Of a stretch of DNA of 64,000 nt, positions 1 to 64,000 are shown in pieces; position 1 is the first letter of the stretch; every line of letters begins with the position of its first letter. The position numbers were made by a program, and so were the translations under genes. This DNA comes from a virus, in the IMG/VR virus record IMGVR_UViG_3300027852_000809, positions 1-64,000 of that record. One strand, written 5' to 3'. Under the pieces are notes generated by a model. It was not told the origin of the DNA. It did not search any database and worked only from the letters and a program-made list of their open reading frames with translations.

Positions 1-104
1 CAATAAGTAATTAAATCAAAGTTAGTGCTTTTTAATAAAGATAGTGATAAACCGAAAAGAAGTGCTTTTAAATGCCCAACGCTTCATATACTAAACGTTA
101 TGCT
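1..104. repeat. attC-like site A (right part, truncated by window edge)
   Basis: The right arm (81-99) reads TTCATATACTAAACGTT, the same design as the right arms at 2167-2183 and 3086-3104. The 9-mer that follows, GTTATGCTT (97-105), is complementary to AAAGCATAAC just before the left arm of site B, so it behaves like the start of a cassette whose end is at about 2002. The left arm lies outside the window or is not recognisable. Confidence 0.5.
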
Positions 105-144
105 TCAGCTAAAAAAACATCGTGCATCAATTTAAACCTATCAA

Positions 145-1986
145 ATGATATTAAAGAAAGTTAATATTTCAAACTTCAAAGGAATAAACGGAACAGCAAA
201 TATTGACTTTGATTTGTTTAATGCAATTGTCGGACAAAATGATGCTGGAAAATCAACAATACTTTTAGCCATAGATGCTGTTTTAAATAATAAAACACTA
301 CTAATTTCCGATTTCAACGTTTCAACAGAGGAAACTGAATTGATTATTGAATTGCTTTTTGATTGTAATAACGCAGAATACAAATTAGGCGAAGAAATTT
401 TGACCACAATTGAAAATGAGGAATTAACCAATGAAAATGAATTTTTAGTTTGGAAAAAAGTTTGGAATAAAAATGGAGAAAATATATCTAAACCAAAAAC
501 TTACATAACACGAAAGCAATATGTTGGAGATAATGATTTTGTTTTCAAAACAGAGGCTCAGCTAATGGCTCAATGTAACGCTAATGGAATTGAAACTTCG
601 AAAGGAAACGGAGAAGATTATAACAATGTTGAGAAAAGAGAAAAGCTTCGTGAATATAATCAAGTAAACAATATAGAATTTGATTATCAATCAATTGAAA
701 TACCTAGTTCTGGAAAAACAAAAATTAAAGCTATAGGCGATTCAATAAAAAAAGCTCTGCCTTCCTTCCAATATTTTAGAGCGGACACCTCTTTGTCTGA
801 TACGGATACAACTATACAAAATTACTTTAAGGATATGGCTTTTAACCTAATACAGGAAAAAGTTGATACCGATTTAATTGAGACTTCTGTTCGCACGCAG
901 TTAGAAACAGTTTTAGAAAATGTTACGGATAAAATCAATGATGTTGTTAAATCCGCAGAAAAGGTTGAACCTAAGGTTTCTTTTGACTGGAGTAAACTAA
1001 TTAAGACTTCTTTTATAAGCACTTCATCAGGAGGTGAAATTCCATTAAGTTCAAGAGGAGATGGATTTAGAAGAATCACTATGATGTCATATTTTGAATA
1101 TTTGGCAGAAACAAGCAAGACTGCCGAGAGTCAAAAAATCATTTTTGGATTCGAAGAACCAGAAACGTTTTTACATCCATCAGCACAAGAAAACCTATTT
1201 GATAAACTCAATTCTCTTACGAACAATGGCTATCAAGTAATTACTTCAACGCATTCGCCAACAATAGTTGGAAATACTAAAAAAGAAAATATTATTCATA
1301 TTTCGAATCCTGATAATATATATACGGTTAATCAAACAGACATTGACTATAAAACTTTAGCTATCGATTTAGGTATAAAGCCAGATAACACATTCACACC
1401 ACTTTTCTCGACTTCAAGATTATTGTTTCTCGTAGAGGGAATTAGTGATGTTGTTGCTATGCATCATCAAGCAAATATTTATAAACAGAACAATCTAATT
1501 GACCATACTTTTGACGAACTAAATATCAACATTATACCTATTGGAGGTTGTGGAGAAGTCAAGCATTGGGTAAATCTCGACTTATTTACGAAATTGGGAA
1601 AACCGTATTTTATTTTGTTGGATAGTGACAAAGAGAATTTAGCACAAGTTTCACCTAATCACAATGCTTTAATCAATTACGGGCTGACTGATAATATAGA
1701 TTTTTTAATCACCAAAAAACGTCTTTTAGAAAATTATATTCATCCTTCGGCATTGGAAAGACTTGTGCCTGGAAGTGCTTTAGCTTATGGAGATTTCGAC
1801 CACGCAAAGAATTTATGTAAAAGTCATCCAGATTCCACTATTCGAGCAAAATTAGGAGGTAAAGGTGTAGCAGAAAAACATTATCCAAATTTGACGTTTG
1901 ATGAACTAAAATTAACTTGGGATGATGGAAATGAAGATGAATTTTTGAATTTATATCAAATAATGGTTGGTAAGTTAAATGCGTAA
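145..1986 (+). CDS. OLD-family ATPase/TOPRIM nuclease
   Basis: A 613-residue protein with an ABC-type ATPase half and a C-terminal TOPRIM half. Seen: Walker A GQNDAGKST (residues 30-38), Walker B IIFGFEEPE (about 330), H-loop STHSP (about 368), TOPRIM glutamate in LVEGISD (about 429) and the acidic DSD in LLDSDKE (about 491). This is the domain order of class 1 overcoming-lysogenization-defect (OLD) endonucleases; family members cleave DNA and several act in anti-phage defence (Gabija GajA and PARIS AriA are relatives). No UvrD-like or other partner gene is adjacent. It is alone on the plus strand between attC-like sites A and B, so it is probably a cassette gene. Defence is inference; the fold assignment is strong. 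Confidence 0.85.
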   Translation: MILKKVNISNFKGINGTANIDFDLFNAIVGQNDAGKSTILLAIDAVLNNKTLLISDFNVSTEETELIIELLFDCNNAEYKLGEEILTTIENEELTNENEFLVWKKVWNKNGENISKPKTYITRKQYVGDNDFVFKTEAQLMAQCNANGIETSKGNGEDYNNVEKREKLREYNQVNNIEFDYQSIEIPSSGKTKIKAIGDSIKKALPSFQYFRADTSLSDTDTTIQNYFKDMAFNLIQEKVDTDLIETSVRTQLETVLENVTDKINDVVKSAEKVEPKVSFDWSKLIKTSFISTSSGGEIPLSSRGDGFRRITMMSYFEYLAETSKTAESQKIIFGFEEPETFLHPSAQENLFDKLNSLTNNGYQVITSTHSPTIVGNTKKENIIHISNPDNIYTVNQTDIDYKTLAIDLGIKPDNTFTPLFSTSRLLFLVEGISDVVAMHHQANIYKQNNLIDHTFDELNINIIPIGGCGEVKHWVNLDLFTKLGKPYFILLDSDKENLAQVSPNHNALINYGLTDNIDFLITKKRLLENYIHPSALERLVPGSALAYGDFDHAKNLCKSHPDSTIRAKLGGKGVAEKHYPNLTFDELKLTWDDGNEDEFLNLYQIMVGKLNA

Positions 1987-1993
1987 AAGCCGA

Positions 1994-2186
1994 AAGCATA
2001 ACAATGTATATAAAAAATAGGGCATTAAGTGATAAATCAAAGGCTTGTGATTATTTGCAAAGTCCGCCATATTTTTAATATGTATTTTAGTAAAAAAGAT
2101 AAAAATAAAATGAAAAATATGGCTAAGTGTATTACCGAAAGTGAGTACTTATCAACTACCCTACATTTCATATACTAACCGTTGGC
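1994..2186. repeat. attC-like site B
   Basis: The left arm starts GCATAACAATGTATATAAAAAATAG (1997-2020, core from AAC at 2000), and the right arm is CTACATTTCATATACTAACCGTTG (2161-2184). The arms are complementary over GTATATRAAAAnTAGGG with unpaired interruptions, giving a long imperfect hairpin. The cassette to its left ends in AAAGCATAAC, complementary to the start of that cassette at 97; the cassette to its right starts GTTGGCAAC (2181-2189). This matches integron attC logic (R''...R'). No gene lies in the 228 bases between the two neighbouring CDSs. Confidence 0.6.
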
Positions 2187-2214
2187 AACAATTACGGAAC
2201 GGAAACGAGAATGA

Positions 2215-2514
2215 TTATTTTTTCTTTTTGACTATATCTCTAATCACATATTTACTTCCAATCTTTACGACTTCTTTTTTTTGGTCGAGTATGGCGTGAA
2301 AATCTTTTTTGGAATAACCCAAGCCTCTTAAAAGGTTTTGTACGATAAATTCTGGAACAGGTTCAATGTGATTTTGAAAAGGTAATGGTCTAGTTAAGTC
2401 TGACCTAGTATATTGAGCGTGACCTTTTTTACTTTTAATAAATTTGCACAGACAAAGCTCTAGAAACGATTCTAGTTGAGAGATTGTTACGTTTCGTAGA
2501 TGTTTAGTTGACAT
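2215..2514 (-). CDS. hicA: HicA-like mRNA interferase toxin
   Basis: A 99-residue basic protein with a HicA-type dsRBD-like pattern: the segment KSKKGHAQYTRSD carries the expected histidine (about residue 32), followed by a VPEFIVQNLLRGLGYSKKDFHAIL helix pair split over residues 53-75. HicA toxins cleave mRNA and are neutralised by HicB. It starts directly behind the HicB-like gene (1 bp spacing), typical of a TA operon. It is slightly longer than usual at the C-terminus (poly-lysine tail). Confidence 0.65.
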   Translation of the reverse strand: MSTKHLRNVTISQLESFLELCLCKFIKSKKGHAQYTRSDLTRPLPFQNHIEPVPEFIVQNLLRGLGYSKKDFHAILDQKKEVVKIGSKYVIRDIVKKKK

Positions 2515-2895
2515 TTATGCGAGTTCTAAATTAACATTAGACGAATCTCTCACTAAATCTTTGGATTTATATAAATGCTTGAAATGTTCATTTTCAGAAA
2601 GCATATCCTCAAAATCAGGAGAAACAACTCTCTTTTTTCTCTTATTAACAGCCCAACCAAGGTTTTCTAACTCTTGAAATATTGTCTTCTTATTGTGAGT
2701 ATATTTTACGAACTCGTGCAAAACAGTTTCAAAAGATTCTCTAGCTTCATCTTTAGATATTCCATATCCTGTTAAGTCTAGAGCTGGAGAATAAACATAA
2801 AAAATAGAATCTTCTTCCCATAAAAAAATTGAAACATTAAATTCTACATTCCTTCTTCCGTCGGAATATTTAGCGTTTGCTTGTTTTTTATCCAT
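2515..2895 (-). CDS. hicB: HicB-like antitoxin
   Basis: A 126-residue protein. The region IFLWEEDSIFYVYSPALD followed by LTGYGISKDEARESFETVL is the partial RNase H-like fold of HicB antitoxins (a strand pair, then a helix beginning 'DEARxxF'). The C-terminal 40 residues are basic and could bind DNA, though no clear HTH or RHH motif is seen. It is first in the operon with the HicA-like gene, and its promoter lies at 2911-2941. The pair occupies one putative cassette, a common setting for stabilising TA modules in integron arrays. Confidence 0.65.
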   Translation of the reverse strand: MDKKQANAKYSDGRRNVEFNVSIFLWEEDSIFYVYSPALDLTGYGISKDEARESFETVLHEFVKYTHNKKTIFQELENLGWAVNKRKKRVVSPDFEDMLSENEHFKHLYKSKDLVRDSSNVNLELA

Positions 2896-2910
2896 TTTTT
2901 AAAATTTTGT

Positions 2911-2941
2911 CAAATATATATAATTGTACTTTATCAACAAC
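2911..2941 (-). promoter_or_regulatory. Bacteroidota-type promoter of hicBA
   Basis: On the minus strand GTTG (2941-2938), 19 bases, then TATATTTG (2918-2911). This is one mismatch from TTTG-N19-TAnnTTTG, and the -7 element ends 15 bases before the hicB start codon. Confidence 0.6.
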
Positions 2942-2973
2942 TTTATAATCTGAAATATAAGAAAAAAATAACA

Positions 2974-3106
2974 GTTGCCAACAACGTATATAAAAAATAG
3001 CTAATTCCGTGCCAAATTTAATTTGATTAGCTTATTTAATAACGGTATTTTAGTCGGAAAAGTATGCGAATACTTACACGCTACTTTTCATATACAAAAC
3101 CGTTGT
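2974..3106. repeat. attC-like site C
   Basis: The left end GTTGCCAAC (2974-2982) is the exact complement of GTTGGCAAC at 2181-2189, the start of the same cassette. It is followed by AACGTATATAAAAAATAGC. The right arm GCTACTTTTCATATAC (3080-3095) leads to CCGTTG (3100-3105). The arms pair over GTATATRAAAARTAGC. Small minus-strand genes of phage type begin immediately after it (stop codon at 3119), so it also marks the limit of the recognisable host flank. Confidence 0.6.
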
Positions 3107-3118
3107 AGTACATTCAAC

Positions 3119-3250
3119 CTACAGTTTTAAGTTTTTAATATAATCGTCAATTGCATAGTTCAGTTGCTTTTTTGAACTTATAATTGTTATTTTATTTCTG
3201 CTATTCAACAAAAAATCTTCTATGTGTTTTCTAATTTCTTTAGGTGTCAT
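3119..3250 (-). CDS. small hypothetical protein (43 aa)
   Basis: ATG start at 3250 and TAG stop at 3119-3121. Lysine-rich, helical-looking peptide starting MTPKEIRKHIEDFLLNSRN. It lies last in a run of short minus-strand ORFs that continues the phage gene direction, directly next to attC-like site C. No family recognised. Confidence 0.5.
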   Translation of the reverse strand: MTPKEIRKHIEDFLLNSRNKITIISSKKQLNYAIDDYIKNLKL

Positions 3251-3253
3251 AAT

Positions 3254-3457
3254 TTATCGGTCGCCTATATACCAATAGACAGGATTAGATTCATTACAAC
3301 TAACTCTGCAATGAATAAGGTTTAATTCTTCTAATTTTTTAAATGCTTTACCGACATGCATTGCTCTTAAATTAAATCTAAATGCAATATCATCACAAGT
3401 GAAATGACCGTACTCTTCTTCAAATATTTTCAATACTTTTTACTGTAATTCATTCAT
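3254..3457 (-). pseudogene. winged-helix-like small protein with an early stop codon
   Basis: From ATG at 3457 the frame reads MNELQ, then TAA (3442-3440), then continues open for about 60 codons (KVLKIFEEEYGHFTCDD...) to the stop at 3254. The open part looks like a small winged-helix domain (FTCDDIAFRFNLRAMHVGKA, then KKLEELNLI), as in phage replication or regulator proteins. Either the gene is broken by one nonsense codon, or translation starts at TTG 3433-3431. The downstream residues are coherent enough that the domain itself is probably real. Confidence 0.45.
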
Positions 3458-3469
3458 GCTATTGTTTGT

Positions 3470-3634
3470 TTAAAGTTCTACAAATCTTCTTCGTTCATTA
3501 AAAAACAAAGTATCTCCATTTTCAAATGTTACAGCTGTCCGTCCAAGTGTGATATTTACATCTTCAATACTTAACCATTCTTTGTATTCCTTGACCCAAA
3601 TACACATCCCTATTTCTAATTCAATAGCTTTCAT
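3470..3634 (-). CDS. small hypothetical phage protein (54 aa)
   Basis: ATG at 3634, TAA at 3470. Mixed-charge peptide (MKAIELEIGMCIWVKEYKEW...), predicted mostly strands. Its ending FNERRRFVEL suggests a small beta-rich DUF typical of phage accessory operons. No family assigned. Confidence 0.5.
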   Translation of the reverse strand: MKAIELEIGMCIWVKEYKEWLSIEDVNITLGRTAVTFENGDTLFFNERRRFVEL

Positions 3635-3665
3635 GATTAGTACAATTATTCAGTTATTTCTATAA

Positions 3666-4190
3666 TTAACAAGTTATGTTAGTAGTTGTTCTAGTATTAT
3701 TATACTTTTTAAGTTTTATCCAACCCCGTTCAATAAGGGTTTCAACTGATACACCGTTAAAAGGTAATGCATAGCCTTTTGAACGTAGATAATCATAACT
3801 TGATGGTATCATTGTGAAATCATTTTTATTATTCTTTAATTCCAGCAAAGCCTGTTGTATATCATTTTTTGCATGACTAATTAGAAAATTATCTTTTCGT
3901 GTTTCACACTTTAATGATTTATACTTTACTGATTGCCACCATGCTTGTATTTTACCAACTTCAATAGCATCTTCATCAGAAATATGTGATAATGGTTTTT
4001 TTGCAACAACAATATCGTCTATTTCAGCAACCAACGCCATATCATCTTTAGTGTGGATAACCTTAACCACTCCGTTCATATCAACTGAATGAATGTGCCA
4101 AGTTTTCATTTCTGAAATATTTTCTTCAAAAAGATACTCTCCAATACAAGATCGTAGAAATATTGCTTTATTTTCAGGTGTGTTTTCCAT
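3666..4190 (-). CDS. hypothetical phage protein (174 aa)
   Basis: Begins four bases after the XRE regulator's stop, so it is probably cotranscribed with it. N-terminal half beta-rich (EMKTWHIHSVDMNGVVKVIH), C-terminal segment SYDYLRSKGYALPFNGVSV ending in a lysine/threonine-rich tail. No catalytic motif seen and no family assigned. Confidence 0.6.
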   Translation of the reverse strand: MENTPENKAIFLRSCIGEYLFEENISEMKTWHIHSVDMNGVVKVIHTKDDMALVAEIDDIVVAKKPLSHISDEDAIEVGKIQAWWQSVKYKSLKCETRKDNFLISHAKNDIQQALLELKNNKNDFTMIPSSYDYLRSKGYALPFNGVSVETLIERGWIKLKKYNNTRTTTNITC

Positions 4191-4194
4191 TATA

Positions 4195-4494
4195 TTATTT
4201 TAAAAGATCATTAAAAATATTATCAATAGATGGCTTTAACATTTTAAACGCTTCTCTTTTTTCTTCTGAAATATTTTCCTCTGTCATTGAGTGCCATACC
4301 ATAAAAACAAAAGGAATATTAAGCGCCTTGCATATTTTCTCAATAAACTTAATAGATGGATTGAACACACCTCTTTCGATTTGTGATATGTATGGTTGAT
4401 TAGAATCAACTTTATTTCCAAGCTGTTCTTGATTTAACCCTTTTTTTTCTCTAACGAACTTAATCGCTCTACCAAAGTCAACTTTATGTTTCAT
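4195..4494 (-). CDS. XRE-family HTH regulator, candidate phage repressor
   Basis: A 99-residue protein whose first 65 residues form a classical Cro/C1-type HTH (VREKKGLNQEQLGNKVDSNQ, then PYISQIERG and ...KICKALNIP). The rest is a short helical tail, with no LexA-type protease domain. A TATATTTG element (4506-4499) lies only 4 bases before the ATG, which would give an almost leaderless mRNA as for lambda cI, although no TTTG is found at the right upstream distance. Role as lysogeny repressor or early-gene regulator is inferred from position. Confidence 0.75.
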   Translation of the reverse strand: MKHKVDFGRAIKFVREKKGLNQEQLGNKVDSNQPYISQIERGVFNPSIKFIEKICKALNIPFVFMVWHSMTEENISEEKREAFKMLKPSIDNIFNDLLK

Positions 4495-4559
4495 ATTTCA
4501 AATATAAGTATAAATATATTATTTAACGCTATATGTTTTTATTTTTTATATAAAATTAC

Positions 4560-5483
4560 TTATTTTCTAAAACTATCTCCTTTAAAAATAATAATATTCC
4601 ACATAGCAAAAATCCTATCATAAACCCTTCCTCCATACCTTAATCCTAGTTGATCTAATGCTTTATCCACATCATTAGGAAAATCATCATCAAAATTGAT
4701 AGTAATATATGTTCTAGCGTTATTATTATATCTTTTTTCAAAAATTAATTGGAATATATCTACTTTACCGTAATTACTTGCGATTTTTTCTGTTAAAACA
4801 TCATCAAAACACCTAGTTCCTTGTTCTGTAATTTTATTAAAAGAGTCTTTATCATAAGTATCTTTAATAGCATCATACATAGCTACAATTTCATGCGCTG
4901 TATAACCTTTAAAAGAAACGTTAGTACCTCTTAAAGCAATCTCTAATGAATCCATTATAGATGTTTTGCCGTTTCCATACCCTCCAATAATTAATAATCC
5001 TTTTTTGAAGCTTGGTTTTGATAATGTGGAAATATTAGCACATTTTGAGAAGCCTTCAAAATCTCCAATAAAATATAAGATTAAAGGTTTGATGTTTTCA
5101 ACGGTATATTTATTTTCAATAAACTTATTTCCAGTTGTTTTGTAATACGCTTTTACAAACCTATTCCATAACCATTCTTTAGTCATTTCTTTCTTTTCTT
5201 GAGGAATTTCAGGTTTATTAATTTCTTTATAATAATCTTGAACAGATTTATTATTTAATACGGAAGAATAACTTAAATTATCCTCGTAAGCTTTTATCAT
5301 TTCTAAAGCGTTTGTTACGGTTAAATTTGGAAACTGTAGCTCAAGCGCATACATAGAATCTTCTGTTAAATCGTCAAGTCCTAATGCTTTTAATGCGGTG
5401 TATTTTTTCTTTCCAATCAATTTTCCGCTCTTTTGGCTCATAATTTCACCCGCTCTTTTAGATTCGTTAGTCCTTTCACTCAT
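4560..5483 (-). CDS. DnaC-like helicase loader ATPase
   Basis: A 307-residue AAA+ protein. Walker A GGYGNGKTS at about 168-176 and a Walker B-like CFDDVLTE at about 224. An N-terminal helical region of 150 residues could bind helicase. It overlaps the replication initiator gene upstream by 4 bases (ATGA), the usual initiator-loader pair of phages such as lambda O/P and of DnaD/DnaC systems. Predicted to load the host replicative helicase at the phage origin. The C-terminal half resembles DnaC/IstB loaders, but no sequence search was possible. Confidence 0.75.
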   Translation of the reverse strand: MSERTNESKRAGEIMSQKSGKLIGKKKYTALKALGLDDLTEDSMYALELQFPNLTVTNALEMIKAYEDNLSYSSVLNNKSVQDYYKEINKPEIPQEKKEMTKEWLWNRFVKAYYKTTGNKFIENKYTVENIKPLILYFIGDFEGFSKCANISTLSKPSFKKGLLIIGGYGNGKTSIMDSLEIALRGTNVSFKGYTAHEIVAMYDAIKDTYDKDSFNKITEQGTRCFDDVLTEKIASNYGKVDIFQLIFEKRYNNNARTYITINFDDDFPNDVDKALDQLGLRYGGRVYDRIFAMWNIIIFKGDSFRK

Positions 5484-6304
5484 GAGTTTCTGTTTTTTGA
5501 AAATGTTTTTTGTGAATTATTTGTAGATTTATTACTTGTATTTGCTTTTGCAGAAAGTTGTTGAAATTTTTCTCTTAATTTTTTTGTAGAAAGAATGTTT
5601 ACTTTCCATGAAAAATCTCCTTTTTCAGAATTAGGGCTATTTAGAAAATTATAAACTTTTAATAATTGTTCTCTTTCAACTTTATCTATATCAAACATTA
5701 ATCGTACTGGATCAACATAACTTTTAAATTTTGCCTTATCTTGATGTGTGGTTGGTGATTTTTTGTCCTTCAAATTTTTTATAAAAAGTTCTTGAAAGCT
5801 TTTTGCTGTTTTAAAATAAAATTTTAATTTTTCAGGCACGTCTGAAATTACAATTTCAGATAAAAGAATATTATCAAGAACAAGTATGTAGTCTTCTTTA
5901 TTCTTATATTCTTTATATTCTTTATATTCTTTAGTAGTGGTTATCTGTTGGTTATTTGTTGGTTGTTTAGGTGGTTTTTTGTTGGTTGTTTTCTTTTCTT
6001 TAACTTGATAATCATCATAATTAACAATGGTTATCAACGTATTTCTGTTGGTTGGCTCTGTGGTTATTGTTTGGTTAGAAATTAAAACTTTAATTGCACG
6101 TCTAAATTGCTGTCTTGAGATAACTATTTCTTTAGGTGTAGAAATAGACCCTGTTAATACTTGCCCCCTTTTAATAGTGATACCTTTCCATTGTTTTTCT
6201 TTCCAATTAGCTTTTAAAAGTAAATGGAAAAAAGTTACCCTAACAGGAATATCATCATACCATTCCCACTTCAAAATCTTTTTATGTATTTTAATCCAAC
6301 TCAT
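5480..6304 (-). CDS. replication initiator, DnaD/O-like
   Basis: A 274-residue protein. The start MSWIKIHKKILKWEWYDD followed by a winged-helix domain (GQVLTGSISTPKEI, then SRQQFRRAIKVL) is typical of phage replication proteins. A low-complexity linker (TTNKKPPKQPTNNQQ, then KEY repeated three times, from a 9-base tandem repeat near 5905-5935) joins it to a C-terminal helical domain. It probably binds the origin and recruits the DnaC-like loader encoded next. Confidence 0.7.
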   Translation of the reverse strand: MSWIKIHKKILKWEWYDDIPVRVTFFHLLLKANWKEKQWKGITIKRGQVLTGSISTPKEIVISRQQFRRAIKVLISNQTITTEPTNRNTLITIVNYDDYQVKEKKTTNKKPPKQPTNNQQITTTKEYKEYKEYKNKEDYILVLDNILLSEIVISDVPEKLKFYFKTAKSFQELFIKNLKDKKSPTTHQDKAKFKSYVDPVRLMFDIDKVEREQLLKVYNFLNSPNSEKGDFSWKVNILSTKKLREKFQQLSAKANTSNKSTNNSQKTFSKNRNS

Positions 6305-6864
6305 TATCTGTAATCTATATATTTAGTAGATTTGCTTGAATTACAACTACCACATAACGTTTGTAAGTTATACAATCTATTTAAACCTCCTGAATAAATA
6401 GATTGTATATGATCTATGGTTAATTTATGTAAGCTACCGCAGGATAAACACATATAATTGTCTCGTTTAAAAATAAATTCTCTTATATTTTTTTTAGATA
6501 TAAAAGCTTGTGCATATTTTCTTGGTTTTTGACTTAAATATTCATTATATTTTACTAAATAATTTCTTGATTGTTTTATTTTTAATCTACAAGCGCTTAA
6601 TATATCATAATCTAAAAAGTTAAGTTTTCTAAATTTAGATTGTTTTCTACAAAATGAATCTAATTCTTCTTTATTGTAGAAAGTATTTTTATCAACCTCC
6701 CAAGATAAATGTATTAATTCTACATAATCATCTAAGAGGTACTCTTTTGTGTTTAGAAAGTGATTATACATAAATTCAATATCTATAATATCAACATTAA
6801 AATACCCTGAAAAAGCATTTAATGATTTATTGTAATATTTACATTTTAATAAAAATTCTAACAT
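6304..6864 (-). CDS. HNH endonuclease
   Basis: A 186-residue protein with a C-terminal HNH domain: CLSCGS (zinc pair), KLTIDHIQSIYSGG (catalytic His), NRLYNLQTLCGSCNSSKS (Asn and second zinc pair). The N-terminal 115 residues are lysine/tyrosine-rich and of unknown fold. Its start codon overlaps the initiator gene's end region by one base. Could be a homing-type nuclease or a phage DNA-processing nuclease. Confidence 0.75.
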   Translation of the reverse strand: MLEFLLKCKYYNKSLNAFSGYFNVDIIDIEFMYNHFLNTKEYLLDDYVELIHLSWEVDKNTFYNKEELDSFCRKQSKFRKLNFLDYDILSACRLKIKQSRNYLVKYNEYLSQKPRKYAQAFISKKNIREFIFKRDNYMCLSCGSLHKLTIDHIQSIYSGGLNRLYNLQTLCGSCNSSKSTKYIDYR

Positions 6865-6869
6865 TATTA

Positions 6870-7187
6870 TTATTCTTTTAAATATTTATCATATATTTTA
6901 TTACAATGATACCTTGTGATTCCTGTTTTTCTTTCACAATCAAGTGAGTTAAATACTTCGACAGAATTATTATACTTAAAAACTTTAAAACAATCAGAAA
7001 TAAACTTTTCATCTTCATTAAATGATGGATTATAATAAGGAAGTATAGAGTTAAATGAAGCCTTAATATTAAGTTTTAATCCCCTAAAAAGTTCAATTCC
7101 AATACCTTCTTTAGAAAGAGCAATAATAGCTTTCTCTTTGTTTTTAGAGTTTACACCAATAATTATATATTCCCCATCACCTGTCAT
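6870..7187 (-). CDS. hypothetical protein with possible HTH (105 aa)
   Basis: The C-terminal 45 residues (NEDEKFISDCFKVFKYNNSV, then ...CERKTGITRYHCNKIYDKYL) look like a helix-turn-helix of the kind used to recognise DNA after a short spacer. The N-terminus is beta-rich (GDGEYIIIGVNSKNKEKAII). Adjacent without gap to the DUF1367-like gene (ATG follows its stop). Confidence 0.5.
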   Translation of the reverse strand: MTGDGEYIIIGVNSKNKEKAIIALSKEGIGIELFRGLKLNIKASFNSILPYYNPSFNEDEKFISDCFKVFKYNNSVEVFNSLDCERKTGITRYHCNKIYDKYLKE

Positions 7188-7604
7188 TTATGAGTAATAC
7201 TGATCTATATTTTCAAGCATATCATGTTTATCAAAACCATAAACTCTATTAATAGCATCAATAAATCTTGAGTAGAATTTTTGAAACTCTATTTGATCCA
7301 TTTTAGCAAAAGAAATGCTTTTTGCTTCTTTTACTTTTTCTTTCCAAAAATTAAGATGTTCATCATAAAACCCTGCTTCAATAGTTAAATCCCTACGCAA
7401 GTGTTCTCTATTATTATAAGCTTCTTGATTTTGAAAAACAAACTCAATTAAAGTGAAGAACTTTTTATGATGTCCTATATTTCTAGGTTTAGTAATTTTA
7501 CATAAAACAATATCATCTACTTTAATATGTTTTAATTTATCATGATCTGATGAATAAGGAATATTAAATGTATTATCAAGCCGTCTTTGAATGTAAATTT
7601 CCAT
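7188..7604 (-). CDS. DUF1367-like phage protein
   Basis: A 138-residue protein. Pattern GHHKKFFTLIEFVFQNQEAY, then ...SISFAKMDQIEFQKFYSRFIDAI, matches the architecture of DUF1367 (NinX/NinY-like) proteins common in early operons of temperate phages next to recombination genes. Function unknown; most likely an accessory to DNA recombination or replication. Confidence 0.6.
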   Translation of the reverse strand: MEIYIQRRLDNTFNIPYSSDHDKLKHIKVDDIVLCKITKPRNIGHHKKFFTLIEFVFQNQEAYNNREHLRRDLTIEAGFYDEHLNFWKEKVKEAKSISFAKMDQIEFQKFYSRFIDAINRVYGFDKHDMLENIDQYYS

Positions 7605-7674
7605 TCCAATAGTTTAATTTACCCTTATCATTTATATAATAAGGGTAATAATTATTAATTTTTAAGTACTTTAT

Positions 7675-8217
7675 TTATTCTTCGTTATGACAACACTGGT
7701 ACACACAACATCTACATTGATGCACCCACATATATAAGCAAGTGCCATCAGCAGGACAATCATTACATACCCAAGCGCAATTTGCACGTTCTTGAAGACT
7801 TTCTTGATAGTCTATATCTGTATTAATTTGATTAGTTTGTGAATTAGCTAAATATATTGTTTTACTGTCTTTATGGTATCTAAGCTGATTATTTGTTTCT
7901 GTAAACTCATTTACAAATGTAGTAGCATATTTATAAAATAAATACTCTTTCCAAGACACTTCATCTTTAACGTTTATTATAAATAATACTTGATTTTCAC
8001 TATGTAACATATTTTTAAACACTTTACGCGCTTCATCATACTTTGTTTCTGTAAAATCAATTTTACTTACATCAATAATTGTTTGTTCTTGGTTTTTTTT
8101 AGCTTCTAATAATTCAGGAGCGTCTTTTTTTAGATTGACTATAGTTTCATCTACAGTTTCTTTTTGGCAAGCTATAAATAGCATTGGCAACATTAATAAT
8201 ATTAATATTTTCTTCAT
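7675..8217 (-). CDS. phage-encoded lipoprotein with Cys-rich C-terminus
   Basis: A 180-residue protein with a lipoprotein signal peptide (MKKILILLMLPMLFIAC, lipobox LFIAC, acylated Cys at 17). The last 35 residues contain ten cysteines in pairs (CNDCPADGTC, HQCRCCVYQCC). In Bacteroidota, lipoproteins without a retention signal often reach the outer membrane or surface. In a phage it could act in superinfection exclusion or lysogenic conversion, which is inference from location. Separated by 70-80 bases on each side, so possibly transcribed independently. Confidence 0.65.
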   Translation of the reverse strand: MKKILILLMLPMLFIACQKETVDETIVNLKKDAPELLEAKKNQEQTIIDVSKIDFTETKYDEARKVFKNMLHSENQVLFIINVKDEVSWKEYLFYKYATTFVNEFTETNNQLRYHKDSKTIYLANSQTNQINTDIDYQESLQERANCAWVCNDCPADGTCLYMWVHQCRCCVYQCCHNEE

Positions 8218-8299
8218 AATTGTTTTACCTCTCTTAAAGGCTTTTTTATTTAAAATATTAGCAGATTTCTAATTAAGTGGCTCTGCTATTAAGCCAAAT

Positions 8300-8554
8300 C
8301 TAATTTCTTGGAATATATTTAAAGAACCTAAGTTTAGAAATATATCGGTCTTCTCCACATCCTAACATTTTATTTATATGAGTATATCCAAACCATTTCA
8401 TAGGCGACCATTTTTTAAGAGGTCTTGTTATTGATTTTCTAAAATGCTTATATTTTCCTTTAGGAAATTCAATAAGTTTTTCTAACAAGTCTTTTAAAGC
8501 CCATGGCTGATCTTCTCGTAATACTTCCTTAAGGGTTGGTTTTAATTTACTCAT
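8300..8554 (-). CDS. small basic hypothetical protein (84 aa)
   Basis: Very basic, aromatic-rich protein (LKKWSPMKWFGYTHINKMLG), TAG stop at 8300. It starts 18 bases after the terminator hairpin of the permuted tmRNA. Could bind nucleic acid; no family recognised. Confidence 0.5.
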   Translation of the reverse strand: MSKLKPTLKEVLREDQPWALKDLLEKLIEFPKGKYKHFRKSITRPLKKWSPMKWFGYTHINKMLGCGEDRYISKLRFFKYIPRN

Positions 8555-8571
8555 ATTTTATTTCAATAAAA

Positions 8572-8589
8572 GGGGGATGTCGCTCCCCC
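8572..8589 (-). terminator. Rho-independent terminator of the tmRNA
   Basis: Minus-strand stem GGGGG / CCCCC with an 8-base loop, followed by TTTTATT. It directly ends the coding piece of the permuted tmRNA. Confidence 0.7.
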
Positions 8590-8830
8590 AAGCGTTTCTA
8601 TGCTACTGCTCTAAGCGGTGCAGGGAAAAAGTTTATAACTTTTGAAGTTATAGTTAAACAACTCTCCATAATGCTTCTGTGCGCTGTCAAAACCAAGCGA
8701 CCCCTAAAAAGGTAGAATATAGTGTCTACCACACTAAACTTTAAACGGCGATTCAAAGAATGTGGAGTCGGAGGGAGTCGAACCCTCGTCCAAACGCATT
8801 TATTCAAAATATCTACAAGTCATTTTATTT
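8572..8830 (-). ncRNA. ssrA: circularly permuted tmRNA (acceptor piece first, coding piece second)
   Basis: Read on the minus strand, the tRNA-like 3' half comes first: TTTGGACG, a T-arm GAGGG-TTCGACT-CCCTC (8787-8771), then acceptor strand CGACTCC (8770-8764). After 59 bases comes the 5' half: GGGGTCG (8704-8698), which pairs with CGACTCC in all seven positions (one G-U), then the tmRNA D-loop signature GGTTTTGACAGC (8694-8683). GCATT (8676-8672) can pair with AATGC in the acceptor piece as helix 2. A perfect 8-bp hairpin and an open frame ending ...APLRAVA-stop (8600-8598) follow; AVA resembles proteolysis tags, but the resume codon is not certain. Permuted two-piece tmRNAs are known in alphaproteobacteria, cyanobacteria and some beta/gammaproteobacteria; in a flavobacterial phage it is unexpected. 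Confidence 0.8.
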
Positions 8831-9821
8831 AATTTTTTGGTTCTTGATATGTGTTTTTATAAAGCTTTTTCATTGGCTTTTCTAATTCAAATCCTTGAAC
8901 CCACTTAGGTTTGTAAACCTGTCTATCAGGCTTAAAAAATCCGTAAGATTTCCAAAATGAATTTGTTTTTATTGCTTTATTTAACTGCTCTAATTTATAC
9001 CTATATTCAGTAATTCCATACTGGATATACCCATAATCAAGCTTAAATATATCATAATTAGACGTAGTGTCATACGCTAATAAGGTATAGTTGGGTAATT
9101 TCCCATATAATAAATAGTAAGCGTAGCAATACATTCCTCCTTGAAAATAATACTTATTATACCTAATATCTCTTTCAAAAAAATCAGGTTCGGCATCTTT
9201 AGTCCTCTTTACATCACAAATATCTTCTTCTTCAAGCTCCATGTCAAGATAAGCAATAAAATCCCAACCTTCGTCCTGCCATTCTAAACGCTTTTGTACC
9301 GAGGATATGCGCGACATTAATAATGATACATCCATTTGCATATTAAGAGCGTCAGTGAGTTCTTTCACTCTTTTATCTGTAGCGCTATCAATAATAGTTT
9401 TTCCTAATGAAGTAGCGTTGATATATGGTTTTAAGGACTCATATATTTTATCAGGAGTTCCTTTTGAATAGTGATTGCTGTATGCTTTCTGAATTAATTC
9501 ATCGGAAATTTCTTGATCTTTAATTGAAAGCAAAAGGTCTTGAGTAAATCCAACCTGAATAGCTGTAGTAGGAACTTTATCTATAACCTCTATTTTACTT
9601 TCATAATTATGAGGTTCAAGTAGATAAACATCCGAAGCGATTCCCTCCAACATAGCAGGAGTTTGGACTTTCTGTTGCGTTCTTTTTTTAACGTAGTAGT
9701 TAACTAAGTTAATTGGGGAGGTGAAATTCTTTAAAGCAGAATAACTTAAACGAATCTTTTTATTCATTAGATCGTCAATCACTTCTTCCCTGACGGTTTT
9801 TTCTTCTTTTAAATCATCCAT
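8829..9821 (-). CDS. RecE-like PD-(D/E)XK exonuclease (exonuclease VIII type)
   Basis: A 330-residue protein. SALKNF near the start, then the nuclease core WDFIAYLDMELEEEDICDVK (about 184-203), where the D and D-x-K residues form the PD-(D/E)XK active site, followed by RYNKYYFQGGMYCYAYYLL, the usual downstream helix. Matches the DUF3799/RecE C-terminal family: a 5'-3' dsDNA exonuclease that makes 3' overhangs for an annealing protein. The partners are present: SSB overlapping upstream and an ERF annealing protein 3 kb upstream. Confidence 0.8.
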   Translation of the reverse strand: MDDLKEEKTVREEVIDDLMNKKIRLSYSALKNFTSPINLVNYYVKKRTQQKVQTPAMLEGIASDVYLLEPHNYESKIEVIDKVPTTAIQVGFTQDLLLSIKDQEISDELIQKAYSNHYSKGTPDKIYESLKPYINATSLGKTIIDSATDKRVKELTDALNMQMDVSLLMSRISSVQKRLEWQDEGWDFIAYLDMELEEEDICDVKRTKDAEPDFFERDIRYNKYYFQGGMYCYAYYLLYGKLPNYTLLAYDTTSNYDIFKLDYGYIQYGITEYRYKLEQLNKAIKTNSFWKSYGFFKPDRQVYKPKWVQGFELEKPMKKLYKNTYQEPKN

Positions 9822-10138
9822 TATCCTGCGAATTCAAAATTAGACATAACGATTTCGGTAATATATCTTTTGTTACCTTCTTTATCATCCCAACTACGGG
9901 TAGTGATTTCACCTTCAACAAGCATTTTCTTCCCTTTCTGAAAGTGTTGCTCAACTACATCAGACAATTTTCCAAAGCACACAATGTTGTGCCATTGAGT
10001 TTCGTTCACTTTTTCACCTTGAGCGTTTTTATAGCTTTTGTTTGTAGCTAGACTGAATTTAGCGATTTTACTACCGCTTTCAAGATTGATAATTTCAGGG
10101 TCATTCCCTATGTTTCCTAATAATGTTGCTCTGTTCAT
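9821..10138 (-). CDS. ssb: single-stranded DNA-binding protein
   Basis: A 105-residue OB-fold SSB: starts MNRATLLGNIGNDPE, contains WHNIVCFGKLSDVVEQHFQK, then GKKMLVEGEITTRSWDDKEG. It lacks the acidic C-terminal tip (normally DDxPF) and ends directly after the OB fold, as many phage SSBs do, so it may not recruit host repair proteins. Overlaps the next gene's start by one base. Confidence 0.9.
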   Translation of the reverse strand: MNRATLLGNIGNDPEIINLESGSKIAKFSLATNKSYKNAQGEKVNETQWHNIVCFGKLSDVVEQHFQKGKKMLVEGEITTRSWDDKEGNKRYITEIVMSNFEFAG

Positions 10139-10554
10139 GTGTCTTTATTTAATTTAATTTGTAATACGATATAATCCGCAAGCCATAAAAATATAGTTAA
10201 TATTAAGCTTGCCTGTTTTAAACTATCAACGTTGTGAGGTTGTAGTTCTTTATTTTCTTCAAAATTACCATTACATATATCTAAACCACAAGCATTACCA
10301 ATAACCGTGATATGCTCCATTCCCCATTCTCCCCATGAGACTCTTATTGCTCCGTATTTATGTAACTCAAAATTATACCCATGATTTGTTAACCATAATT
10401 CTGATAATTTACTAACAACATTATCAATTTTTTCTTGTGTTAAATCAGATTTAGCAATTTGATTTTTCCATTCAGGATATAGTTCTATCGAAAAACCACA
10501 GGTTGACATTCCCGCTTTAGGATTCCAATGATTTATATGATAAAGCATTTTCAT
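10135..10554 (-). CDS. hypothetical protein (139 aa)
   Basis: Overlaps the ssb start by 4 bases. Rich in Trp/His in the N-terminal half (MLYHINHWNPKAGMSTCG), C-terminal hydrophobic stretch SLILTIFLWLADYIVLQIKL that may be a membrane helix. No family recognised. Confidence 0.6.
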   Translation of the reverse strand: MKMLYHINHWNPKAGMSTCGFSIELYPEWKNQIAKSDLTQEKIDNVVSKLSELWLTNHGYNFELHKYGAIRVSWGEWGMEHITVIGNACGLDICNGNFEENKELQPHNVDSLKQASLILTIFLWLADYIVLQIKLNKDT

Positions 10555-10662
10555 TTATAATATATTTTCAAGTTCTAAATTGATTCCTCCGCTTACATGG
10601 TTTTCATCTAAGCGTTCTTGTTCCTGTTGGCTATAATGCCAGTGTAGTTCTTCGTTATTCAA
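10555..10662 (-). CDS. 35-aa peptide, TTG start
   Basis: Starts at TTG (10662-10660), overlapping the stop of the upstream gene as TTGA, and ends one base before the ATG of the next gene. The overlaps on both sides support translation by coupling. Acidic, Glu/Gln-rich peptide (HWHYSQQEQERLDENHV). Function unknown. Confidence 0.4.
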   Translation of the reverse strand: MNNEELHWHYSQQEQERLDENHVSGGINLELENIL

Positions 10663-10895
10663 GGGTTCATTCTTTTATTATATTCTTCTTTATTAATTAA
10701 AAGAAGAACAGGAATTACTTTATCATTCATTAGATCAAATACATCGCTAGAATCAGTTCCCATTGAAACTTTTGTTCCTTGTTTTACTTTGTCTGCGGAA
10801 ATTAAAGTACCTGAAACAGAAACTAATTGAGTACCTTTTTCAGTGTCTTCAACATTCATATCATCTAATACTTGGAATAATCTTTTTTTCTCCAT
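10659..10895 (-). CDS. hypothetical protein (78 aa)
   Basis: Central segment GTQLVSVSGTLISADKVKQG is beta-rich; C-terminal VIPVLLLINKEEYN. Sits between the YopX-like genes and ssb in an ungapped operon. No family recognised. Confidence 0.55.
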   Translation of the reverse strand: MEKKRLFQVLDDMNVEDTEKGTQLVSVSGTLISADKVKQGTKVSMGTDSSDVFDLMNDKVIPVLLLINKEEYNKRMNP

Positions 10896-10896
10896 G

Positions 10897-11316
10897 CTAT
10901 TCGTTTTTTAAAAGTTCAGGGTTTTTATAAATATTTCCAATTATTGTAACATCATTTCCATCATCAAGCCAATGCCCTTTCCCTTTTTTATTATATTTAG
11001 GCTTTAACCTGAATCCACCATAAGCAAAATATATTTCATAAATTTCACCTGCCGTCATTCCGTATTTATCCCAATCATTAGGAATCTTAACAATATCTCC
11101 TTCATAAATTTCAATGCCATTTCTATCCTTTAATCCAATATATTGACTTAATATAAACCTATCGCGATCTATTAGAAGCCATTTATCTTGTTTGTTTGAT
11201 GGGTCTAATTTTAAAACTCCTATAGAGGTTATTTTTAAAGGGATAAAATCTTGAGTATCAATTATAAGTCTTTTATCTTGAATATCCCACGCTCTAAATT
11301 TTATATCTCTACTCAT
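10897..11316 (-). CDS. YopX-family protein
   Basis: A 139-residue protein with the YopX signature: RDIKFRAWD at the start, QYIGLKDRNGIEIYEGDIVK in the middle, and C-terminal VTIIGNIYKNPELL. YopX domains form SH3-like beta barrels in phage proteins of unknown role. A second YopX-like gene lies directly upstream. Confidence 0.85.
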   Translation of the reverse strand: MSRDIKFRAWDIQDKRLIIDTQDFIPLKITSIGVLKLDPSNKQDKWLLIDRDRFILSQYIGLKDRNGIEIYEGDIVKIPNDWDKYGMTAGEIYEIYFAYGGFRLKPKYNKKGKGHWLDDGNDVTIIGNIYKNPELLKNE

Positions 11317-11317
11317 T

Positions 11318-11890
11318 TTATTTTTTTAGTAATTCATGATTTTCATGAGTGTTTCCACAAACTTCTTTGTATGACGAACATTCTGAATTAGTTCCACCTC
11401 CTGTACTCCACGCTCCATATTCAGTATCGTAAATTACTTCCCACATAGGAAATTCCCATTCAGCTTGAGATTTAAAGCTAGCACGATTCCATTCATGGGC
11501 TTCAAAATTTAAAATATCTCTTTCAAATATTTTCTTTCCGTTTTTATCTTTAAGTCCAAAAAAACGATCTACGACATAATCATATCCGTAGTGTTTATGC
11601 TGTTCACAAGCTTTAAAAAACCCACTTAAATTTTTATAATTATTACTGTAAATAAATTGTTTCTTCCCTGTAAGAAATGCTCTAAATACTAGATCATTTT
11701 TTACTTCAAAAAGTCCTAATGCTTTTTTTGCTTTTAAAATAGCATCATCCCTGTCTTTTGCAGGAAATGAACCTGTAACTTTTTCGGCAAATGGAGATTC
11801 ATTTGCTTCTTCAATATCTTGTTGGTTAAAATATCTTTTAACCTGTACGTGTCCGTTTGTGTGTAGGTAGCCCCACCATAAATTATCCAT
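11318..11890 (-). CDS. second YopX-like protein
   Basis: A 190-residue protein. The C-terminal half carries the YopX-type pattern (DRFFGLKDKNGKKIFERDIL, ending ENHELL), while the N-terminal 85 residues are different (VQVKRYFNQQDIEEANESPF). Spaced 1 base from the shorter YopX gene, so the pair probably arose by duplication and fusion. Confidence 0.65.
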   Translation of the reverse strand: MDNLWWGYLHTNGHVQVKRYFNQQDIEEANESPFAEKVTGSFPAKDRDDAILKAKKALGLFEVKNDLVFRAFLTGKKQFIYSNNYKNLSGFFKACEQHKHYGYDYVVDRFFGLKDKNGKKIFERDILNFEAHEWNRASFKSQAEWEFPMWEVIYDTEYGAWSTGGGTNSECSSYKEVCGNTHENHELLKK

Positions 11891-11901
11891 AACAATAAAT
11901 A

Positions 11902-12846
11902 TTATATTTCTTCTGAATCATCGTTAAAAACTCTATCGATAATGGAGCTTACATAATTATAAGTAAGCTCTTTTGATTCTACAACAGTTAATAGTTCGAT
12001 TAACTCTGAAAAATATGCTATATCAACTCCAATCAACTGTTCTTGTAGGGTTATAGGGTCTTTTAAATTTAATTCAGCTACTTGCCATAATATTTTTAAG
12101 TAAGTACCTGCTGAAATATTAAATCCTCTAGCTAAAAATTTCTTTGTTCTAATAACGGAAGTAAGAGGGTATTTAGAGCCGATGTAAATAAGTTCTCTTG
12201 TGATAAGGGCTTCTAAAGCTTGCTTGCGAAGTACGAGTCTATATTTTCCATTTTCAAAATGAAAGTAGTTGGTCGCGTGTGCAAAATCATAGTTTTCATG
12301 AATTTTTTTAGCATCACCAAAAAAGCGGATCACTAATTGAATATCATCTGAAAGTGTAATTGCATTTTCAGTAAGATAGATTGGTGTAAAACTATTTGCT
12401 TTTGGGCTTTTAGTTTTTTTAGATTCCTTTTCGTCGCTTCTTCTCCAATATCCAATATGAGGTATATATACTTTAATCCTTTCTTCATCTGTTCTCTCAA
12501 GACCTTCTTTAAAGTGCGCCCATTTCGATTGTTCAACAGCGTTTTCATACTCCATGGTTGGAATATTATCACTGGTAACACATAATATTTCTGAACTAGA
12601 AATCCTGTTTATGTAGTTTGGATTTATTTGTTTTAAATAATATTCCGTTACAAGTTGAACTGTTTTTTTAGTTTTAAAATAAAGGTCGTAGTCGTTTACA
12701 TCTTGTTGAAGTAACATTGAAGCAATACTTCCTCCTGTTACAATTAAATCTTGTTTACAAGCGTTTTGAACTACAGGGTCTTTAATACTGTCAAGCCACG
12801 CTTCAATTTTTACTGTTATTATTTTTTTGATCGTCTTTGTTTTCAT
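11902..12846 (-). CDS. nucleotidyltransferase-fold protein
   Basis: A 314-residue protein. The segment LIVTGGSIASMLLQQDVNDYDLYF (residues about 33-56, given here in two parts: GGSIAS and NDYDLYF) matches the pol-beta nucleotidyltransferase core GS/GGS...DxD. The rest is helical. Such phage proteins resemble poly(A) polymerase/CCA-adding relatives or abortive-infection nucleotidyltransferases; the substrate cannot be told. Confidence 0.6.
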   Translation of the reverse strand: MKTKTIKKIITVKIEAWLDSIKDPVVQNACKQDLIVTGGSIASMLLQQDVNDYDLYFKTKKTVQLVTEYYLKQINPNYINRISSSEILCVTSDNIPTMEYENAVEQSKWAHFKEGLERTDEERIKVYIPHIGYWRRSDEKESKKTKSPKANSFTPIYLTENAITLSDDIQLVIRFFGDAKKIHENYDFAHATNYFHFENGKYRLVLRKQALEALITRELIYIGSKYPLTSVIRTKKFLARGFNISAGTYLKILWQVAELNLKDPITLQEQLIGVDIAYFSELIELLTVVESKELTYNYVSSIIDRVFNDDSEEI

Positions 12847-13057
12847 CCTTTTTTACTTTTTTATAAAACGCAACTAAGTGATTATAGTATGGTTCATAGT
12901 TTATATTTCCTGTGTTAGCATCTAAAAGTTTTATCATAGAAGCAACAAATAACTTTTGATTTTCAACTACTGTTCCTTCATATATTTTAATAGGTTCGTC
13001 AGTATATTTATAACTCTTAAAATACTTTTTAAGATGCGCTAGTGGTATCTTTTCCAT
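12803..13057 (-). CDS. hypothetical protein (84 aa)
   Basis: Overlaps the ERF gene by 29 bases and the nucleotidyltransferase gene by 44 bases, both in other frames. Tyr/Lys-rich with an Asn/Asp/Lys-rich tail. No family recognised. Confidence 0.5.
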   Translation of the reverse strand: MEKIPLAHLKKYFKSYKYTDEPIKIYEGTVVENQKLFVASMIKLLDANTGNINYEPYYNHLVAFYKKVKKDENKDDQKNNNSKN

Positions 13058-13910
13058 TAAGCTGATCTAATTTACTTTGAAGCCCTCTACGCGCATCATC
13101 CTCCATTTCGTAATTGTCAAGAAGCTCTTGAATTTTTTCAGGAGTTCTCATTCTCATAGCCTTGTCGTATTGATCCTTTGAAAGATTCTGTTTTTGATCT
13201 TCATTTTTAGGAAAATCAGCAGGGCTTTTAATCATTTTTAATATTTCAGCTTGAAGGACTTCATCAACAGTAAACATTTTAGTTATTTGCGCTAAAGATT
13301 TTAAAACACCTTGATTATGAAACCTTTCTATTTTAATCCAATCCTCTGAACCTTTAACTAAAACAGGAAGCTCTTTTTTTTGTTGAGGTTTCTGATTTTC
13401 CTTTTTCTTTTTAGGAACTTCTTGCTCATTTGAATGAGTGTTATCACTATCATCTATTGTTCCAGTAGGAATTAAAAACGTGTATAAAAGAGCGTATTTT
13501 AAAGCGTATGTAGTTGCTTTTCCTATAGCTTTATCCATAGGGTCGTTTCCGTGTCCTGCACCGCAAATAACTTGACTCTCACCGCTTACATGCATTAATA
13601 AGTATTTCGTTTTAACCTCAACGAAGACACTTTGTTTCATTTTCATCCCTTCGGACTTTCCATTCCAAATTTTTTCTTCTTCCCAACGTCTAATTTTAGT
13701 GTTAGGCTCAACATCTATAGGAAGAATACAAAGCCCGTGTTTTGCCATAGAAGCTTGTACAACCTCTTTAACATCTTGGTCGGAAACTCCTTTATAAGAA
13801 GAAGAATTACTTGCTTTTCCTACTTGAGTGTTTTTTTCAACACCCTTAATTTCCTTCATTACTTCTATAATAGCTTTTGTAAGCTCTATATTCTTAGGTT
13901 GGTCAGACAT
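13029..13910 (-). CDS. erf: ERF-family single-strand annealing protein
   Basis: A 293-residue protein. The core ATTYALKYALLYTFLIPTG (about 128-146), preceded by GAGHGNDPMDKAIGKAT, is the hallmark of the ERF superfamily (P22 Erf, Sak-type annealases). The C-terminal third is charged, with KKKKENQKPQQKKE as a flexible link. It anneals complementary ssDNA left by the RecE-like exonuclease at 8829-9821, forming the phage recombination pair. Confidence 0.85.
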   Translation of the reverse strand: MSDQPKNIELTKAIIEVMKEIKGVEKNTQVGKASNSSSYKGVSDQDVKEVVQASMAKHGLCILPIDVEPNTKIRRWEEEKIWNGKSEGMKMKQSVFVEVKTKYLLMHVSGESQVICGAGHGNDPMDKAIGKATTYALKYALLYTFLIPTGTIDDSDNTHSNEQEVPKKKKENQKPQQKKELPVLVKGSEDWIKIERFHNQGVLKSLAQITKMFTVDEVLQAEILKMIKSPADFPKNEDQKQNLSKDQYDKAMRMRTPEKIQELLDNYEMEDDARRGLQSKLDQLNGKDTTSAS

Positions 13911-13926
13911 ATATTATTTATTAAAA

Positions 13927-14142
13927 TTAATTTTCAAATTCAACTTTTTTATATTTCAAGAAACATTCTAATTTTTCTAAAAAAGTATTATTAACTTCTT
14001 TAGCTTCCCAAAGTAAATCAAAATAATCTGTATTTAATTCAGGATATTTAATAAGAAAAGAAACTATTGGGTGTATAACTCCAATATCTGTAAGCTCTTT
14101 TTTGATTTGTTTAATTCTTATTATATAATTATTTTTTTCCAT
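13927..14142 (-). CDS. hypothetical protein (71 aa)
   Basis: Helical, Lys/Glu-rich with SFLIKYPELNTDYFDLLWEA. Overlaps the end of the GIY-YIG-like gene by 14 bases. No family recognised. Confidence 0.5.
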   Translation of the reverse strand: MEKNNYIIRIKQIKKELTDIGVIHPIVSFLIKYPELNTDYFDLLWEAKEVNNTFLEKLECFLKYKKVEFEN

Positions 14143-14671
14143 TCGTATCTATTACAGGTTCTTCTTTTTCAAAGCCAAATTCTTTTTTAATGTAAGCTAC
14201 AAATACTTTTAATTTATTATTAAATTCAGGATCAGTGATTTTAAAGTACCATAGGTTATCTAATCTATAAACTTCGGATTTGTTTTTGTTAAATTCAGGG
14301 AACATTCTTGAAAAATAAGCTTTTGGGTCTTTAACGCCATAAAGTTTTAGTTTTTTTCTTAACTCATAAACCTCTATCTCTAAAGAATTCATGCCTTTAT
14401 GTTCGTCTTTATAATCGGGATGTTTGTTGTCAATAAGGTAAAGCACTTCATCTACTTGTTTTTTAGATAAATCAAACCATTCACCAAAGACATTATTCTC
14501 TTTAAAAATTTCATGAAGTTGTTTTTCGGTTGTTCCTCCAAAATTATGATATAATAATCTTATAGATGGATTATCTTTTCTTAAATCTTTCATTCTTTTT
14601 TCAGGAAACATACTATTCCCTATTTTGTAGTATTTTCCATCAAAAGCTAAATAAACACGTTTAAATTCCAT
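14129..14671 (-). CDS. GIY-YIG-type nuclease domain protein (T5orf172-like)
   Basis: A 180-residue protein. YLAFDGKYYKIGNSMFPEKR (residues 8-27) fits the GIY-YIG core with the conserved KIG and Arg, followed by TEKQLHEIFKENNVFGEWFD with the catalytic Glu and W-F motif. This pattern is typical of the T5orf172/MUG113 subgroup in phages. The C-terminal half is of unknown fold. Probably a DNA endonuclease. Confidence 0.7.
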   Translation of the reverse strand: MEFKRVYLAFDGKYYKIGNSMFPEKRMKDLRKDNPSIRLLYHNFGGTTEKQLHEIFKENNVFGEWFDLSKKQVDEVLYLIDNKHPDYKDEHKGMNSLEIEVYELRKKLKLYGVKDPKAYFSRMFPEFNKNKSEVYRLDNLWYFKITDPEFNNKLKVFVAYIKKEFGFEKEEPVIDTNGKK

Positions 14672-14709
14672 AAATTGTAAATAATTACAGTAAAATTACA
14701 AATTATATT

Positions 14710-15132
14710 TTATACACCCAAATATATTTCCACTTCTTTTGCCATATCATTGATAATCAACTGTTTGTCGTGAGGTGAAATTACATCTGCTTTGTATTTT
14801 GTTTTAAAATCATAGAATTTTTTACCTACAATATCATAAACCATGGAGCATTTTGGGTGAAGTGTTCTGATAACTTTAATTTGTTCATCACTTTCAACAA
14901 ACCGATGTGTGATAAATTTGTTGTGCTTGGTGCTAGTTATTCTAATTTTCATAAAAGCAACTAAATCTGAAAGTCCTTTTACAACTCCATTGGAATCATC
15001 AAGAAGAATATTCAGGAGTTCTTCATTTATTGGCGCGTTTTCCGAAAGCTCTTTAATTGTGAGCTTGTTGTCAGCGATCTTTGCTTTTGCTTCTTTAAAA
15101 ACGTCTTCTATATTTTTGTACGCGTAGCCCAT
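14710..15132 (-). CDS. hypothetical protein (140 aa)
   Basis: N-terminal helical half, C-terminal half with YDIVGKKFYDFKTKYKADVI. Overlaps the next upstream gene by 25 bases. No family recognised. Confidence 0.55.
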   Translation of the reverse strand: MGYAYKNIEDVFKEAKAKIADNKLTIKELSENAPINEELLNILLDDSNGVVKGLSDLVAFMKIRITSTKHNKFITHRFVESDEQIKVIRTLHPKCSMVYDIVGKKFYDFKTKYKADVISPHDKQLIINDMAKEVEIYLGV

Positions 15133-15356
15133 TGGTAAATTGTTTTTTGTGGTTTTAATACTCGATAAATAAAAAGGTATGAATTATAATCCCCTGTTAT
15201 TTTAAGATAGGTTTTTAGAAAATCATCCTCTGTTATTGGTGTGTAGTTTATAAAGAATTTATAATCCCAAGTTCTGTTAGTCATTATAAATTTCCATAAA
15301 TCACTGATGCTGTACGATTTAACTACTGTTTCGTTCTTGGTTATTAACTTATACAT
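15108..15356 (-). CDS. hypothetical protein (82 aa)
   Basis: Resembles the 113-residue protein at 23304-23645 in composition and in a shared pattern (ITEDDFLKTYLKITGDYNSY versus PDFLENYFKVTNDEPRL), suggesting a small paralogous family within this phage. Function unknown. Confidence 0.55.
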   Translation of the reverse strand: MYKLITKNETVVKSYSISDLWKFIMTNRTWDYKFFINYTPITEDDFLKTYLKITGDYNSYLFIYRVLKPQKTIYQWATRTKI

Positions 15357-15477
15357 TGGCGTATTTTATTTCGTCTTTTTGAAATTTTTCTTGTAAAGAA
15401 AAGAACTGGTCGTTAGTTAAAAGGTTTCCTTTAACTCGGTGATACCACCATTCTAAAAATCCATTAAAATTATCCAT
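15349..15477 (-). CDS. small protein (42 aa)
   Basis: I choose the ATG at 15477 (MDNFNGFLEWWYHRVKG) because the longer frame upstream overlaps the YkgJ gene and reads unlike a protein. Ends within the start of the following gene. No family recognised. Confidence 0.45.
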   Translation of the reverse strand: MDNFNGFLEWWYHRVKGNLLTNDQFFSLQEKFQKDEIKYANV

Positions 15478-15481
15478 AATA

Positions 15482-16051
15482 TTATGATTTAGCGTTAAAC
15501 AATATTTTATGCATTTTATTAAACTTGTCGGTTGTTGCAATTAGCATAGCAAAATGAAGTGCCTGTGTAGGTATGGTAAATATTTGTCCGTGTCCTTTAG
15601 TTGGGTTATTGTCTAAATGACATAATTGAGGTTCGTCAATACTGTTGTGAGTTCTACACACAAGCGGGCGGTTTTCATAAACAGAACAATTACCTTCTTT
15701 ATCAAGTAAAGAACATTTTTGATCTTTCCATGGGAGTTTGCTAATATCATCTACAGAATTTTGAATTTTCAATAAATTCATATCAGGATTATAGTCTTTT
15801 ATATTTTCAATAATCCTTTCCGCTTCCCAATCACTAATGTTGATTTCATCATGACAACAAAACGAACAGCCTTTGGAGCAGGAGGTGTTTTTATTCCATT
15901 CAGTATTAGACTGAACCTGTTCAACTAAATTGTAAACAAGGTCAAGGACGTATTGTGTGCCGTGGAGGGCGTGAATCTCCTTGAGTTCTAGCGCGAATAC
16001 TTGCGCTTGTTCACCTATTTCTTTCGCGTGTTTTTGGTCGAAACTTTCCAT
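15482..16051 (-). CDS. YkgJ-family CxxxCxxCC protein
   Basis: A 189-residue protein. CSKGCSFCC (about 58-66), later CSLLDKEGNCSVYENRPLVC and RTHNS make the four-cysteine metal or iron-sulfur cluster site of the YkgJ (UPF0153) family. The role of this family is not settled. It is uncommon in phages and unrelated to replication; possibly a metabolic or modification gene. Confidence 0.8.
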   Translation of the reverse strand: MESFDQKHAKEIGEQAQVFALELKEIHALHGTQYVLDLVYNLVEQVQSNTEWNKNTSCSKGCSFCCHDEINISDWEAERIIENIKDYNPDMNLLKIQNSVDDISKLPWKDQKCSLLDKEGNCSVYENRPLVCRTHNSIDEPQLCHLDNNPTKGHGQIFTIPTQALHFAMLIATTDKFNKMHKILFNAKS

Positions 16052-16053
16052 AA

Positions 16054-16512
16054 TTATTTATTAAATTTAGTTTTATCACAAGCTAATTTTTGAGGTATCA
16101 AATTTTGAAAATCAAAATGCCATTCGATTATTTTTTGAACGTGTTGATATTCGTTTAATCCCATTATTGGAGGTAGACAGAACTTTAATCTGTTTCCACC
16201 TTCTTTATCTTCCCAACATCTGATAACAGTATTTTTATGATTTCTAAATCTAAAAGATGCTTCGGGTATGGCTATTAGTAGTTCTGCTAATGGAATAAAC
16301 TCTTTCCCTTGGTGTGTAATTTTCTTAGTAAGATACGATAAAGGCATTAGTAGTGGTATAAAGTCTTTTACTAATACATTTCCATTATTCATACTGGAAA
16401 TAATACCATTTTCAAAATCTATTTCCGTTACAATATCTTTTTTTCCGTTAAATAATCCGTATAATGCTTTATCAGCATAAGGAGTTATATGATTTAATAG
16501 TAATTTTTTCAT
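16054..16512 (-). CDS. hypothetical protein (152 aa)
   Basis: Mixed alpha/beta protein (HITPYADKALYGLFNGKKDI near the start, C-terminal EWHFDFQNLIPQKL). One-base overlap with the small gene upstream. No family recognised. Confidence 0.55.
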   Translation of the reverse strand: MKKLLLNHITPYADKALYGLFNGKKDIVTEIDFENGIISSMNNGNVLVKDFIPLLMPLSYLTKKITHQGKEFIPLAELLIAIPEASFRFRNHKNTVIRCWEDKEGGNRLKFCLPPIMGLNEYQHVQKIIEWHFDFQNLIPQKLACDKTKFNK

Positions 16513-16682
16513 TAGTATTGAATTAATAAGTTATTTTTTATTTCATTTTGATCGTTAAATTCTACCTTCATTTGCCCCATAAGACCATAAACAGAAGTTC
16601 TATTTAAAGAAACTCCATGTTTTTTGTAATATGGATGTTTAGAAATAAACTTTTCTAAGTCGTCTATGAATTTATTTTCCAT
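16512..16682 (-). CDS. small protein (56 aa)
   Basis: ATG at 16682, TAA at 16512-16514. MENKFIDDLEKFISKHPYYK suggests an amphipathic helical protein. It overlaps the GHKL ATPase stop by 11 bases and the next start by one base, the usual packed phage operon. Confidence 0.55.
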   Translation of the reverse strand: MENKFIDDLEKFISKHPYYKKHGVSLNRTSVYGLMGQMKVEFNDQNEIKNNLLIQY

Positions 16683-17688
16683 CTTGAATAGGTTGTTGTT
16701 CTATTCGTGAAAGAATTGTGTCGAACTCTATTCTAGCTTCTTCTGAATGAACATGTTTTTTCTTAAACTGAACAAGCATTTCATATACCCCAATCTTTTT
16801 AAGTAAATAGTTTCTAAGTCTTTTTATTGTTCTGTCGAAAAAACCATCTTTTAGCATAGCTTTTTTTACATTATCATTCTTAATAACAACATCTTTACCT
16901 TTATCTTTATAGGTGGCTTCAATAGAATTACCAATAAGCATAGGTCGAATGTCTTTTTTAAGTTTTTCGGGTATTTTTTCAATAAAAATAGTATCGTTAT
17001 GAGTAAAATCCTGAATACTTATTATTCCTTGTTTATCATTAATTTTTGAAGTAGCCCAATTTATATCCCAAGTTTGAGGAAGATTCCGATCTCTTGTTAA
17101 TGGAAGGTGCTGAACATTTATGTCGTATGATTTACTTAGATTTTTTAAATGAGCAACAAAAATACCTCCACAAAAAACATTACCTCTTGGTTTGTCTACT
17201 ATTCTTCCGTAGTAATTATCATCAAAAATTATATCATGTTCATGAACAAGTTTATTATGATAATAGTCTAACCAAAAATCAATATCAATATCAAAAGTAA
17301 TTTTAAACCCTTCTTTATTAGGTGTGTTTTCTGAAAGTTTGATGCAAAAAGTTTCTCCAAGTTCTGTTTCTGTGAATTCAGGGATAATAGTATGCTTTTC
17401 TGTTTCTATTTGAATGAACATATTTTCACGGGCGAATATCAAAAGAGCCATTTTCAATCCTTCTCCATACTTTCCTCTCGCGCCTTCTTTTTTCTCACTA
17501 TTACCTATCGCTAGGAAGCTTAAATCTACAGGAACAAATGAACTTGTGATTGTTATATGTTGATTTTCAAGAATATCAATATCATATTCACCATAATCCA
17601 TGAAGTTTTGCATTATTTCTCTTAATGCTTGTTCAATACCCCAATGGGATAAATATTTTTTGCTAATATTATAATTAATTGTTTTCAT
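16672..17688 (-). CDS. GHKL (HSP90/topoisomerase VI B-like) ATPase
   Basis: A 338-residue protein. The N-box ALREIMQNFMD (E24, N28) and lid GARGKYGEGLKMALL (69-83) define a Bergerat-fold ATP-binding site; the C-terminal part is unassigned. GHKL folds occur in MutL, HSP90, gyrase B and topoisomerase VI B. Because the same phage encodes a topoisomerase VI A-like subunit at 25094-26209, this could be a B-like partner, but no transducer domain is evident and the pairing is inference. Confidence 0.7.
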   Translation of the reverse strand: MKTINYNISKKYLSHWGIEQALREIMQNFMDYGEYDIDILENQHITITSSFVPVDLSFLAIGNSEKKEGARGKYGEGLKMALLIFARENMFIQIETEKHTIIPEFTETELGETFCIKLSENTPNKEGFKITFDIDIDFWLDYYHNKLVHEHDIIFDDNYYGRIVDKPRGNVFCGGIFVAHLKNLSKSYDINVQHLPLTRDRNLPQTWDINWATSKINDKQGIISIQDFTHNDTIFIEKIPEKLKKDIRPMLIGNSIEATYKDKGKDVVIKNDNVKKAMLKDGFFDRTIKRLRNYLLKKIGVYEMLVQFKKKHVHSEEARIEFDTILSRIEQQPIQDGK

Positions 17689-17693
17689 GCTTT

Positions 17694-17831
17694 TTAGTTT
17701 TTCATAGCGTTTTCTTGCGCTATAGTTGTGTTTAGGCAGTTGAACATAGGAGTGCAGTTATTTACTTCTCCTTCTTCGATTGGTAATCCGCAGATGCTAC
17801 ATTGGATTGATTTGTCTTCATGTTTTTTCAT
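17694..17831 (-). CDS. small Cys-pair protein (45 aa)
   Basis: ATG at 17831, TAA at 17694. CSICGLPIEEGEVNNC gives a CxxC...C arrangement that could bind zinc, with one more Cys (FNC). Ends 5 bases before the GHKL ATPase start, so translation is likely coupled. Confidence 0.5.
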   Translation of the reverse strand: MKKHEDKSIQCSICGLPIEEGEVNNCTPMFNCLNTTIAQENAMKN

Positions 17832-17833
17832 AA

Positions 17834-18022
17834 TTAATTACTTATTTTATTTCTAAAATCTACAGAAGTAGAATATCTTTTATACTTACGAGCTACTTTC
17901 CAAGCAAAATATCTTGAGAATAACTCTTGAATAAAATTATTACTAACCCAAGAAGCTATACAATGAGAATGAACTTCATATTGTAACGCATCAAGTCTTG
18001 ATATTTTATTTATTTTCTTCAT
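17834..18022 (-). CDS. hypothetical protein (62 aa)
   Basis: Basic peptide with an aromatic centre (WVSNNFIQELFSRYFAWKVA). Overlaps the next upstream gene by 4 bases (ATGA). No family recognised. Confidence 0.5.
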   Translation of the reverse strand: MKKINKISRLDALQYEVHSHCIASWVSNNFIQELFSRYFAWKVARKYKRYSTSVDFRNKISN

Positions 18023-18600
18023 CGTAGTATTTGTTTAATTGCTGATTTAGTAAGTTCAATTTCCATATCGACAAGGTTTTCAATCGTCCATCCTTTCATA
18101 TCTCCCCAACTGGTTCGACAATCGATTCCCCATAAATATCCTTTTTCAAAATCGACGGTGAATTTATCTCCTTCTTTATGTAAGACGTTTTTTAAAGTGG
18201 ATTTAGTTCCTATTCTCTCAATGTCTTTAAACTCCCATCCTTTAAACAGCACTTTTTCTTCTGCGGATTTATAAGCTTTTCTTTTAAATTCTAAAGCAGG
18301 TGGATTTCCTTTACCTCTAAACTCCAAAAAAGAATCTAATTTTGGAGGTTTTTCTAGCGGACTACCTTCATCATCACAAGGAACAAACATCCCTAGTTCA
18401 ATAGGTCGGCTTAAAAATTTAGCATATTCACCAGTAACATCCCATTTAATAGCGTCTAAAGCGAGAATGTATTTTACCGCTTCATCTTTATCTCCCGTCC
18501 AAACAGGTTTTTTAAATCGTTGAGGTATTGCTTCACATAATTCGCTTGTAATCATACCTCTGATCCATAATACAAACAATCTCATTGATAGTAGTTTCAT
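18019..18600 (-). CDS. hypothetical protein (193 aa)
   Basis: N-terminal hydrophobic stretch LLSMRLFVLWIRGMI, then a mixed domain with AEEKVLFKGWEFKDIERIGT and a C-terminal helix TKSAIKQIL. Directly downstream of the DUF262 gene. No family recognised. Confidence 0.55.
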   Translation of the reverse strand: MKLLSMRLFVLWIRGMITSELCEAIPQRFKKPVWTGDKDEAVKYILALDAIKWDVTGEYAKFLSRPIELGMFVPCDDEGSPLEKPPKLDSFLEFRGKGNPPALEFKRKAYKSAEEKVLFKGWEFKDIERIGTKSTLKNVLHKEGDKFTVDFEKGYLWGIDCRTSWGDMKGWTIENLVDMEIELTKSAIKQILR

Positions 18601-18605
18601 AATTT

Positions 18606-19130
18606 CTATTTTAATAAGTCAAAATGTTCTTTGTTTTGTGGTGTTCCTGCGAAATTTATATACATAAACCACTTAATCTTATCTTCATCTGTAAAAGTAT
18701 TTTCTGTCGGTTCATTTGCTACGTAATATGCGAATTGATAGCCTTGTATTACATTTTTATAGTCTTTAGGTAAATCATCAAACAAATAATACTTGTTATC
18801 AATTTCTAAATGAAATCTATTGTTATAAAAATCTAGCATAGTAGATAGCCTTTGTTTTCCATCTATTACTTGGTACACTCCATCAATATTATCTTTAGTA
18901 ATAATATTCATCATTGCCATTCTAGGAATATTTCTATTCATTAAAATAGACCATATTAATTCTCTCTTTTGGTGAATATCCCAAACAAAGTCTCTTTGCA
19001 GATTCATACCTTTTGAGGGTAGAAATACATTAAAGTCAATAATTACATTTTCAGCAAAATATTTTATTTGACTATTTATTTCGTGTGGATTAAAACTTAG
19101 TGAAGTTCTTAACTCTTTTATTGTTTTCAT
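18606..19130 (-). CDS. DUF262 (GmrSD N-domain-like) protein
   Basis: A 174-residue protein. LQRDFVWDIHQKRELIWSIL (44-63) and VIDGKQRLSTMLDF (88-101) are the two conserved blocks of DUF262; DGKQR (D90-R94) forms the NTP-handling site in GmrSD-type type IV restriction enzymes. Only the N-terminal domain is present, with no HNH DUF1524 nuclease half. Phage versions may modulate DNA-modification-dependent defence; the real substrate is unknown. Confidence 0.8.
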   Translation of the reverse strand: MKTIKELRTSLSFNPHEINSQIKYFAENVIIDFNVFLPSKGMNLQRDFVWDIHQKRELIWSILMNRNIPRMAMMNIITKDNIDGVYQVIDGKQRLSTMLDFYNNRFHLEIDNKYYLFDDLPKDYKNVIQGYQFAYYVANEPTENTFTDEDKIKWFMYINFAGTPQNKEHFDLLK

Positions 19131-19135
19131 AATTT

Positions 19136-19345
19136 CTATTCTTTAATTTCTTTTAAATTATCGGGGTTTATTCCGAAAACATTATATCCTCCTAATAATG
19201 GAAACTCTTTATTGGCTTTTTGACAAGTAACGGTAACTGTATCGTCAGCTTCTTCTTCATAAGATACTGGTCTATATCTGTTTCCTGAATTAGAATCTTC
19301 CCGAATATCGATGTATGTTTTATCAGGAGTTAGCAACAAGCGCAT
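19136..19345 (-). CDS. hypothetical protein (69 aa)
   Basis: Beta-rich acidic protein (EEEADDTVTVTCQKANKEFP). Its first codons contain GTTGCTAAC, which is repeated as an inverted copy pair at 19329 and 19381 (see site D). No family recognised. Confidence 0.5.
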   Translation of the reverse strand: MRLLLTPDKTYIDIREDSNSGNRYRPVSYEEEADDTVTVTCQKANKEFPLLGGYNVFGINPDNLKEIKE

Positions 19346-19360
19346 AATCGTTTCGCAAGT

Positions 19361-19838
19361 ATTACGTGTTAGGTGCGCCAGTTGCTAACACGTAATATAA
19401 AAAATTTCTTAGGTTCGTTCTCTTTAATTAAATCCTGTGCTTAATCGAAGAAAAAATAAAAGCCTTTTTTGCTTTTTAATCATCCCAAATAATTATCATT
19501 TATCAAATCACTCGCAGGAATTTCTAATGATTTTGCTATTTCAAACAAAACTTTAATACTTGGTTGCCTTCTATTTCTACAATAAGAGTTTACCATATTA
19601 AAACTTTTATCTATTTTTTCACATAGTTCAGTCTGAGTAACGCTTTTAAAATTTAAAGCATCTTGTATGTTATTCATATTAAACTTCTTTCTTCTTTGCT
19701 CATTCATAGCTTCGTTAAATTCTCTCGGTATCATCATAATTTTACAGTTTTTATTGCCATGCTTTTTTTATTTTTTATGGCATATTTATTAATTTTTAGC
19801 TTAATTCAGCAACTTTTCATATTACTATCCGTTGTAAA
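19361..19838. repeat. attC-like site D, with an HTH gene in its loop
   Basis: Left: ATTACGTGTTAG (19361-19372) and CTAACACGTAAT (19385-19396) form a perfect 12-bp hairpin. The left arm continues GTAATATAAAAAATTT; the right arm CTTTTCATATTAC (19813-19825) leads to CCGTTG. Both arms carry GTAATAT where sites B and C have GTATAT, so the arms match each other despite the 400-base loop holding an HTH gene. CTAAC can alternatively pair with GTTAG in GTTAGCAAC (19329-19337). Confidence 0.5.
19480..19737 (-). CDS. XRE-family HTH protein (85 aa)
   Basis: HTH core NFKSVTQTELCEKIDKSFNM, then VNSYCRNRRQPSIKVLFEIA and KSLEIPASDLI. The N-terminal 25 residues are basic. It lies alone inside the loop of attC-like site D, with a terminator-like AAAAGC...GCTTTTT hairpin (19459-19477) at its 3' side. 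Confidence 0.7.
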   Translation of the reverse strand: MMIPREFNEAMNEQRRKKFNMNNIQDALNFKSVTQTELCEKIDKSFNMVNSYCRNRRQPSIKVLFEIAKSLEIPASDLINDNYLG

Positions 19839-19841
19839 ACA

Positions 19842-20132
19842 TTAAATGCTTTGTAAATATGTATTGTATATTTTTAAGACCTCTGTTTCACTAAAAGTCT
19901 TTCCGTCTCTTTTATATCCTTCAAAGCATTTAGTGTACTTGTTAATTTCTGCAAAAACGTGAAAGGCTATTCTATCTTTAGTCTTTAACGTGTTACAACA
20001 ACGTATAACCTCAATAGCTTGTATAGTGTCTTTTAACAAATTATCTACAAACCATTTATTATCGTCAGACTCTAGGTTTTCCCATCCAAAGTCTTTCTCT
20101 AATTTACTTTTTAATTGTTTTAATGTAATCAT
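19842..20132 (-). CDS. hypothetical protein (96 aa)
   Basis: Helical protein (TLKQLKSKLEKDFGWENLES). Bounded by the right arm of site D (GTTGTAAAAC at 19831) and GTTATAC (20184), so it is a candidate cassette gene, though its own cassette ends are not clearly complementary. No family recognised. Confidence 0.55.
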   Translation of the reverse strand: MITLKQLKSKLEKDFGWENLESDDNKWFVDNLLKDTIQAIEVIRCCNTLKTKDRIAFHVFAEINKYTKCFEGYKRDGKTFSETEVLKIYNTYLQSI

Positions 20133-20184
20133 TTTTTACTAATTTTTAGGTTATCTAATCGCAACTAATCTTACACATTTACCG

Positions 20185-20529
20185 TTATACACAAGCATTA
20201 TAATCTCGGTCTATAACAATCATACCTTTTTGCGGATGGTACTCAATCGCACATTTGTATTCTTCTGCCAACTTATAGAACTTTTTTAGAAACTCTTTGT
20301 TTTTACCTTCTGGCGTGTTGTTGTTTAATTCAATAACCTGTCCTTGTATGCTAGTGCGATTTAAACCTATCTCTATTCCGTGTTTTATACCTTTATGCCA
20401 AGTTTCTCGCATATCCATATCACTATAACTACTTCTTCCAAATAATCGGCTTAAACCGCTTCCTTTATCTAAAAAAGAGGTATCACCTTGCATTTCTTCC
20501 TCAAAAATATTTTCAATTCTAATATCCAT
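20185..20529 (-). CDS. hypothetical protein (114 aa), cassette gene
   Basis: Acidic N-terminus, then LSRLFGRSSYSDMDMRETWH, C-terminal FLKKFYKLAEEYKCAIEYH and MIVIDRDYN. The stop codon overlaps GTTATACA (20184-20191), which is complementary to TGTATAAC ending at 20573, so the gene fills one putative cassette. No family recognised. Confidence 0.55.
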   Translation of the reverse strand: MDIRIENIFEEEMQGDTSFLDKGSGLSRLFGRSSYSDMDMRETWHKGIKHGIEIGLNRTSIQGQVIELNNNTPEGKNKEFLKKFYKLAEEYKCAIEYHPQKGMIVIDRDYNACV

Positions 20530-20566
20530 AATATTTAAAGTTTTTAGTTTTTAATCCGTGCCATAT

Positions 20567-20694
20567 GTATAACAAAGTGTATATCACATTGCTTGGCTTC
20601 TGCTTCTTTTCTACCTTCTTCATACATTTGAAAATCATTCATAATTTATATTTTTAAGTTATTAATCCCGCAACGTGGCATACACAACCACGTA
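20567..20694. repeat. attC-like site E
   Basis: Left arm GTATAACAAAGTGTATATCA (20567-20586) followed by CATTGC; right arm GCAACGTGGCATACAC (20670-20685) then CGT (20691). Reverse-complementing the right arm gives GTGTATGCCACGTTGC, matching GTGTATATCACATTGC at 14 of 16 positions. The next cassette starts GTAGCAAAC (20692-20700). Same architecture as sites B and C with a different sequence. Confidence 0.6.
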
Positions 20695-20705
20695 GCAAAC
20701 ATTTA

Positions 20706-21026
20706 CTAATCACTTTTCATTTTGTTTATTTTTGCAAATAATTCACCTCTCAATTTTCTAAGTTCACTTACTTGCTTACGCAGCTTTTTATTTTGTGCCA
20801 TAGAATTTTGGAAGAGTTTATTTTTCCGTGCTTCTATTCTTGCTAATTTTTGTTCTTCTTGCTTATTTATACTTCCTAACAACTTATATTCTAAATGGTC
20901 TAATTCAGCACTTAACTTTCCGTTTTCAATTTCTGCTTCTTTTAGTTTTTTAGTCAAAGCTGCTACTGTTTCATCTTTACTGTATTGTCTTTTTAATTTA
21001 ATAAGTACTTTATCTATATATTCCAT
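20706..21026 (-). CDS. coiled-coil protein (106 aa), cassette gene
   Basis: Almost entirely heptad-like (KKLKEAEIENGKLSAELDHL, ending KLRGELFAKINKMK), so a coiled coil of about 90 residues. TAG stop. It lies between cassette start GTAGCAAAC (20692) and end GTTTGCTAAC (21036), which are complementary except for one missing T. Possibly a scaffold or spacer protein; function unknown. Confidence 0.6.
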   Translation of the reverse strand: MEYIDKVLIKLKRQYSKDETVAALTKKLKEAEIENGKLSAELDHLEYKLLGSINKQEEQKLARIEARKNKLFQNSMAQNKKLRKQVSELRKLRGELFAKINKMKSD

Positions 21027-21035
21027 CTTAAAAAC

Positions 21036-21130
21036 GTTTGCTAACTACACCTATAATTCAGCTTTGCAGTTGGTTAATAATTCAAAGGTTCGTTTTTTAA
21101 AAGGCACAAACCACATACCTATTTGTAGTT
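21036..21130. repeat. attC-like site F
   Basis: Left arm GTTTGCTAACTACACCTATA (21036-21055), then GCTTTGC; right arm GGCACAAACCACATACCTAT (21103-21122), then TTGTAGTT. The arms pair over AACTACA...TAT...TTTG with gaps. The following cassette begins GTTGTGCTTA (21128). Confidence 0.5.
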
Positions 21131-21140
21131 GTGCTTAATA

Positions 21141-21518
21141 CTACTTTAGTTCTATTAAAAAAGCCCCTTTTTCATTTGGCTTATCAGCAACAGCAAAAAA
21201 ATAAGTGCTTTTATCCATATCAATATTAAAGCAATCAATAAAGTGGTTTGCAAGGTCTTTGCTTGTAAATCTGAGTCCGTTATCATTTACAGATTTTGTT
21301 CTTAACATAAAAGCATCAGGCTCATCATCTTTAAACATATAGGCTTTTTTTTGCTTATAATTGAAGCCAAACATTACACCATCATCATTTTTTAACTTAG
21401 TGTTTTCTTGTGCCTTTTCACTTAATATAAATCTATTGCCATTTATTTCAAGTTTTAGGGTAGGGCTTTTTCTTCGGAAACGTCCGTTTGTTCTTCTAAC
21501 GTATAGTAATTCTTCCAT
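21141..21518 (-). CDS. hypothetical protein (125 aa), cassette gene
   Basis: Basic N-terminus (RRTNGRFRRKSPTLKLEING), the rest beta-rich with YFFAVADKPNEKGAFLIEL. TAG stop at 21141. Cassette start GTTGTGCTTAATAC and cassette end GTACTAAGCACAAC are complementary in 13 of 14 positions, the best pair in the window. No family recognised. Confidence 0.6.
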   Translation of the reverse strand: MEELLYVRRTNGRFRRKSPTLKLEINGNRFILSEKAQENTKLKNDDGVMFGFNYKQKKAYMFKDDEPDAFMLRTKSVNDNGLRFTSKDLANHFIDCFNIDMDKSTYFFAVADKPNEKGAFLIELK

Positions 21519-21542
21519 AGTCTTTGCTTATTTAACCGTACT

Positions 21543-21672
21543 AAGCACAACAATATGTATATTGCATAGCTTAGGTAGTTGTTTATTAATTAAATTATAC
21601 CTCATTTTATAAGTAGTTTTATGCTTGTATAGTAAGGGGTTTTTACGCTACGACACCATACATTTTGCCGTT
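21543..21672. repeat. attC-like site G
   Basis: Left arm AAGCACAACAATATGTATAT (21543-21562) then TGCATAGC; right arm GCTACGACACCATACATTTT (21647-21666) then GCCGTTG. The arms pair over ATGTAT and TnGTAGC/GCATAGC with interruptions. Confidence 0.55.
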
Positions 21673-21705
21673 GTAGTTAATATATTTTTCTCCATCTACA
21701 CTGAT

Positions 21706-21960
21706 TTAAGAGCATTTAGAGCATTGCACTTTACCTATTCTAACTATTTGCATTGTTTCATTTTTGCAAGTTGGACATTTAGCATTCTATCTTCCACCAT
21801 GACCGTCTTCAATAATTCTTCCTTGCTTTTTTTCCTGTAATTCATTCCATTTCCTCAAATGTTGGTCTAATTTGTCAACAGAATATTCGGTATTTAAAAG
21901 TCCGTTTCTGCACCAATCAGCAAATGACTTCATATCTTTTTTTGTAAAATTTTCTTTCAT
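21706..21960 (-). CDS. small protein with in-frame TAG followed by a zinc ribbon
   Basis: ATG at 21960 is chosen (MKENFTKKDMKSFADWCRNG) because the upstream frame overlaps another repeat and has no protein character. The first stop is TAG at 21789-21787 after 57 codons, but the frame stays open for 26 more codons to TAA at 21708-21706, encoding CPTC...CSKC, a complete four-cysteine zinc ribbon with no start codon of its own in frame. Amber readthrough or suppression, or a mutated fusion, would explain this. Confidence 0.45.
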
Positions 21961-22015
21961 AATATTATATTTACTTTGCTTCGTTCCTCGCAATTTGCCA
22001 ACGCTAAAATAACAG

Positions 22016-22082
22016 CAGTTAACAATGTTTATATTGCATATTTTCCTATCGGAAAAATATGACGGCATAGCCTTTCCGTTCT
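22016..22082. repeat. weak attC-like site H
   Basis: GTTAACAATGTTTATATTGC (22018-22037) followed by a hairpin CATATTTTCC-tatc-GGAAAAATATG and CCGTT (22076-22080). The left arm resembles sites B and G, but most of this stretch is also coding (22029-22163) and its cassette partner was not found. Confidence 0.3.
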
Positions 22083-22163
22083 TTCTGCTACAGCTTTAAC
22101 GTTTTCGGGTCTTTCGTTAAGCCATTTTTTCCATATTTCTTTTTGCTCTTTATTAAAAGCCAT
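22029..22163 (-). CDS. small protein (44 aa)
   Basis: ATG at 22163, TAA at 22029. EQKEIWKKWLNERPENVKAV is a helical segment. It ends inside the weak attC-like site H. Near-contiguous with the zinc-ribbon gene upstream (2-base gap). Confidence 0.45.
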   Translation of the reverse strand: MAFNKEQKEIWKKWLNERPENVKAVAERTERLCRHIFPIGKYAI

Positions 22164-22165
22164 AA

Positions 22166-22333
22166 TTATTCGGTTTTACTTGGGTTACGTTCTTGTTCTC
22201 TCGCTTTATCATAAATGATAGGCGGTACATCTTGGTTGAGGTCATGGTATTGACGCTCGATATAAATTTCTTCGTGGCAGTTTACACAATGTCCACCATA
22301 GACCTTGCAACCGCAGTCTTCACATCTTGCCAT
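22166..22333 (-). CDS. zinc-ribbon protein (55 aa)
   Basis: CEDCGCKVYGGHCVNC (residues 4-19) is a four-to-five cysteine zinc ribbon, followed by a charged tail. ATG at 22333. Probably a small nucleic-acid or protein adaptor. Confidence 0.6.
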   Translation of the reverse strand: MARCEDCGCKVYGGHCVNCHEEIYIERQYHDLNQDVPPIIYDKAREQERNPSKTE

Positions 22334-22339
22334 CTTTAA

Positions 22340-22502
22340 CTATTTTTTGGTTTCATTTATATAGTCAACAAGTCCTGTTGCTACATTAGAGTCTAAATAC
22401 GCTACTACATTTTAGATGGTGATTAACAGCTATTGCTATTTGAAATCCATCGAATGAAACATATAGTCCGTCTCCTAAATATTTTGGTGCTACTTTTGCC
22501 AT
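22340..22502 (-). pseudogene. frameshifted small phage protein (about 54 aa)
   Basis: ATG at 22502 encodes MAKVAPKYLGDGLYVSFDGF and QIAIAVNHHLK, matching a very common small phage/bacterial protein, but reaches a stop at 22388-22386. The typical ending (VVAYLDSNVATGLVDYINET) continues in the +1 frame to TAG at 22342-22340. The total of 163 bases is one more than a multiple of three, so one extra base near 22400-22412 breaks the frame. Confidence 0.6.
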
Positions 22503-22504
22503 GG

Positions 22505-22699
22505 TTAACTTTTATAAACTTTAATTATTCTTCCTTTTAAAGTGTCAAATTTATTTCCATAAGGAAATCTTATTTCAGTTTTTCCATCTACAATTTCGAT
22601 AGATATTGCAGTATCTTTATCTATTTTAAGATGTAAATGATTTTTAGATTCTTTTAACGCTAGTTCTTCTAACGTATATGAAGCTACAGTTGTTGGCAT
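22505..22699 (-). CDS. hypothetical protein (64 aa)
   Basis: Beta-rich protein (AISIEIVDGKTEIRFPYGNK) ending GRIIKVYKS. Two bases from the gene on either side. No family recognised. Confidence 0.5.
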   Translation of the reverse strand: MPTTVASYTLEELALKESKNHLHLKIDKDTAISIEIVDGKTEIRFPYGNKFDTLKGRIIKVYKS

Positions 22700-22701
22700 A
22701 A

Positions 22702-23301
22702 TTATTCGTTTTTACGGTTAAATATTTCTACTCCAATAATGAAGTAAGCTTCTTTATTTTCCCAAAGAGCAGGAAAAAGACCTTTTGGATCAACGTCTCT
22801 GCCCCAAAGATTATATTTGTCGCTACGGTATTGCATAGCAAGTCCTAATTCAAAAAACCATGGGCTTCCTTTAAATAATTCATCCAACTGGAAGTCTAAA
22901 GCTAAGCCCCAATTTCCCGAAGCTGAACCTTGGTATCTTTCTGTATGAAGTTCTTTATCTCTCCACACCCATTCACCTTGTATGGAAGGAATAATTGCTA
23001 AATCTGTATCACCTCTAAAAACATCTTCAAAAGTAATCGTGTAGCCTATTTTTCCACCAAACGACCTGTAGCCTATTTCATTGAATTCTGTGATATAAGC
23101 GCCCCATTTCATTTTATTGGTAGTAAGGGTTGCTCCAACCTTTAAAGCGATTGCTTGCTCGTTTCTACGCTCTCCATTGTCAAGTTTTTTACCTCCAATG
23201 ATGGCGTTTGCAATGTCTACACCTGCGTAAACATCAATTTTCTTTACTTCTTGTGCGTATGCTATTGTTACAAATAGCATTAATAAAATTGTTTTTTTCA
23301 T
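22702..23301 (-). CDS. secreted outer-membrane-like beta-barrel protein
   Basis: A 199-residue protein with a Sec signal peptide (MKKTILLMLFVTIAYAQ) and alternating hydrophobic strands throughout (KWGAYITEFNEIGYRSFGGK, WFFELGLAMQYRSD, EAYFIIGVEIF), consistent with an 8-10-stranded barrel. It could alter the host surface, for example as receptor masking in lysogens. The role is inference from the fold pattern. Confidence 0.6.
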   Translation of the reverse strand: MKKTILLMLFVTIAYAQEVKKIDVYAGVDIANAIIGGKKLDNGERRNEQAIALKVGATLTTNKMKWGAYITEFNEIGYRSFGGKIGYTITFEDVFRGDTDLAIIPSIQGEWVWRDKELHTERYQGSASGNWGLALDFQLDELFKGSPWFFELGLAMQYRSDKYNLWGRDVDPKGLFPALWENKEAYFIIGVEIFNRKNE

Positions 23302-23303
23302 AA

Positions 23304-23645
23304 TTATAAATGTTTATCGGTTACTTGTTTAAAATTTTTATATCTCTCTAGGAGTTTTTTTCCACCATTTAATTTTGAAATGAAATAACTAGCGTTACTA
23401 TACTTAGGAAGCAATACATCTACAAGTTCAAATAAACGTGGTTCATCATTCGTAACCTTAAAATAATTCTCAAGAAAATCAGGTTTAGAAATGTATGAGG
23501 GTTTTGCGTTGTAATTGATCGTGTTAAATTTCACGTCAGGATTTTTTCTAATAAAATCATAACATTCTGAATACTCTTTGGTTGTAAATATTGACATATT
23601 CGTTTTACTTGTTAGGATTATATATTCTTCTAAAGGCTTGTTCAT
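23304..23645 (-). CDS. hypothetical protein (113 aa)
   Basis: Starts MNKPLEEYIILTSKTN and contains PDFLENYFKVTNDEPRLFEL, similar to the 82-residue protein at 15108-15356. The two probably form a small paralogous pair. Function unknown. Confidence 0.5.
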   Translation of the reverse strand: MNKPLEEYIILTSKTNMSIFTTKEYSECYDFIRKNPDVKFNTINYNAKPSYISKPDFLENYFKVTNDEPRLFELVDVLLPKYSNASYFISKLNGGKKLLERYKNFKQVTDKHL

Positions 23646-23655
23646 TGGTATATTT

Positions 23656-23799
23656 TTAATTCCACATAATTATTAGTCTTTCCTTCAAAATTTTTGAGGG
23701 TCTTATCACTCCGACAACTGGTTTCCATAAGTTCCCATTTTCAATACAAACAGTCGTAACATTTGGAAGGTGGCTTTGTAATTCTACTATTTCAATCAT
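23656..23799 (-). CDS. small protein (47 aa)
   Basis: ATG at 23799, TAA at 23656. MIEIVELQSHLPNVTTVCIE then NGNLWKPVVGVIRPSKIL looks like a small globular domain. Fits the gap between its neighbours in the same direction. Confidence 0.45.
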   Translation of the reverse strand: MIEIVELQSHLPNVTTVCIENGNLWKPVVGVIRPSKILKERLIIMWN

Positions 23800-23809
23800 T
23801 GTTGAGGTT

Positions 23810-24163
23810 TTAGTGTTTTTTATCCCATTCATTTTGATGGTGTTCTGTCATTTCCCATACATCAGAAAAATGATCGGCATAGTCAATTTCTATTTCAGAA
23901 TTTTCTTCTGTACCATTAACTAAATGTTGCATCGCATGGAAGCCCGCACAAGTCAATGATTTTTCTCCCCGTACAATTTCATTTTGTCGGTCTTCATCAG
24001 GATGGTCTTCGTGAACTACTCCTGTTTTATGACAAACAAAATCTGTAAAAGGATTGTCTGCTTGATAGGCAAATTCCTCTGCTCTTTCGGGGTGTATAAA
24101 CAAGGTGTTTTTCCTTGAATAAGGACAAAGTCCACAACATTTTTTAACTACTGTTACACTCAT
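23810..24163 (-). CDS. DUF6283-like Cys-rich protein
   Basis: A 117-residue protein. CCGLCPYSRKN (8-19), FVCHKTG and SLTCAGFH provide the Cys/His set of a small metal-binding domain found in phages (DUF6283 type). The tail is acidic. Function unknown. Confidence 0.6.
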   Translation of the reverse strand: MSVTVVKKCCGLCPYSRKNTLFIHPERAEEFAYQADNPFTDFVCHKTGVVHEDHPDEDRQNEIVRGEKSLTCAGFHAMQHLVNGTEENSEIEIDYADHFSDVWEMTEHHQNEWDKKH

Positions 24164-24169
24164 AGGATA

Positions 24170-24349
24170 TTAATTTAATTCATTCAACTTTTGTTCAATT
24201 TCTTTTTTATAACCATAAAATATTTTAGGTTTAATAAAGAACTTACCTTCTTCTTTTCGGTAGCCGACAGCCCAACTATATTTTGATTGGATTAGCTTGT
24301 ACTGGCTTTCGTTGACCTCAACTTGGACATTTACTACTAAAGTTATCAT
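24170..24349 (-). CDS. small protein (59 aa)
   Basis: ATG at 24349, TAA at 24170. MITLVVNVQVEVNESQYKLI then SWAVGYRKEEGKFFIKPKIF, a likely beta-alpha protein. Continuous with the operon (2-6 base gaps). Confidence 0.5.
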   Translation of the reverse strand: MITLVVNVQVEVNESQYKLIQSKYSWAVGYRKEEGKFFIKPKIFYGYKKEIEQKLNELN

Positions 24350-24351
24350 GA

Positions 24352-24852
24352 CTATTCTCCTTTAAGAAATTTAACAAGTGTTTTTTCGCTTTTAAAATAA
24401 GCTGAATGAGTAAAGTCTTCATCCCATCCAAGTTTATCTTTAATAAAAGCAGTTCTTTCTTCTTCTGTGAGTGGTATTTTTTCAACCATTTCTTGAAGCC
24501 AATCAGAAGTTAAGGTTTCGACATATTCCATATCTTTATTTTTCAATCTGTGGACTGTTTCTTCTAAAAAGAATCGATCTGTAATTTTAGTGTCTTTTTC
24601 ACGAAAGAAAGAAAAATTACTTTCTATTTTCTCACATACGATTACAAATTGTTGATAAAGTTTTTCCTCTCCTTTATGGAAAGTAATATTAACTCTTTGT
24701 GTTCCGTCCTTTTCTCCGACTGCGGATTTAACTTTTTCGATAAGTGCTTCGGTGTAATCGTCATTGTCGCCACATATTTTAGGCGTGTTGTTTGGATCGA
24801 TAAAACAAAGTATCGCTCTCAAAATTGCTGATGTTAATGTAATTAACTTCAT
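24352..24852 (-). CDS. hypothetical protein (166 aa)
   Basis: Short hydrophobic start (MKLITLTSAILRAILCFI), then a mixed charged domain (DYTEALIEKVKSAVGEKDGT, LTEEERTAFIKDKLGWDE). No family recognised. Confidence 0.5.
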   Translation of the reverse strand: MKLITLTSAILRAILCFIDPNNTPKICGDNDDYTEALIEKVKSAVGEKDGTQRVNITFHKGEEKLYQQFVIVCEKIESNFSFFREKDTKITDRFFLEETVHRLKNKDMEYVETLTSDWLQEMVEKIPLTEEERTAFIKDKLGWDEDFTHSAYFKSEKTLVKFLKGE

Positions 24853-24857
24853 GGGTT

Positions 24858-25094
24858 TTATATTATTTTGGTTAAATATCTTAATGGCACTTCTCTAAAA
24901 TCTGTGCCGTTTAACATTGGTTTTTCAACTAATGCTCTTGGTTCTTGGTATTCAACACCTGACTTTCCATTCTCGAATATAGGATAATAGGCGATTTTCC
25001 AAATATCACTATCGCCCTGCATATTATATGTGTCGCCAATATTATGTGCAATCCATTTAGGATTATGCAGGGCTTTATTTAATCGTTTAGACAT
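24858..25094 (-). CDS. hypothetical protein (78 aa)
   Basis: Tryptophan-containing basic start (LHNPKWIAHNIGDTYNMQGD). Overlaps the topoisomerase-like gene's stop by one base and is probably translated with it. No family recognised. Confidence 0.5.
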   Translation of the reverse strand: MSKRLNKALHNPKWIAHNIGDTYNMQGDSDIWKIAYYPIFENGKSGVEYQEPRALVEKPMLNGTDFREVPLRYLTKII

Positions 25095-26209
25095 TATTCT
25101 TTATTTAAGGAATCAATCATTTTTACGATGGTATTCTTCTCTTGTGATTCTTTATCTAATAGCGCATTAAATACATCTAAGTCCATAAAATTATTAATAG
25201 CGTTATTCACTATTGATAACATAATTGATGGCTTTAAAGCATCAACCTCCCAACTCACAGCACCATACTTTTGAATGTATTTTTTTGCTCTTGGGTCTGT
25301 CATTTTTGCAGGATTATGTGGAGGTTTATATTCTTTTATTTGCTCCATTGTAAGACCTACTGGAATAACTTCAAATAAATCGTGTCTTTCTATAAATAAC
25401 CTTCTTCTTCCTGCTTCAAATAAATTATCAAGTTTTTCGCTTTCTTCATGAATTATTTTAGCAACATCTTCGTAACCTTCCATATCGCATACATCATAAA
25501 GAGTCATTTCTTCTTCCTCCCACCATTGTTGAATACGATCATCTATATTTTCAAATTGCCAACCATTTAAAAACATAAACATAATTCTTTCTCGAATATC
25601 TCTTATCATATCCATACCTGACGGATCGTGGTCGCCAAAATATAGAATTTTAATTTTCTTACCATTTTCAATTTCCTCAATAAAACGCTCATAAGCACCG
25701 TAAATAGCAGTAGACGAAGTGTACCCTTTATTAACAACTAAACGTATAGTTTTTGGGTTGGTCGCTCTTTTTAAGATGCTTGAAATAGCGTCTTTTTCAG
25801 TCCATACTTCAATATGATTGGTTTGCCCTACTTGACGGTCTAAGAAATAATTTTGAACAGTTCTTTGTAAAGCGTCTTTAACATTGTGTTCAAAATATGC
25901 TCTTGATGGCACTCGCCCTCTATCTTCAAACACAGCCCAATCAACAAGCCCTGAATAAACAACATCGTCTTTAATAGATGAAATTTTAGCATAAACCTTA
26001 TCGTGATTAGGAATAATATCTCTAGCTACTAATTGATAATAAAGCTGTCTTAATGTTAGAACGTAATTATCATTTAGGTATTCTTCGGCAATTTGTATAA
26101 TGTTGGTAACGACTGTTCTTTTATCTCCATTCCAATAGCCTTTAGCATCATCCATTCTAATGTTGATAGCTCCGTCAATTCTTCTGCTTGTAAATTTTTC
26201 TTTACTCAT
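25094..26209 (-). CDS. Topo mini-A: topoisomerase VI A / Spo11-like protein
   Basis: A 371-residue protein. LTLRQLYYQLVARD (51-64) is the winged-helix motif with the catalytic tyrosine (Y57/Y58). The TOPRIM part shows EVWTEKDA (134-141, metal-binding Glu) and YFGDHDPSGMD (190-200, DxD). This is the core of type IIB topoisomerase A subunits; stand-alone phage and plasmid forms have been described as Topo mini-A. It could cut or relax phage DNA. No fused ATPase; the nearest GHKL protein is at 16672-17688. Confidence 0.8.
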   Translation of the reverse strand: MSKEKFTSRRIDGAINIRMDDAKGYWNGDKRTVVTNIIQIAEEYLNDNYVLTLRQLYYQLVARDIIPNHDKVYAKISSIKDDVVYSGLVDWAVFEDRGRVPSRAYFEHNVKDALQRTVQNYFLDRQVGQTNHIEVWTEKDAISSILKRATNPKTIRLVVNKGYTSSTAIYGAYERFIEEIENGKKIKILYFGDHDPSGMDMIRDIRERIMFMFLNGWQFENIDDRIQQWWEEEEMTLYDVCDMEGYEDVAKIIHEESEKLDNLFEAGRRRLFIERHDLFEVIPVGLTMEQIKEYKPPHNPAKMTDPRAKKYIQKYGAVSWEVDALKPSIMLSIVNNAINNFMDLDVFNALLDKESQEKNTIVKMIDSLNKE

Positions 26210-26211
26210 AA

Positions 26212-26562
26212 TTATAATATTATAGGTTCAATAATTTTTAATAGTTCTTCTGAATACTCTATAGTTTTATAAGAGTAATAAGAATCCGAAGAATCCATGT
26301 TAAATATGATTTTTCCTTCTTTCCAAATGGTAATTTTAAAACCTTTCTTACCTACTTTGTTATTAGGATTATTATATTTTTTCTTAGTCTGATGCTTAAA
26401 AGTGTTTACCAACTCATTGAATTCATGAGGAACTTTAAGTTCAGTTAATAAGCCATGAATTGCTCTCATGGTTGGCATCCTTACTTTTTCCCAATCTCGC
26501 TTATCTCTAAGTACTTCGATTACCTTCTCGCTTTTATCTGTAAGTTGAATATTTTTACTCAT
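26212..26562 (-). CDS. hypothetical protein (116 aa)
   Basis: N-terminal half helical (KVIEVLRDKRDWEKVRMPTM), C-terminal half beta-rich with KGFKITIWKEGKIIFNMDSS. Overlaps the upstream gene by 8 bases and ends 3 bases before the topoisomerase-like gene. Confidence 0.5.
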   Translation of the reverse strand: MSKNIQLTDKSEKVIEVLRDKRDWEKVRMPTMRAIHGLLTELKVPHEFNELVNTFKHQTKKKYNNPNNKVGKKGFKITIWKEGKIIFNMDSSDSYYSYKTIEYSEELLKIIEPIIL

Positions 26563-26929
26563 AACTCAATTTATTATTAGTTTTTTCAATTAGGTCTTGT
26601 ACTAAAGTCCAATCAATACAAGTATTATCAATAGGAGAAGTATTTGTGTGGTTTAAATCTTGTCTTTCAAAACCTCCTTTTGCTGAAAAGTCGCAAACCA
26701 TTACATGAATACCGTTGCCCTGAATAGTGATACAGGTTTTAGTATTAATCATAGGCTTTACCTCGTCTTCTTTCAACAAACTTCTTTTAACTTGGGTTAT
26801 CGTTGGCATAACTTCGCCACGCGCTCCTGATTTCGGTTTGTAATAATAATTACCTTCATCATTGCTTTTAATGTGTCCAACGATTTTACCGTCTAATCTT
26901 ACTGGAATATTAGTATCAAATGTTATCAT
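26555..26929 (-). CDS. hypothetical protein (124 aa)
   Basis: Begins MITFDTNIPVRLDGKIVGHI and contains GNYYYKPKSGARGEVMPTIT and GNGIHVMVCDFSAKGG. Strand-rich. No family recognised. Confidence 0.5.
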   Translation of the reverse strand: MITFDTNIPVRLDGKIVGHIKSNDEGNYYYKPKSGARGEVMPTITQVKRSLLKEDEVKPMINTKTCITIQGNGIHVMVCDFSAKGGFERQDLNHTNTSPIDNTCIDWTLVQDLIEKTNNKLSYE

Positions 26930-26932
26930 AAT

Positions 26933-27316
26933 TTAAAGTATTACGTTATAAATAGTTTTTAGGTTAATAGATGCGAGATTTATATAAAGGTTTTTTTCGG
27001 GGTATTTTTTAGCAACTTCGATTGGGGTTTTTGAAGCAAAAAATAAACTGATTTGCTCTTTACCTTGAGTACCCCAAACATGAAATATTCTAAGTCCTTT
27101 TTTTGTAACGTTCTCGCCTTTTACAGTAGCAAAAAAATCATCTTCTTTACCGTTTAGTGTCTGCATATCACTATGGGTTAAAGCAATCCTGTTGTCTCCT
27201 TTATTACCTTCGATAAAAAAACCGATTTTTGGATCGTGCTTAACTTGATAATTAGAATTTTTCCAATTAACAGTTAGCCCGTTCATTACTGCGTCTTTAA
27301 TTTTTTGAGTTTTCAT
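26933..27316 (-). CDS. hypothetical protein (127 aa)
   Basis: Basic, strand-rich (GLTVNWKNSNYQVKHDPKIG), C-terminal SLFFASKTPIEVAKKYPEKN. No family recognised. Confidence 0.5.
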   Translation of the reverse strand: MKTQKIKDAVMNGLTVNWKNSNYQVKHDPKIGFFIEGNKGDNRIALTHSDMQTLNGKEDDFFATVKGENVTKKGLRIFHVWGTQGKEQISLFFASKTPIEVAKKYPEKNLYINLASINLKTIYNVIL

Positions 27317-27327
27317 AATATATCTTT

Positions 27328-27804
27328 TTAGATTGCTGTTGTTAATTTGTCTTGGTATGCGTTATGCGCATCAATTTCTTTATCAAAATATCCGAGATGT
27401 TTTTTCTTTCCATTAATCCATATATAACCCTTCCATTTATTTTTACTATTAACAAAACAAACGCCAGTATATTTACTAGATTTATTTTTAACACTTTTTG
27501 CTTTAGAAGAATTTAATCTATGTGATAGTTCTTGAAGATTATCAAGTCTATTGTTGTTTTTATTACCTTCTAAAATATGGTCTATTTCAATGCCTTTAGG
27601 TGGTATTCTCTTGAAATTATAGTAAACTAATTGGTGTACGCGAAAGGTTTTTTTCTTCCCATTCTTGGAAAGGTTAACTCTTAAATATCCGTCTTTATCT
27701 TTAGCTTGTTTTAATATTATATTTTTAGAAATAGATTTAATATTTCCTAAATTACTCACTTGATAAAGTGATTCATAGTCTTTAATATCTTTCCAAATTT
27801 CCAT
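27328..27804 (-). CDS. NUMOD4/HNH/AP2 homing-type endonuclease
   Basis: I start at ATG 27804 (MEIWKDIKDYESLYQVSNLG), which begins the NUMOD4 domain; the 11 upstream codons overlap the previous gene. Order: NUMOD4 (1-45), HNH (FRVHQLVYYNF, IEIDHILEGNKNNNRLDNLQ), AP2-like DNA-binding domain (SSKYTGVCFVNSKNKWKGYI, then HLGYFDKEIDAHNAYQ). This layout is typical of free-standing phage homing endonucleases, which spread by cutting alleles lacking them. Confidence 0.85.
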   Translation of the reverse strand: MEIWKDIKDYESLYQVSNLGNIKSISKNIILKQAKDKDGYLRVNLSKNGKKKTFRVHQLVYYNFKRIPPKGIEIDHILEGNKNNNRLDNLQELSHRLNSSKAKSVKNKSSKYTGVCFVNSKNKWKGYIWINGKKKHLGYFDKEIDAHNAYQDKLTTAI

Positions 27805-27806
27805 GG

Positions 27807-28124
27807 CTACCATTTTAATTGTTGATATTGCGGGCAATTAACTTCATTACCTCCACATATTTCTCTTGCAAGACCTAATTGTCCGTTGACTAAAGCCTCA
27901 AGCATTGTTATTTTAGACTTATCAATTTCAATTTTTTCAGGGATAGCATATTTAGGTAAATTATCTTTTACTTCATCCCAATTTGAAATACTAATTTTAG
28001 CATTCCAATTTCCGCTTTCAGTTCCAAGAAATTTTATGTCTTTAAAATATTTTTTCACAAATGGCTTAAATTCATTTTTAGTAAATAAGTTTCTTGTGTG
28101 TTTGTATGTTAGAATAAGTTTCAT
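27807..28124 (-). CDS. hypothetical protein (105 aa)
   Basis: Lys/Phe-rich start (LTYKHTRNLFTKNEFKPFVK), Cys-containing tail (REICGGNEVNCPQYQQLKW). The homing-type nuclease is inserted directly after it. No family recognised. Confidence 0.5.
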   Translation of the reverse strand: MKLILTYKHTRNLFTKNEFKPFVKKYFKDIKFLGTESGNWNAKISISNWDEVKDNLPKYAIPEKIEIDKSKITMLEALVNGQLGLAREICGGNEVNCPQYQQLKW

Positions 28125-28150
28125 AAATATAAATTATTAGGTTTCGTTAA

Positions 28151-28195
28151 TTTGTTGTTGAGGTTTTGAAGTTATCGCCACCCCATAACAACAAA
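28151..28195 (-). promoter_or_regulatory. leader hairpin upstream of the 105-aa gene
   Basis: TTTGTTGTT (28151-28159) and AACAACAAA (28187-28195) form a perfect 9-bp stem around a 27-base loop, in the 78-base gap before the start at 28124. A smaller member of the structured-leader theme seen at 29252-31127. Confidence 0.4.
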
Positions 28196-28202
28196 TAATA
28201 TT

Positions 28203-28400
28203 TTATAAAATGTCCGCTTGTTTCTCCCATTGCGAAATATTATGAATTCCGTTTGTAAGGGTTTTATATTTTTTTACCTTGTCTTCGTTTCTTAAATTTG
28301 TAAGAGTTCTAAAGAATCGTTTCTTTTGGCTACGATTAGCACAATATATTCTATAAATACTACCGTCATTTAATTCTATTTCAAAAACTGCTGTTTCCAT
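28203..28400 (-). CDS. hypothetical protein (65 aa)
   Basis: METAVFEIELNDGSIYRIYC then NRSQKKRFFRTLTNLRNEDK, a small beta-hairpin plus basic helix. Possibly nucleic-acid-binding. No family recognised. Confidence 0.5.
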   Translation of the reverse strand: METAVFEIELNDGSIYRIYCANRSQKKRFFRTLTNLRNEDKVKKYKTLTNGIHNISQWEKQADIL

Positions 28401-28402
28401 AA

Positions 28403-28699
28403 TTATACTAATTTTAATTTATCAATGTGGCAAATATCTTCATGCCCGTATTGGCTGTGGTTATCGTTATATTTTTTCTGTGTAAAGGTTTTACCAATCT
28501 CAACGCCTAACTTGTTGAGGGTTGGAATAAAGCGTTTTACTGGCTTGTAAGATTGACTTTGTTCATCCCAACCCTTCGCGCGTTGAACCACTTTAATATT
28601 GACCTTTGTACGGCTACCGTTGACAGCAGAAATAACTTCGACTGCTCCCAAATCTGCGTGAATTGCTTCCTTACCTAATAACTTGCTAATTTTACTCAT
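28403..28699 (-). CDS. hypothetical protein (98 aa)
   Basis: MSKISKLLGKEAIHADLGAV and a C-terminal HSQYGHEDICHIDKLKLV with His/Cys pairs. Overlaps the broken upstream gene's stop by 4 bases (ATGA). No family recognised. Confidence 0.5.
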   Translation of the reverse strand: MSKISKLLGKEAIHADLGAVEVISAVNGSRTKVNIKVVQRAKGWDEQSQSYKPVKRFIPTLNKLGVEIGKTFTQKKYNDNHSQYGHEDICHIDKLKLV

Positions 28700-28878
28700 A
28701 CCAAAATATTTTTAGATTCATAATTCATCCATAAGTCAAAAAAACTTTTACTTTCTTCGACCTGTTCACGGGTGCGGGTTACACTCTACCAACCGTCGCC
28801 AGTATAATGCAATTCAAAATTGCCGTTTTCAAGTTCTTCAAGTTGGTAGTTGCCAACTGTTATATTGATTGCTTTCAT
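28696..28878 (-). pseudogene. 60-aa gene interrupted by an in-frame TAG
   Basis: ATG at 28878; the frame reads MKAINITVGNYQLEELENGN to GDGW, then TAG (28788-28786), then 29 further sensible codons (TRTREQVEESKSFFDLWMNY) to TGA at 28696, which overlaps the next ATG as ATGA. The retained overlap and composition show the full frame was one gene. Either a nonsense mutation or amber suppression. Confidence 0.55.
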
Positions 28879-28882
28879 GTAT

Positions 28883-29233
28883 TTAGTTATATAAAAATTG
28901 TTTAATTTGCGGATAAACATCTTTAATTTTTATCCGTATTGGTTCGGCTTGTTTAATAAGATTAACGGCTTCTTTGAAATATAAAATACCTAAAGAATTA
29001 TATATTTTATCGTCTAAATGTTTAACACCAAAATAATGGCTTATCGCACTCATTATTTTATTTCTTATACGGTGGCAAATATCACACCCATAAGGCTCTA
29101 ATTCAAAACCTAAATAAGTTTGCCAATCATTTATATCTGTGCTTCTACTGTCGAACTTATCGAACCAGTTTTTTATTTTTTTCTTGTCTTGGTCTTCAAG
29201 TAAATCAATTAAATAAATAGCTTCTTGTGTCAT
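28883..29233 (-). CDS. hypothetical protein (116 aa)
   Basis: Acidic/basic N-terminus (LIDLLEDQDKKKIKNWFDKF), CDICHR in the middle, C-terminal helical part. Preceded by the first copy of the structured leader (29252-29314). Confidence 0.5.
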   Translation of the reverse strand: MTQEAIYLIDLLEDQDKKKIKNWFDKFDSRSTDINDWQTYLGFELEPYGCDICHRIRNKIMSAISHYFGVKHLDDKIYNSLGILYFKEAVNLIKQAEPIRIKIKDVYPQIKQFLYN

Positions 29234-29251
29234 AATCTTGTTGATTTGTTG

Positions 29252-29314
29252 TTAACCTCCCGCCCAATATGAGCGGGAACGCTTGCGACTTAATAACCTT
29301 TTTTAAGAGGTCGC
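29252..29314 (-). promoter_or_regulatory. structured leader RNA motif, copy 1
   Basis: Minus-strand order: stem GCGAC/GTCGC (29314-29310 with 29289-29285) enclosing TTAAAAAAGGTTATTAA, then AAGCGT, then hairpin TCCCGC...GCGGGA (29279-29259), then GGTTAACAACAA and the ATG of the 116-aa gene at 29233. Same layout as copies 2 and 3, but with different stem bases. Confidence 0.55.
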
Positions 29315-29326
29315 AACCTCTTTCAA

Positions 29327-29731
29327 TTATCGTTCTTGGCAGTAATTTATTTTAACGTCTTTTGGTTGTGCTATATAACTGCCTTCCGTATCTAAACCTC
29401 TGTAAATACCCCTTTTTAATGCTTTAGATATATCCTTAATACTTTTTGAAGTTTTAATGTCTATTGAAATAATTAGCTCGGCGGTTCTTTCTAAATTGAA
29501 ATTCTTAATTAACTCGCTTTTGGTTTGTGTTGGTAGTCCAAACAATTTAAAGAAGGCGTTTATATGTCTTCCAGTTGTGACTGAATGATAGCCGAAAACT
29601 TGCATTTCGTTTGTTTTAGTGTCGTATTCTGCTACTTTGGTGTTGTATGAATACAAAGTATTTTTAGTGCCTTCTACGTGATTTTTTGCTTTCGCTCCTG
29701 TTCCTGAAATATCTGTTATTTGTAATGTCAT
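29327..29731 (-). CDS. hypothetical protein (134 aa)
   Basis: VAEYDTKTNEMQVFGYHSVT then TGRHINAFFKLFGLP. The pattern resembles small DUF8033-type proteins of mobile elements; not certain. It ends just before the first structured leader. Confidence 0.5.
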   Translation of the reverse strand: MTLQITDISGTGAKAKNHVEGTKNTLYSYNTKVAEYDTKTNEMQVFGYHSVTTGRHINAFFKLFGLPTQTKSELIKNFNLERTAELIISIDIKTSKSIKDISKALKRGIYRGLDTEGSYIAQPKDVKINYCQER

Positions 29732-29742
29732 AATAAAATATT

Positions 29743-30456
29743 TTAAAGATGTGAATAACTTGTGTTTTTATATTTTTCGTTGTCAGTATATGGAAGACTT
29801 AACCAAAGAGGCATCCAATGTTGAGCGTAAAAAGAATACCCGCAACCACTAACGAAAAGAGTCGTATTAAAGTCGTCCATTCCTTCTATAATTCCGAATC
29901 CTGCATCTATACAAGATTGTATTATTTCTTCGGAAGGTTCGCTTCTAAATTCAAATAAAGTATTCCACATCGGGTAATTGTCTTGCTCTTGGTCGTTTAC
30001 ATAACTATCGAAAGAGGTTGTTTCATCTTCTGAAAATGTTTTTCTTACTTCTTCGCTGTCTTCTTCTTCATTATCTTTTAAATACTGCTTAAATTCATCC
30101 CACAGTCCGTAATTATCAAAATAATCACTATAAAAATCGTTGTCTTGCTCTGATTGTCTTATATACTCGTACAATCCACACTCTAAAGTTTTTTCGTAAA
30201 CGTCTTTTTGAATAAAATTAAATGATTTATTAACCCAAGTTTCAGTATTAGAGGTTAATTCTCTTTCAAGTTCTTGTGTTGTTGGTGGTGCTTTAAATTG
30301 TGAAAGCCATTCTATAAAAACAGGCGCGCTTTCTTCGTTTACATCCATGTAATTAGTTTTTCCATGTTCGTTGCTTAATACAATAGTAGGCGCGAAATTA
30401 CTTTTCTTACTAACTGCTTTTAATTGATTGTTGTAATAATTTGTTTTTGTTGTCAT
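29743..30456 (-). CDS. acidic hypothetical protein (237 aa)
   Basis: Highly acidic centre (QYLKDNEEEDSEEVRKTFSE) that could mimic DNA, and aromatic C-terminus (GCGYSFYAQHWMPLWLSLPY). Preceded by leader copy 2. DNA mimicry, as in anti-restriction proteins, is only a suggestion. Confidence 0.55.
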   Translation of the reverse strand: MTTKTNYYNNQLKAVSKKSNFAPTIVLSNEHGKTNYMDVNEESAPVFIEWLSQFKAPPTTQELERELTSNTETWVNKSFNFIQKDVYEKTLECGLYEYIRQSEQDNDFYSDYFDNYGLWDEFKQYLKDNEEEDSEEVRKTFSEDETTSFDSYVNDQEQDNYPMWNTLFEFRSEPSEEIIQSCIDAGFGIIEGMDDFNTTLFVSGCGYSFYAQHWMPLWLSLPYTDNEKYKNTSYSHL

Positions 30457-30475
30457 GATATTATTATTTATTTTG

Positions 30476-30547
30476 TTGTTACAACCTGCGGACTAGGGAG
30501 AAATCGTCCGCAACGCTTCGGGCTTAATGCCTGTTTAATGTCGCCCG
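30476..30547 (-). promoter_or_regulatory. structured leader RNA motif, copy 2
   Basis: Stem CGGGC/GCCCG (30547-30543 with 30523-30519) enclosing TTAAACAGGCATTAA, then AAGCGT, then hairpin TGCGGAC...GTCCGCA (30512-30487), then GGTTGTAACAACAA before the ATG at 30456. The stem differs from copies 1 and 3 while pairing is kept. Confidence 0.6.
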
Positions 30548-30553
30548 ACCGAC

Positions 30554-30850
30554 TTATATATCTAAAACATTAATTTCTTTAGTGTTTTCATTGAAACAAT
30601 TATCGTCATAATCTGTAATAGGTTCGTCAAAATTTACGTTAAAACATTCTGTTAAAATTTCTCTGACTTCTTTACTACACAATAATTCTAATAATTTAAA
30701 ATAGTCTTTGTGTTTTTCAAGTGGGCAAGTTTTAGAAACTTTATCCAATACTTCTAAACCAATAGTATTATGTATTTCTTCTTTTATCTCTTGTAAGGAA
30801 TTATACTCTTTACCTTTAAAGATATATTTTGTTATAGCGTTTACTTTCAT
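30554..30850 (-). CDS. hypothetical protein (98 aa)
   Basis: Basic start (MKVNAITKYIFKGKEYNSLQ), Cys at SKTCPLEKH, acidic tail (EPITDYDDNCFNENTKEI). Sits between two structured leaders. No family recognised. Confidence 0.5.
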   Translation of the reverse strand: MKVNAITKYIFKGKEYNSLQEIKEEIHNTIGLEVLDKVSKTCPLEKHKDYFKLLELLCSKEVREILTECFNVNFDEPITDYDDNCFNENTKEINVLDI

Positions 30851-30872
30851 GATAAATATTTTTTGTTATTAG

Positions 30873-30921
30873 TTGCTTGCGCCCTTTTGAAAGGTAGCAT
30901 CGTACTACAGCACGCAAGCAA
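30873..30921 (-). promoter_or_regulatory. leader hairpin with a different sequence
   Basis: TTGCTTGCG (30873-30881) and CGCAAGCAA (30913-30921) form a perfect 9-bp stem around a 31-base loop, 22 bases upstream of the start at 30850. It lacks the TTAAACAGGCATTAA core of copies 1-3. Confidence 0.45.
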
Positions 30922-30933
30922 GTAGGGAGTTAA

Positions 30934-31044
30934 TTAATGTTTAAGGGTTGAACTTCGCGCTCCGTTTGTGAAACCATATTTAACAGCCAATGAAACAACA
31001 GCAATAATAAAAACGATAGTTAATAAAGGTAATAATGAAGTCAT
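30934..31044 (-). CDS. single-span membrane microprotein (36 aa)
   Basis: ATG at 31044, TAA at 30934. LLPLLTIVFIIAVVSLAVKY is one membrane helix followed by a short basic tail. Preceded by leader copy 3. Such short hydrophobic peptides in phages are often toxins, holin regulators or exclusion factors; which cannot be told. Confidence 0.55.
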   Translation of the reverse strand: MTSLLPLLTIVFIIAVVSLAVKYGFTNGARSSTLKH

Positions 31045-31060
31045 GATAATTAATTTTAAG

Positions 31061-31127
31061 ATTGTTACAACCCCGCACCAAAGTAGTGCGGACGCTCTAA
31101 GCCTAATGCCTGTTTAACCTCGCTTAG
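31061..31127 (-). promoter_or_regulatory. structured leader RNA motif, copy 3
   Basis: Stem CTAAG/CTTAG (31127-31123 with 31101-31097) enclosing TTAAACAGGCATTAG, then AGCGT, then hairpin CCGCAC...GTGCGG (31091-31073), then GGTTGTAACAAT before the microprotein ATG at 31044. The first stem overlaps the stop codon of the secreted-protein gene at 31124. Confidence 0.6.
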
Positions 31128-31405
31128 TCGAGTTTTAAATACTGCTTGTATTCCTTGCCCGTCTTCTTGCTCACGCGCTTAATGAAGTAGCCACCCTTCG
31201 CACCTTTGTACACTGGATAAACTACACCCTTAATCGTATGAGTGTATTCTGTCTTCACTGGCGCAACCTTCACGCGCTCCGTTGAGGTCTTAACTATCTC
31301 ACTGCCTACAATTTTGTACGCAGGTTCTTGCGCCGTTGCTGAATAAGTGAAGCCGAAAAGAATCACTACTAAAAATAATAATCTAAGTTTGTTTGTAAAT
31401 GTCAT
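31124..31405 (-). CDS. secreted small protein (93 aa)
   Basis: Sec signal peptide (LRLLFLVVILFGFTYSATAQ), then a basic beta-rich domain (KGVVYPVYKGAKGGYFIKRV, ending KKTGKEYKQYL). GC content is higher than in the neighbouring genes. First gene of the leftward operon, with a consensus promoter at 31430-31460. Periplasmic or secreted role unknown. Confidence 0.65.
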   Translation of the reverse strand: MTFTNKLRLLFLVVILFGFTYSATAQEPAYKIVGSEIVKTSTERVKVAPVKTEYTHTIKGVVYPVYKGAKGGYFIKRVSKKTGKEYKQYLKLD

Positions 31406-31429
31406 AATATATATTGTTTAAATCCACTA

Positions 31430-31460
31430 CAAATATACATATCTTTCTGAATATACCAAA
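31430..31460 (-). promoter_or_regulatory. consensus Bacteroidota promoter, leftward
   Basis: Minus strand TTTG (31460-31457), 19-base spacer, TATATTTG (31437-31430). Exact match to TTTG-N19-TAnnTTTG, about 25 bases before the start at 31405. It probably drives the long leftward gene run. Confidence 0.85.
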
Positions 31461-32454
31461 CAATTAAGAAAGAAAAATACATTTATTTTCAACACCAACA
31501 CACAACACCCCGAAAACACTCACACTCACGACATAAGCACAATGCAATAAATCTACACCATAAAACACCATCACACCACCGCTAGCCGTTTGTAAACGAC
31601 TACAAACGTTTGTACGCAACAAATCCCGCGCGCGCGTACATATAACACAATCTACACCCGCAACCCATCCACACTACCAACCGCAACAACAAAGCAACAC
31701 CAACACGCAAACAGCTTAACCGCTCCCGCTCTTAGCGCACGCACGTACACAAGTGTAAGTGTACACTTTCCGCACAGAATCACAGCAGGAGAGCGCAACA
31801 GCGCGCACAATGGTACACTCGCTCCCGAATAACGCAACCACAACAAGCAGGAGCGCACCATTCACACGAATTCCCTCGCGTTGAGGTACACACGCCACGC
31901 AAAAGAGTACGCACAGCAGAAGCGCGCAAAATAGCGTTTCCCCTGACACGTCAAACTGATTCACCTCAACGGAGCGCAACCTCAACACTATCTACAGAAT
32001 AGCTTGTCAACCGCACGCCCAAAAACAGCGTACACAAAAAGCGAAAAGTTTTGAAGGCACGCCCGCGAAAATACAAGGGGAGGGGGTAAACCAAACGGTT
32101 TCCCCTCGCGACAAACACGCGCCACACCCACTGCTAAGCCGTGGCGTAGACAGGTGTGCAAAATATGGTTGTAGTCGCCTGCGCAGTAGCTTGGCTTTTT
32201 TTTTGGTGTTGTGTGATCGTGAACCTCAACGAATCGTTGCGGGAATTATCCGTTTGTAAACGGCTACGGGGTTGTTACGGAGACGTGTTTTGTGTGCTTG
32301 TGTTGTAATTATATATATAACTATAATATAGATTTGTGTGTTTTAGGGGTTATATAGTTGTGTGTCAGCTTGTTGCGTCAAAAAAAGACTATTCCTATGT
32401 GGAGTTTTTTCGTAAAAAAGTGGCAAATACTATTCCTGTGTGCAGTTTTTTGTG
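31461..32454. other. non-coding tract with strand-composition flip; candidate replication origin
   Basis: About 1 kb without convincing genes. On the plus strand the left part (to about 32050) is strongly A/C-rich and the right part (from about 32150) strongly G/T-rich; GC content is above the phage average. It contains CGTTTGTAAACG twice (31587-31598 and 32251-32262, the second extended to CCGTTTGTAAACGG), a perfect palindrome ACAAACGTTTGT (31602-31613), CGCGCGCG near 31627, and T/A-rich stretches near 32300-32345. It separates leftward from rightward transcription. A bidirectional origin fits all of this, but no DnaA-box cluster was recognised. Confidence 0.45.
32388..32451 (+). repeat. pair of 23-base direct repeats (operator or iteron)
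   Basis: ACTATTCCTATGTGGAGTTT (32388-32407, then TTT) and ACTATTCCTGTGTGCAGTTT (32429-32448, then TTT), with an 18-base gap. They differ at two positions. They lie directly upstream of the TACCTTTG promoter element at 32455. Confidence 0.6.
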
Positions 32455-32462
32455 TACCTTTG
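32455..32462 (+). promoter_or_regulatory. -7 element TACCTTTG of the rightward operon
   Basis: Matches TAnnTTTG. No TTTG lies 19 bases upstream; that position falls in the second direct repeat, so activation through a repeat-binding protein is plausible. The same TACCTTTG, also without a clear -33, precedes the plus-strand genes at 44925. Confidence 0.5.
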
Positions 32463-32527
32463 GGCTACAATGAATGGTAATACTTTTTTCATAAAGTGTT
32501 TAAGTTTTTATGTTAATAATTAATTTT

Positions 32528-32590
32528 ACCCTCCTGTTGAGGTTGTTACAGACCTAGTGATGGTTAGAAACGGCGGGAGGGTTTTTAAAA
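32528..32590 (+). promoter_or_regulatory. attenuator-like hairpin in the rightward leader
   Basis: ACCCTCC (32528-32534) and GGAGGGT (32576-32582) pair around a 41-base loop and are followed by TTTTT, inside the transcript before the first gene. It could end transcription unless antiterminated. The loop contains GAGGTTGTTACAGACC, reminiscent of the GTTGTAAC box of the leftward leaders. Confidence 0.45.
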
Positions 32591-32601
32591 CAGAAAGAAT
32601 G

Positions 32602-32829
32602 GCTAAGGAGTTTAAAATACCTGTTAAGGAAGTAGTTTTAAGTGTGGAAACGTATAATGAACTAGAGGAAAAATTAGAGAGTGCTGAAATGTTTAAGGAA
32701 AAGATAACTCGTTTTTTTGAAAATCTAACAAAATCAAATGTTAGGGTTCATGAGGATATTTTAGATTTTACTGAAATACATATTAATACAAGTGGATTAC
32801 ATGGTGAGGTATTAATATCAGGAAGATAA
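32602..32829 (+). CDS. hypothetical protein (75 aa), first gene of rightward operon
   Basis: ATG at 32602 is chosen (MAKEFKIPVKEVVLSVETYN) because the longer frame starts inside the attenuator-like hairpin. Helical protein with EELEEKLESAEMFKEKI-like heptads. No family recognised. Confidence 0.55.
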   Translation, partial: AKEFKIPVKEVVLSVETYNELEEKLESAEMFKEKITRFFENLTKSNVRVHEDILDFTEIHINTSGLHGEVLISGR

Positions 32830-32831
32830 TT

Positions 32832-33002
32832 ATGTGCTTGAGTATTGAAATGTTTATGATCCGTGCGTTCGATTCTTTTTTGGAGTTGTTCGTGTTGAGA
32901 AGTACGTGTTGCGATGCTCCGATGGTGAATGATAATTGTCATGATGCTTTTGGCGATATGCCAATTTATAGTTGTGTGAATTGTAATACTGAATATATAT
33001 AG
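32832..33002 (+). CDS. Cys-rich small protein (56 aa)
   Basis: ATG at 32832, TAG at 33000-33002. Contains a CC pair, one C, and C-terminal CVNC, which could make a small zinc site. Two bases before the next ATG region, consistent with an operon. Confidence 0.45.
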   Translation: MCLSIEMFMIRAFDSFLELFVLRSTCCDAPMVNDNCHDAFGDMPIYSCVNCNTEYI

Positions 33003-33004
33003 AT

Positions 33005-33262
33005 ATGGCAGAAAAAGCAGAAAATGAATTGGATTGGAAATTAAAAATGAAAAGGTTTCCTGATGTTGAAGGAGTTTCAATATTTGAAAAGGAGTTGGAA
33101 GGGTTGTTGAATAAGCACTCTCAAGAGAACGGTAGTGATACTCCTGATTTTATATTGGCGCAGTATTTAACTGGCTGTTTAGAGGTATTTAATAATACTG
33201 TACGTAGACGTAGTGATTGGTATAAACGTGATGGATTTGTTTACTATACTCTACAGGAATGA
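33005..33262 (+). CDS. hypothetical protein (85 aa)
   Basis: Acidic/basic helical start (MAEKAENELDWKLKMKRFPD), then TPDFILAQYLTGCLEVFNNT. This is the usual form of a small phage DUF found beside prophage-encoded tail or host-takeover genes. Overlaps the next gene as ATGA. Confidence 0.55.
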   Translation: MAEKAENELDWKLKMKRFPDVEGVSIFEKELEGLLNKHSQENGSDTPDFILAQYLTGCLEVFNNTVRRRSDWYKRDGFVYYTLQE

Positions 33263-33330
33263 TGGGTAATGTATTTAATTTGACAGATGAAATTGAAAAA
33301 GAACTAAAAGAATATTTTAGTAATGAATAG
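33259..33330 (+). CDS. 23-aa peptide
   Basis: Starts in the ATGA overlap with the previous stop and ends 8 bases inside the next gene. MMGNVFNLTDEIEKELKEYF is an amphipathic helix. Coupled translation makes it plausible; function unknown. Confidence 0.35.
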   Translation: MMGNVFNLTDEIEKELKEYFSNE

Positions 33331-33652
33331 GAGAAAATTTATAAAAAGACTAGGGTTGTCTGTCGGCGTGGTCGCAGTTGCTCCAATATTGCTTTCTGCT
33401 AAATCCGAACCTCAACCTATAGTTGTTGAAGAAGCACCTTTTGAAGGAACTGATGGTCTTTTTGCACAGATACAAAATAACCCGAAAGAATTTACTGTTC
33501 ATGGCGATCAACAACAAATTGATAAATTCCATGAACTATTATCGGATATTTGTGATGGTGAAGAAACTATTTTTTCTACAAAATATAGACCTTTAAAAAG
33601 TAAATCTCAAATTATAATAGGTGATAAAATAAAGTATGGTTATTATAAATAA
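33323..33652 (+). CDS. protein with twin-arginine-like signal (109 aa)
   Basis: Starts MNRRKFIKRLGLSVGVVAVA, an RR motif plus hydrophobic region as in Tat signal peptides, followed by a short exported domain (about 80 residues, beta-rich). It carries no visible cofactor motif. An exported, pre-folded protein made from a phage operon is unusual. Confidence 0.55.
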   Translation: MNRRKFIKRLGLSVGVVAVAPILLSAKSEPQPIVVEEAPFEGTDGLFAQIQNNPKEFTVHGDQQQIDKFHELLSDICDGEETIFSTKYRPLKSKSQIIIGDKIKYGYYK

Positions 33653-33724
33653 GGCGAAATGGTGAAGTGGAAACACGGCGGTCTGCAAAACCGCTATGCA
33701 AGGGTTCGATTCCCTTTCTCGCTT
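33653..33724 (+). tRNA. tRNA-Cys (GCA)
   Basis: Anticodon arm GCGGT-CTGCAAA-ACCGC gives anticodon GCA. T-arm AAGGG-TTCGATT-CCCTT. D-arm GGTG...CAC. The acceptor stem pairs with one mismatch and one G-T. CCA is not encoded. It lies one base behind the Tat-like gene in the same direction. Phage tRNAs often compensate codon use or replace host tRNAs cut in defence. Confidence 0.85.
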
Positions 33725-33746
33725 CTAGTAAGATAGAAATAATGGT

Positions 33747-33820
33747 ATGCACCGTCATACAGTTTATTAGATAGGTTTAAATTACCTTGACGTTATCCTG
33801 TTTCGCGGTGCATTTTTTTA
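33747..33820 (+). ncRNA. structured RNA with terminator-like end
   Basis: ATGCACCG (33747-33754) pairs perfectly with CGGTGCAT (33806-33813) around a 51-base interior and is followed by TTTTTTT. An internal GGTTTAAATTACC hairpin is possible. It is directly downstream of tRNA-Cys and could be a processed small RNA or a large terminator. Confidence 0.5.
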
Positions 33821-33822
33821 GG

Positions 33823-34032
33823 ATGGAAAGATTTGAAACTACAATACTGGCGATTATAAAAGGACATAGTAAAGTTCGTTATCGATTACGTTATGTCGAT
33901 TATTCAGTAAATCAATGGACTGTTCCTGCGTACCTCAACGATGTTGGATTAAAAAACATTCTTTCAGATAATTCTATAGATGGTTTAGATATTATTTTGA
34001 AAGATTATTCCGTTACTATCAATGACCGATAA
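33823..34032 (+). CDS. hypothetical protein (69 aa)
   Basis: ATG at 33823 is chosen (MERFETTILAIIKGHSKVRY) because earlier codons fall in the RNA hairpin. Contains VDYSVNQWTVPAYLNDVGLK. Overlaps the next gene by 11 bases. No family recognised. Confidence 0.55.
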   Translation: MERFETTILAIIKGHSKVRYRLRYVDYSVNQWTVPAYLNDVGLKNILSDNSIDGLDIILKDYSVTINDR

Positions 34033-34447
34033 CGAAAAACTTATTAATTGGGTAGAGGACTTCTACTATAATATAAAAAAAACCTCAACAATTAGTGGTA
34101 TATCATTTTCGTATTATAAAAGCCTACGAGGATATTTTAAGCACTCTATTTTACTTACCGATATAAAACAAAGGGAATTCACATTAAACGATTACCGTGT
34201 ATGGGAACGTATGCTAACAAACATTAAAGGCTCACATAATCCTGTTGAAAGCGGTGGGTTGTATTTTCGGTATAATGATTATGCGGATATATGTGGTGAA
34301 AGCGCTTTTTATAAAACTAAAAAAAAATTCACTGATCTTAAATTACTTCTTGAGACTCCTTTTAAATTTTACTTCATATTGAACCCGCTCTACATAGTGA
34401 AGGTTTATAACCCTACCTCTAAAAAAGACGAAACTCCTGAATCATGA
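34022..34447 (+). CDS. hypothetical protein (141 aa), last rightward gene
   Basis: Helical, with FKHSILLTDIKQREFTLNDY and FYFILNPLYIVKVYN. May be a small winged-helix-like domain (YFRYNDYADICGESAFYKTK). Ends in the terminator at 34433-34466. Confidence 0.55.
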   Translation: MTDNEKLINWVEDFYYNIKKTSTISGISFSYYKSLRGYFKHSILLTDIKQREFTLNDYRVWERMLTNIKGSHNPVESGGLYFRYNDYADICGESAFYKTKKKFTDLKLLLETPFKFYFILNPLYIVKVYNPTSKKDETPES

Positions 34448-34466
34448 CAATCAGGAGTTTCTTTCT
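34433..34466 (+). terminator. terminator of the rightward operon
   Basis: ACTCCTGA (34433-34440) pairs with TCAGGAGT (34451-34458), loop 10 bases, followed by TTCTTTCT. It overlaps the last codons of the 141-aa gene. Confidence 0.75.
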
Positions 34467-34541
34467 AGTTATGGCAACTAAAAGCTCAAAAAAGAGTTTT
34501 CTTTTGTGGGAATTAATAATTCGCATCCACAAGATACTAAA

Positions 34542-34802
34542 TTATTCTTGCTTCTCAAGAGGTATTTTAGTAAAATCTAAATAATAATGTCTTCCTGCTT
34601 TAAAAAATTTATGAGCAGGTGCATCTTTTGATATAGATATTGTTAACTGTCCTGACGGTGTAGCTTTTGAGAAAGATTTATTTTCTTCATTTTCAGTACC
34701 ATCGTCGTTTGCGAAAACAGCACTAAGGTACGCCACACTATCATAATGCTCTGTTGCAGGAATTACCGTATCACAACGGAATTTCGCTTTAATAGTACGC
34801 AT
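34542..34802 (-). CDS. hypothetical protein (86 aa)
   Basis: Beta-rich (AKFRCDTVIPATEHYDSVAY, HKFFKAGRHYYLDFTKIPLE). Similar to small phage proteins of virion or accessory type. Convergent to the rightward operon. No family recognised. Confidence 0.6.
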   Translation of the reverse strand: MRTIKAKFRCDTVIPATEHYDSVAYLSAVFANDDGTENEENKSFSKATPSGQLTISISKDAPAHKFFKAGRHYYLDFTKIPLEKQE

Positions 34803-34824
34803 ATATAAAAAGTTTATGGATTAT

Positions 34825-34904
34825 GTCAGGTTTCACGCTCGACAAACCAAAGATAATAAAAAAAGAGGGCGATCGCCCTCTTTTAATATTTTTAGTTTCC
34901 TGAC
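34825..34904 (-). terminator. nested hairpins; terminator of the leftward unit ending at 34910
   Basis: Inner perfect stem AAAAGAGGGC/GCCCTCTTTT (34861-34884), outer stem GTCAGG (34825-34830)/CCTGAC (34899-34904). On the minus strand the inner hairpin is followed by TTTTTTATTATC. It may end the transcript of the secreted-protein gene just upstream. Confidence 0.7.
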
Positions 34905-34909
34905 CTCAT

Positions 34910-35245
34910 TCAGACGAAGTATGTCAACGCATCACGGGCATTAGGAAACCTTTTTATTTTAGTAAAGCTTTGTTCTTTAATCTCAATCAAGATTCCACCA
35001 TAAGGAACATAAGGATCAAGAAAGTATTGATAACTCGCTACTGACTTTTTTACCTGTTTGTTTTCGGTAGATTTGAAATTGATTACGTCAACTAAGACTG
35101 TACTAAAATCTGCAACTTCTAAAGAAACACTAATAAAAGTGTTATCTACAGTGGTCGATTTGTCGGTAATGGTTGGATTTGCAGACCAACTCATTGCAGT
35201 AATAAAGAATACCAATACAACTGCTAAGAACCTTAAAGATTTCAT
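34910..35245 (-). CDS. secreted protein (111 aa)
   Basis: ATG at 35245 (MKSLRFLAVVLVFFITAMSW) begins a Sec signal peptide; the in-frame TTG further upstream is rejected. The mature part is beta-rich. A TATATTTG box (35259-35252) lies 6 bases before the ATG, so the mRNA may be leaderless; no exact -33 match. Function unknown. Confidence 0.6.
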   Translation of the reverse strand: MKSLRFLAVVLVFFITAMSWSANPTITDKSTTVDNTFISVSLEVADFSTVLVDVINFKSTENKQVKKSVASYQYFLDPYVPYGGILIEIKEQSFTKIKRFPNARDALTYFV

Positions 35246-35370
35246 ACAAACCAAATATACAAAAAAAATCCCTAATTGTTAAACAAAAAGGGATTATTGG
35301 ATGAAAACAAGATAATGACGGGCATCTTGTAGATGGAACAAAAGTAGTTAAAACTTAATAAACATACAAC

Positions 35371-35748
35371 CTAATTTAAGTTTTCTGCCAATTTATTAAA
35401 TAAGTCTATTGGATTCATTAGGAGCTGTTCACAAACTCTATTAATCACTACAGCTTGATTTTGTGGCTTTAAATAACCTAATTCTTTTTCTATCCAGTTA
35501 AAAAAATCAAAACCTTCTTTTAAGTTTTTATAGAAATTAACGATATTAACGTGTCCATCAGTGATTTCTTGCGCCCAAAAATAAGCTCTCTTTTCATCAG
35601 GTAAAGCATTATATATTCTTTTTATCGTATAAATATTAGAATATACAATACCTACTTGAGACTCTATTCTAGGAAGGAGAGCAGATTTCCCTTCAACATC
35701 TAAGGCGTTCATTGCTCCAAGAGAGCATAAATAATATGAATTGTTCAT
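35371..35748 (-). CDS. hypothetical protein (125 aa)
   Basis: Helical domain (ALPDEKRAYFWAQEITDGHV, EKELGYLKPQNQAVVINRVC). Common composition for phage-encoded single-domain proteins. No family recognised. Confidence 0.55.
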   Translation of the reverse strand: MNNSYYLCSLGAMNALDVEGKSALLPRIESQVGIVYSNIYTIKRIYNALPDEKRAYFWAQEITDGHVNIVNFYKNLKEGFDFFNWIEKELGYLKPQNQAVVINRVCEQLLMNPIDLFNKLAENLN

Positions 35749-35771
35749 TGTTTTATTTTAATTAATATTTT

Positions 35772-36374
35772 TTATGATACGCTTTCGGCAAAATCTAATG
35801 CCATTTCTTTAGCTTCCTCTAAAGTGGTTGCTGTCCATTCACCCTTACCCCAAGTTTTAGGATATGGTGAAAATGCTGTTCCTATTGTTCCTCGTAATTT
35901 TTCATTAGGATGATCTTTCTTATAAATCCAAGCAACTGAAACCCCTGTTGTACCATCTTGAATTGTTTCGGTAGCTGTAACCTTATCTTTACCTGTTTTT
36001 TCCATATCTAAATCACCATAAAATACTCTACATGATTCAATATAATCTTCCTTATTAGAAGGTCTATAACCACTATTATCTTTTTTACAAGTGCTTCCAA
36101 TTCCGAAACCAAATATAGCCCTATGACTTCTGCCATACCATTTTTGTTCTACTGGATTAAAACCAAGCAAGTTAGTTACCTGTTCAGTAATTCCTTTTCT
36201 TAATAGAAATTTTAAATTTTCTTCTAATCCTACAAATGTTAAATAAGACCCGTCAACTTTTGATACATAAGATTGTAGTGCATCTTCCAAGCCTTCCTTA
36301 TCTGTATCAACAACATTTGCGATTGAATCAATAAACGATTGTAATTTCTTTTTAGATATTCTTGTTTTTTTCAT
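35772..36374 (-). CDS. hypothetical protein (200 aa)
   Basis: Basic N-terminus (MKKTRISKKKLQSFIDSIAN), middle with two cysteines (GSTCKKDNSGYRPSNKEDYI, ESCRVFYGDLDMEK), C-terminal TWGKGEWTATTLEEAKEMAL. Preceded by and nearly touching a 235-aa gene; likely one operon. No family recognised. Confidence 0.55.
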   Translation of the reverse strand: MKKTRISKKKLQSFIDSIANVVDTDKEGLEDALQSYVSKVDGSYLTFVGLEENLKFLLRKGITEQVTNLLGFNPVEQKWYGRSHRAIFGFGIGSTCKKDNSGYRPSNKEDYIESCRVFYGDLDMEKTGKDKVTATETIQDGTTGVSVAWIYKKDHPNEKLRGTIGTAFSPYPKTWGKGEWTATTLEEAKEMALDFAESVS

Positions 36375-36375
36375 C

Positions 36376-37083
36376 TTACTTCTTTTTTAAATTATCAGAT
36401 TCTTTTAAACTCCTAAACCAATCGATATTACCATCAGAAAGAGCGTCGCCCCAATTAATGTAATCACTGTCTTCTTCAAAGCGTTCCTGAAAATTATGTT
36501 CCCATTCTTTATCTATAAGACCATCAGCAGTTCTTTGTCGCCTGTAATATTCTTTCCACCAATCTACTTTTTTAATAGTAGTATAGTCAGGGATTATTCC
36601 GATTTCGCCGTTCCTTTTTGGGTCAACTAGCGCAGGCATACCGTAATAATAAATTTTACGATTTTTTTCTGAATCTTGATCTAAGAAATTAAAAGGATGT
36701 TCAGGTAGCACAATCATAAGATATTGCGCTTTACTCATTGCAAATTCAATATTGTGAGTTGAAAAAGAATGAATTAACTTTTTATCACAAAGCAATTTAA
36801 CTCTATATCCATTTCGGAAATGATAATCATCCCATTTAATTTTAGTAGTTTGATAACTCTCAATTAATACATCCCACATATTACGCTTCATACTAACATG
36901 GTAAGCTAACCAATGTTCTGAATCTAAAGGAGGTAATGTGCCTTCGGGAAGACTATCAGAATAATAAAGCCACCAAGTATCAACTTCTCCGTTAAGTGCT
37001 TTATGTTTTTTATTTGGGATGTTCCAAACATCGTATTCTTTTTTATTTACTAAAATTGTAAATGCTTTTTTAGCTGTAGTCAT
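36376..37083 (-). CDS. hypothetical protein (235 aa)
   Basis: Tryptophan-rich protein (EVDTWWLYYSDSLPEGTLPP, KKVDWWKEYYRRQRTADGLI). No known motif. Between the kinase-like and 200-aa genes, spacing 1-12 bases. Confidence 0.55.
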   Translation of the reverse strand: MTTAKKAFTILVNKKEYDVWNIPNKKHKALNGEVDTWWLYYSDSLPEGTLPPLDSEHWLAYHVSMKRNMWDVLIESYQTTKIKWDDYHFRNGYRVKLLCDKKLIHSFSTHNIEFAMSKAQYLMIVLPEHPFNFLDQDSEKNRKIYYYGMPALVDPKRNGEIGIIPDYTTIKKVDWWKEYYRRQRTADGLIDKEWEHNFQERFEEDSDYINWGDALSDGNIDWFRSLKESDNLKKK

Positions 37084-37094
37084 AATCTATATTT

Positions 37095-37589
37095 TTAAAA
37101 AATCCATTCTACTTTCTTCATTTTTTTTGAATAGTGAATCATATTGTAAAATTGTCCGTAATCATGGCAGACAAGATTTTTCCCAATCCATCCAAAATTA
37201 TCTACCTTAACATCCCAAAGGAAATCAGGAACTTTTTCAGGTCTATCAAAGTGAGGTTTCTCAATGGTTTTTTTCATAACCAAAAGTCTTCCGTTTGGAG
37301 AAATCCACTTTACAGGAGCAAACCAATCTTTTACCCATTCCATGTCGCCAGTTAAATATTGAACCTCATTCCAAATCATCCACTCTATTGTATTCTGATT
37401 TGTATTGTTTGGCTCAACTTTTATAACATACTTGTCGTCTAAGGAATATTCAAAAACGTTTCTATGTATTCCTGATCCAATAAATTTACTACAAAGAGAA
37501 GTTATGAAATCATATCCAACAGCAGGAATTTTAAGCATCTCATTTGCCCGCTCCATATCTAACAATGTATCTTCAATTATATATGCCAT
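37095..37589 (-). CDS. minimal protein-kinase-like fold protein (164 aa)
   Basis: IGSGIHRNVFEYSLDDKYVI plus KVE resembles a glycine loop and VAIK lysine (37-58). EWMIWNEVQYL may supply the helix-C Glu, LLVMKKT the hinge. DVKVDNFG (128-135) mirrors the catalytic loop D-x-K-x-x-N, and CHDYG (about 143-147) the DFG. At 164 residues it is far shorter than ordinary kinases, lacking most of the C-lobe. Could phosphorylate a host protein or nucleotide, or be an inactive pseudo-kinase. Confidence 0.55.
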   Translation of the reverse strand: MAYIIEDTLLDMERANEMLKIPAVGYDFITSLCSKFIGSGIHRNVFEYSLDDKYVIKVEPNNTNQNTIEWMIWNEVQYLTGDMEWVKDWFAPVKWISPNGRLLVMKKTIEKPHFDRPEKVPDFLWDVKVDNFGWIGKNLVCHDYGQFYNMIHYSKKMKKVEWIF

Positions 37590-37592
37590 AGT

Positions 37593-38039
37593 CTAAAAAT
37601 CTCCGTCGGCTACCTGCAAACAAGTTAATCCTATTTCTCTCCATTGCTGAACCATACTTCTTCTATCTTCTAAAACGAAAAGAATTTCATCAAGCTTTAT
37701 CCCTGCCTTTTCTAATTGTTCAGGTTTAACAGCAATATCGTGTCTAAAATCTCCATCTGGACGCATCAACAAATTTCCTTTATGAGTTCTAATCCCTAAG
37801 TGCTTCATTATCCATTCTTGGGTTTGCTCTCTAACACTTTCACGTCTTCCTGTGCAAAAAATGATATGGTAATGATTTATAAATTGTTCTAGCAATTTAA
37901 TAATATCATCCATTGGCTCGTCTTCAAAACAAGCGTTGTAGAAATCATCCCAATTTTTAGGGTCTTGTTGAAGATATTTTAATCTATCTCCTACTTTTGA
38001 TATAGTACCGTCTATATCTACGATTATAGTTGTTTTCAT
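37593..38039 (-). CDS. HAD-superfamily phosphatase (PseT-like 3'-phosphatase domain)
   Basis: A 148-residue protein. VDIDGTISKVGDRL (motif I DxDGT, residues 8-12), FCTGRRESVREQTQEW (motif II T/G-R), and LEDRRSMVQQWREIG (motif III/IV acidic). This arrangement matches the 3'-phosphatase domain of T4 polynucleotide kinase without the kinase half; it would clean 3' ends of nicked DNA or RNA before ligation. Adjacent to the kinase-like gene (3-base gap). Confidence 0.75.
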   Translation of the reverse strand: MKTTIIVDIDGTISKVGDRLKYLQQDPKNWDDFYNACFEDEPMDDIIKLLEQFINHYHIIFCTGRRESVREQTQEWIMKHLGIRTHKGNLLMRPDGDFRHDIAVKPEQLEKAGIKLDEILFVLEDRRSMVQQWREIGLTCLQVADGDF

Positions 38040-38668
38040 AATTTTGGAATATATAGATTTGTTGGATTGTTTTTTTGAATATCTATACTTGGGAAGTTCA
38101 TTTTAAATATTTGTAAATTAAAAGGGCTTGTAATTAAATGAATTCCTGTTTTTGAAGGAATTTCGCAAAAAACTTTATTAGGAATTAAATCATTAATAGG
38201 TTCTATTAAATTTATGCAGGTTTTTATTCTCTCTAATAAATGAATTTCTTCTGAATCTATATCAATTATCCATTTTTTGTTTTTATCATGTGAAAATTTG
38301 CCGACAGCAGATGAATATGATTTATAAATTTTATCATAATTCTTATTAATAAGATTATCTGTAACAAGTTTTAAATGCTGTAAAGCAGTCTTTTCAAATG
38401 AACGTTTATTTAAGTTAATTCCTGCTCTAGCATTAAATATTTCACAAAGTTGAATGATTTCTTTTTCTATAAAATCTAAATATTCTATAGAATTTACATA
38501 ATAAGCTTTAATTAAACGAGAATTATTATTTGTTCCATTTACTTTCTGACCTTCTTTTGCATCTTTTTTTCTTTGCAAAACTTGAATGAAATAAAATTCA
38601 TCATTTAACTTAAAGTCTAGCAAAGGGCGAATTAAATTAAAATTATTAGTAGGCTTATCCATTATCAT
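38036..38668 (-). CDS. hypothetical protein (210 aa), possible primase-like core
   Basis: KKWIIDIDSEEIHLLERIKT contains a DxD, and CEIPSKTGIHLITSPFNLQI follows. The combination DxD ... G-x-H resembles the AEP primase/ligase-primase catalytic layout, but the protein is small and no zinc motif is present. Overlaps the HAD gene by 4 bases. Assignment very tentative. Confidence 0.45.
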   Translation of the reverse strand: MIMDKPTNNFNLIRPLLDFKLNDEFYFIQVLQRKKDAKEGQKVNGTNNNSRLIKAYYVNSIEYLDFIEKEIIQLCEIFNARAGINLNKRSFEKTALQHLKLVTDNLINKNYDKIYKSYSSAVGKFSHDKNKKWIIDIDSEEIHLLERIKTCINLIEPINDLIPNKVFCEIPSKTGIHLITSPFNLQIFKMNFPSIDIQKNNPTNLYIPKL

Positions 38669-38939
38669 CTTCTTTTGGCATTGTTAGTTCTATTTTAACT
38701 CCATGAACACCTTTAAGAGCATTTTCGATATTTTCTTTAACATCAGCATTTAATGTGTTGGGCGAAACCATGTCTTCTGTTACGGTAATTTTTCGATTAA
38801 TGATTGGTTTTTGAAATAATGTATCAGGAAGTTCTATTTCCATTCCAATACTTACTTCGTCAATATGTAGTGCAACTTTATTTTTAGTTACTCTAGCGCT
38901 CCCGTTTTCTCTTACGTTTAAATAAAATTTTGTTTTCAT
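38655..38939 (-). CDS. hypothetical protein (94 aa)
   Basis: Beta/alpha protein (NKVALHIDEVSIGMEIELPD, NALKGVHGVKIELTMPKED). Overlaps neighbours by 14 and 4 bases. No family recognised. Confidence 0.5.
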   Translation of the reverse strand: MKTKFYLNVRENGSARVTKNKVALHIDEVSIGMEIELPDTLFQKPIINRKITVTEDMVSPNTLNADVKENIENALKGVHGVKIELTMPKEDDNG

Positions 38940-39220
38940 AAGTATTCTTTAAATGCGTTAATGAAATAATCTTCTCCGAATTCTTTTTCGGATATATATC
39001 CGTTTATATTGTCAACTTTTCCATTTGAATCAAAATAATTATTTCCAATCTTTGTAATTATATGCCAAGAATTAGAATACATTTCTCCTGAAAATTGCTT
39101 TATTAAATGAACGGAAAACTTGTAACAACTTCCGTTAAAATTTTCAAGTTTACCAAATATCTTATAAAGAGAAGTAATGTAATTTATCACCTCTGCGTCA
39201 ATCTGCGGTTGTGTTTTCAA
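38936..39220 (-). CDS. small papain-like-fold candidate (94 aa)
   Basis: GSCYKFSVHLIKQF (Cys 32), WHIITKIGNNYFDSNGKV (His about 53, Asp about 63) give a Cys-His-Asp order typical of papain-like peptidase or transglutaminase-like toxins. Starts with TTG (39220-39218), only 16 bases after the RNA element's acceptor strand. Catalysis is inference. Confidence 0.4.
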   Translation of the reverse strand: MKTQPQIDAEVINYITSLYKIFGKLENFNGSCYKFSVHLIKQFSGEMYSNSWHIITKIGNNYFDSNGKVDNINGYISEKEFGEDYFINAFKEYL

Positions 39221-39235
39221 TATTATATTATTTGA

Positions 39236-39475
39236 CCGTTGAGGGGGAGTCGAACCCCCGTGAACTATAATTGATGTTAGTCAGCACTCTATCATTTTTT
39301 CAAATGCTTAGTAAGGATAATCGTTCGTATTTACATACATTTTCATCAATTTTATTGGATAGTATTGAGTGTCGGTTATTTATCTGACTTGTGTATCTCA
39401 ATCTTTTACCCTATCCCTTCTCACCCGATAAGCTTAGCGCCCCAATGCGCGTCCAACGAACCCTAGGTTATCGGT
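39236..39475 (-). ncRNA. tRNA/tmRNA-like structured RNA of uncertain identity
   Basis: 3' side: T-arm GGGGG-TTCGACT-CCCCC (39259-39243) followed by TCAACGG (39242-39236). 5' side: TCGTTGG (39459-39453) can pair with TCAACGG (two G-T), followed by a D-arm-like GCGC-ATTGGG-GCGC (39450-39437). About 175 bases lie between the arms, with CCGATAA/TTATCGG, GGATAG/CTATCC, ATTGAG/CTCAAT and AATTGATG/CATCAATT stems, and TGACTAACAT resembling the tmRNA segment before helix 2. No tmRNA D-loop signature or tag was found. Confidence 0.45.
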
Positions 39476-40229
39476 ATAGCACCGTTACTTTCTCTTTGAT
39501 TTCTTCAACTTCTTTGTCAACTAATGTTTCAAAAGCAGTTTCGATAAGGTCAGCACCATCTACACTTTCAAGGTAGCACATAATACGCCCACCCTCTAAT
39601 TCTAAAAGAACCTGAACTTCAATATCAACAGGTTCTTCACCTTCGATAATAGGAATTCTTAAATTAAATGATTTAGGAATATTACTGGTAACAGTTTGTT
39701 GGTGTCTGAAAGTATGATTTGCTCTATCATCTTTATTCTCCTGCATTTCTTTATCAATTTTAGCTTCCACACTTGAAAGAACAGCTAACAAATTAGTGTG
39801 ATCCGTGTTTGATTTAAAAATAGACCTTCTAAGTCTTAATTTTTTTACAAGGTTAAGAGGTTCAATACCGTTAGCAAAGTTATTGATATTTAATTCTTTG
39901 AATTTTTTACCAACTTCTACTTGACCTGTGATAGTGTATTTTTCACAAACGGTTTGTTCGTTAATTACCACCACCATTTTACCATCAGTTCTTGACACAA
40001 GACAATGAGCGGTTTTCGGGTAGAATTCACCTACTCTTTTTTCTAAGAATAATCTTGGAGCAGATATTGTACCTGAAATATCTACAGGCTTATCATTATG
40101 CTGTTCAGGGGCGCTTCCTTCAAGCCAAGTTACATGAACTTGCTCGGCATCACCACCTTCTTCAAGAATATTCTTGATAATTGTTCTTTTTGATTCTATT
40201 TTAGAATCTACTGGTTTTGTTTTTTCCAT
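39468..40229 (-). CDS. hypothetical phage protein (253 aa)
   Basis: Start with a charged helical region, centre GKMVVVINEQTVCEKYTITG and C-terminal strands (DIEVQVLLELEGGRIMCYLE). Resembles in layout the DUF2303 (YfdQ) proteins of phage early regions; unproven. Its last codons overlap the structured RNA element. Confidence 0.5.
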   Translation of the reverse strand: MEKTKPVDSKIESKRTIIKNILEEGGDAEQVHVTWLEGSAPEQHNDKPVDISGTISAPRLFLEKRVGEFYPKTAHCLVSRTDGKMVVVINEQTVCEKYTITGQVEVGKKFKELNINNFANGIEPLNLVKKLRLRRSIFKSNTDHTNLLAVLSSVEAKIDKEMQENKDDRANHTFRHQQTVTSNIPKSFNLRIPIIEGEEPVDIEVQVLLELEGGRIMCYLESVDGADLIETAFETLVDKEVEEIKEKVTVLYR

Positions 40230-40260
40230 GATTGTTTAATGTATTAAAAATTAATTATTA

Positions 40261-40719
40261 TTATGATCCAAGCTTTCTTACACCTGATTCATCGCTAATT
40301 CCATATTGTCTTTCTTTTGGAGATAACGGTCGTGCGTCAACACAAATAGCATCTTCATCAAAAGAAAACATAAGACCTGCTTCGTGGTCGGCAAATAAAT
40401 ACAAAAGACCTTCTTTACGAACTGTTTTGAATTTGATTGTATCAATAAGTTCTTTATGTAATAATTTTGGAGATTTTTCAAGAAGCTTAAATTCTTCCAT
40501 TACTGCTTTTTTCTCGTCAGCAATTTTAGCTAGCTTAATACTTACATCTGCAAGTTCAGATTTTGCAATACCAACTTCATCTTGAGTAAGACTTTTAGTG
40601 TATTCGCCATCAATAATTTTTGATGCAGATTGCAGATTAGCGGTCAATTCAGACTTTGACATTCCTTCAAAAGAGGGATCAAAGATTTTTCCGATTTCAA
40701 ATTGTGGTTTGTTTTCCAT
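40261..40719 (-). CDS. hypothetical protein (152 aa), coiled-coil
   Basis: Helical and Lys/Glu-rich (GIAKSELADVSIKLAKIADE, KKAVMEEFKLLEKSPKLLHK), then ADHEAGLMFSFDEDAICVDA. Next to the 253-aa gene, same direction. No family recognised. Confidence 0.5.
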   Translation of the reverse strand: MENKPQFEIGKIFDPSFEGMSKSELTANLQSASKIIDGEYTKSLTQDEVGIAKSELADVSIKLAKIADEKKAVMEEFKLLEKSPKLLHKELIDTIKFKTVRKEGLLYLFADHEAGLMFSFDEDAICVDARPLSPKERQYGISDESGVRKLGS

Positions 40720-40739
40720 GAGATTTATATTAATAGTTA

Positions 40740-40931
40740 TTAAAATTTTAATCGTTTATATACTTTTACTCCATCGGTAAAATATTCTTCTTGTTCTTCC
40801 CAACATTTCGGGCAATCACCTCTTTTCAATATGTGAACAAGTACAGCTTTTTTCACCAACCCGTTTGGGGTGTATAAATATTTTTTTGGCTCAACATTTT
40901 CTTGATTTCCTATAAGTTCTTTTTTAGCCAT
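40740..40931 (-). CDS. small CxxC protein (63 aa)
   Basis: KRGDCPKCWEEQEEYFTDGV contains a zinc-type CPKC pair; the N-terminus is charged. Overlaps the NinG gene by 8 bases, so likely translated with it. Confidence 0.5.
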   Translation of the reverse strand: MAKKELIGNQENVEPKKYLYTPNGLVKKAVLVHILKRGDCPKCWEEQEEYFTDGVKVYKRLKF

Positions 40932-41622
40932 AAACTAAATACTCTTTATCATATATTTCTAACTCAACATTAACTCTATTTCTCATTTCAATACGCTCCG
41001 AGAGTGAGTAAATTCTATCTGCTTCTTTAAGTAATTTAAGGATGTTTCTAGCTAAATATGTTAATTCACGATATTCCTTATTGTTAAATGTTAACATTGG
41101 AGTTCTTCGTAATTGACTAATGAAATCCATGTATTCCTGTCCATACTCGTTAATTAACCCTTCTCTTAATTTACCGTCGTCATTCTGATAATGATTAGAT
41201 TGAGCGTTTTGGCGATGAATATTATGAAGGTTATATTTTATAGTACTATTTCCTCCCCTTGCATAAACGTGTCCTGCGTGCATCTGACCTCTTTTGTTCC
41301 TAGCTAAACACGGCAACCCTTTATCAATAGTCCTGACTATTTTGTTAATTTCGTCTTGTAATTTCTTACTCCAATCGTAACTAAGAGATTTTTCTTCATT
41401 ACTTTTTGCTTTTTCCTCTTTCGCCACAGTCTTTTTAGCTTTCGGAATAATGTTACCATTTATAAATTCATCACTTGCATCTGATTTAAGCCACTCCTTC
41501 CAACAATCACATTTTCCGTCTGTAGCAATACCAAATTTTCTTTTACTGGCTTCTACCAATCTCCCGCATCCTAATCCGAATGTGTATCTGTGTGTACCTT
41601 TACATTTTTTTTCTTGGATCAT
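40924..41622 (-). CDS. ninG: NinG/Rap-like recombination nuclease
   Basis: A 232-residue protein. GQMHAGHVYARGGNSTIKYN (115-134) then LHNIHRQNAQSNHYQNDDGK (135-154) is the diagnostic His-rich core of lambda NinG (Rap), a DNA structure-specific endonuclease acting on recombination intermediates. N-terminal Cys residues (CKGTHRYTFGLGCGR, CDCW) form the zinc region. It complements the ERF/exonuclease/SSB set encoded on the left. Confidence 0.85.
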   Translation of the reverse strand: MIQEKKCKGTHRYTFGLGCGRLVEASKRKFGIATDGKCDCWKEWLKSDASDEFINGNIIPKAKKTVAKEEKAKSNEEKSLSYDWSKKLQDEINKIVRTIDKGLPCLARNKRGQMHAGHVYARGGNSTIKYNLHNIHRQNAQSNHYQNDDGKLREGLINEYGQEYMDFISQLRRTPMLTFNNKEYRELTYLARNILKLLKEADRIYSLSERIEMRNRVNVELEIYDKEYLVYG

Positions 41623-41753
41623 TTTCTTTTTGAGCGCTTTTTTCGTTTCTTTTTCTTAGGAGTTAAATGACTTCCTTCACGTAAACGAACACGTTGACGT
41701 ATTTCTTTTGGGTTTTGGTTTTCGTCTGCTGAATATGAACTATCTGATCCCAT
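41619..41753 (-). CDS. small Arg/Lys-tailed protein (44 aa)
   Basis: ATG at 41753; ends KKKKRKKRSKRK-stop, overlapping the NinG start by 4 bases (ATGA). The very basic tail suggests RNA or DNA binding. No family recognised. Confidence 0.5.
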   Translation of the reverse strand: MGSDSSYSADENQNPKEIRQRVRLREGSHLTPKKKKRKKRSKRK

Positions 41754-41755
41754 AA

Positions 41756-41953
41756 TTATCTAATAAACTTATCAATTATACTATTTTTTACTTGTTCTGC
41801 GTAACTTTCAATATCTTTTTTAGAAAAATTATCTAAATAAATTACTTGCCCGTCAGAAATACGCACTGCATAATTAACAACAATTTTTGGCGGTCTAACT
41901 TCTGATAATTTTATGTTAGGAAACTTTTTATTTTTTTTTATTTTTTTAGCCAT
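41756..41953 (-). CDS. small hypothetical protein (65 aa)
   Basis: ATG at 41953 (MAKKIKKNKKFPNIKLSEVR) chosen over an upstream ATG inside the next gene. Contains NYAVRISDGQVIYLDNFSKK. Two bases before the following start. Confidence 0.5.
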   Translation of the reverse strand: MAKKIKKNKKFPNIKLSEVRPPKIVVNYAVRISDGQVIYLDNFSKKDIESYAEQVKNSIIDKFIR

Positions 41954-41955
41954 AT

Positions 41956-42117
41956 CTAAAATATTTCCATTTCTATTGCTTGACACTCTGTTGGAGTGAG
42001 AATGTTATGAGGATTTTCAGGATATAATATTTCTCCATTAGCAATCCAAACATCTTTATAATTATCGTCTTTATAAACTCTATATAATCTATTTTTTGCG
42101 ATCTCTATTATCCGCAT
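41956..42117 (-). CDS. small hypothetical protein (53 aa)
   Basis: ATG at 42117, TAG at 41956. MRIIEIAKNRLYRVYKDDNY then DVWIANGEILYPENPH. Overlaps the 119-aa gene upstream by 29 bases. No family recognised. Confidence 0.45.
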   Translation of the reverse strand: MRIIEIAKNRLYRVYKDDNYKDVWIANGEILYPENPHNILTPTECQAIEMEIF

Positions 42118-42448
42118 TTGCTATTCCTTTAAAGTATCTAAACCCTTGAAACCCTTTCATTGGTATAGGCTCTACTTTGTGGAATAATCCTGAACGCTGA
42201 ATAAACTTTCCTTTCCAACATTCTCCTGTTGTGGAGCAAGTGAAATATCCTTCACTAAAATTTACAATCTTCATCCATCCGACAACGAACCCATTATGAC
42301 AAAGATAACATTTGTCTCCTACTTTCGTCTTTACAGGAAAATTAGGAACTTTAAAATTTATAACTTGTTTCCCGTCCTTAACAGCTTCCAGTTCTTTTTC
42401 GTAATCAGTCCAAGAAACTGTTTTAGGTAATGTTATTACAATATCCAT
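42089..42448 (-). CDS. hypothetical protein (119 aa)
   Basis: CYLCHNGFVVGWMKIVNFSE (with CxxCH) and CSTTGECWKG suggest a small zinc-containing beta domain; C-terminal GFQGFRYFKGIANADNRDRK. No family recognised. Confidence 0.5.
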   Translation of the reverse strand: MDIVITLPKTVSWTDYEKELEAVKDGKQVINFKVPNFPVKTKVGDKCYLCHNGFVVGWMKIVNFSEGYFTCSTTGECWKGKFIQRSGLFHKVEPIPMKGFQGFRYFKGIANADNRDRKK

Positions 42449-42900
42449 TATTTCTTTGTAAGTGGCATTAAAGCGTTTTTAAAATTTTGCTTTTTCATTA
42501 TAACCGTTCCTGCAACAAATGACATACTATCAATATCTTCCCCTATATATTCCGAATGTTTATCCCATAGATCATCAATTACTTCTTCATGGATAAGAGC
42601 GTCTTTAGTTTTAGAAACAGCTTTAAAACTATCTAATCCATTAAGGAATATTGTTTTTATAGCGTTTTGCAAAAGACGTTCTGTAACTATCTTTGCTCCT
42701 GTTTCTTTTAAAGAAGCCATATTCATCGACTCTTTAAATATCATTATCTCAATTCCACCTTTTACTATGGTTAATTCTCTAGTAAATTTATTATTATCAG
42801 GAATAGTATTTAATCCAAAAGTTATTCTATCTCTTTCTTTCACTAACGCACCATTAAAAAGGCTTATTATCTCATTGAATACTTGTTCAGGGTTGTTCAT
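42448..42900 (-). CDS. hypothetical protein (150 aa)
   Basis: Helical with INEIISLFNGALVKERDRIT-like start and a central LLQNAIKTIFLNGLDSFKAV. Looks like a phage DUF encoded between NinG and HNH genes. No family recognised. Confidence 0.5.
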   Translation of the reverse strand: MNNPEQVFNEIISLFNGALVKERDRITFGLNTIPDNNKFTRELTIVKGGIEIMIFKESMNMASLKETGAKIVTERLLQNAIKTIFLNGLDSFKAVSKTKDALIHEEVIDDLWDKHSEYIGEDIDSMSFVAGTVIMKKQNFKNALMPLTKK

Positions 42901-42905
42901 AATAG

Positions 42906-43412
42906 TTATTTTACTAATTGATAATTAACATTTTTATTGTACTCTACAAAAATAAACCCTGATGTTACAATAAATGAAAGGTGTTTATTTCTAGTATCAA
43001 GATATTTACCTGTCTGCTTAACTTTAAAAATTCTTCGTTCAACATCTAACTCAATTAACCGATGAAATGCTTTGTGATCCTTTTTATCCATCAACACAAC
43101 ATCTTTTAGTTTAAAATAATTCCAATGATGTGCCGATATGCCTTTTGGAATCTTTAAATCACGATGGAGATTTTTATAAGTTGAGGTGTTTTTCCAAACC
43201 TTATCTTTATCCCATTCATATTGCTTGCCTTTGTAACCAAGCCTATGATATTTTTCACGACACCTTTCACGTTCTTTCTCAACCCATTCAGGATTTTCTC
43301 TTTTCTTTTTAGTGTTCTCACGAATTAATTTTTTTCTGCAAGCTTTACAAGTTTTATCATTACTATAAAACTCACTATCATCTTTATCTGTATTACATCT
43401 CTTACAATCCAT
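42906..43412 (-). CDS. HNH-like nuclease with zinc motifs (168 aa)
   Basis: ATG at 43412 (MDCKRCNTDKDDSEFYSNDK); CKRC and CKAC form a zinc ribbon common in phage HNH proteins. GISAHHWNYFKLKDVVLMDK then KDHKAFHRLI contains the His-His and Asp of an HNH-type fold. Basic linker in the middle. The upstream 4 codons before 43412 are not convincing. Confidence 0.6.
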   Translation of the reverse strand: MDCKRCNTDKDDSEFYSNDKTCKACRKKLIRENTKKKRENPEWVEKERERCREKYHRLGYKGKQYEWDKDKVWKNTSTYKNLHRDLKIPKGISAHHWNYFKLKDVVLMDKKDHKAFHRLIELDVERRIFKVKQTGKYLDTRNKHLSFIVTSGFIFVEYNKNVNYQLVK

Positions 43413-43467
43413 ATACAAATACAATACAAATTTTTAATATAAAGGTAAAAACAACAGAAAACTACCG

Positions 43468-43821
43468 TTAAAATGGGAGATCATCATGTTCTTCTTCATT
43501 AAGATCGTTTGCGGGTTCAAATGCATCATTCTGACTTGTATTACTGTCTAAAGACTCGATTCTCCATCCTTGAATAGAATTAAAATATTTAGTTTCTCCT
43601 TGAGGGTTTACCCATTCGCGACCTCTTAGATTAATAGATATTTTTACATTTTCGCCCTCTAAAAATTTATCTAATAAATCACATTTTGCCTGAACAAATT
43701 CAATCAATAGTTTTTGAGGATATTCATCTTCTGTTTCAATAACAACTTCTCTTTTTTGAAAGTTATTATTTCCTATTTGCTGTGTGTCATTTATGACAAC
43801 TATTCTACCTTCTACTTCCAT
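43468..43821 (-). CDS. DUF3127 OB-fold protein, SSB-like
   Basis: A 117-residue protein. EVEGRIVVINDTQQIGNNNF, FQKREVVIETEDEYPQKLLI and VKISINLRGREWVNPQGETK are the DUF3127 OB-fold pattern of Bacteroidota phages. It ends with an acidic tip (EEEHDDLPF) like that of bacterial SSB, unlike the tail-less SSB at 9821. May take over SSB's protein-recruiting job. Confidence 0.75.
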   Translation of the reverse strand: MEVEGRIVVINDTQQIGNNNFQKREVVIETEDEYPQKLLIEFVQAKCDLLDKFLEGENVKISINLRGREWVNPQGETKYFNSIQGWRIESLDSNTSQNDAFEPANDLNEEEHDDLPF

Positions 43822-43822
43822 A

Positions 43823-44320
43823 TTAATAACGTATTTTTTCGTTAGATTTTAAATCATTGTCTTCGGGTACGAAGATAACTTTCACTTCTTTTTTTGGACT
43901 ATAAACTAATTTGTCAAAACGCATAGATTGTCTGATTTTAGCTCTTTTCACTCCTGTCATGGATTCCGCTTGTCGATAAGAAGCATACGTGCCAAGATAA
44001 ATATAATCCATTCCTTGCTCTATAGGCTTATCATCTTTAGTAACTAATCTGTACATTGAGACTGGAATAGGTTTTCCTTGAGCGCTTTTTTGATTGATTT
44101 TATCAAGTTTAGACCTCAACCTATTAATGCGTTCTTCCTGTCTTTTTATAGTGTTATCTTTATTTAAAATAGCAAGAGATTGTTGGTTTCTTTCACCATT
44201 TAATATAGATATTTTAGATTTATTTTCTTTAATAGTTTTATTCTTTAATGATAAATAGAATAAAAGAAAAAATACTAAAAGAATAAGTAACCCGTCGATA
44301 ATTATTAATGTGTTTTCCAT
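43823..44320 (-). CDS. membrane protein with coiled coil and NUMOD1-like domain (165 aa)
   Basis: ATG at 44320 chosen: MENTLIIIDGLLILLVFFLL is an N-terminal membrane helix; the upstream frame is low quality. Then a coiled coil (QEERINRLRSKLDKINQKSA), then GTYASYRQAESMTGVKRAKI and RQSMRFDKL, a NUMOD1-like helix-turn-helix. A membrane-anchored DNA-binding protein is uncommon. Confidence 0.5.
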   Translation of the reverse strand: MENTLIIIDGLLILLVFFLLFYLSLKNKTIKENKSKISILNGERNQQSLAILNKDNTIKRQEERINRLRSKLDKINQKSAQGKPIPVSMYRLVTKDDKPIEQGMDYIYLGTYASYRQAESMTGVKRAKIRQSMRFDKLVYSPKKEVKVIFVPEDNDLKSNEKIRY

Positions 44321-44327
44321 TGTAAAT

Positions 44328-44702
44328 TTATTTAGAACTTTCGTGAATATAAATTGTTCCGTGAACAAAAGGTTTGTCCACTGATTTTTGCATAGTAACA
44401 ATAACAGCAAATCGATTTGCATCATCCAAAACAGCAAAAAGCCTAGCGTCTTTATTTATAAGAATATTATTTTTAGTTTTACTGATAATTCCTTGATTGC
44501 TAGTGTATTTTATTCTGTAATAATACGTGTATGTGTCCGCAGGAGTAACCTTTATCCACTTACATATTAATCTCTGAAACCAATTATATTGTGTGTGTTT
44601 CTCTGTCTTTATTAATTCAGAAGATTGAACCGATATAGACTTTCTTTTTACACGTTTTTTATTTGTGGTTGTTTTATTGATAGGAATTACGTCTTCGCTC
44701 AT
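44328..44702 (-). CDS. hypothetical protein (124 aa)
   Basis: Basic first 40 residues (TTTNKKRVKRKSISVQSSEL), then a strand-rich domain with IKYTSNQGIISKTKNNILIN and RLFAVLDDANRFAVIVTMQK. Its ATG overlaps the stop of the small upstream gene. No family recognised. Confidence 0.5.
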   Translation of the reverse strand: MSEDVIPINKTTTNKKRVKRKSISVQSSELIKTEKHTQYNWFQRLICKWIKVTPADTYTYYYRIKYTSNQGIISKTKNNILINKDARLFAVLDDANRFAVIVTMQKSVDKPFVHGTIYIHESSK

Positions 44703-44839
44703 TATTTACTTCTTTTTGTTAAAATCATTCTAATATATGGAGCTAGCTTTAATCCTAAAGCTTTAGCTTCTGTTTCAAGAGTAAGCTTGAAGTCTTCATT
44801 AACCCTAACTCTAATATCATCATTAAGTATATCACTCAT
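44702..44839 (-). CDS. ribbon-helix-helix-like small protein (45 aa)
   Basis: ATG at 44839. MSDILNDDIRVRVNEDFKLT begins with a strand followed by helices (LETEAKALGLKLAPYIRMIL), the RHH layout of Arc/CopG repressors. First gene behind the promoter at 44859-44889, so it may autoregulate this operon. Confidence 0.6.
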   Translation of the reverse strand: MSDILNDDIRVRVNEDFKLTLETEAKALGLKLAPYIRMILTKRSK

Positions 44840-44858
44840 TTGTGTGTCTTTAAGACTA

Positions 44859-44889
44859 CAAATGTACTGCAATTATTTTATTATCCAAA
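44859..44889 (-). promoter_or_regulatory. consensus Bacteroidota promoter
   Basis: Minus strand TTTG (44889-44886), 19 bases, TACATTTG (44866-44859). It drives the leftward operon starting at 44839. A rightward TACCTTTG element (44897-44904) lies next to it, so the 85-base gap is a divergent control region. Confidence 0.8.
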
Positions 44890-44924
44890 AATAAATTACC
44901 TTTGTTTTAAAATATATTTTATAA

Positions 44925-45293
44925 ATGGATCATGAAAATAGGAATAACGGTTTTTTGATTCAAGACAATAAATTGTATGATACTACAATACAGTCGTTTG
45001 AGTTAAAAAAAACCATTGAAGGAGATATTATTCTATATTCCATGAAACCACTGTATTACAAAAGATTGTATTTATTTGAAGCTTTATTATCTATATATGA
45101 TAAAGAAAAAGTGTTTAGAATTCTTAATTTTAATAAGCACTTATCGAATGAAAGAAAAAAAGACAACTTAGATAAAAAACTACACTATATAAGTAATATG
45201 ACAGTGGTTTATAATTATCCTGTTATGTACTTGACTAAAAGAAAATTTAACCTTTACAAGCTATGCAAAGCACTGGAAAAAAAATTAGACTAA
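44925..45293 (+). CDS. hypothetical protein (122 aa)
   Basis: MDHENRNNGFLIQDNKLYDT start, then YKRLYLFEALLSIYDKEKVF. Tyr/Lys-rich, preceded by TACCTTTG at 44897. Overlaps the next gene by 31 bases. No family recognised. Confidence 0.55.
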   Translation: MDHENRNNGFLIQDNKLYDTTIQSFELKKTIEGDIILYSMKPLYYKRLYLFEALLSIYDKEKVFRILNFNKHLSNERKKDNLDKKLHYISNMTVVYNYPVMYLTKRKFNLYKLCKALEKKLD

Positions 45294-45604
45294 TAGCTAC
45301 TGATATAGAATTTAAAACAACATCAATTATTTATACTGTTAAGACAGAAAATAATGAAATAATTGAAGGACAGGTATTTTGTTTACCTAATATAAACGAT
45401 AAAGATTTAGTCTTAAAATCAAATTATATTTCTAAAGATAATATGACAATTAGTTTTATACCTATAAACGTAACTACACCCTTTTACTTAAAGCTTTTAA
45501 ATGGAAGTCTTAAGAATTTAGATGAATATGAAATAGAAAAACAAGCTGTCTATTTAAAAGGTGAAGCTGTTGGATTTATTGTTGATTCAAAGGAACAACT
45601 ATAG
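45263..45604 (+). CDS. hypothetical protein (113 aa)
   Basis: Beta-rich (RLIATDIEFKTTSIIYTVKT, AVYLKGEAVGFIVDSKEQL). Its end overlaps the convergent 71-aa gene by 29 bases. No family recognised. Confidence 0.55.
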   Translation: MQSTGKKIRLIATDIEFKTTSIIYTVKTENNEIIEGQVFCLPNINDKDLVLKSNYISKDNMTISFIPINVTTPFYLKLLNGSLKNLDEYEIEKQAVYLKGEAVGFIVDSKEQL

Positions 45605-45791
45605 ATGTTGGGTTTCTAATAGGACTATTTGGATCAACAACTATATTCAGCTTACGTTTTGAAAGTATAGCGTTTATCTCTTTTTGTCCATCAATTAAAT
45701 TTTTTTCCTGAATTCTTTTCTCTTTAATAATAGCTTGTTCACTTTCAGAAAGTGAAACATTTTTAGATTTTTCTTGATTTTTATTGTCCAT
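45576..45791 (-). CDS. hypothetical protein (71 aa)
   Basis: Charged N-terminal helix (SLSESEQAIIKEKRIQEKNL). Tail-proximal gene after the large fibre gene, convergent with the plus-strand pair. Possibly a fibre chaperone; no family recognised. Confidence 0.45.
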   Translation of the reverse strand: MDNKNQEKSKNVSLSESEQAIIKEKRIQEKNLIDGQKEINAILSKRKLNIVVDPNSPIRNPTSIVVPLNQQ

Positions 45792-45827
45792 TATAAGTGT
45801 TTTTTTTCAAAGATAATAATAATTTTA

Positions 45828-48800
45828 TTAAACCATCCCTAATATAAATTTATATATATTTTGTATAGTAATATTAGCTGTACTTGTAATATTTGTTGCT
45901 TTTAATTGTAAAGTATCACTTGTAGATAGCATAACATCTGCATGAATAGAAGCTGAACCTATATCTGTACCTGTAGTGATTCTTCTTTCCATAGGAATTT
46001 GTAATTCTAAACCATTTTTAAACCATTTAAATTTTAATGTTTGATTATTAGAAACACAAAGCATATCTAAATTACATACTATATGAAAATGTCTGTCTGC
46101 TGAACCCGTATAAGTTAATAGTCCTGATGCATTTGCCGTAACCTCACTTAAAGATGCATTTGCTACAAATGTTCCTGTGATATTTTCATATACCCCCGCA
46201 GTATTAATAACTGTCTCTGTTGCATTTCCAATCATTCCACATCCACCGAAAGCTTGAGTTGGATTTGCATAATTAGTATCTCCATATTCTTTAGTAACTA
46301 AAGCTTTATCTCCTGCGGTATCTATTAATGCTGTAGTTAAAGATGGTGCTGTTATTGTTCCATCTTTATATATTGTAAAAGCATCTGCTCTAGCGAAGGC
46401 GCTAGAACCACACCCTACAACAAATAATTTATCTGACGAATCCCAAGATGTTGAAGATGTAGGAGCGTAAATTGTTTGAAACCTGCCTATAACAACTTCT
46501 GCATAAGAATAAGCTGTTGCATTATATCCTGCTAAAACAGCAGAGTAACTTCCTTCTGCAATACTTGTTTGACTTCCAATAACGCTAGAACCAATTCCGT
46601 TAGCAAAATTTCCATACCCACCTCCAACAAATGATGCTTCACCTATAGCTCTTATGTCTTGTCCTCCTAAAGCTACGGAGTTAAGACCTTGTGCTAAAAC
46701 ATTAAAACCTACTGCAAAACTATTTTCTCCTATAGCTCCATAAAATTCAGAAGCAACGTTTTGACTAAAATCAACAGCATTTAATCCAATATCTCTATGT
46801 TTTGTTGGGTCTTTTCCAATTAATCTCCATCCTATTCCGTTTCCTTCATCAATTTCCTCTAAACCACCCGCTTTAGGCACAGCAATAATATATCCACTAG
46901 CATCAACACCTAAACCAAATGTTTGTGTTCCAAGAGTTGTTTCTGTTGTACCTGTTTTTGCAAGAGTATCTGTATGAACATAATTAGAGGTAAAAGTACC
47001 ATCACCATAACTTGATCCTATTTTAAATAAATTATCAGTTGAAAATAAATGTGGAGATATTAAAAATTCAGAATCATCACCTTCATTATTTTTTACATAA
47101 AAATGGTGAAGTGGTTCATTTGCAAATCCTAATATGGGAAGTTGTGATTTATATCCTTTAGAATTAAGATGATAATAAGCAAAATCACCATCAACACTTA
47201 AAGATTTAAATTTTAACTGGTGTTCATCTTCATTATCTTCAACTAATGCTTGAGCAAACATCAAGGCGTATGCTGATGCGTCTGCTTTTGCAAGACCCAT
47301 TGTTAATCCAAAATTCTTTTGAGCGCCTAATAAATCATAATCTCCTAAAGCAACATAAGTAGTAGTAGTAGGGTAATTCGTGTCTCCTGAATATCGTGCT
47401 ATCATTCCTGAAACTCCTGATGCAGGAATAGAAAGATCACTTAATTGGTCTTCACCTCCAAGGGAAAGTTCAATAATTCTACCATTTGTTTGAGTGTATT
47501 TAAGATTTACTCCACCCGTAGTACCTGTTTCATTTCCATCAACTTCAAACAATTCGTTAACAGTAGTTTTTCCAATAGCAATTTTTCCTAAACGATATGC
47601 GTCTTTTTCAGGAACTTGATTGTATGTTCCTGTACCAACATTTAAGAAAGATGTTCCTCTCATGTAATATGGAGTAGTGTCGTCATTTACTTCGGTAACT
47701 TCTTCAAAATCACCATTCACAACAGTTACACCTCCACTACCAATCGATTGAATTGCTCCAATGTATTTATATATTTTATAATCTAAAGAGGTGATATTTT
47801 CATTATAAATAACAAAATAAAAGTCTTCTGTAGCAGATATAATATAAGTAGCTGATGCATTATTTAAAGCAACTTCGGGAAGATTAATATCTACTGTTGG
47901 AACAGGATTAACTTGTGGTGTTTCTGTTTTATCTGTTGGAAGTTCCGCAATAGCTTTCTTTTCAAAATCAAGATCAAAATCAGCTAAAACGGTATCTGAA
48001 TCAATTAAATTTGTTCTACCCATCCATCTATATTTTTCAAGAAGCAAGGTAGAATCTTTTGAATCAGAATCAGTTATTTTTCTATGAGCTTCAAAAATTA
48101 AAAGCTCGTCAGGATTTATTTTTATTTGACTTCTAAAACTTCTATTTATAGCTTTAGAAATATCATCATTTACTATGTCTGTTCCATTAATAACTGAACC
48201 AACAATTATTCTTCTAACTTTTAATATTCCTTCGGAAGTAGTTGGAGGGTTAGAAACGTCTCCAATAGTATCTATAAGTTCAAAATCACCATTCACGGCA
48301 GCATTCCCTGAACTTGCCCCGTATGTTGTGGGAACGCCTGTATATTTATATAGATTATATATATCAGAAAGCGTATCGTCATAAACCCTAGATAAAACAT
48401 AAATATTAGAATCATCGCTATCAAAAAGAAGATCAGGAACGTTTAAGTTTAGCCCAACTTCGGGAGTTGCTTTATCTGTACTAAATACATTATATATTTT
48501 AGTATCTCCATTTTTTGTATCTGTTTCAAGAGATATTTTACCTATAGATTCTTTGTAATCTACTTCAAAATCAGAAGGCTCACAGTCTGCTGTGATATTT
48601 TCTGCTTTACCGTTTTTCCAATAATATTGTTCAAAAATTAAAGTGTTTCCTATTTTTCTAAATACTTTAAATAAAACAATTTCATCACTTTCTATATTTA
48701 ATATTCCTCTAAAGCCATCCTTAAGAGCTTCCGAAATATTTTCTATAGAGGTGCCTTTTTCAATGACAGAAGCTATATTCACGGTTCTAATGGTAGTTCC

Positions 48801-49553
48801 TATAGGTGTTTCTCCAACAGCTTCAACAAGTTCAAAGTCTGTGGAAAATGTACTGTCTCCACCAATAGTTCCGTAATTACCTTCGCCCCCTATAAATCTA
48901 TAAAGATGATAAGGATAGTCAGGAATATCAGGCGCTCTTGCTCCATCAAGAGTATATATTTTAAAATAATAATCTTTAGTATTAACAACTTCAAAATCTT
49001 GATCTTCTGTATTAACGCAAAGATGTGGAATTTCATAATCTTCTTCTGTGTATATATCATAAATAACAGGAGGTTCAGGAGTATTTGAAGAAATAACTAT
49101 TGTTTGTGTTGTTCTAAGAAAAAGAAAATTATTAGCAACAACATGAGTATCACCACCTCCACCATAAGTGCCTTTTCCAACTTCTTTTAATAAATAATAA
49201 TCAAATACTTCAAGCGCTCTATTTCCAGTTCTACTACTTCGTGGAACTTTAACAATAAGAGATTCTATTTCAGAAACAGTAAATCTTGGTTGATCGGCTG
49301 TGTGGTCTGATGATAAAGGTAAGAATTGAGAATTATTAATTAAGTCGTGGACATTATAATTTTGACTTCCTTGACCGAAAGTAGTAACAATTCTACGAAT
49401 ATTGTCTTGTAAAGTAAAACCTTCTTCACTTGCGATAACTTCTAAAGGAATTTGAATTGTTTTCCCTGCAATATGATCCCAAGCAAGGATTCTATTTTTA
49501 GCGTGAGGATTTTCTACTATTGGGTATCTGTTGTCGTTTCCGTGAATAGGCAT
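45828..49553 (-). CDS. large tail fibre/adhesin with YadA-like repeats (1241 aa)
   Basis: Repetitive virion protein. Three related modules (about 150 residues each) carry LYKYTG/LYRFIGG/IYKYIGA followed by GDFELxE, typical of fibre shafts. Later SFAVGFNVLAQGLNSVALGG, VIGSQTSIAEGSYSAVLAGY are YadA-head type heptad-like repeats found in phage fibres. No chaperone-type peptidase motif. Receptor recognition is inferred for the C-terminal 100 residues (HIVCNLDMLCVSNNQTLKFK). Confidence 0.8.
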   Translation of the reverse strand: MPIHGNDNRYPIVENPHAKNRILAWDHIAGKTIQIPLEVIASEEGFTLQDNIRRIVTTFGQGSQNYNVHDLINNSQFLPLSSDHTADQPRFTVSEIESLIVKVPRSSRTGNRALEVFDYYLLKEVGKGTYGGGGDTHVVANNFLFLRTTQTIVISSNTPEPPVIYDIYTEEDYEIPHLCVNTEDQDFEVVNTKDYYFKIYTLDGARAPDIPDYPYHLYRFIGGEGNYGTIGGDSTFSTDFELVEAVGETPIGTTIRTVNIASVIEKGTSIENISEALKDGFRGILNIESDEIVLFKVFRKIGNTLIFEQYYWKNGKAENITADCEPSDFEVDYKESIGKISLETDTKNGDTKIYNVFSTDKATPEVGLNLNVPDLLFDSDDSNIYVLSRVYDDTLSDIYNLYKYTGVPTTYGASSGNAAVNGDFELIDTIGDVSNPPTTSEGILKVRRIIVGSVINGTDIVNDDISKAINRSFRSQIKINPDELLIFEAHRKITDSDSKDSTLLLEKYRWMGRTNLIDSDTVLADFDLDFEKKAIAELPTDKTETPQVNPVPTVDINLPEVALNNASATYIISATEDFYFVIYNENITSLDYKIYKYIGAIQSIGSGGVTVVNGDFEEVTEVNDDTTPYYMRGTSFLNVGTGTYNQVPEKDAYRLGKIAIGKTTVNELFEVDGNETGTTGGVNLKYTQTNGRIIELSLGGEDQLSDLSIPASGVSGMIARYSGDTNYPTTTTYVALGDYDLLGAQKNFGLTMGLAKADASAYALMFAQALVEDNEDEHQLKFKSLSVDGDFAYYHLNSKGYKSQLPILGFANEPLHHFYVKNNEGDDSEFLISPHLFSTDNLFKIGSSYGDGTFTSNYVHTDTLAKTGTTETTLGTQTFGLGVDASGYIIAVPKAGGLEEIDEGNGIGWRLIGKDPTKHRDIGLNAVDFSQNVASEFYGAIGENSFAVGFNVLAQGLNSVALGGQDIRAIGEASFVGGGYGNFANGIGSSVIGSQTSIAEGSYSAVLAGYNATAYSYAEVVIGRFQTIYAPTSSTSWDSSDKLFVVGCGSSAFARADAFTIYKDGTITAPSLTTALIDTAGDKALVTKEYGDTNYANPTQAFGGCGMIGNATETVINTAGVYENITGTFVANASLSEVTANASGLLTYTGSADRHFHIVCNLDMLCVSNNQTLKFKWFKNGLELQIPMERRITTGTDIGSASIHADVMLSTSDTLQLKATNITSTANITIQNIYKFILGMV

Positions 49554-49623
49554 GATTCATGTTTTAAGTAATTCAAAAATAACTCAAAAAAATATTTAAA
49601 CAGGTTATAACAGGTAATATTAA

Positions 49624-50178
49624 TTAAAATCTAAATAAAGTGTAGCTAACAACTACTCCTGCGTTAAATCCTGTTCCATTATTACTAAATCCGTAACATC
49701 CTCCTAAGCCAATATTTATTCTTTTAGATTTGAATTTTTGTAATTCCATTTCTTCTCGCTCAAGACGGATAGCAAACAATTCTTTTTCTTTTTTAAGTTC
49801 TATTTGAAATTGTAAATTTTGATAGTTCAAAGAAGCTATTTCTTTTTCAAAAGTTGGAATAATTATATTTTCATAACTATTGATAATTGAATCTTGTGAT
49901 TTAATAATATTATTCTGTTGCTTAATTTTTATATTTTGCAAACTATCTTGCTCCACTAAGTTATTATACGCTTTTGCATATTTAAGCATTTCATTGATTT
50001 CACGATAGCGAACAGACCTATATTCTTTGAAGAAACTTGGTTCAAAATCTATACTTATATCAAGGTCAAAATTATCAGCGCTGAACTCTTGCGTTGTCTG
50101 CGAACGAATCGAGTTCGCGTTTAGTAAACTGGCTACTATAAATAGAACGAATACTGTCTTTAAGTTTAGTGATTTCAT
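49624..50178 (-). CDS. o-spanin-like outer-membrane protein (184 aa)
   Basis: Signal peptide (LKTVFVLFIVASLLNANSIRS), long coiled coil (QNNIIKSQDSIINSYENIII, ELKKEKELFAIRLEREEMEL), then beta-strands ending VVSYTLFRF with terminal Phe, the signal of outer-membrane barrel proteins. It overlaps the TM-coiled-coil gene by 104 bases in another frame, like Rz/Rz1. It has no lipobox cysteine, so an o-spanin role would need beta-anchoring instead. Confidence 0.5.
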   Translation of the reverse strand: MKSLNLKTVFVLFIVASLLNANSIRSQTTQEFSADNFDLDISIDFEPSFFKEYRSVRYREINEMLKYAKAYNNLVEQDSLQNIKIKQQNNIIKSQDSIINSYENIIIPTFEKEIASLNYQNLQFQIELKKEKELFAIRLEREEMELQKFKSKRINIGLGGCYGFSNNGTGFNAGVVVSYTLFRF

Positions 50179-50494
50179 CTTCTGCTTTATTAAATTTATA
50201 TTTGTAATTAGGAATATTGTTTTTTATCATATCGATATTAACATATTCTTCTTCACGCTCTTGTTGAATACAAGCCATACTATCTATAGATTTAAGTCTA
50301 TTTGACTCTGCAAGTTCAATGTCAGCTTGTTTTTCTTTTTCTAAAGCATCTAAATGATCTCCGTACATATTCCACCCTTTACTCCCACCAAAACCTAATA
50401 ACGCTAATCCTAGCGCTGTTAGAGCGAGAATAATCACCCATTTTTTCATTCCTGTTTTTTCTTCAATAATCTGAAATATTTGCTTTTTGTCCAT
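50075..50494 (-). CDS. i-spanin-like protein (139 aa)
   Basis: One N-terminal membrane helix (WVIILALTALGLALLGFGGS) followed by a periplasmic coiled coil (DHLDALEKEKQADIELAESN, NKAEDEITKLKDSIRSIYSS). Topology N-in/C-out as in lambda Rz. Lies downstream of amidase and holin genes in transcription order, the usual lysis cassette. Confidence 0.6.
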   Translation of the reverse strand: MDKKQIFQIIEEKTGMKKWVIILALTALGLALLGFGGSKGWNMYGDHLDALEKEKQADIELAESNRLKSIDSMACIQQEREEEYVNIDMIKNNIPNYKYKFNKAEDEITKLKDSIRSIYSSQFTKRELDSFADNARVQR

Positions 50495-50605
50495 TTTATC
50501 CTATATTTGCCGTGTCAGGAGTAATACAACCCTGATTATTTAAAAGTTGCGCTATGTATAATTTATTCTGAAAACTCTCTGTTCACGCAGGGAGTTTTTT
50601 ATTCG
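50486..50605 (+). ncRNA. candidate small RNA on the plus strand
   Basis: TTTG (50486-50489), 22 bases, TATATTTG (50512-50519), then about 80 bases with a TCAGG/CCTGA hairpin (near 50526-50546) and a strong terminator AACTCTCTG-ttcacg-CAGGGAGTT-TTTTATT (50574-50604). The spacer is 1-3 bases longer than usual. It is antisense to the lysis region between 50495 and 50624, where no gene lies. Confidence 0.45.
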
Positions 50606-50624
50606 TAAATACTTTTAAATTCTG

Positions 50625-50867
50625 TCATAAAACCTTCGCCTTTTGGTCTATGCCCTTCTGCGTAGGATATATGAGCGTAAGTAGTTTTTGCCCGATACTC
50701 ATATACCGATTCCATTCCAAAAAACTCACAAATCTTTTCGGCTTGTGCTTTATAATCATTTTTTTTAATATCTTTAAAAAGCCAATCTTTTTTAGTCCTT
50801 TAAAATCAAACATTTCTTCCATGAAATTTTTTAAAGTTCTGTCTTTTTCCTCTTGTGTTAATTTCAT
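50625..50867 (-). CDS. hypothetical protein (80 aa)
   Basis: MKLTQEEKDRTLKNFMEEMF then KKIGFLKILKKMIIKHKPKR, a helical basic protein. Starts one base after the amidase stop. Possibly a lysis accessory; no family recognised. Confidence 0.5.
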   Translation of the reverse strand: MKLTQEEKDRTLKNFMEEMFDFKGLKKIGFLKILKKMIIKHKPKRFVSFLEWNRYMSIGQKLLTLIYPTQKGIDQKAKVL

Positions 50868-51521
50868 TTATAGTCTTTTTAATGCTTCAATAAGTGGCGG
50901 GTAAGGGTGACAATCGCTCTTGTCAGGTCTGAAACTAACATGAGTCCAAACACCTGCTTTTCCTTTTAATGCTTCTTCACTTAAATTCCACATTTCAGGA
51001 TTATAATTAATTGGAATGCCATATTTATCATTCCAGTACTTTAATAAATAAACTGTGGTGTTAATTTGAGCTTGCGTGTATTTTTCGTAGTATCTGAAAC
51101 CTCTAATTTCTCTACCGTAATCAATTACTTTATCTGCCGATATTTTTCTATCTCCTGAACGATAAAAATTACCGTTTCTTTTTACAATACCTCCCCAAGA
51201 ATCAATTTCAAGACCGATTGCGCCTTGATTCAATTTCTTGTTTGCTCCGTAATTTGGAATATTAAACTTATTGAATATATACTTCTTAATACCTAAATGA
51301 TGCGCCCAATGTTCTGAACTAAATAAAGTGTGGATTGTTCCATCACGATCTACTATAATACAAGTAGCGACATGTTGAGGTGTTTGTTTCCACCAATTAA
51401 TATCTCCATCAACATTATCTCCTGAAACTGTATGATGTAATACGATTTGTTTCTTTTCAGTATTAATAGGATAATATTGATCTTCGGGGAATACGTGGTT
51501 TATTACTTTTGGCTTTGTCAT
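50868..51521 (-). CDS. endolysin, N-acetylmuramoyl-L-alanine amidase (Amidase_2)
   Basis: A 217-residue protein. QIVLHHTVSGDNVDGDINWW (25-44) and PQHVATCIIVDRDGTIHTLF provide the first zinc His and the core; GAIGLEIDSWGG and the C-terminal DKSDCHP segment give the remaining zinc ligand set, as in T7 lysozyme and PGRP-type amidases. No signal peptide, so it needs the adjacent holin. It cuts the glycan-peptide bond of peptidoglycan. Confidence 0.85.
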   Translation of the reverse strand: MTKPKVINHVFPEDQYYPINTEKKQIVLHHTVSGDNVDGDINWWKQTPQHVATCIIVDRDGTIHTLFSSEHWAHHLGIKKYIFNKFNIPNYGANKKLNQGAIGLEIDSWGGIVKRNGNFYRSGDRKISADKVIDYGREIRGFRYYEKYTQAQINTTVYLLKYWNDKYGIPINYNPEMWNLSEEALKGKAGVWTHVSFRPDKSDCHPYPPLIEALKRL

Positions 51522-51922
51522 AACTCTTTATTATTGTCTTTATTTTTATTTTCTAACTTAGCTTGTTTTCTAACTATTTCTTTACCTATAGAAGGTAAGT
51601 CTTCTATAATAAATTTAATAATGTCTATGCTTATAATTCCTCCAAGAATAGAGATAAGACCTATAAAGTTACGATGCTTGTATATTGTTGTGAATTCATA
51701 TATTCCATAACTTACTGCTAAAGAGCAAATAAGAATAAATAATATTCTATTTGAACTTACTTTTTTACTTTGTTTTTCATAAGCAACTCTTACGCCTGAC
51801 CCTATTATTCCTGTTATTATAGCAATAGTTAAAAAAACAAAATCAATGTTTTCTTTTTCATTAGCAACAACTTGAAATAAATCAACTATTGATGGGGTAT
51901 AAAATAAAAATCTAATATTCAT
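51518..51922 (-). CDS. holin-like membrane protein (134 aa)
   Basis: Three hydrophobic segments (IDFVFLTIAIITGIIGSGVR, RILFILICSLAVSYGIYEFT, FIGLISILGGIISIDIIKFI) and a charged cytoplasmic tail (KQAKLENKNKDNNKEL). Overlaps the amidase start by 4 bases (ATGA). Size, topology and place fit a phage holin. Confidence 0.7.
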   Translation of the reverse strand: MNIRFLFYTPSIVDLFQVVANEKENIDFVFLTIAIITGIIGSGVRVAYEKQSKKVSSNRILFILICSLAVSYGIYEFTTIYKHRNFIGLISILGGIISIDIIKFIIEDLPSIGKEIVRKQAKLENKNKDNNKEL

Positions 51923-52173
51923 TATATTATTTTATATAAAAAAATTTTAATCTGTCTTTTCAACAACTTGAATAAACCACACTTAAATTCATTCCAAATA
52001 GAAATTAATCCTGCGGTAAACACAAAAGAAAAAAATAACAACCAAAATATTTCATACAAAACATAAACGTTTGTAATATTTCCTGTTATGTTCGCGACTA
52101 TGTAACCGCTTACATATACAATCATGCAAACTATAATAAATCTAATAATTGAAGGTTTTGAATTAAATAACAT
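51922..52173 (-). CDS. membrane protein (83 aa)
   Basis: Two membrane segments (IIRFIIVCMIVYVSGYIVAN, YEIFWLLFFSFVFTAGLISI) and a basic C-terminus. One-base overlap with the holin gene. May be an antiholin or a second holin. Confidence 0.55.
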   Translation of the reverse strand: MLFNSKPSIIRFIIVCMIVYVSGYIVANITGNITNVYVLYEIFWLLFFSFVFTAGLISIWNEFKCGLFKLLKRQIKIFLYKII

Positions 52174-52513
52174 TCTTTAATTTTTTAAAATAAATTTCTC
52201 TTGCTATAAATAAAGCTCCTAAAGCCACAAATATATCGTGAATATGATAATCATTAATTCCCCTAGCTTTATCTATTACACTACAACCTACAAATATTAA
52301 TACAATTAAAATAGCAATATAAGACCAAAATGTTTTATTGCATAAAGAAATTAATAGACCTATAAAAAATATTAATTCATTTACTTTCTTTTTTCCCGCA
52401 TCCCATTTATACCATTCAGCTTCAATCGTTCCGCTATCAGGATAATACCAATCCCAAAAAGGAGTATTCCCAACAAATAATATAAAGAAAAATATAGTTA
52501 AAACAAACCTCAT
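52163..52513 (-). CDS. membrane protein (116 aa)
   Basis: Signal-like start (MRFVLTIFFFILFVGNTPFW), further helices (ELIFFIGLLISLCNKTFWSY, IAILIVLIFVGCSV). Overlaps the next gene by 11 bases. Common in virion lysis clusters; no family recognised. Confidence 0.5.
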   Translation of the reverse strand: MRFVLTIFFFILFVGNTPFWDWYYPDSGTIEAEWYKWDAGKKKVNELIFFIGLLISLCNKTFWSYIAILIVLIFVGCSVIDKARGINDYHIHDIFVALGALFIAREIYFKKLKNVI

Positions 52514-52644
52514 GTTTTAGGTGGTTTTGGCTTGTCAGGATTGACAGTTCTGTTAGTATTGCTTTCTTTTAACAAAATCTCTACAACTTCATTTTGGTAA
52601 ATTGCGGATTTAACTAGATACTCTAATATTTTTTTCTTTTTCAT
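52510..52644 (-). CDS. small protein (44 aa)
   Basis: ATG at 52644. MKKKKILEYLVKSAIYQNEV and a Pro/Lys-rich tail. Overlaps the membrane-protein gene start as ATGA. No family recognised. Confidence 0.5.
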   Translation of the reverse strand: MKKKKILEYLVKSAIYQNEVVEILLKESNTNRTVNPDKPKPPKT

Positions 52645-52646
52645 AA

Positions 52647-52997
52647 TTATAAATCTTTCTTAATAATTTTATTTTTGTCTTCATCAGATAATTTATCTTT
52701 TTCCATACTAGCACATAACGCATATCCAAGAGTTAAAAACGAAGCTATTTCATTAGAAACAGATAGTCCAGTTGCAGATTGAATAGCTGTAGCTGTATTA
52801 GGAATTAAATTTATAATAGTAGCAATTATCCCGCATATTAAGAATGAATAAAGCCAAGTAAATATGTTTTCTCTTAAAAATATTTTAATGGAGAAAATCT
52901 TAGGTTTAAAGTATTTTTTTGCGTCAATTACCGAATAAAGTAATGATCCTAAAAGACTAATTCCAATCATGGATAATATAGAAATAATTATAGTCAT
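52647..52997 (-). CDS. membrane protein (116 aa)
   Basis: Two to three helices (IIISILSMIGISLLGSLLYS, FTWLYSFLICGIIATIINLI, EIASFLTLGYALCASMEKDK). Holin-like distribution, but with a long periplasmic or cytosolic loop. Role in lysis inferred from neighbours. Confidence 0.5.
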   Translation of the reverse strand: MTIIISILSMIGISLLGSLLYSVIDAKKYFKPKIFSIKIFLRENIFTWLYSFLICGIIATIINLIPNTATAIQSATGLSVSNEIASFLTLGYALCASMEKDKLSDEDKNKIIKKDL

Positions 52998-53002
52998 AAC
53001 TA

Positions 53003-53251
53003 TTAAGCTCCTGTATTAGTCATTAACCATGTAATAAGTCCTCCTGTAAGACCCGAACCAACCGCATCTGTAGCTGTTGTAGGGTTAACAATAATTTCGT
53101 GGTTTTGACGTTGTTTAGTTGTCTCTGTGTAAATTCTAACTTTAGAAGTAGAAATTTCTTCTAGTCTTATAAGTTTTGATGGAGCGCGAAACAAGAAATC
53201 GTCATTATCTTCCGTAACTTCTAAATAATTTGCTGTTATAAATACTTTCAT
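53003..53251 (-). CDS. hypothetical protein (82 aa)
   Basis: Mostly beta (KVFITANYLEVTEDNDDFLF) with a hydrophobic C-terminal segment (AVGSGLTGGLITWLMTNTGA). A short virion or baseplate protein is possible. No family recognised. Confidence 0.5.
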   Translation of the reverse strand: MKVFITANYLEVTEDNDDFLFRAPSKLIRLEEISTSKVRIYTETTKQRQNHEIIVNPTTATDAVGSGLTGGLITWLMTNTGA

Positions 53252-53322
53252 AATAAAAATGATTTATATCAAAAATACTATTTACAAGAAGAATAATCCT
53301 TTTATTTGAGTAATATATAAAA

Positions 53323-55521
53323 TTAAGCTAATCCTGAACCTGTTACCCAAGCCCCATTTTCATAAAAATTAAAAGCATTTAAAGTAGTATTGTAAATAAT
53401 CATACCATTAGTTGCTGTTAAAGCGTCTCTTTCAGTAGTAGTCATTCGAGAAGGTAAGAACGCTCCTATAGATTTATCTACCTCTAATCCTACATCTGTT
53501 GTAAGGGTTGTTGAACCTATTACTATAGGGCTAGCAAAATGATTTTTAATATTTTCTTCTTTTTGATAAACCCCCCAAAGATTAGTTATAGTGCCATTAT
53601 TTAAAGAATTTTCAATAAACACTCCATAAGCATTAGTGATTGTACCTCCTACAACAAGATTTTGAATTTTAAACCAACCTGCGTAAGCTTGATTAACTGT
53701 TCCTGTGCTTTGATTGTATGCTAAAAACTGACCTCCAACAAGATAAGTATAAACTCCTGTTCCTGATGTTTGACCTGTAAATTCCCCTCCAACTATTCTG
53801 CCTGTAGAATCAAAAGCTGAAACAGTAGTACCCGCAGTAAAAACACCGCCAGTTATTTTTCTAGCATTATTAGAGGTCATTTGTAGAGTTCTAGTAATGT
53901 TAGCTCCCGAAGCATTAACTGTAGGATTTAAAGTGTTTTTTGCTATTTGTAATAAAGTATTAGTATTAATAGCAGTACCTCCCATTGAAACGAATCCATC
54001 AAACTTAGCATTAAGAGAAGAATCAACATGAAATCCTTCTGTAGGAGTTATACCTATACCAAAATAACCCGAAGCAGGTAAAAGTTCTATTAAATTAGTA
54101 CCTGAACCTGTGCCTGCTAAAATATTGGCTTTAGTATCTTTAGCTATAGCAAACGGAAGTGTTTGGTCAAACTTAAGTTGAGCTTGACCTGTGCCTGCTT
54201 TTAAGCTAGCAGTAGACCCATCAGTTACATTTACAACAAAATTAGCACCTCCTGTAGTATTTTCTACAACAAGTACTGATGAAGAATAAGCAAGTTTTGG
54301 ATCGCTTTTTATTTCTGTAGAAGAATGAAATAAAGCTAATTCGTTTAGCGCAGGAGTTCCAATAACACTTGTAGCACCTCCTGCTCCTGTATCGCCTGTA
54401 GCACCTCTAACACCTGTTTCTTCTCTGATAATTAAAACAGTACCCGCATTTAATCCTGTACAAGCTCCATCTGTATCTCCAAATCCTGTAAACTTAATTT
54501 TATCTCCATCGTTTAAATCAAAAGAATATACAAGAGTTACTGCCCCTGTATCTTGGTCAGTATCTCTTGATATGTAATCAGAAACAACAGCATCGGTATC
54601 TTCTACCCATCCTGAACCAGTATCTATATAGGTTTTTATAAATAATTCTGTACGGTTATCACTAGCTGTTCTTAAAGTAACAATGAAAGAAAAAACACCA
54701 TCTGCATTTATAGTAATAGCTTCGGTTGCTATACTGACAGAAGCTCCCGATATAGATGTAGTAGTCCAAGCTAAATCATTTTCTACATCATCAAAACTTA
54801 CTCCTAAAATATCTCCAATAGCTTGAGTAAGAGAAGAACCAAATGGAAGTGCTGTATATTTTAACCCTGTAGGTTGTGTGCTGTCAGCTTGTAAAAATGT
54901 ATCATCAGCTCCTACAGGTAGTCTAGCGTTTAAAGTACTATAAGTATATAAATCTCCTTTAGTAGTTAATGGCGATGAATCTCCAACTATTTCAACCCAA
55001 GCATTATTATTTCTACCGTAATCTTTTCCGTCTGCGGGAGCATCACCTATTTTTAGGTTTAAAGCAGTTTGTGTTGCTATAGATATAGGCTTATTTGCGT
55101 CAGAAGTATTATCAACTTTATTTAAACCAACTTCTGTTTTTGTTACATTATGTGGGTTTCCTGTAATGATAAGTGAATGATCGTACCCAATTTTTCCTCT
55201 ATCACCTCGATATGCAGTTGAGGAAGTTTCTCCCAAAGTTAATCCACTCACTACTATTTCAGACCATCCTTCGTTTATTCTTCCGTAATATTTCCCGTTA
55301 ATAGGAGCTTCTCCAATATGAAAATCATTAATAGCGTGTTGATAAGCAATTAAACCATGGTCGCCACGATAAGCGGTTGTTGAGGTTTCTCCAAGTTTTA
55401 AGATAACAGGATTGAATCCAACTTGTACTCCAACAACTTTTGTAGTTTTTTTAACTTCAACAGTTACATTAGTAATGGAAGGAAATACCTCAACGCCTAT
55501 TGGTTCATTTGTGCTACTCAT
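53323..55521 (-). CDS. tail fibre protein (732 aa)
   Basis: Repeated fibre modules (TLGETSSTAYRGDRGKIGYD, VGLNKVDNTSDANKPIS) typical of phage fibres, a collagen-like GATGDTGAGGA stretch near the middle, and a C-terminal ending TTTERDALTATNGMIIYNTT, then NAFNFYENGAWVTG, a widespread fibre-tip motif. No chaperone. Upstream of the baseplate gene in order. Confidence 0.8.
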   Translation of the reverse strand: MSSTNEPIGVEVFPSITNVTVEVKKTTKVVGVQVGFNPVILKLGETSTTAYRGDHGLIAYQHAINDFHIGEAPINGKYYGRINEGWSEIVVSGLTLGETSSTAYRGDRGKIGYDHSLIITGNPHNVTKTEVGLNKVDNTSDANKPISIATQTALNLKIGDAPADGKDYGRNNNAWVEIVGDSSPLTTKGDLYTYSTLNARLPVGADDTFLQADSTQPTGLKYTALPFGSSLTQAIGDILGVSFDDVENDLAWTTTSISGASVSIATEAITINADGVFSFIVTLRTASDNRTELFIKTYIDTGSGWVEDTDAVVSDYISRDTDQDTGAVTLVYSFDLNDGDKIKFTGFGDTDGACTGLNAGTVLIIREETGVRGATGDTGAGGATSVIGTPALNELALFHSSTEIKSDPKLAYSSSVLVVENTTGGANFVVNVTDGSTASLKAGTGQAQLKFDQTLPFAIAKDTKANILAGTGSGTNLIELLPASGYFGIGITPTEGFHVDSSLNAKFDGFVSMGGTAINTNTLLQIAKNTLNPTVNASGANITRTLQMTSNNARKITGGVFTAGTTVSAFDSTGRIVGGEFTGQTSGTGVYTYLVGGQFLAYNQSTGTVNQAYAGWFKIQNLVVGGTITNAYGVFIENSLNNGTITNLWGVYQKEENIKNHFASPIVIGSTTLTTDVGLEVDKSIGAFLPSRMTTTERDALTATNGMIIYNTTLNAFNFYENGAWVTGSGLA

Positions 55522-55873
55522 TGACTGATTTTCTATTTTCTACCGTCATAGTTCCTGCTACATAAGTTTTTTCTTCTTCATTAGGGAAGAATATTTTTAT
55601 TTCATATTGGTAAGTATCTGCTTCAAGATCATTCTTAAAAGTATCTATCCGAACAATCCCATCCGAAGCGTCTGTAATAGTAAGTCCATCACCTAATGTA
55701 AGTGTTTTTTTAATTTCATTAAATTCATATCCCCCATAAAAATATAATTCTATTTTTATATTTCCTGATAGAATAATACCTTCTTTAGTGTCTGAATCAA
55801 AAAAGCGAAAAGAAAGCTCGTCAAAAGTATCTCCTTGATATTGATTTTCTATAGGGTAAAATTGCGGTGTCAT
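55514..55873 (-). CDS. baseplate BppU-like protein (119 aa)
   Basis: YPIENQYQGDTFDELSFRFF and LSGNIKIELYFYGGYEFNEI match the N-terminal domain of BppU-like baseplate upper proteins that hold fibres. Overlaps the fibre gene by 8 bases. Confidence 0.65.
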   Translation of the reverse strand: MTPQFYPIENQYQGDTFDELSFRFFDSDTKEGIILSGNIKIELYFYGGYEFNEIKKTLTLGDGLTITDASDGIVRIDTFKNDLEADTYQYEIKIFFPNEEEKTYVAGTMTVENRKSVNE

Positions 55874-55888
55874 AATCTTAAGCTCTAT

Positions 55889-58306
55889 TTAATTGTCTTG
55901 ATTAGCTAATATTTCATTGTCTTTAAATATATCATCTAATTCATTCTCGAAATTAATTGGTTCAGTTTGATTTTGTCTTTGATATATTTTTTTAGATTCA
56001 TTGGTGTCCTGTTTATCAACTCTTTCGTCCTTTCTGTCTTCTTTAAATTCTTCTTTAGCTGTTATATTTTGACCTTCAATAGATTTAACCTCAAGGTTTC
56101 GACCATGATCTAATTTTTTGCCAAGCTCTTGAATTTTAGCTTTTTTAAGCAACATATCAGTTTCTAATTTGTCTTTTAATAACATTTCTTTTTCCTTTAC
56201 ACTCCAAGTAACACTTAGAGTTTCTTGTTTAGCTCTTTCAGAAACAACAGTTGTTTGAGCTTGTGCTTCGGCTTGAACTCTTATGCTTTGATTTTTTAAT
56301 TCCTGTGCTTTTTTAACATTTTGTTCAACAACAAACTCAAGATATTTAATAGCGCTCTTAGTGTTTCTAATTTGACGCGATTTATTATATTGAGCAACGT
56401 TTATTTCATTAGAAGCTTTAGAATCTATAAGTGATTGTTCAAAAGCTAAACGTTCTTCATTATCAGGTTTGAAATCAAAGTATATAGCGAAAGTATGTGC
56501 AGTGATATTTTTGATTTCATCGAGAATTTCAATATTATCAGTACCTATTTTACTTATAAATTGTTCTTTTAAATCTTCATCGTCCAGTATATCTTTTAAT
56601 CTATACGAAACACATTCACACATTTTTAAAGACATAGCAAAACTACCTTTAACAATATGATTTGTAGCGTTATTTGAACTAGCAAGAAGTATTTTTTGAA
56701 CAGCTACAGCAGTTTTTGAGTTAGGTACTGTTGTTCCATCTCTTAATTCGTTAATACCTATTAATTGACGTAATTTGTCGTAGCTTGCTGTAAACTCTTT
56801 TGACAAGAAAACCATAGCGTTTGTTACGCCATCATTTCCTGTTTCGGTAACAGCCTTTCCAATTTCATCACCATCTTCTGAATATCTCTTTTTAAGAAGC
56901 ACACCACGTCCGAAAAATAAATCAAGTATATCTTTGGGAGATACAGGCACACCATTAAGAGAAACTTCATTAATAGCATCCACATCGATTTCAATACTTT
57001 GTGGGCGAAGCTCCATTTTAAGTTGTTGAAATTTATAAAAATCTTTGTGAATGTCGTCTATAATTGGAATAGCTCTTTCGACTAAACTATCAAATCTAAC
57101 ATATCCTTCTTCCGAAAGATTCTTAACGTTAGGAGCATAAATAATAAATGGGCTTACAGGTTCTCCAACATTATCAACAACCTGATTTTCCATTTCATCC
57201 CAAGAAACTAAAATATCAGCAGTTGGAATATAAATACCTTCATACCAAACTTTGTAAGGAATGTCAAATCGCTTACTTGCTTTTGGAGGGTTATATTCTT
57301 TATCATCATTAGTTTTGTCAATAGCTTTAAAGCTTCCGTTTTTATATGCTTTTTTATAAATACTTTGTTTACGTGTTAAATATGAGAAATGAATATACTC
57401 CACTAACCTATTTCCATCCATGTCAGCCGAATAAGGATCAATAGTTTCTGTAGTATTCAAAGATAGCTTCTTTAAACTATCAAGCTCGTCTTGAGTTAAT
57501 GGTCTTTTTGCTTGTTTTTCAATTTCTGATATTGTTGCTTTTAAAATAACTCCATGATAACGAATATCTTTTCCGTCTTCATCTTGAAAATCATTATGAA
57601 TCCACCCATTAGGATCAACATATTTTAGTTTTATACCTTCTGTAGGGTCTGTGAAGTGGCGCATAACACCAACTCCTAAATCAAACAAGTCTTTATCAAT
57701 CTTATCTTTAACGGCTTCAAATTTTTCCGCTTGAATAACGCTTTCTATAGCAACTTCATTTGCTATTTCAATAAGAGGTTTATATTCAAGCTTTTTTATT
57801 TTTAATTCATCTTCTGTTTCAGGAAGATCATCTATTCTCATATTCACCCCTGTACCCGATTGAATAATTGAAGCAAAGTCTTTAGTGTAAAAATTATCTT
57901 CTAGTTTTTTGAAAAAATTACGTTTTTTATCTACAGCCGTTATGTCAATCGCTTCGGCTTTTGGTTTAAATAAGCTTTCGTCAATAGCATTAACAAGAAT
58001 ATTTTTGAAGTTTGGCATTATTTTTAATGGCAAATAATCAATCTTATGAGTTTTAAAATGAGGGTTTGAACCATCACCTCCTTGACTACGCTTTGAACTA
58101 CCTTCTATTATTTTTTTATAAGGATCGGTGCTTTGTTCTCCCCGTGAATATTGTCTCATTTTATTGATCCAATTTCTACGTTGGTATAAATTACCTCCCC
58201 ACCATTGCGAAGTTATTGCTTCGGCTACCTCTTTTCCCCAAGCGTAACCATTTTTTATATGATTAGGAGCTAAATCGTCAGGGAATATTTTATTATTTTC
58301 AAGCAT
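55889..58306 (-). CDS. portal protein (805 aa)
   Basis: Long portal: near the N-terminus HIKNGYAWGKEVAEAITSQW then RNWINKMRQYSRGEQSTDPY; core with NAIDESLFKPKAEAIDITAV, GVGVMRHFTDPTEGIKLKYV, and the barrel/crown region; C-terminal coiled coil (AQAQTTVVSERAKQETLSVT). Large portals of this kind precede fibres in Bacteroidota podoviruses. It forms the dodecameric DNA gate at one capsid vertex. Confidence 0.75.
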   Translation of the reverse strand: MLENNKIFPDDLAPNHIKNGYAWGKEVAEAITSQWWGGNLYQRRNWINKMRQYSRGEQSTDPYKKIIEGSSKRSQGGDGSNPHFKTHKIDYLPLKIMPNFKNILVNAIDESLFKPKAEAIDITAVDKKRNFFKKLEDNFYTKDFASIIQSGTGVNMRIDDLPETEDELKIKKLEYKPLIEIANEVAIESVIQAEKFEAVKDKIDKDLFDLGVGVMRHFTDPTEGIKLKYVDPNGWIHNDFQDEDGKDIRYHGVILKATISEIEKQAKRPLTQDELDSLKKLSLNTTETIDPYSADMDGNRLVEYIHFSYLTRKQSIYKKAYKNGSFKAIDKTNDDKEYNPPKASKRFDIPYKVWYEGIYIPTADILVSWDEMENQVVDNVGEPVSPFIIYAPNVKNLSEEGYVRFDSLVERAIPIIDDIHKDFYKFQQLKMELRPQSIEIDVDAINEVSLNGVPVSPKDILDLFFGRGVLLKKRYSEDGDEIGKAVTETGNDGVTNAMVFLSKEFTASYDKLRQLIGINELRDGTTVPNSKTAVAVQKILLASSNNATNHIVKGSFAMSLKMCECVSYRLKDILDDEDLKEQFISKIGTDNIEILDEIKNITAHTFAIYFDFKPDNEERLAFEQSLIDSKASNEINVAQYNKSRQIRNTKSAIKYLEFVVEQNVKKAQELKNQSIRVQAEAQAQTTVVSERAKQETLSVTWSVKEKEMLLKDKLETDMLLKKAKIQELGKKLDHGRNLEVKSIEGQNITAKEEFKEDRKDERVDKQDTNESKKIYQRQNQTEPINFENELDDIFKDNEILANQDN

Positions 58307-58358
58307 AATTCAAAAATAGTTTAAAAAAACATTATTGATATTCTTTATAGGTAATATG

Positions 58359-60692
58359 TTAAGCTGAAAAGTCAGACATTGCTAAACCTCCTTTTTGAGA
58401 TATTTCAACAGACTTTCTTTTTTTTACTTTATATTGAGCGCCCATGATAGCCATACCCGAAGCAACTCCTAAATCAAATAGCTTACGTTTGTTAGGATTA
58501 ATGTCAATCCATTCTTGGATTAAATCAATAAACCAAACTTTACAATCGTCTTCTAAATTAATTCCTACGTTATCAAATATATAATTTTTTAATAGATTCA
58601 TTTGATCTTCTATTACTGGCGTAGAACTTGGGATTCCTCCCCACTTTTGTTCAGCATCAGTTAATTTATTGTAAGGTTTATCTTGACGACGCAGAACATA
58701 TCCTGTAAATCCTTTATCATACATATACTCAAGAAGCCTTGCTTTGTTACTTTCAATTAAAGCATTAAAACCCCAAAACTGACAAGCCATAATTACATCA
58801 TCGTAAAAATCATCCCTTTTATTAGGTCTTTCTTTATATTTTAAAAAGAAAGAATGTGAGGGCGCACCTGCCATATTAAAGTTAGTATATCCTGCAATAG
58901 CTCCATCTGAACCATTACCGTCTCCTGTATTTCCTATAATATCATAACTATCAACTCCAAAGCATCCAATACCTTGATTATCAGGTGTTTGTAGTTTTCT
59001 TCCGTAAAATAATTTTATTGAATGTTTATTTTGTTTGTCAGGGTCAGGAATCCATGTTGTGTGAAATCTACCTTTTGGATTTGGTTTCCAAACTACATTT
59101 GAATTGTAAGGTTCAGCAGACCAAGCTAAGTTTCCTCTATAAATGATTCTTTCATTTAACATATCAGGAGTGTACTTATCTAAATGATCTACATGATTGT
59201 TTAAATTATCAATTTCAAAATCATTATTTACTCCTCCTTCATTTCTAAACATGTGTTCAGGAGTTCTAGGCATATCTCGAAGAAAAGCATTTAAACTTTT
59301 TTTGTCGTCTAATTTTTTATATGTATCAAAAGTAATTTGCCAATCTGTTATAGCCCCATGTTCAACTATTTTACCTATTTCATTTTTAATAGGCTCTTTA
59401 GGGTCATAGACAATAGAATAACCCCATTCATCAAAATAACTTATAGGTTGGGTCATTGTATAGCAAACATCTATAAATAAAGAAGCTAGACCGTTTTGAG
59501 TTCTTCCAAGCTTATTTCTTTGTGTTATATCAGCTTTTTCAAATTCATCTTTAAATTCTTTTCCTCCACCTTTTTTGTATTCTCCTGCCGTACTTCCAAA
59601 TCTTCCAGTAGCACCTCCTTCTGTATGACACCTCATGTGCCTAGTGATGAAATCAGTAAGACTTGCATCTTCCCATTTTCCTATTTCATCATTTATCGAG
59701 AAATATTTTACCTTCAAACTATCGTATGCAGTTGTCTTTGTAGGGTAATAATCGATAGTGGATATTTCCATATCATCTGTCTCAAAAGTAATTTGCAAAC
59801 TACTTTTCACTTCTTCATTCGGAAGATCAATAACAGGTTTAAAATATAAAGGATAGTAATTAAAGGAATTTACTATTTTACCAGTAAATAATTTTTTAGC
59901 AAGGTCTTTTCTTTCAGAAACAATAGGAATCTCTGCATATTTAGTGATTGTAAGTTCGTCAAGTGCTAAACTTGCTGATTCAACAGACCAACTTGTTCTA
60001 CGTGCTTTACCTCTAATTTCACCCCATACACGGGTATCAGCCTTACACGCTTCCCAGTGCCACCATGTTTCCATAGCTGTAACACGAAATAAAGGAAATA
60101 TATTTGATTCTGTTAAGTAATAATGTTGCAGAAACATCCAATTAGCTCCTGTGATATAATGGGTTTCGTTATCGATTTTAATGAACATTCCAAATTTTCG
60201 TTTAAAATATTCATCACGAATAAATTCGTTAAACTCATTATAAAGTTCTTGTCTTTTAGTAAGAAAATCTTTTTTAACTTTAGTTCTACCAACTCCACTT
60301 TTATTACGCTTCATTTCGCGTTTATACCAATTCCAAAGTCTTTTGAATTCTATAGGAGGTGGTTTTCTTACCCATTTTGCTTCATTAGGTTCAACATCTT
60401 TATTTACTATTTTTTTATCAAAATAATTTTTTGTGATTTCAGTTCCACTTTGTTTTATTCGTAAACCTTGTAGTGAGTGATTAGGTAAGCCAATTAAATA
60501 ATCTCCTACTTTCCAAATATCCCCAAGAGTTCCGTCTTGAGATATACAAACGAAATTATCATTGAATTCAGGATATTCTCGATATTCCCAAGAATGTTCT
60601 TTATTCTTTTTATCGTAAGTAGATTTAGGTATAATAGATTCTATTTTTACCTTTTCTCCAATTCTTCCTCTATAGCTAGTGTCTCTTTCCAT
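58359..60692 (-). CDS. terminase large subunit (777 aa)
   Basis: ATPase segment: EIRGKARRTSWS (about 225-236, a divergent P-loop), Walker B-like YFSINDEIGKW (about 330-340). RNase H-type nuclease: GCFGVDSYDI (about 578-587), then FYDDVIMACQFWGFN and RKLFDLGVASGMA-like ending. Resembles the large terminases of crAss-like and Cellulophaga podoviruses in size and in the FYDDV block. It packages phage DNA; the small subunit is not certain (see 60692-61045). Confidence 0.8.
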   Translation of the reverse strand: MERDTSYRGRIGEKVKIESIIPKSTYDKKNKEHSWEYREYPEFNDNFVCISQDGTLGDIWKVGDYLIGLPNHSLQGLRIKQSGTEITKNYFDKKIVNKDVEPNEAKWVRKPPPIEFKRLWNWYKREMKRNKSGVGRTKVKKDFLTKRQELYNEFNEFIRDEYFKRKFGMFIKIDNETHYITGANWMFLQHYYLTESNIFPLFRVTAMETWWHWEACKADTRVWGEIRGKARRTSWSVESASLALDELTITKYAEIPIVSERKDLAKKLFTGKIVNSFNYYPLYFKPVIDLPNEEVKSSLQITFETDDMEISTIDYYPTKTTAYDSLKVKYFSINDEIGKWEDASLTDFITRHMRCHTEGGATGRFGSTAGEYKKGGGKEFKDEFEKADITQRNKLGRTQNGLASLFIDVCYTMTQPISYFDEWGYSIVYDPKEPIKNEIGKIVEHGAITDWQITFDTYKKLDDKKSLNAFLRDMPRTPEHMFRNEGGVNNDFEIDNLNNHVDHLDKYTPDMLNERIIYRGNLAWSAEPYNSNVVWKPNPKGRFHTTWIPDPDKQNKHSIKLFYGRKLQTPDNQGIGCFGVDSYDIIGNTGDGNGSDGAIAGYTNFNMAGAPSHSFFLKYKERPNKRDDFYDDVIMACQFWGFNALIESNKARLLEYMYDKGFTGYVLRRQDKPYNKLTDAEQKWGGIPSSTPVIEDQMNLLKNYIFDNVGINLEDDCKVWFIDLIQEWIDINPNKRKLFDLGVASGMAIMGAQYKVKKRKSVEISQKGGLAMSDFSA

Positions 60693-61045
60693 TATGATAC
60701 GTTATCGTTCATAGGATTATTAGAAGTTTCATCTTCTTTTTGTTGAGGTTTTTTAACTTTATCAGAAGATTTTTCATCTTCTTTTTTCTCTAGTTCGTCA
60801 AGCTCTTGAATTTTAGATTTAATGTCTCTTAGTAAAGTATTAGCTGTTTCTGCTGACTTAGCAATTCCTTCTGAAAAACTTTTTACTTGAGCATCCGTAA
60901 TTTTAAGTTCTTCTTTGTCAGGTTCATTGTCTTTAACTTCTTTTTTAGCTAAATCTCTATTTAGGAGAAGTATTTGTTTATCATACGCACTTATTAATGC
61001 AGAAATATGGTCTTCCAATCTCTGCTTGTAGTCAAAATCAATCAT
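60692..61045 (-). CDS. coiled-coil protein, possible small terminase or head accessory
   Basis: A 117-residue protein. Nearly all helix (EDHISALISAYDKQILLLNR, TANTLLRDIKSKIQELDELE), with an acidic Ser/Lys-rich tail. One-base overlaps with both the terminase and the giant gene. Position before terL suggests a small terminase; no HTH is visible. Confidence 0.45.
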   Translation of the reverse strand: MIDFDYKQRLEDHISALISAYDKQILLLNRDLAKKEVKDNEPDKEELKITDAQVKSFSEGIAKSAETANTLLRDIKSKIQELDELEKKEDEKSSDKVKKPQQKEDETSNNPMNDNVS

Positions 61046-64000
61046 TATTTCCGTTTTTTCTGTTCAGGGAGCAACTTAAAAAGTGGCTCTGTTTTTTTCT
61101 GTTTATTCTGTTTTTCCCATCGAATTATAGAATTTTCCCATTCTCTTTTTTCAGCTTCTTTCAATTTATCACTTTGCACTCTCGTTTTTCTTTGTCTTCG
61201 AGATTTAACAATAGTATAATCACTATATCCTAGTGCTTTATAGAATTTCACCCAATTATCTACATCATCATTCCAGTAAATATCATCCCAATCAAAAATA
61301 GCTTCTGAAACGATGGTAGGAAACCCAATTAAAAGTCTACTAACCTCTTGAATCATTTCTTCGGTTTTAGCAACTTCTTCTTTTTTAGACTTTGCATCTG
61401 CAATCTCGTAAAATTTCTTCATAAATTCAGAAGAATTACTTAATAAAGCACTGGAAACTATTTCGCCGTATGATTTATCCATTCCAAGAATAAACTTCTC
61501 AACCGTTCCTTGCATAGCTCCACCAATAAAAGGAATAGCTGTTGTGTTACCTAAAATAAATGCACTCAACATAGATTTATCAGTATCATCAGGTTCTTCT
61601 TCTCCTGCTCCAAGTGCTTTAAATATGCTACCTGCCATCATATTAGCAATATATGTGTACAGCATAGGTTGTGCAAATTGGTAGTTTAAAAAACCATAAG
61701 CATTTTTCAAATAAGTTCCTTTCATACCCTTACCCTTAATACCTCTACGCATTTCATTGAAGTGGTACATCGCGTTTTGCTGATTTTGAATAGGCGCGGT
61801 TGCAAACATGGCAAAATACCTTCCTATAGGGTCATTTTGAAGTTCACTTTTCCCGAAAGTAGATATAGTTTGTTGTGATCTATCTACAGCGTCTTCAAAT
61901 TGTTTCATTGCTTTTTCTCTAGCAACTTCTTCGGAATATCTTTTTTTGTATCTATCGTAGTACGCATTATAAACTGGTAATGCGCCCATTACACCAACTT
62001 TATCACCAAAACGTACATTAATCATAGCATTATCAAGTGCTTCTTTGTAAAATCTAGCTATTTGCTTTCTTCTAGCGTCAACAGTATTATTTCCAGTACT
62101 AAACATAGGAGTTTCAATAAGTGTTGAAAGACCTGTTATAGCTTGGTCGAATCCTTCTTTCCCATATCTTCTTTTAATGTATTCAGAATTATTAACGACG
62201 TATTTATAAGATTCTATAAGTTTAGGGAAGTCAGCATAATATCCTAAAAACTTATTAGGGCTTAACCCACTTGGCATATCAACAGAAGCATTTAAAATAG
62301 ATATAGTTTGGGTAATACCAATTTTTGTTTTTAATGCAAGAGTAGCTTTATTTATATTCTTAGCAATCGAATTAACTATAGGATAACCTCTATGAAGTCC
62401 TTTTTCTAAGATACTTTCTTTATAAAATTTAAGAAACTTAACAGCTAGATCACCTGTAAGAGGATTAGTAACATCAATAGCATCAGTTAATTTTTTATCA
62501 GCTATTAACTTAGTCATTGTTTGGTGTATTTCACCAAATGCAACATAATGAGAAGTGTCGGTAATATGCTTTTTCATTAAAAAAGTGGTAGGAACTGCCA
62601 TAATAGGCTTTGAGTTCTTAGTTCTGATTTTTTGACTACCATGAGCTGTTGTTCTTAGAGTACCTTTACCTTTATTAAGGGCTTCGGTGTCTATATCTAA
62701 ATCAACATTACCTCTATATAATTTCCCTGCATAATTCTCACTTTTTGGTAAAGTGTGGAAATTCATACGTTTGTAAACTTCATTTTCATCTTCCCATGAG
62801 TCTTCATAAAATTCTTCAACTTGCCATTTACCATACTCTTTAACTGATTCAGGAAGAATATCGTCTATTTTTTTAATAACGTCTTCTGTAAATCCATTTG
62901 CTTCAAGACCTGAAAGATTATCTTCATTTTTAGCATTTAACCAAACAGAAAGCATTTCATCGTAAGTGAAATCGGTTTGTGTTGTTAAAGGCTCTTGACC
63001 TTCCTCAAGTGTAGGGTCAGGTAAAATAATATCAAGTTTTTCTCTTGTATTAAGCATTTTATCTGCTTTATATCTACTTCCAAAAAAACGTTTTTGAATA
63101 TTAGTAATAGATTTAGATAAGCTTCCTATTCTTCTTTCTTTAAGAGTTTCTGCTCTTTTTAGTAAATTAGTAAATTGAACCCACGCACTATCATTACGAT
63201 TGCCCGCTCCTTTTCTTGATAATACAGTAGCTAGCCTGTCCATACTACCAATTAATTTTCTTTTGGTAATATTAAAATAAAGTCTAGCGAAATCAGCTTT
63301 AACACCTTCACGATTACTATCAACTTGTTCTTTTCTTTTTTTCTGAACTAATTCATCAGGATTAGTGTCTTCTACTAATTCGTCTCTATAATCTTTGTAT
63401 TCGTTTGCTTTTGCTTCTTTTGCTGAAATTAATTGGCTTCTTCCTTGGTTATAAATAGATTCAATTTGTTCAAGACTACTTAGTAAAAACTTTTTTGTGT
63501 CAGAATTTAAAGCGCTTCTATATCCCATTAAAACATCTATGGAGATATTAATAGCTTCTTCATTTAATACATCTTCACGACTAGGCTCGGTTTTTAATTG
63601 TATTTCGTCTCTATTATCAAACAGTTTTGCTAATTTTTCTGTTATAGCATTATATTTTTTTTGAGTAGGTTTTTTAGTGGATTGAAGACCTTTAATATTA
63701 GATTTAACCGTTTTAAGAATAATAGATTCTTCCTCTGTAAGAAGATTAGCTTTTTGGCGACCACTTTCGATTTTAGTTAATTTTCTGTCAAGGATATTAT
63801 TAATATTATCATTAATTATTTCACTATCTAGTCGATCTAAAAGATCATCAACTTTCTTAAGTTGTTTTAATAAATCATTTTTTGTTTTAGTAGTTTTTAC
63901 AGCAGTAAGTATCTTAGAAAACTCGCCTTTTTTTAAAGCATTAAATCTTTTGCTTTTGATTTGATCTCTAATAAATTTTACTAAAGCGTCTTTAACTGCT
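61045..64000 (-). CDS. giant virion/ejection-type protein, 5' part cut by window edge
   Basis: The frame is open from 64000 through the internal ATG at 63528 to 61045, so at least 985 residues, with the start beyond the window. Coiled N-part (KKLKKVDDLLDRLDSEI-like), a helical middle, then LQNDPIGRYFAMFATAPIQN, QQNAMYHFNEMRR and membrane-like segments (QFAQPMLYTYIANMMAGSIF, MLSAFILGNTTAIPFIGGAM). This is the C-terminal layout of large polyvalent/internal virion proteins of podoviruses, which enter the cell with the DNA. Any enzyme domain would be upstream. Confidence 0.65.
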   Translation of the reverse strand, partial: AVKDALVKFIRDQIKSKRFNALKKGEFSKILTAVKTTKTKNDLLKQLKKVDDLLDRLDSEIINDNINNILDRKLTKIESGRQKANLLTEEESIILKTVKSNIKGLQSTKKPTQKKYNAITEKLAKLFDNRDEIQLKTEPSREDVLNEEAINISIDVLMGYRSALNSDTKKFLLSSLEQIESIYNQGRSQLISAKEAKANEYKDYRDELVEDTNPDELVQKKRKEQVDSNREGVKADFARLYFNITKRKLIGSMDRLATVLSRKGAGNRNDSAWVQFTNLLKRAETLKERRIGSLSKSITNIQKRFFGSRYKADKMLNTREKLDIILPDPTLEEGQEPLTTQTDFTYDEMLSVWLNAKNEDNLSGLEANGFTEDVIKKIDDILPESVKEYGKWQVEEFYEDSWEDENEVYKRMNFHTLPKSENYAGKLYRGNVDLDIDTEALNKGKGTLRTTAHGSQKIRTKNSKPIMAVPTTFLMKKHITDTSHYVAFGEIHQTMTKLIADKKLTDAIDVTNPLTGDLAVKFLKFYKESILEKGLHRGYPIVNSIAKNINKATLALKTKIGITQTISILNASVDMPSGLSPNKFLGYYADFPKLIESYKYVVNNSEYIKRRYGKEGFDQAITGLSTLIETPMFSTGNNTVDARRKQIARFYKEALDNAMINVRFGDKVGVMGALPVYNAYYDRYKKRYSEEVAREKAMKQFEDAVDRSQQTISTFGKSELQNDPIGRYFAMFATAPIQNQQNAMYHFNEMRRGIKGKGMKGTYLKNAYGFLNYQFAQPMLYTYIANMMAGSIFKALGAGEEEPDDTDKSMLSAFILGNTTAIPFIGGAMQGTVEKFILGMDKSYGEIVSSALLSNSSEFMKKFYEIADAKSKKEEVAKTEEMIQEVSRLLIGFPTIVSEAIFDWDDIYWNDDVDNWVKFYKALGYSDYTIVKSRRQRKTRVQSDKLKEAEKREWENSIIRWEKQNKQKKTEPLFKLLPEQKKRK

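Follow-up and report, generated by a model that had tools for sequence, protein, structure and literature searches.

A permuted tmRNA gene in a phage of flavobacterial type and its relatives in other Bacteroidota phages

Gene permutation of tmRNA has been described for Alphaproteobacteria, Betaproteobacteria, Cyanobacteria and mitochondria. The resulting two-piece tmRNA is established in three bacterial groups and in mitochondria, its coding pieces typically having pseudoknots 1 and 2 (PMC3985003). Two-piece tmRNA is also known in phages, mostly marine ones, and the case studied most closely is of the alphaproteobacterial type (PMC9004378); the current tmRNA database contains 79 phage sequences (PMC11915505). 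An SsrA gene has been reported in Maribacter phage Panino, its permutation being unremarked (PMC11590407). We found no paper describing the lineage of Bacteroidota-phage genes considered below as permuted, while the tmRNA database may already list some of its members.

The DNA analyzed here (the window) is a stretch of 64,000 nucleotides, positions 1 to 64,000 of the IMG/VR virus record IMGVR_UViG_3300027852_000809. It contains a permuted (two-piece) tmRNA gene at positions 8568-8825 of the minus strand, in which the acceptor piece is followed by a spacer and then by the coding piece, with the acceptor stem closing across the spacer; all features of the gene given below are on this strand. The 3' acceptor piece, transcribed first (8764..8825, assigned from the sequence and the Rfam match, the 5' end being approximate), consists of the 3' strand of P2 (candidates AAATGACT, 8825-8818, and TGCGTT, 8798-8793), the T-arm (8791-8770) and the acceptor 3' strand CGACTCC (8770-8764), a motif present at the locus once more, inside the T-loop. 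It is followed by the discriminator A8763, presumably the 3' end prior to CCA addition; the next bases are CA, and CCA is not encoded in this gene or in its relatives. The 58-nt spacer (8762-8705), which folds as two hairpins, is presumably removed by processing. The coding piece starts with the acceptor strand GGGGTCG (8704-8698) and the D-arm-like CTTGGTTTTGACAG (8697-8684). As claimed in the initial annotation, GGGGTCG pairs with CGACTCC over seven positions; the pairing is exact and includes G3:U.

The 5' strand of P2 (AGCGCA, 8685-8680, and AGTTGTTT, 8663-8656) and the leader, which has no pseudoknot 1, occupy positions 8646..8685, and ATAACT at the end of the leader abuts the resume codon TCA (8645-8643). 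The tag frame from TCA to TAG (8645-8598), with its start set by alignment with the relatives, encodes SKVINFFPAPLRAVA, the tag itself being at 8645-8601 and the TAG stop codon at 8600-8598; the ending RAVA-stop, read earlier from this sequence, is therefore right. The resume codon is in the loop of a hairpin TATAACT...AGTTATA (8634..8652), common to part of the lineage. The tag is followed by an H-type pseudoknot, CGCT/AGCG with GGGGG/CCCCC, and then by TTTT (8568..8594), the alternative fold of this region being a terminator hairpin (8589-8572).

The Rfam model of permuted tmRNA (RF04321, tmRNA_permuted) matches positions 8611-8820 of the minus strand with 52.1 bits (E-value 2.6e-7, cut-off 47). 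This is the two-piece model search that the initial annotation had proposed, and together with the sequence layout it confirms that the acceptor half precedes the 5' half. The linear model RF00023 gives at best 29-43 bits in the whole 83,742-base virus record, below the cut-off and covering the acceptor half and upstream DNA only, and no acceptable linear tmRNA match is present anywhere in this record. A chance assembly, or a decayed remnant of a linear tmRNA, might account for the silence of ARAGORN, which calls nothing at this locus, and for a score just 5 bits over the RF04321 cut-off. However, no stem is damaged, and neither is the tag or the pseudoknot; the design recurs in Panino and in the nearest relative (L100/L133), and the DNA pattern of permuted genes, checked on known loci before use, matches the window once and none of 100 shuffles, while it is expected 0 times by chance. 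The relatives refute this explanation, which we consider extremely improbable.

The anatomy of the lineage was studied on about 40 relatives, with pairing statistics calculated for 36 distinct genes. Cognate strands form a complete acceptor stem in 97% of these genes, compared to 32% after swapping strands between genes, and G3:U is present in all 36. P2 between the two pieces has a mean energy of -14.2 kcal/mol for cognate and -11.0 kcal/mol for swapped strands, none of 20,000 permutations being as good (kinship was ignored). The resume codon is 56-64 nt from G1, compared to 89-101 nt in linear host genes, and at about 60 nt the 5' region is some 25 nt shorter than that of the RF04321 consensus (85 nt to the resume codon). 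Pseudoknot 1, sought between P2 and the tag, exceeds shuffles in none of the 36 phage genes and in 11 of 17 linear host genes. Downstream of the tag, most relatives have an H-type pseudoknot (PK2), which exceeds nearly all shuffles in 19 out of 35 and shows compensatory changes (AGT/ACT in L065, CGAA/TTCG in L063). The resume-codon hairpin of part of the lineage is better in cognate than in swapped combinations (1 of 20,000 permutations as good, kinship ignored), and should be treated as a lead only, since relatedness of the sequences was left uncorrected. The Bacteroidota-type TANNTTTG element occurs upstream of 16 of 49 genes (background 5.7%), mostly at -46 to -58 before the T-loop, while no promoter element was found directly upstream of the window gene. 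Thus, comparison and sequence together show the permuted order, acceptor stem, T-arm, inter-piece P2, conserved tag frame and post-tag pseudoknot.

The tags of the lineage are close to GKVINLFNAPLRAAA, with the consensus G-K-V-I-N-L-F/N-N-A-P-L-R-A-A-A of about 15 residues. Of the 23 distinct tags with 15 residues, 21 have Arg in position 12. The window tag reads S-K-V-I-N-F-F-P-A-P-L-R-A-V-A, its TCA resume codon and serine start being unique among the 36 genes. Substitutions in the tag are most frequent at third codon positions (738, compared to 577 and 498), which fits a translated frame. Instead of AA, roughly half of the phage tags have AVA, ATA, MSA, MAS, MAV or similar residues at their C-terminus; as a speculation, such endings might alter proteolysis. 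Short-tag sub-groups (GEQVELAMAA, GNNYEMRAAA; L070, L092, L101, L085) are also seen within the same CCA-less permuted genes.

The tag bears on the possibility that the RNA is a decoy, that is, a tRNA-like mimic occupying SmpB or stalled ribosomes and inhibiting host trans-translation, with the tag incidental. The missing pseudoknot 1 and the unusual resume codon of the window gene agree with it, as does the tag-less tmRNA of mycobacteriophage DS6A, reported to inhibit endogenous tmRNA (PMC11915505). Still, the tag frame, its stop, the 5' distance and the amino acid sequence are conserved in about 40 genes, being needless for a pure decoy, and we regard this role as improbable. The absence of pseudoknot 1 is not fatal to a tagging function, since tagging in E. 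coli needs pseudoknot 1 and yet a small hairpin can substitute for it (PMC3968760).

The carrier has portal and terminase PHROGs consistent with a tailed phage. Its terminase (58359-60692) shares 59% identity with the one from Tenacibaculum phage Gundel_1 (Pachyviridae), and about 30% with those from Cellulophaga and Flavobacterium phages. The carrier is related to Gundel_1 and may belong with the Gundelvirus relatives in Pachyviridae, as judged from the closest terminase and portal; its host is presumably a flavobacterium, among the marine Bacteroidota. The initial identification as a permuted tmRNA of a flavobacterial-type phage is thus supported by the RF04321 match, the terminase kinship and the alignment with relatives. 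No permuted tmRNA was found in Gundel_1, phi13:2 and elemoA, nor in 21 of 22 IMG/VR terminase relatives, the remaining one having a sub-threshold match only. A virus record of 79,890 bases (G054), with a terminase 64% identical, does carry a permuted tmRNA with the tag VKVINLFTPQLRAVA, but there its neighbours are homologous to genes located around 31 and 34 kb in the window, rather than at 8.7 kb. Synteny was therefore dropped as an explanation, and the different position means that the gene moved between near relatives.

Other features of the window were also observed. A single tRNA-Cys gene is at 33653-33725 (plus strand), near the spot corresponding to the tmRNA of the nearest relative (G054, L133), which is located beside the homologue of the 34-kb gene. 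Three Pistol ribozymes (54-70 bits; 31066-31133, 30480-30554 and 29251-29321, minus strand) are found within 2 kb, located at the termini of small ORFs or close to them. The product of 35772-36374 (minus strand) matches Pfam Tad6, a type I Thoeris inhibitor (E-value 1.6e-33), and is likely encoded by an anti-defence gene, while 145-1986, among the few plus-strand genes, encodes an OLD-like AAA ATPase with a TOPRIM domain, possibly involved in defence or exclusion.

The window gene is neither isolated nor the first permuted tmRNA in Bacteroidota phages. Permuted tmRNAs of crAss-like phages, Chryseobacterium phage MA9V-3 and Panino, available in GenBank, are recognized by both ARAGORN and Rfam, two of the crAss-like ones being just below the RF04321 cut-off, and are annotated merely as "tmRNA" or "SsrA" with the permutation unmentioned. 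The distribution of the lineage was assessed by searching IMG/VR and 84,980 species genomes with a DNA pattern describing permuted genes in which CCA is not encoded. It matched 44 IMG/VR contigs and a single species genome, that of Sunxiuqinia indica (Bacteroidota), where the match lies in a prophage region. Of 35 records containing relatives, 34 score above the RF04321 cut-off. The longest proteins of three out of five carriers resemble those of Bacteroides or Flavobacterium phages (with matches to some phages of other hosts as well), while those of the other two have one partial tail-protein match and no match, respectively. Members of the lineage occur in several Bacteroidota phage groups that are unrelated to one another. 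Two candidate members were rejected, L010, a betaproteobacterial-type gene, and the tmRNA of Cellulophaga Calle_1/phi38:1, which is linear and matched in the T-arm alone; the neighbouring exonuclease, used as a query on viral contigs, yielded no relatives. RAGATH-9, -20 or -22 RNAs were observed within about 1.5 kb of the permuted tmRNA in five crAss-like loci (L002-L004, L007, L009).

In Bacteroidota genomes, RF04321 scores above the cut-off in 2 of 393, and linear tmRNA in 60 of 61 sampled, Sunxiuqinia among the latter. The second genome with a permuted tmRNA (L114, G292:C1:986035-986308, tag GKVIQMNNAPVRLAA) has it adjoining tRNA-Met and tRNA-Ile, and this is probably an integrated element. 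Phages do integrate at tmRNA genes, and the authors of the Panino study suggested that the phage gene is a copy restoring the host tmRNA broken by integration (PMC11590407), to which the location in the Sunxiuqinia prophage would correspond. However, the hosts have linear genes, whereas those of the phages are permuted, carry other tags and lack pseudoknot 1, and hence are not attachment-site copies; moreover, Sunxiuqinia retains a full linear tmRNA of its own. An origin as an integration-site relic is accordingly very unlikely.

We consider it highly probable that the locus is a phage-borne two-piece tmRNA gene acting in trans-translation with host factors. Judging from what is established for tmRNA in general, its function would most likely be phage-borne trans-translation using host SmpB, no SmpB having been found in the 83,742-base virus record. 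A single precursor would be transcribed, probably together with the upstream exonuclease gene, and cleaved by RNase P at 8705/8704, before G8704, and by a tRNase Z-like or other endonuclease after A8763, CCA being added by the host. The two pieces would then pair, be charged with alanine by host AlaRS via the G3:U identity pair, and bind EF-Tu and the SmpB of the host, in place of one of the phage. Ribosomes stalled on broken mRNA could thereby be rescued during infection, with A-SKVINFFPAPLRAVA appended to the stalled protein. The gene would be retained most likely for ribosome cycling during mRNA degradation, possibly with the tag handled unlike that of the host.

A distinct permuted lineage in phages of a phylum with linear tmRNA would make phages a vehicle, or the birthplace, of permuted tmRNA. 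The absence of pseudoknot 1 in natural tag-bearing tmRNAs, if confirmed, would inform on the role of this element, while the phage-specific tag raises the question whether stalled proteins are steered by phages to a different fate. Annotation has hidden this lineage, as GenBank labels go no further than the RNA class and ARAGORN overlooks the window copy.

Compared to the known permuted tmRNAs (RF04321; alpha RF01849, beta RF01850, cyano RF01851), the lineage has the same gene order, tRNA-like domain and tag, with a score over the cut-off, and it shares the post-tag pseudoknot (PK2) of the alpha, beta and cyano two-piece forms. It differs from them in the 5' region (about 60 nt, 85 in the model), absent pseudoknot 1, unencoded CCA and the GKVINLFNAPLRAAA tag type, and these differences make a separate lineage likely. 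Thus the window gene belongs to the permuted tmRNA family, its lineage being distinct by comparison with the published descriptions, while the tmRNA database may already include members. The initial suggestion of a further origin or a transfer holds in part: the gene belongs to an existing, likely separate Bacteroidota-phage lineage, while it is not proved that the permutation arose independently. That this is a fourth bacterial-type permuted lineage, arisen and living in Bacteroidota phages, devoid of pseudoknot 1 (a hairpin perhaps presenting the resume codon) and imposing a phage-specific tag in hosts with linear tmRNA, is a serious possibility, to which we give slightly less than an even chance.

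Among phage genes, that of Panino (PP540027, 27557-27889) resembles the window gene in its permuted order, the 60-nt length of the 5' region, the ATAACT preceding the resume codon, the hairpin at that codon and the end element GGGA-ACGACAT-CCC; its tag is GKVMNVSFAPTVRQFA, and it differs in its location in a tRNA cluster and the resume codon GGT. The crAss-like tmRNAs (cr10_1, cr50_1, cr60_1, cr114_1, cr125_1) are likewise permuted and lack CCA, with the resume codon at 59-61 nt in the two measured, but their spacers are longer (about 100-210 nt in the two measured) and the tag type is GNNFVTDYTQLAVA. The two-piece tmRNA of marine phages (Melnitz, pelagiphages; PMC9004378) is also phage-borne and permuted, but of the alphaproteobacterial type, akin to SAR11 genes and not from Bacteroidota phages. 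Finally, the chromosomal tmRNA of Bacteroidota (RF00023) comes from the phylum of the presumed hosts, and its tag often starts with G as well; unlike the phage lineage, it is one-piece, has pseudoknot 1 and a resume codon at 89-101 nt, and the host tags, of about 10 residues (e.g. GEYNYALAA, ANDYSYAMAA), are unlike those of the phages.
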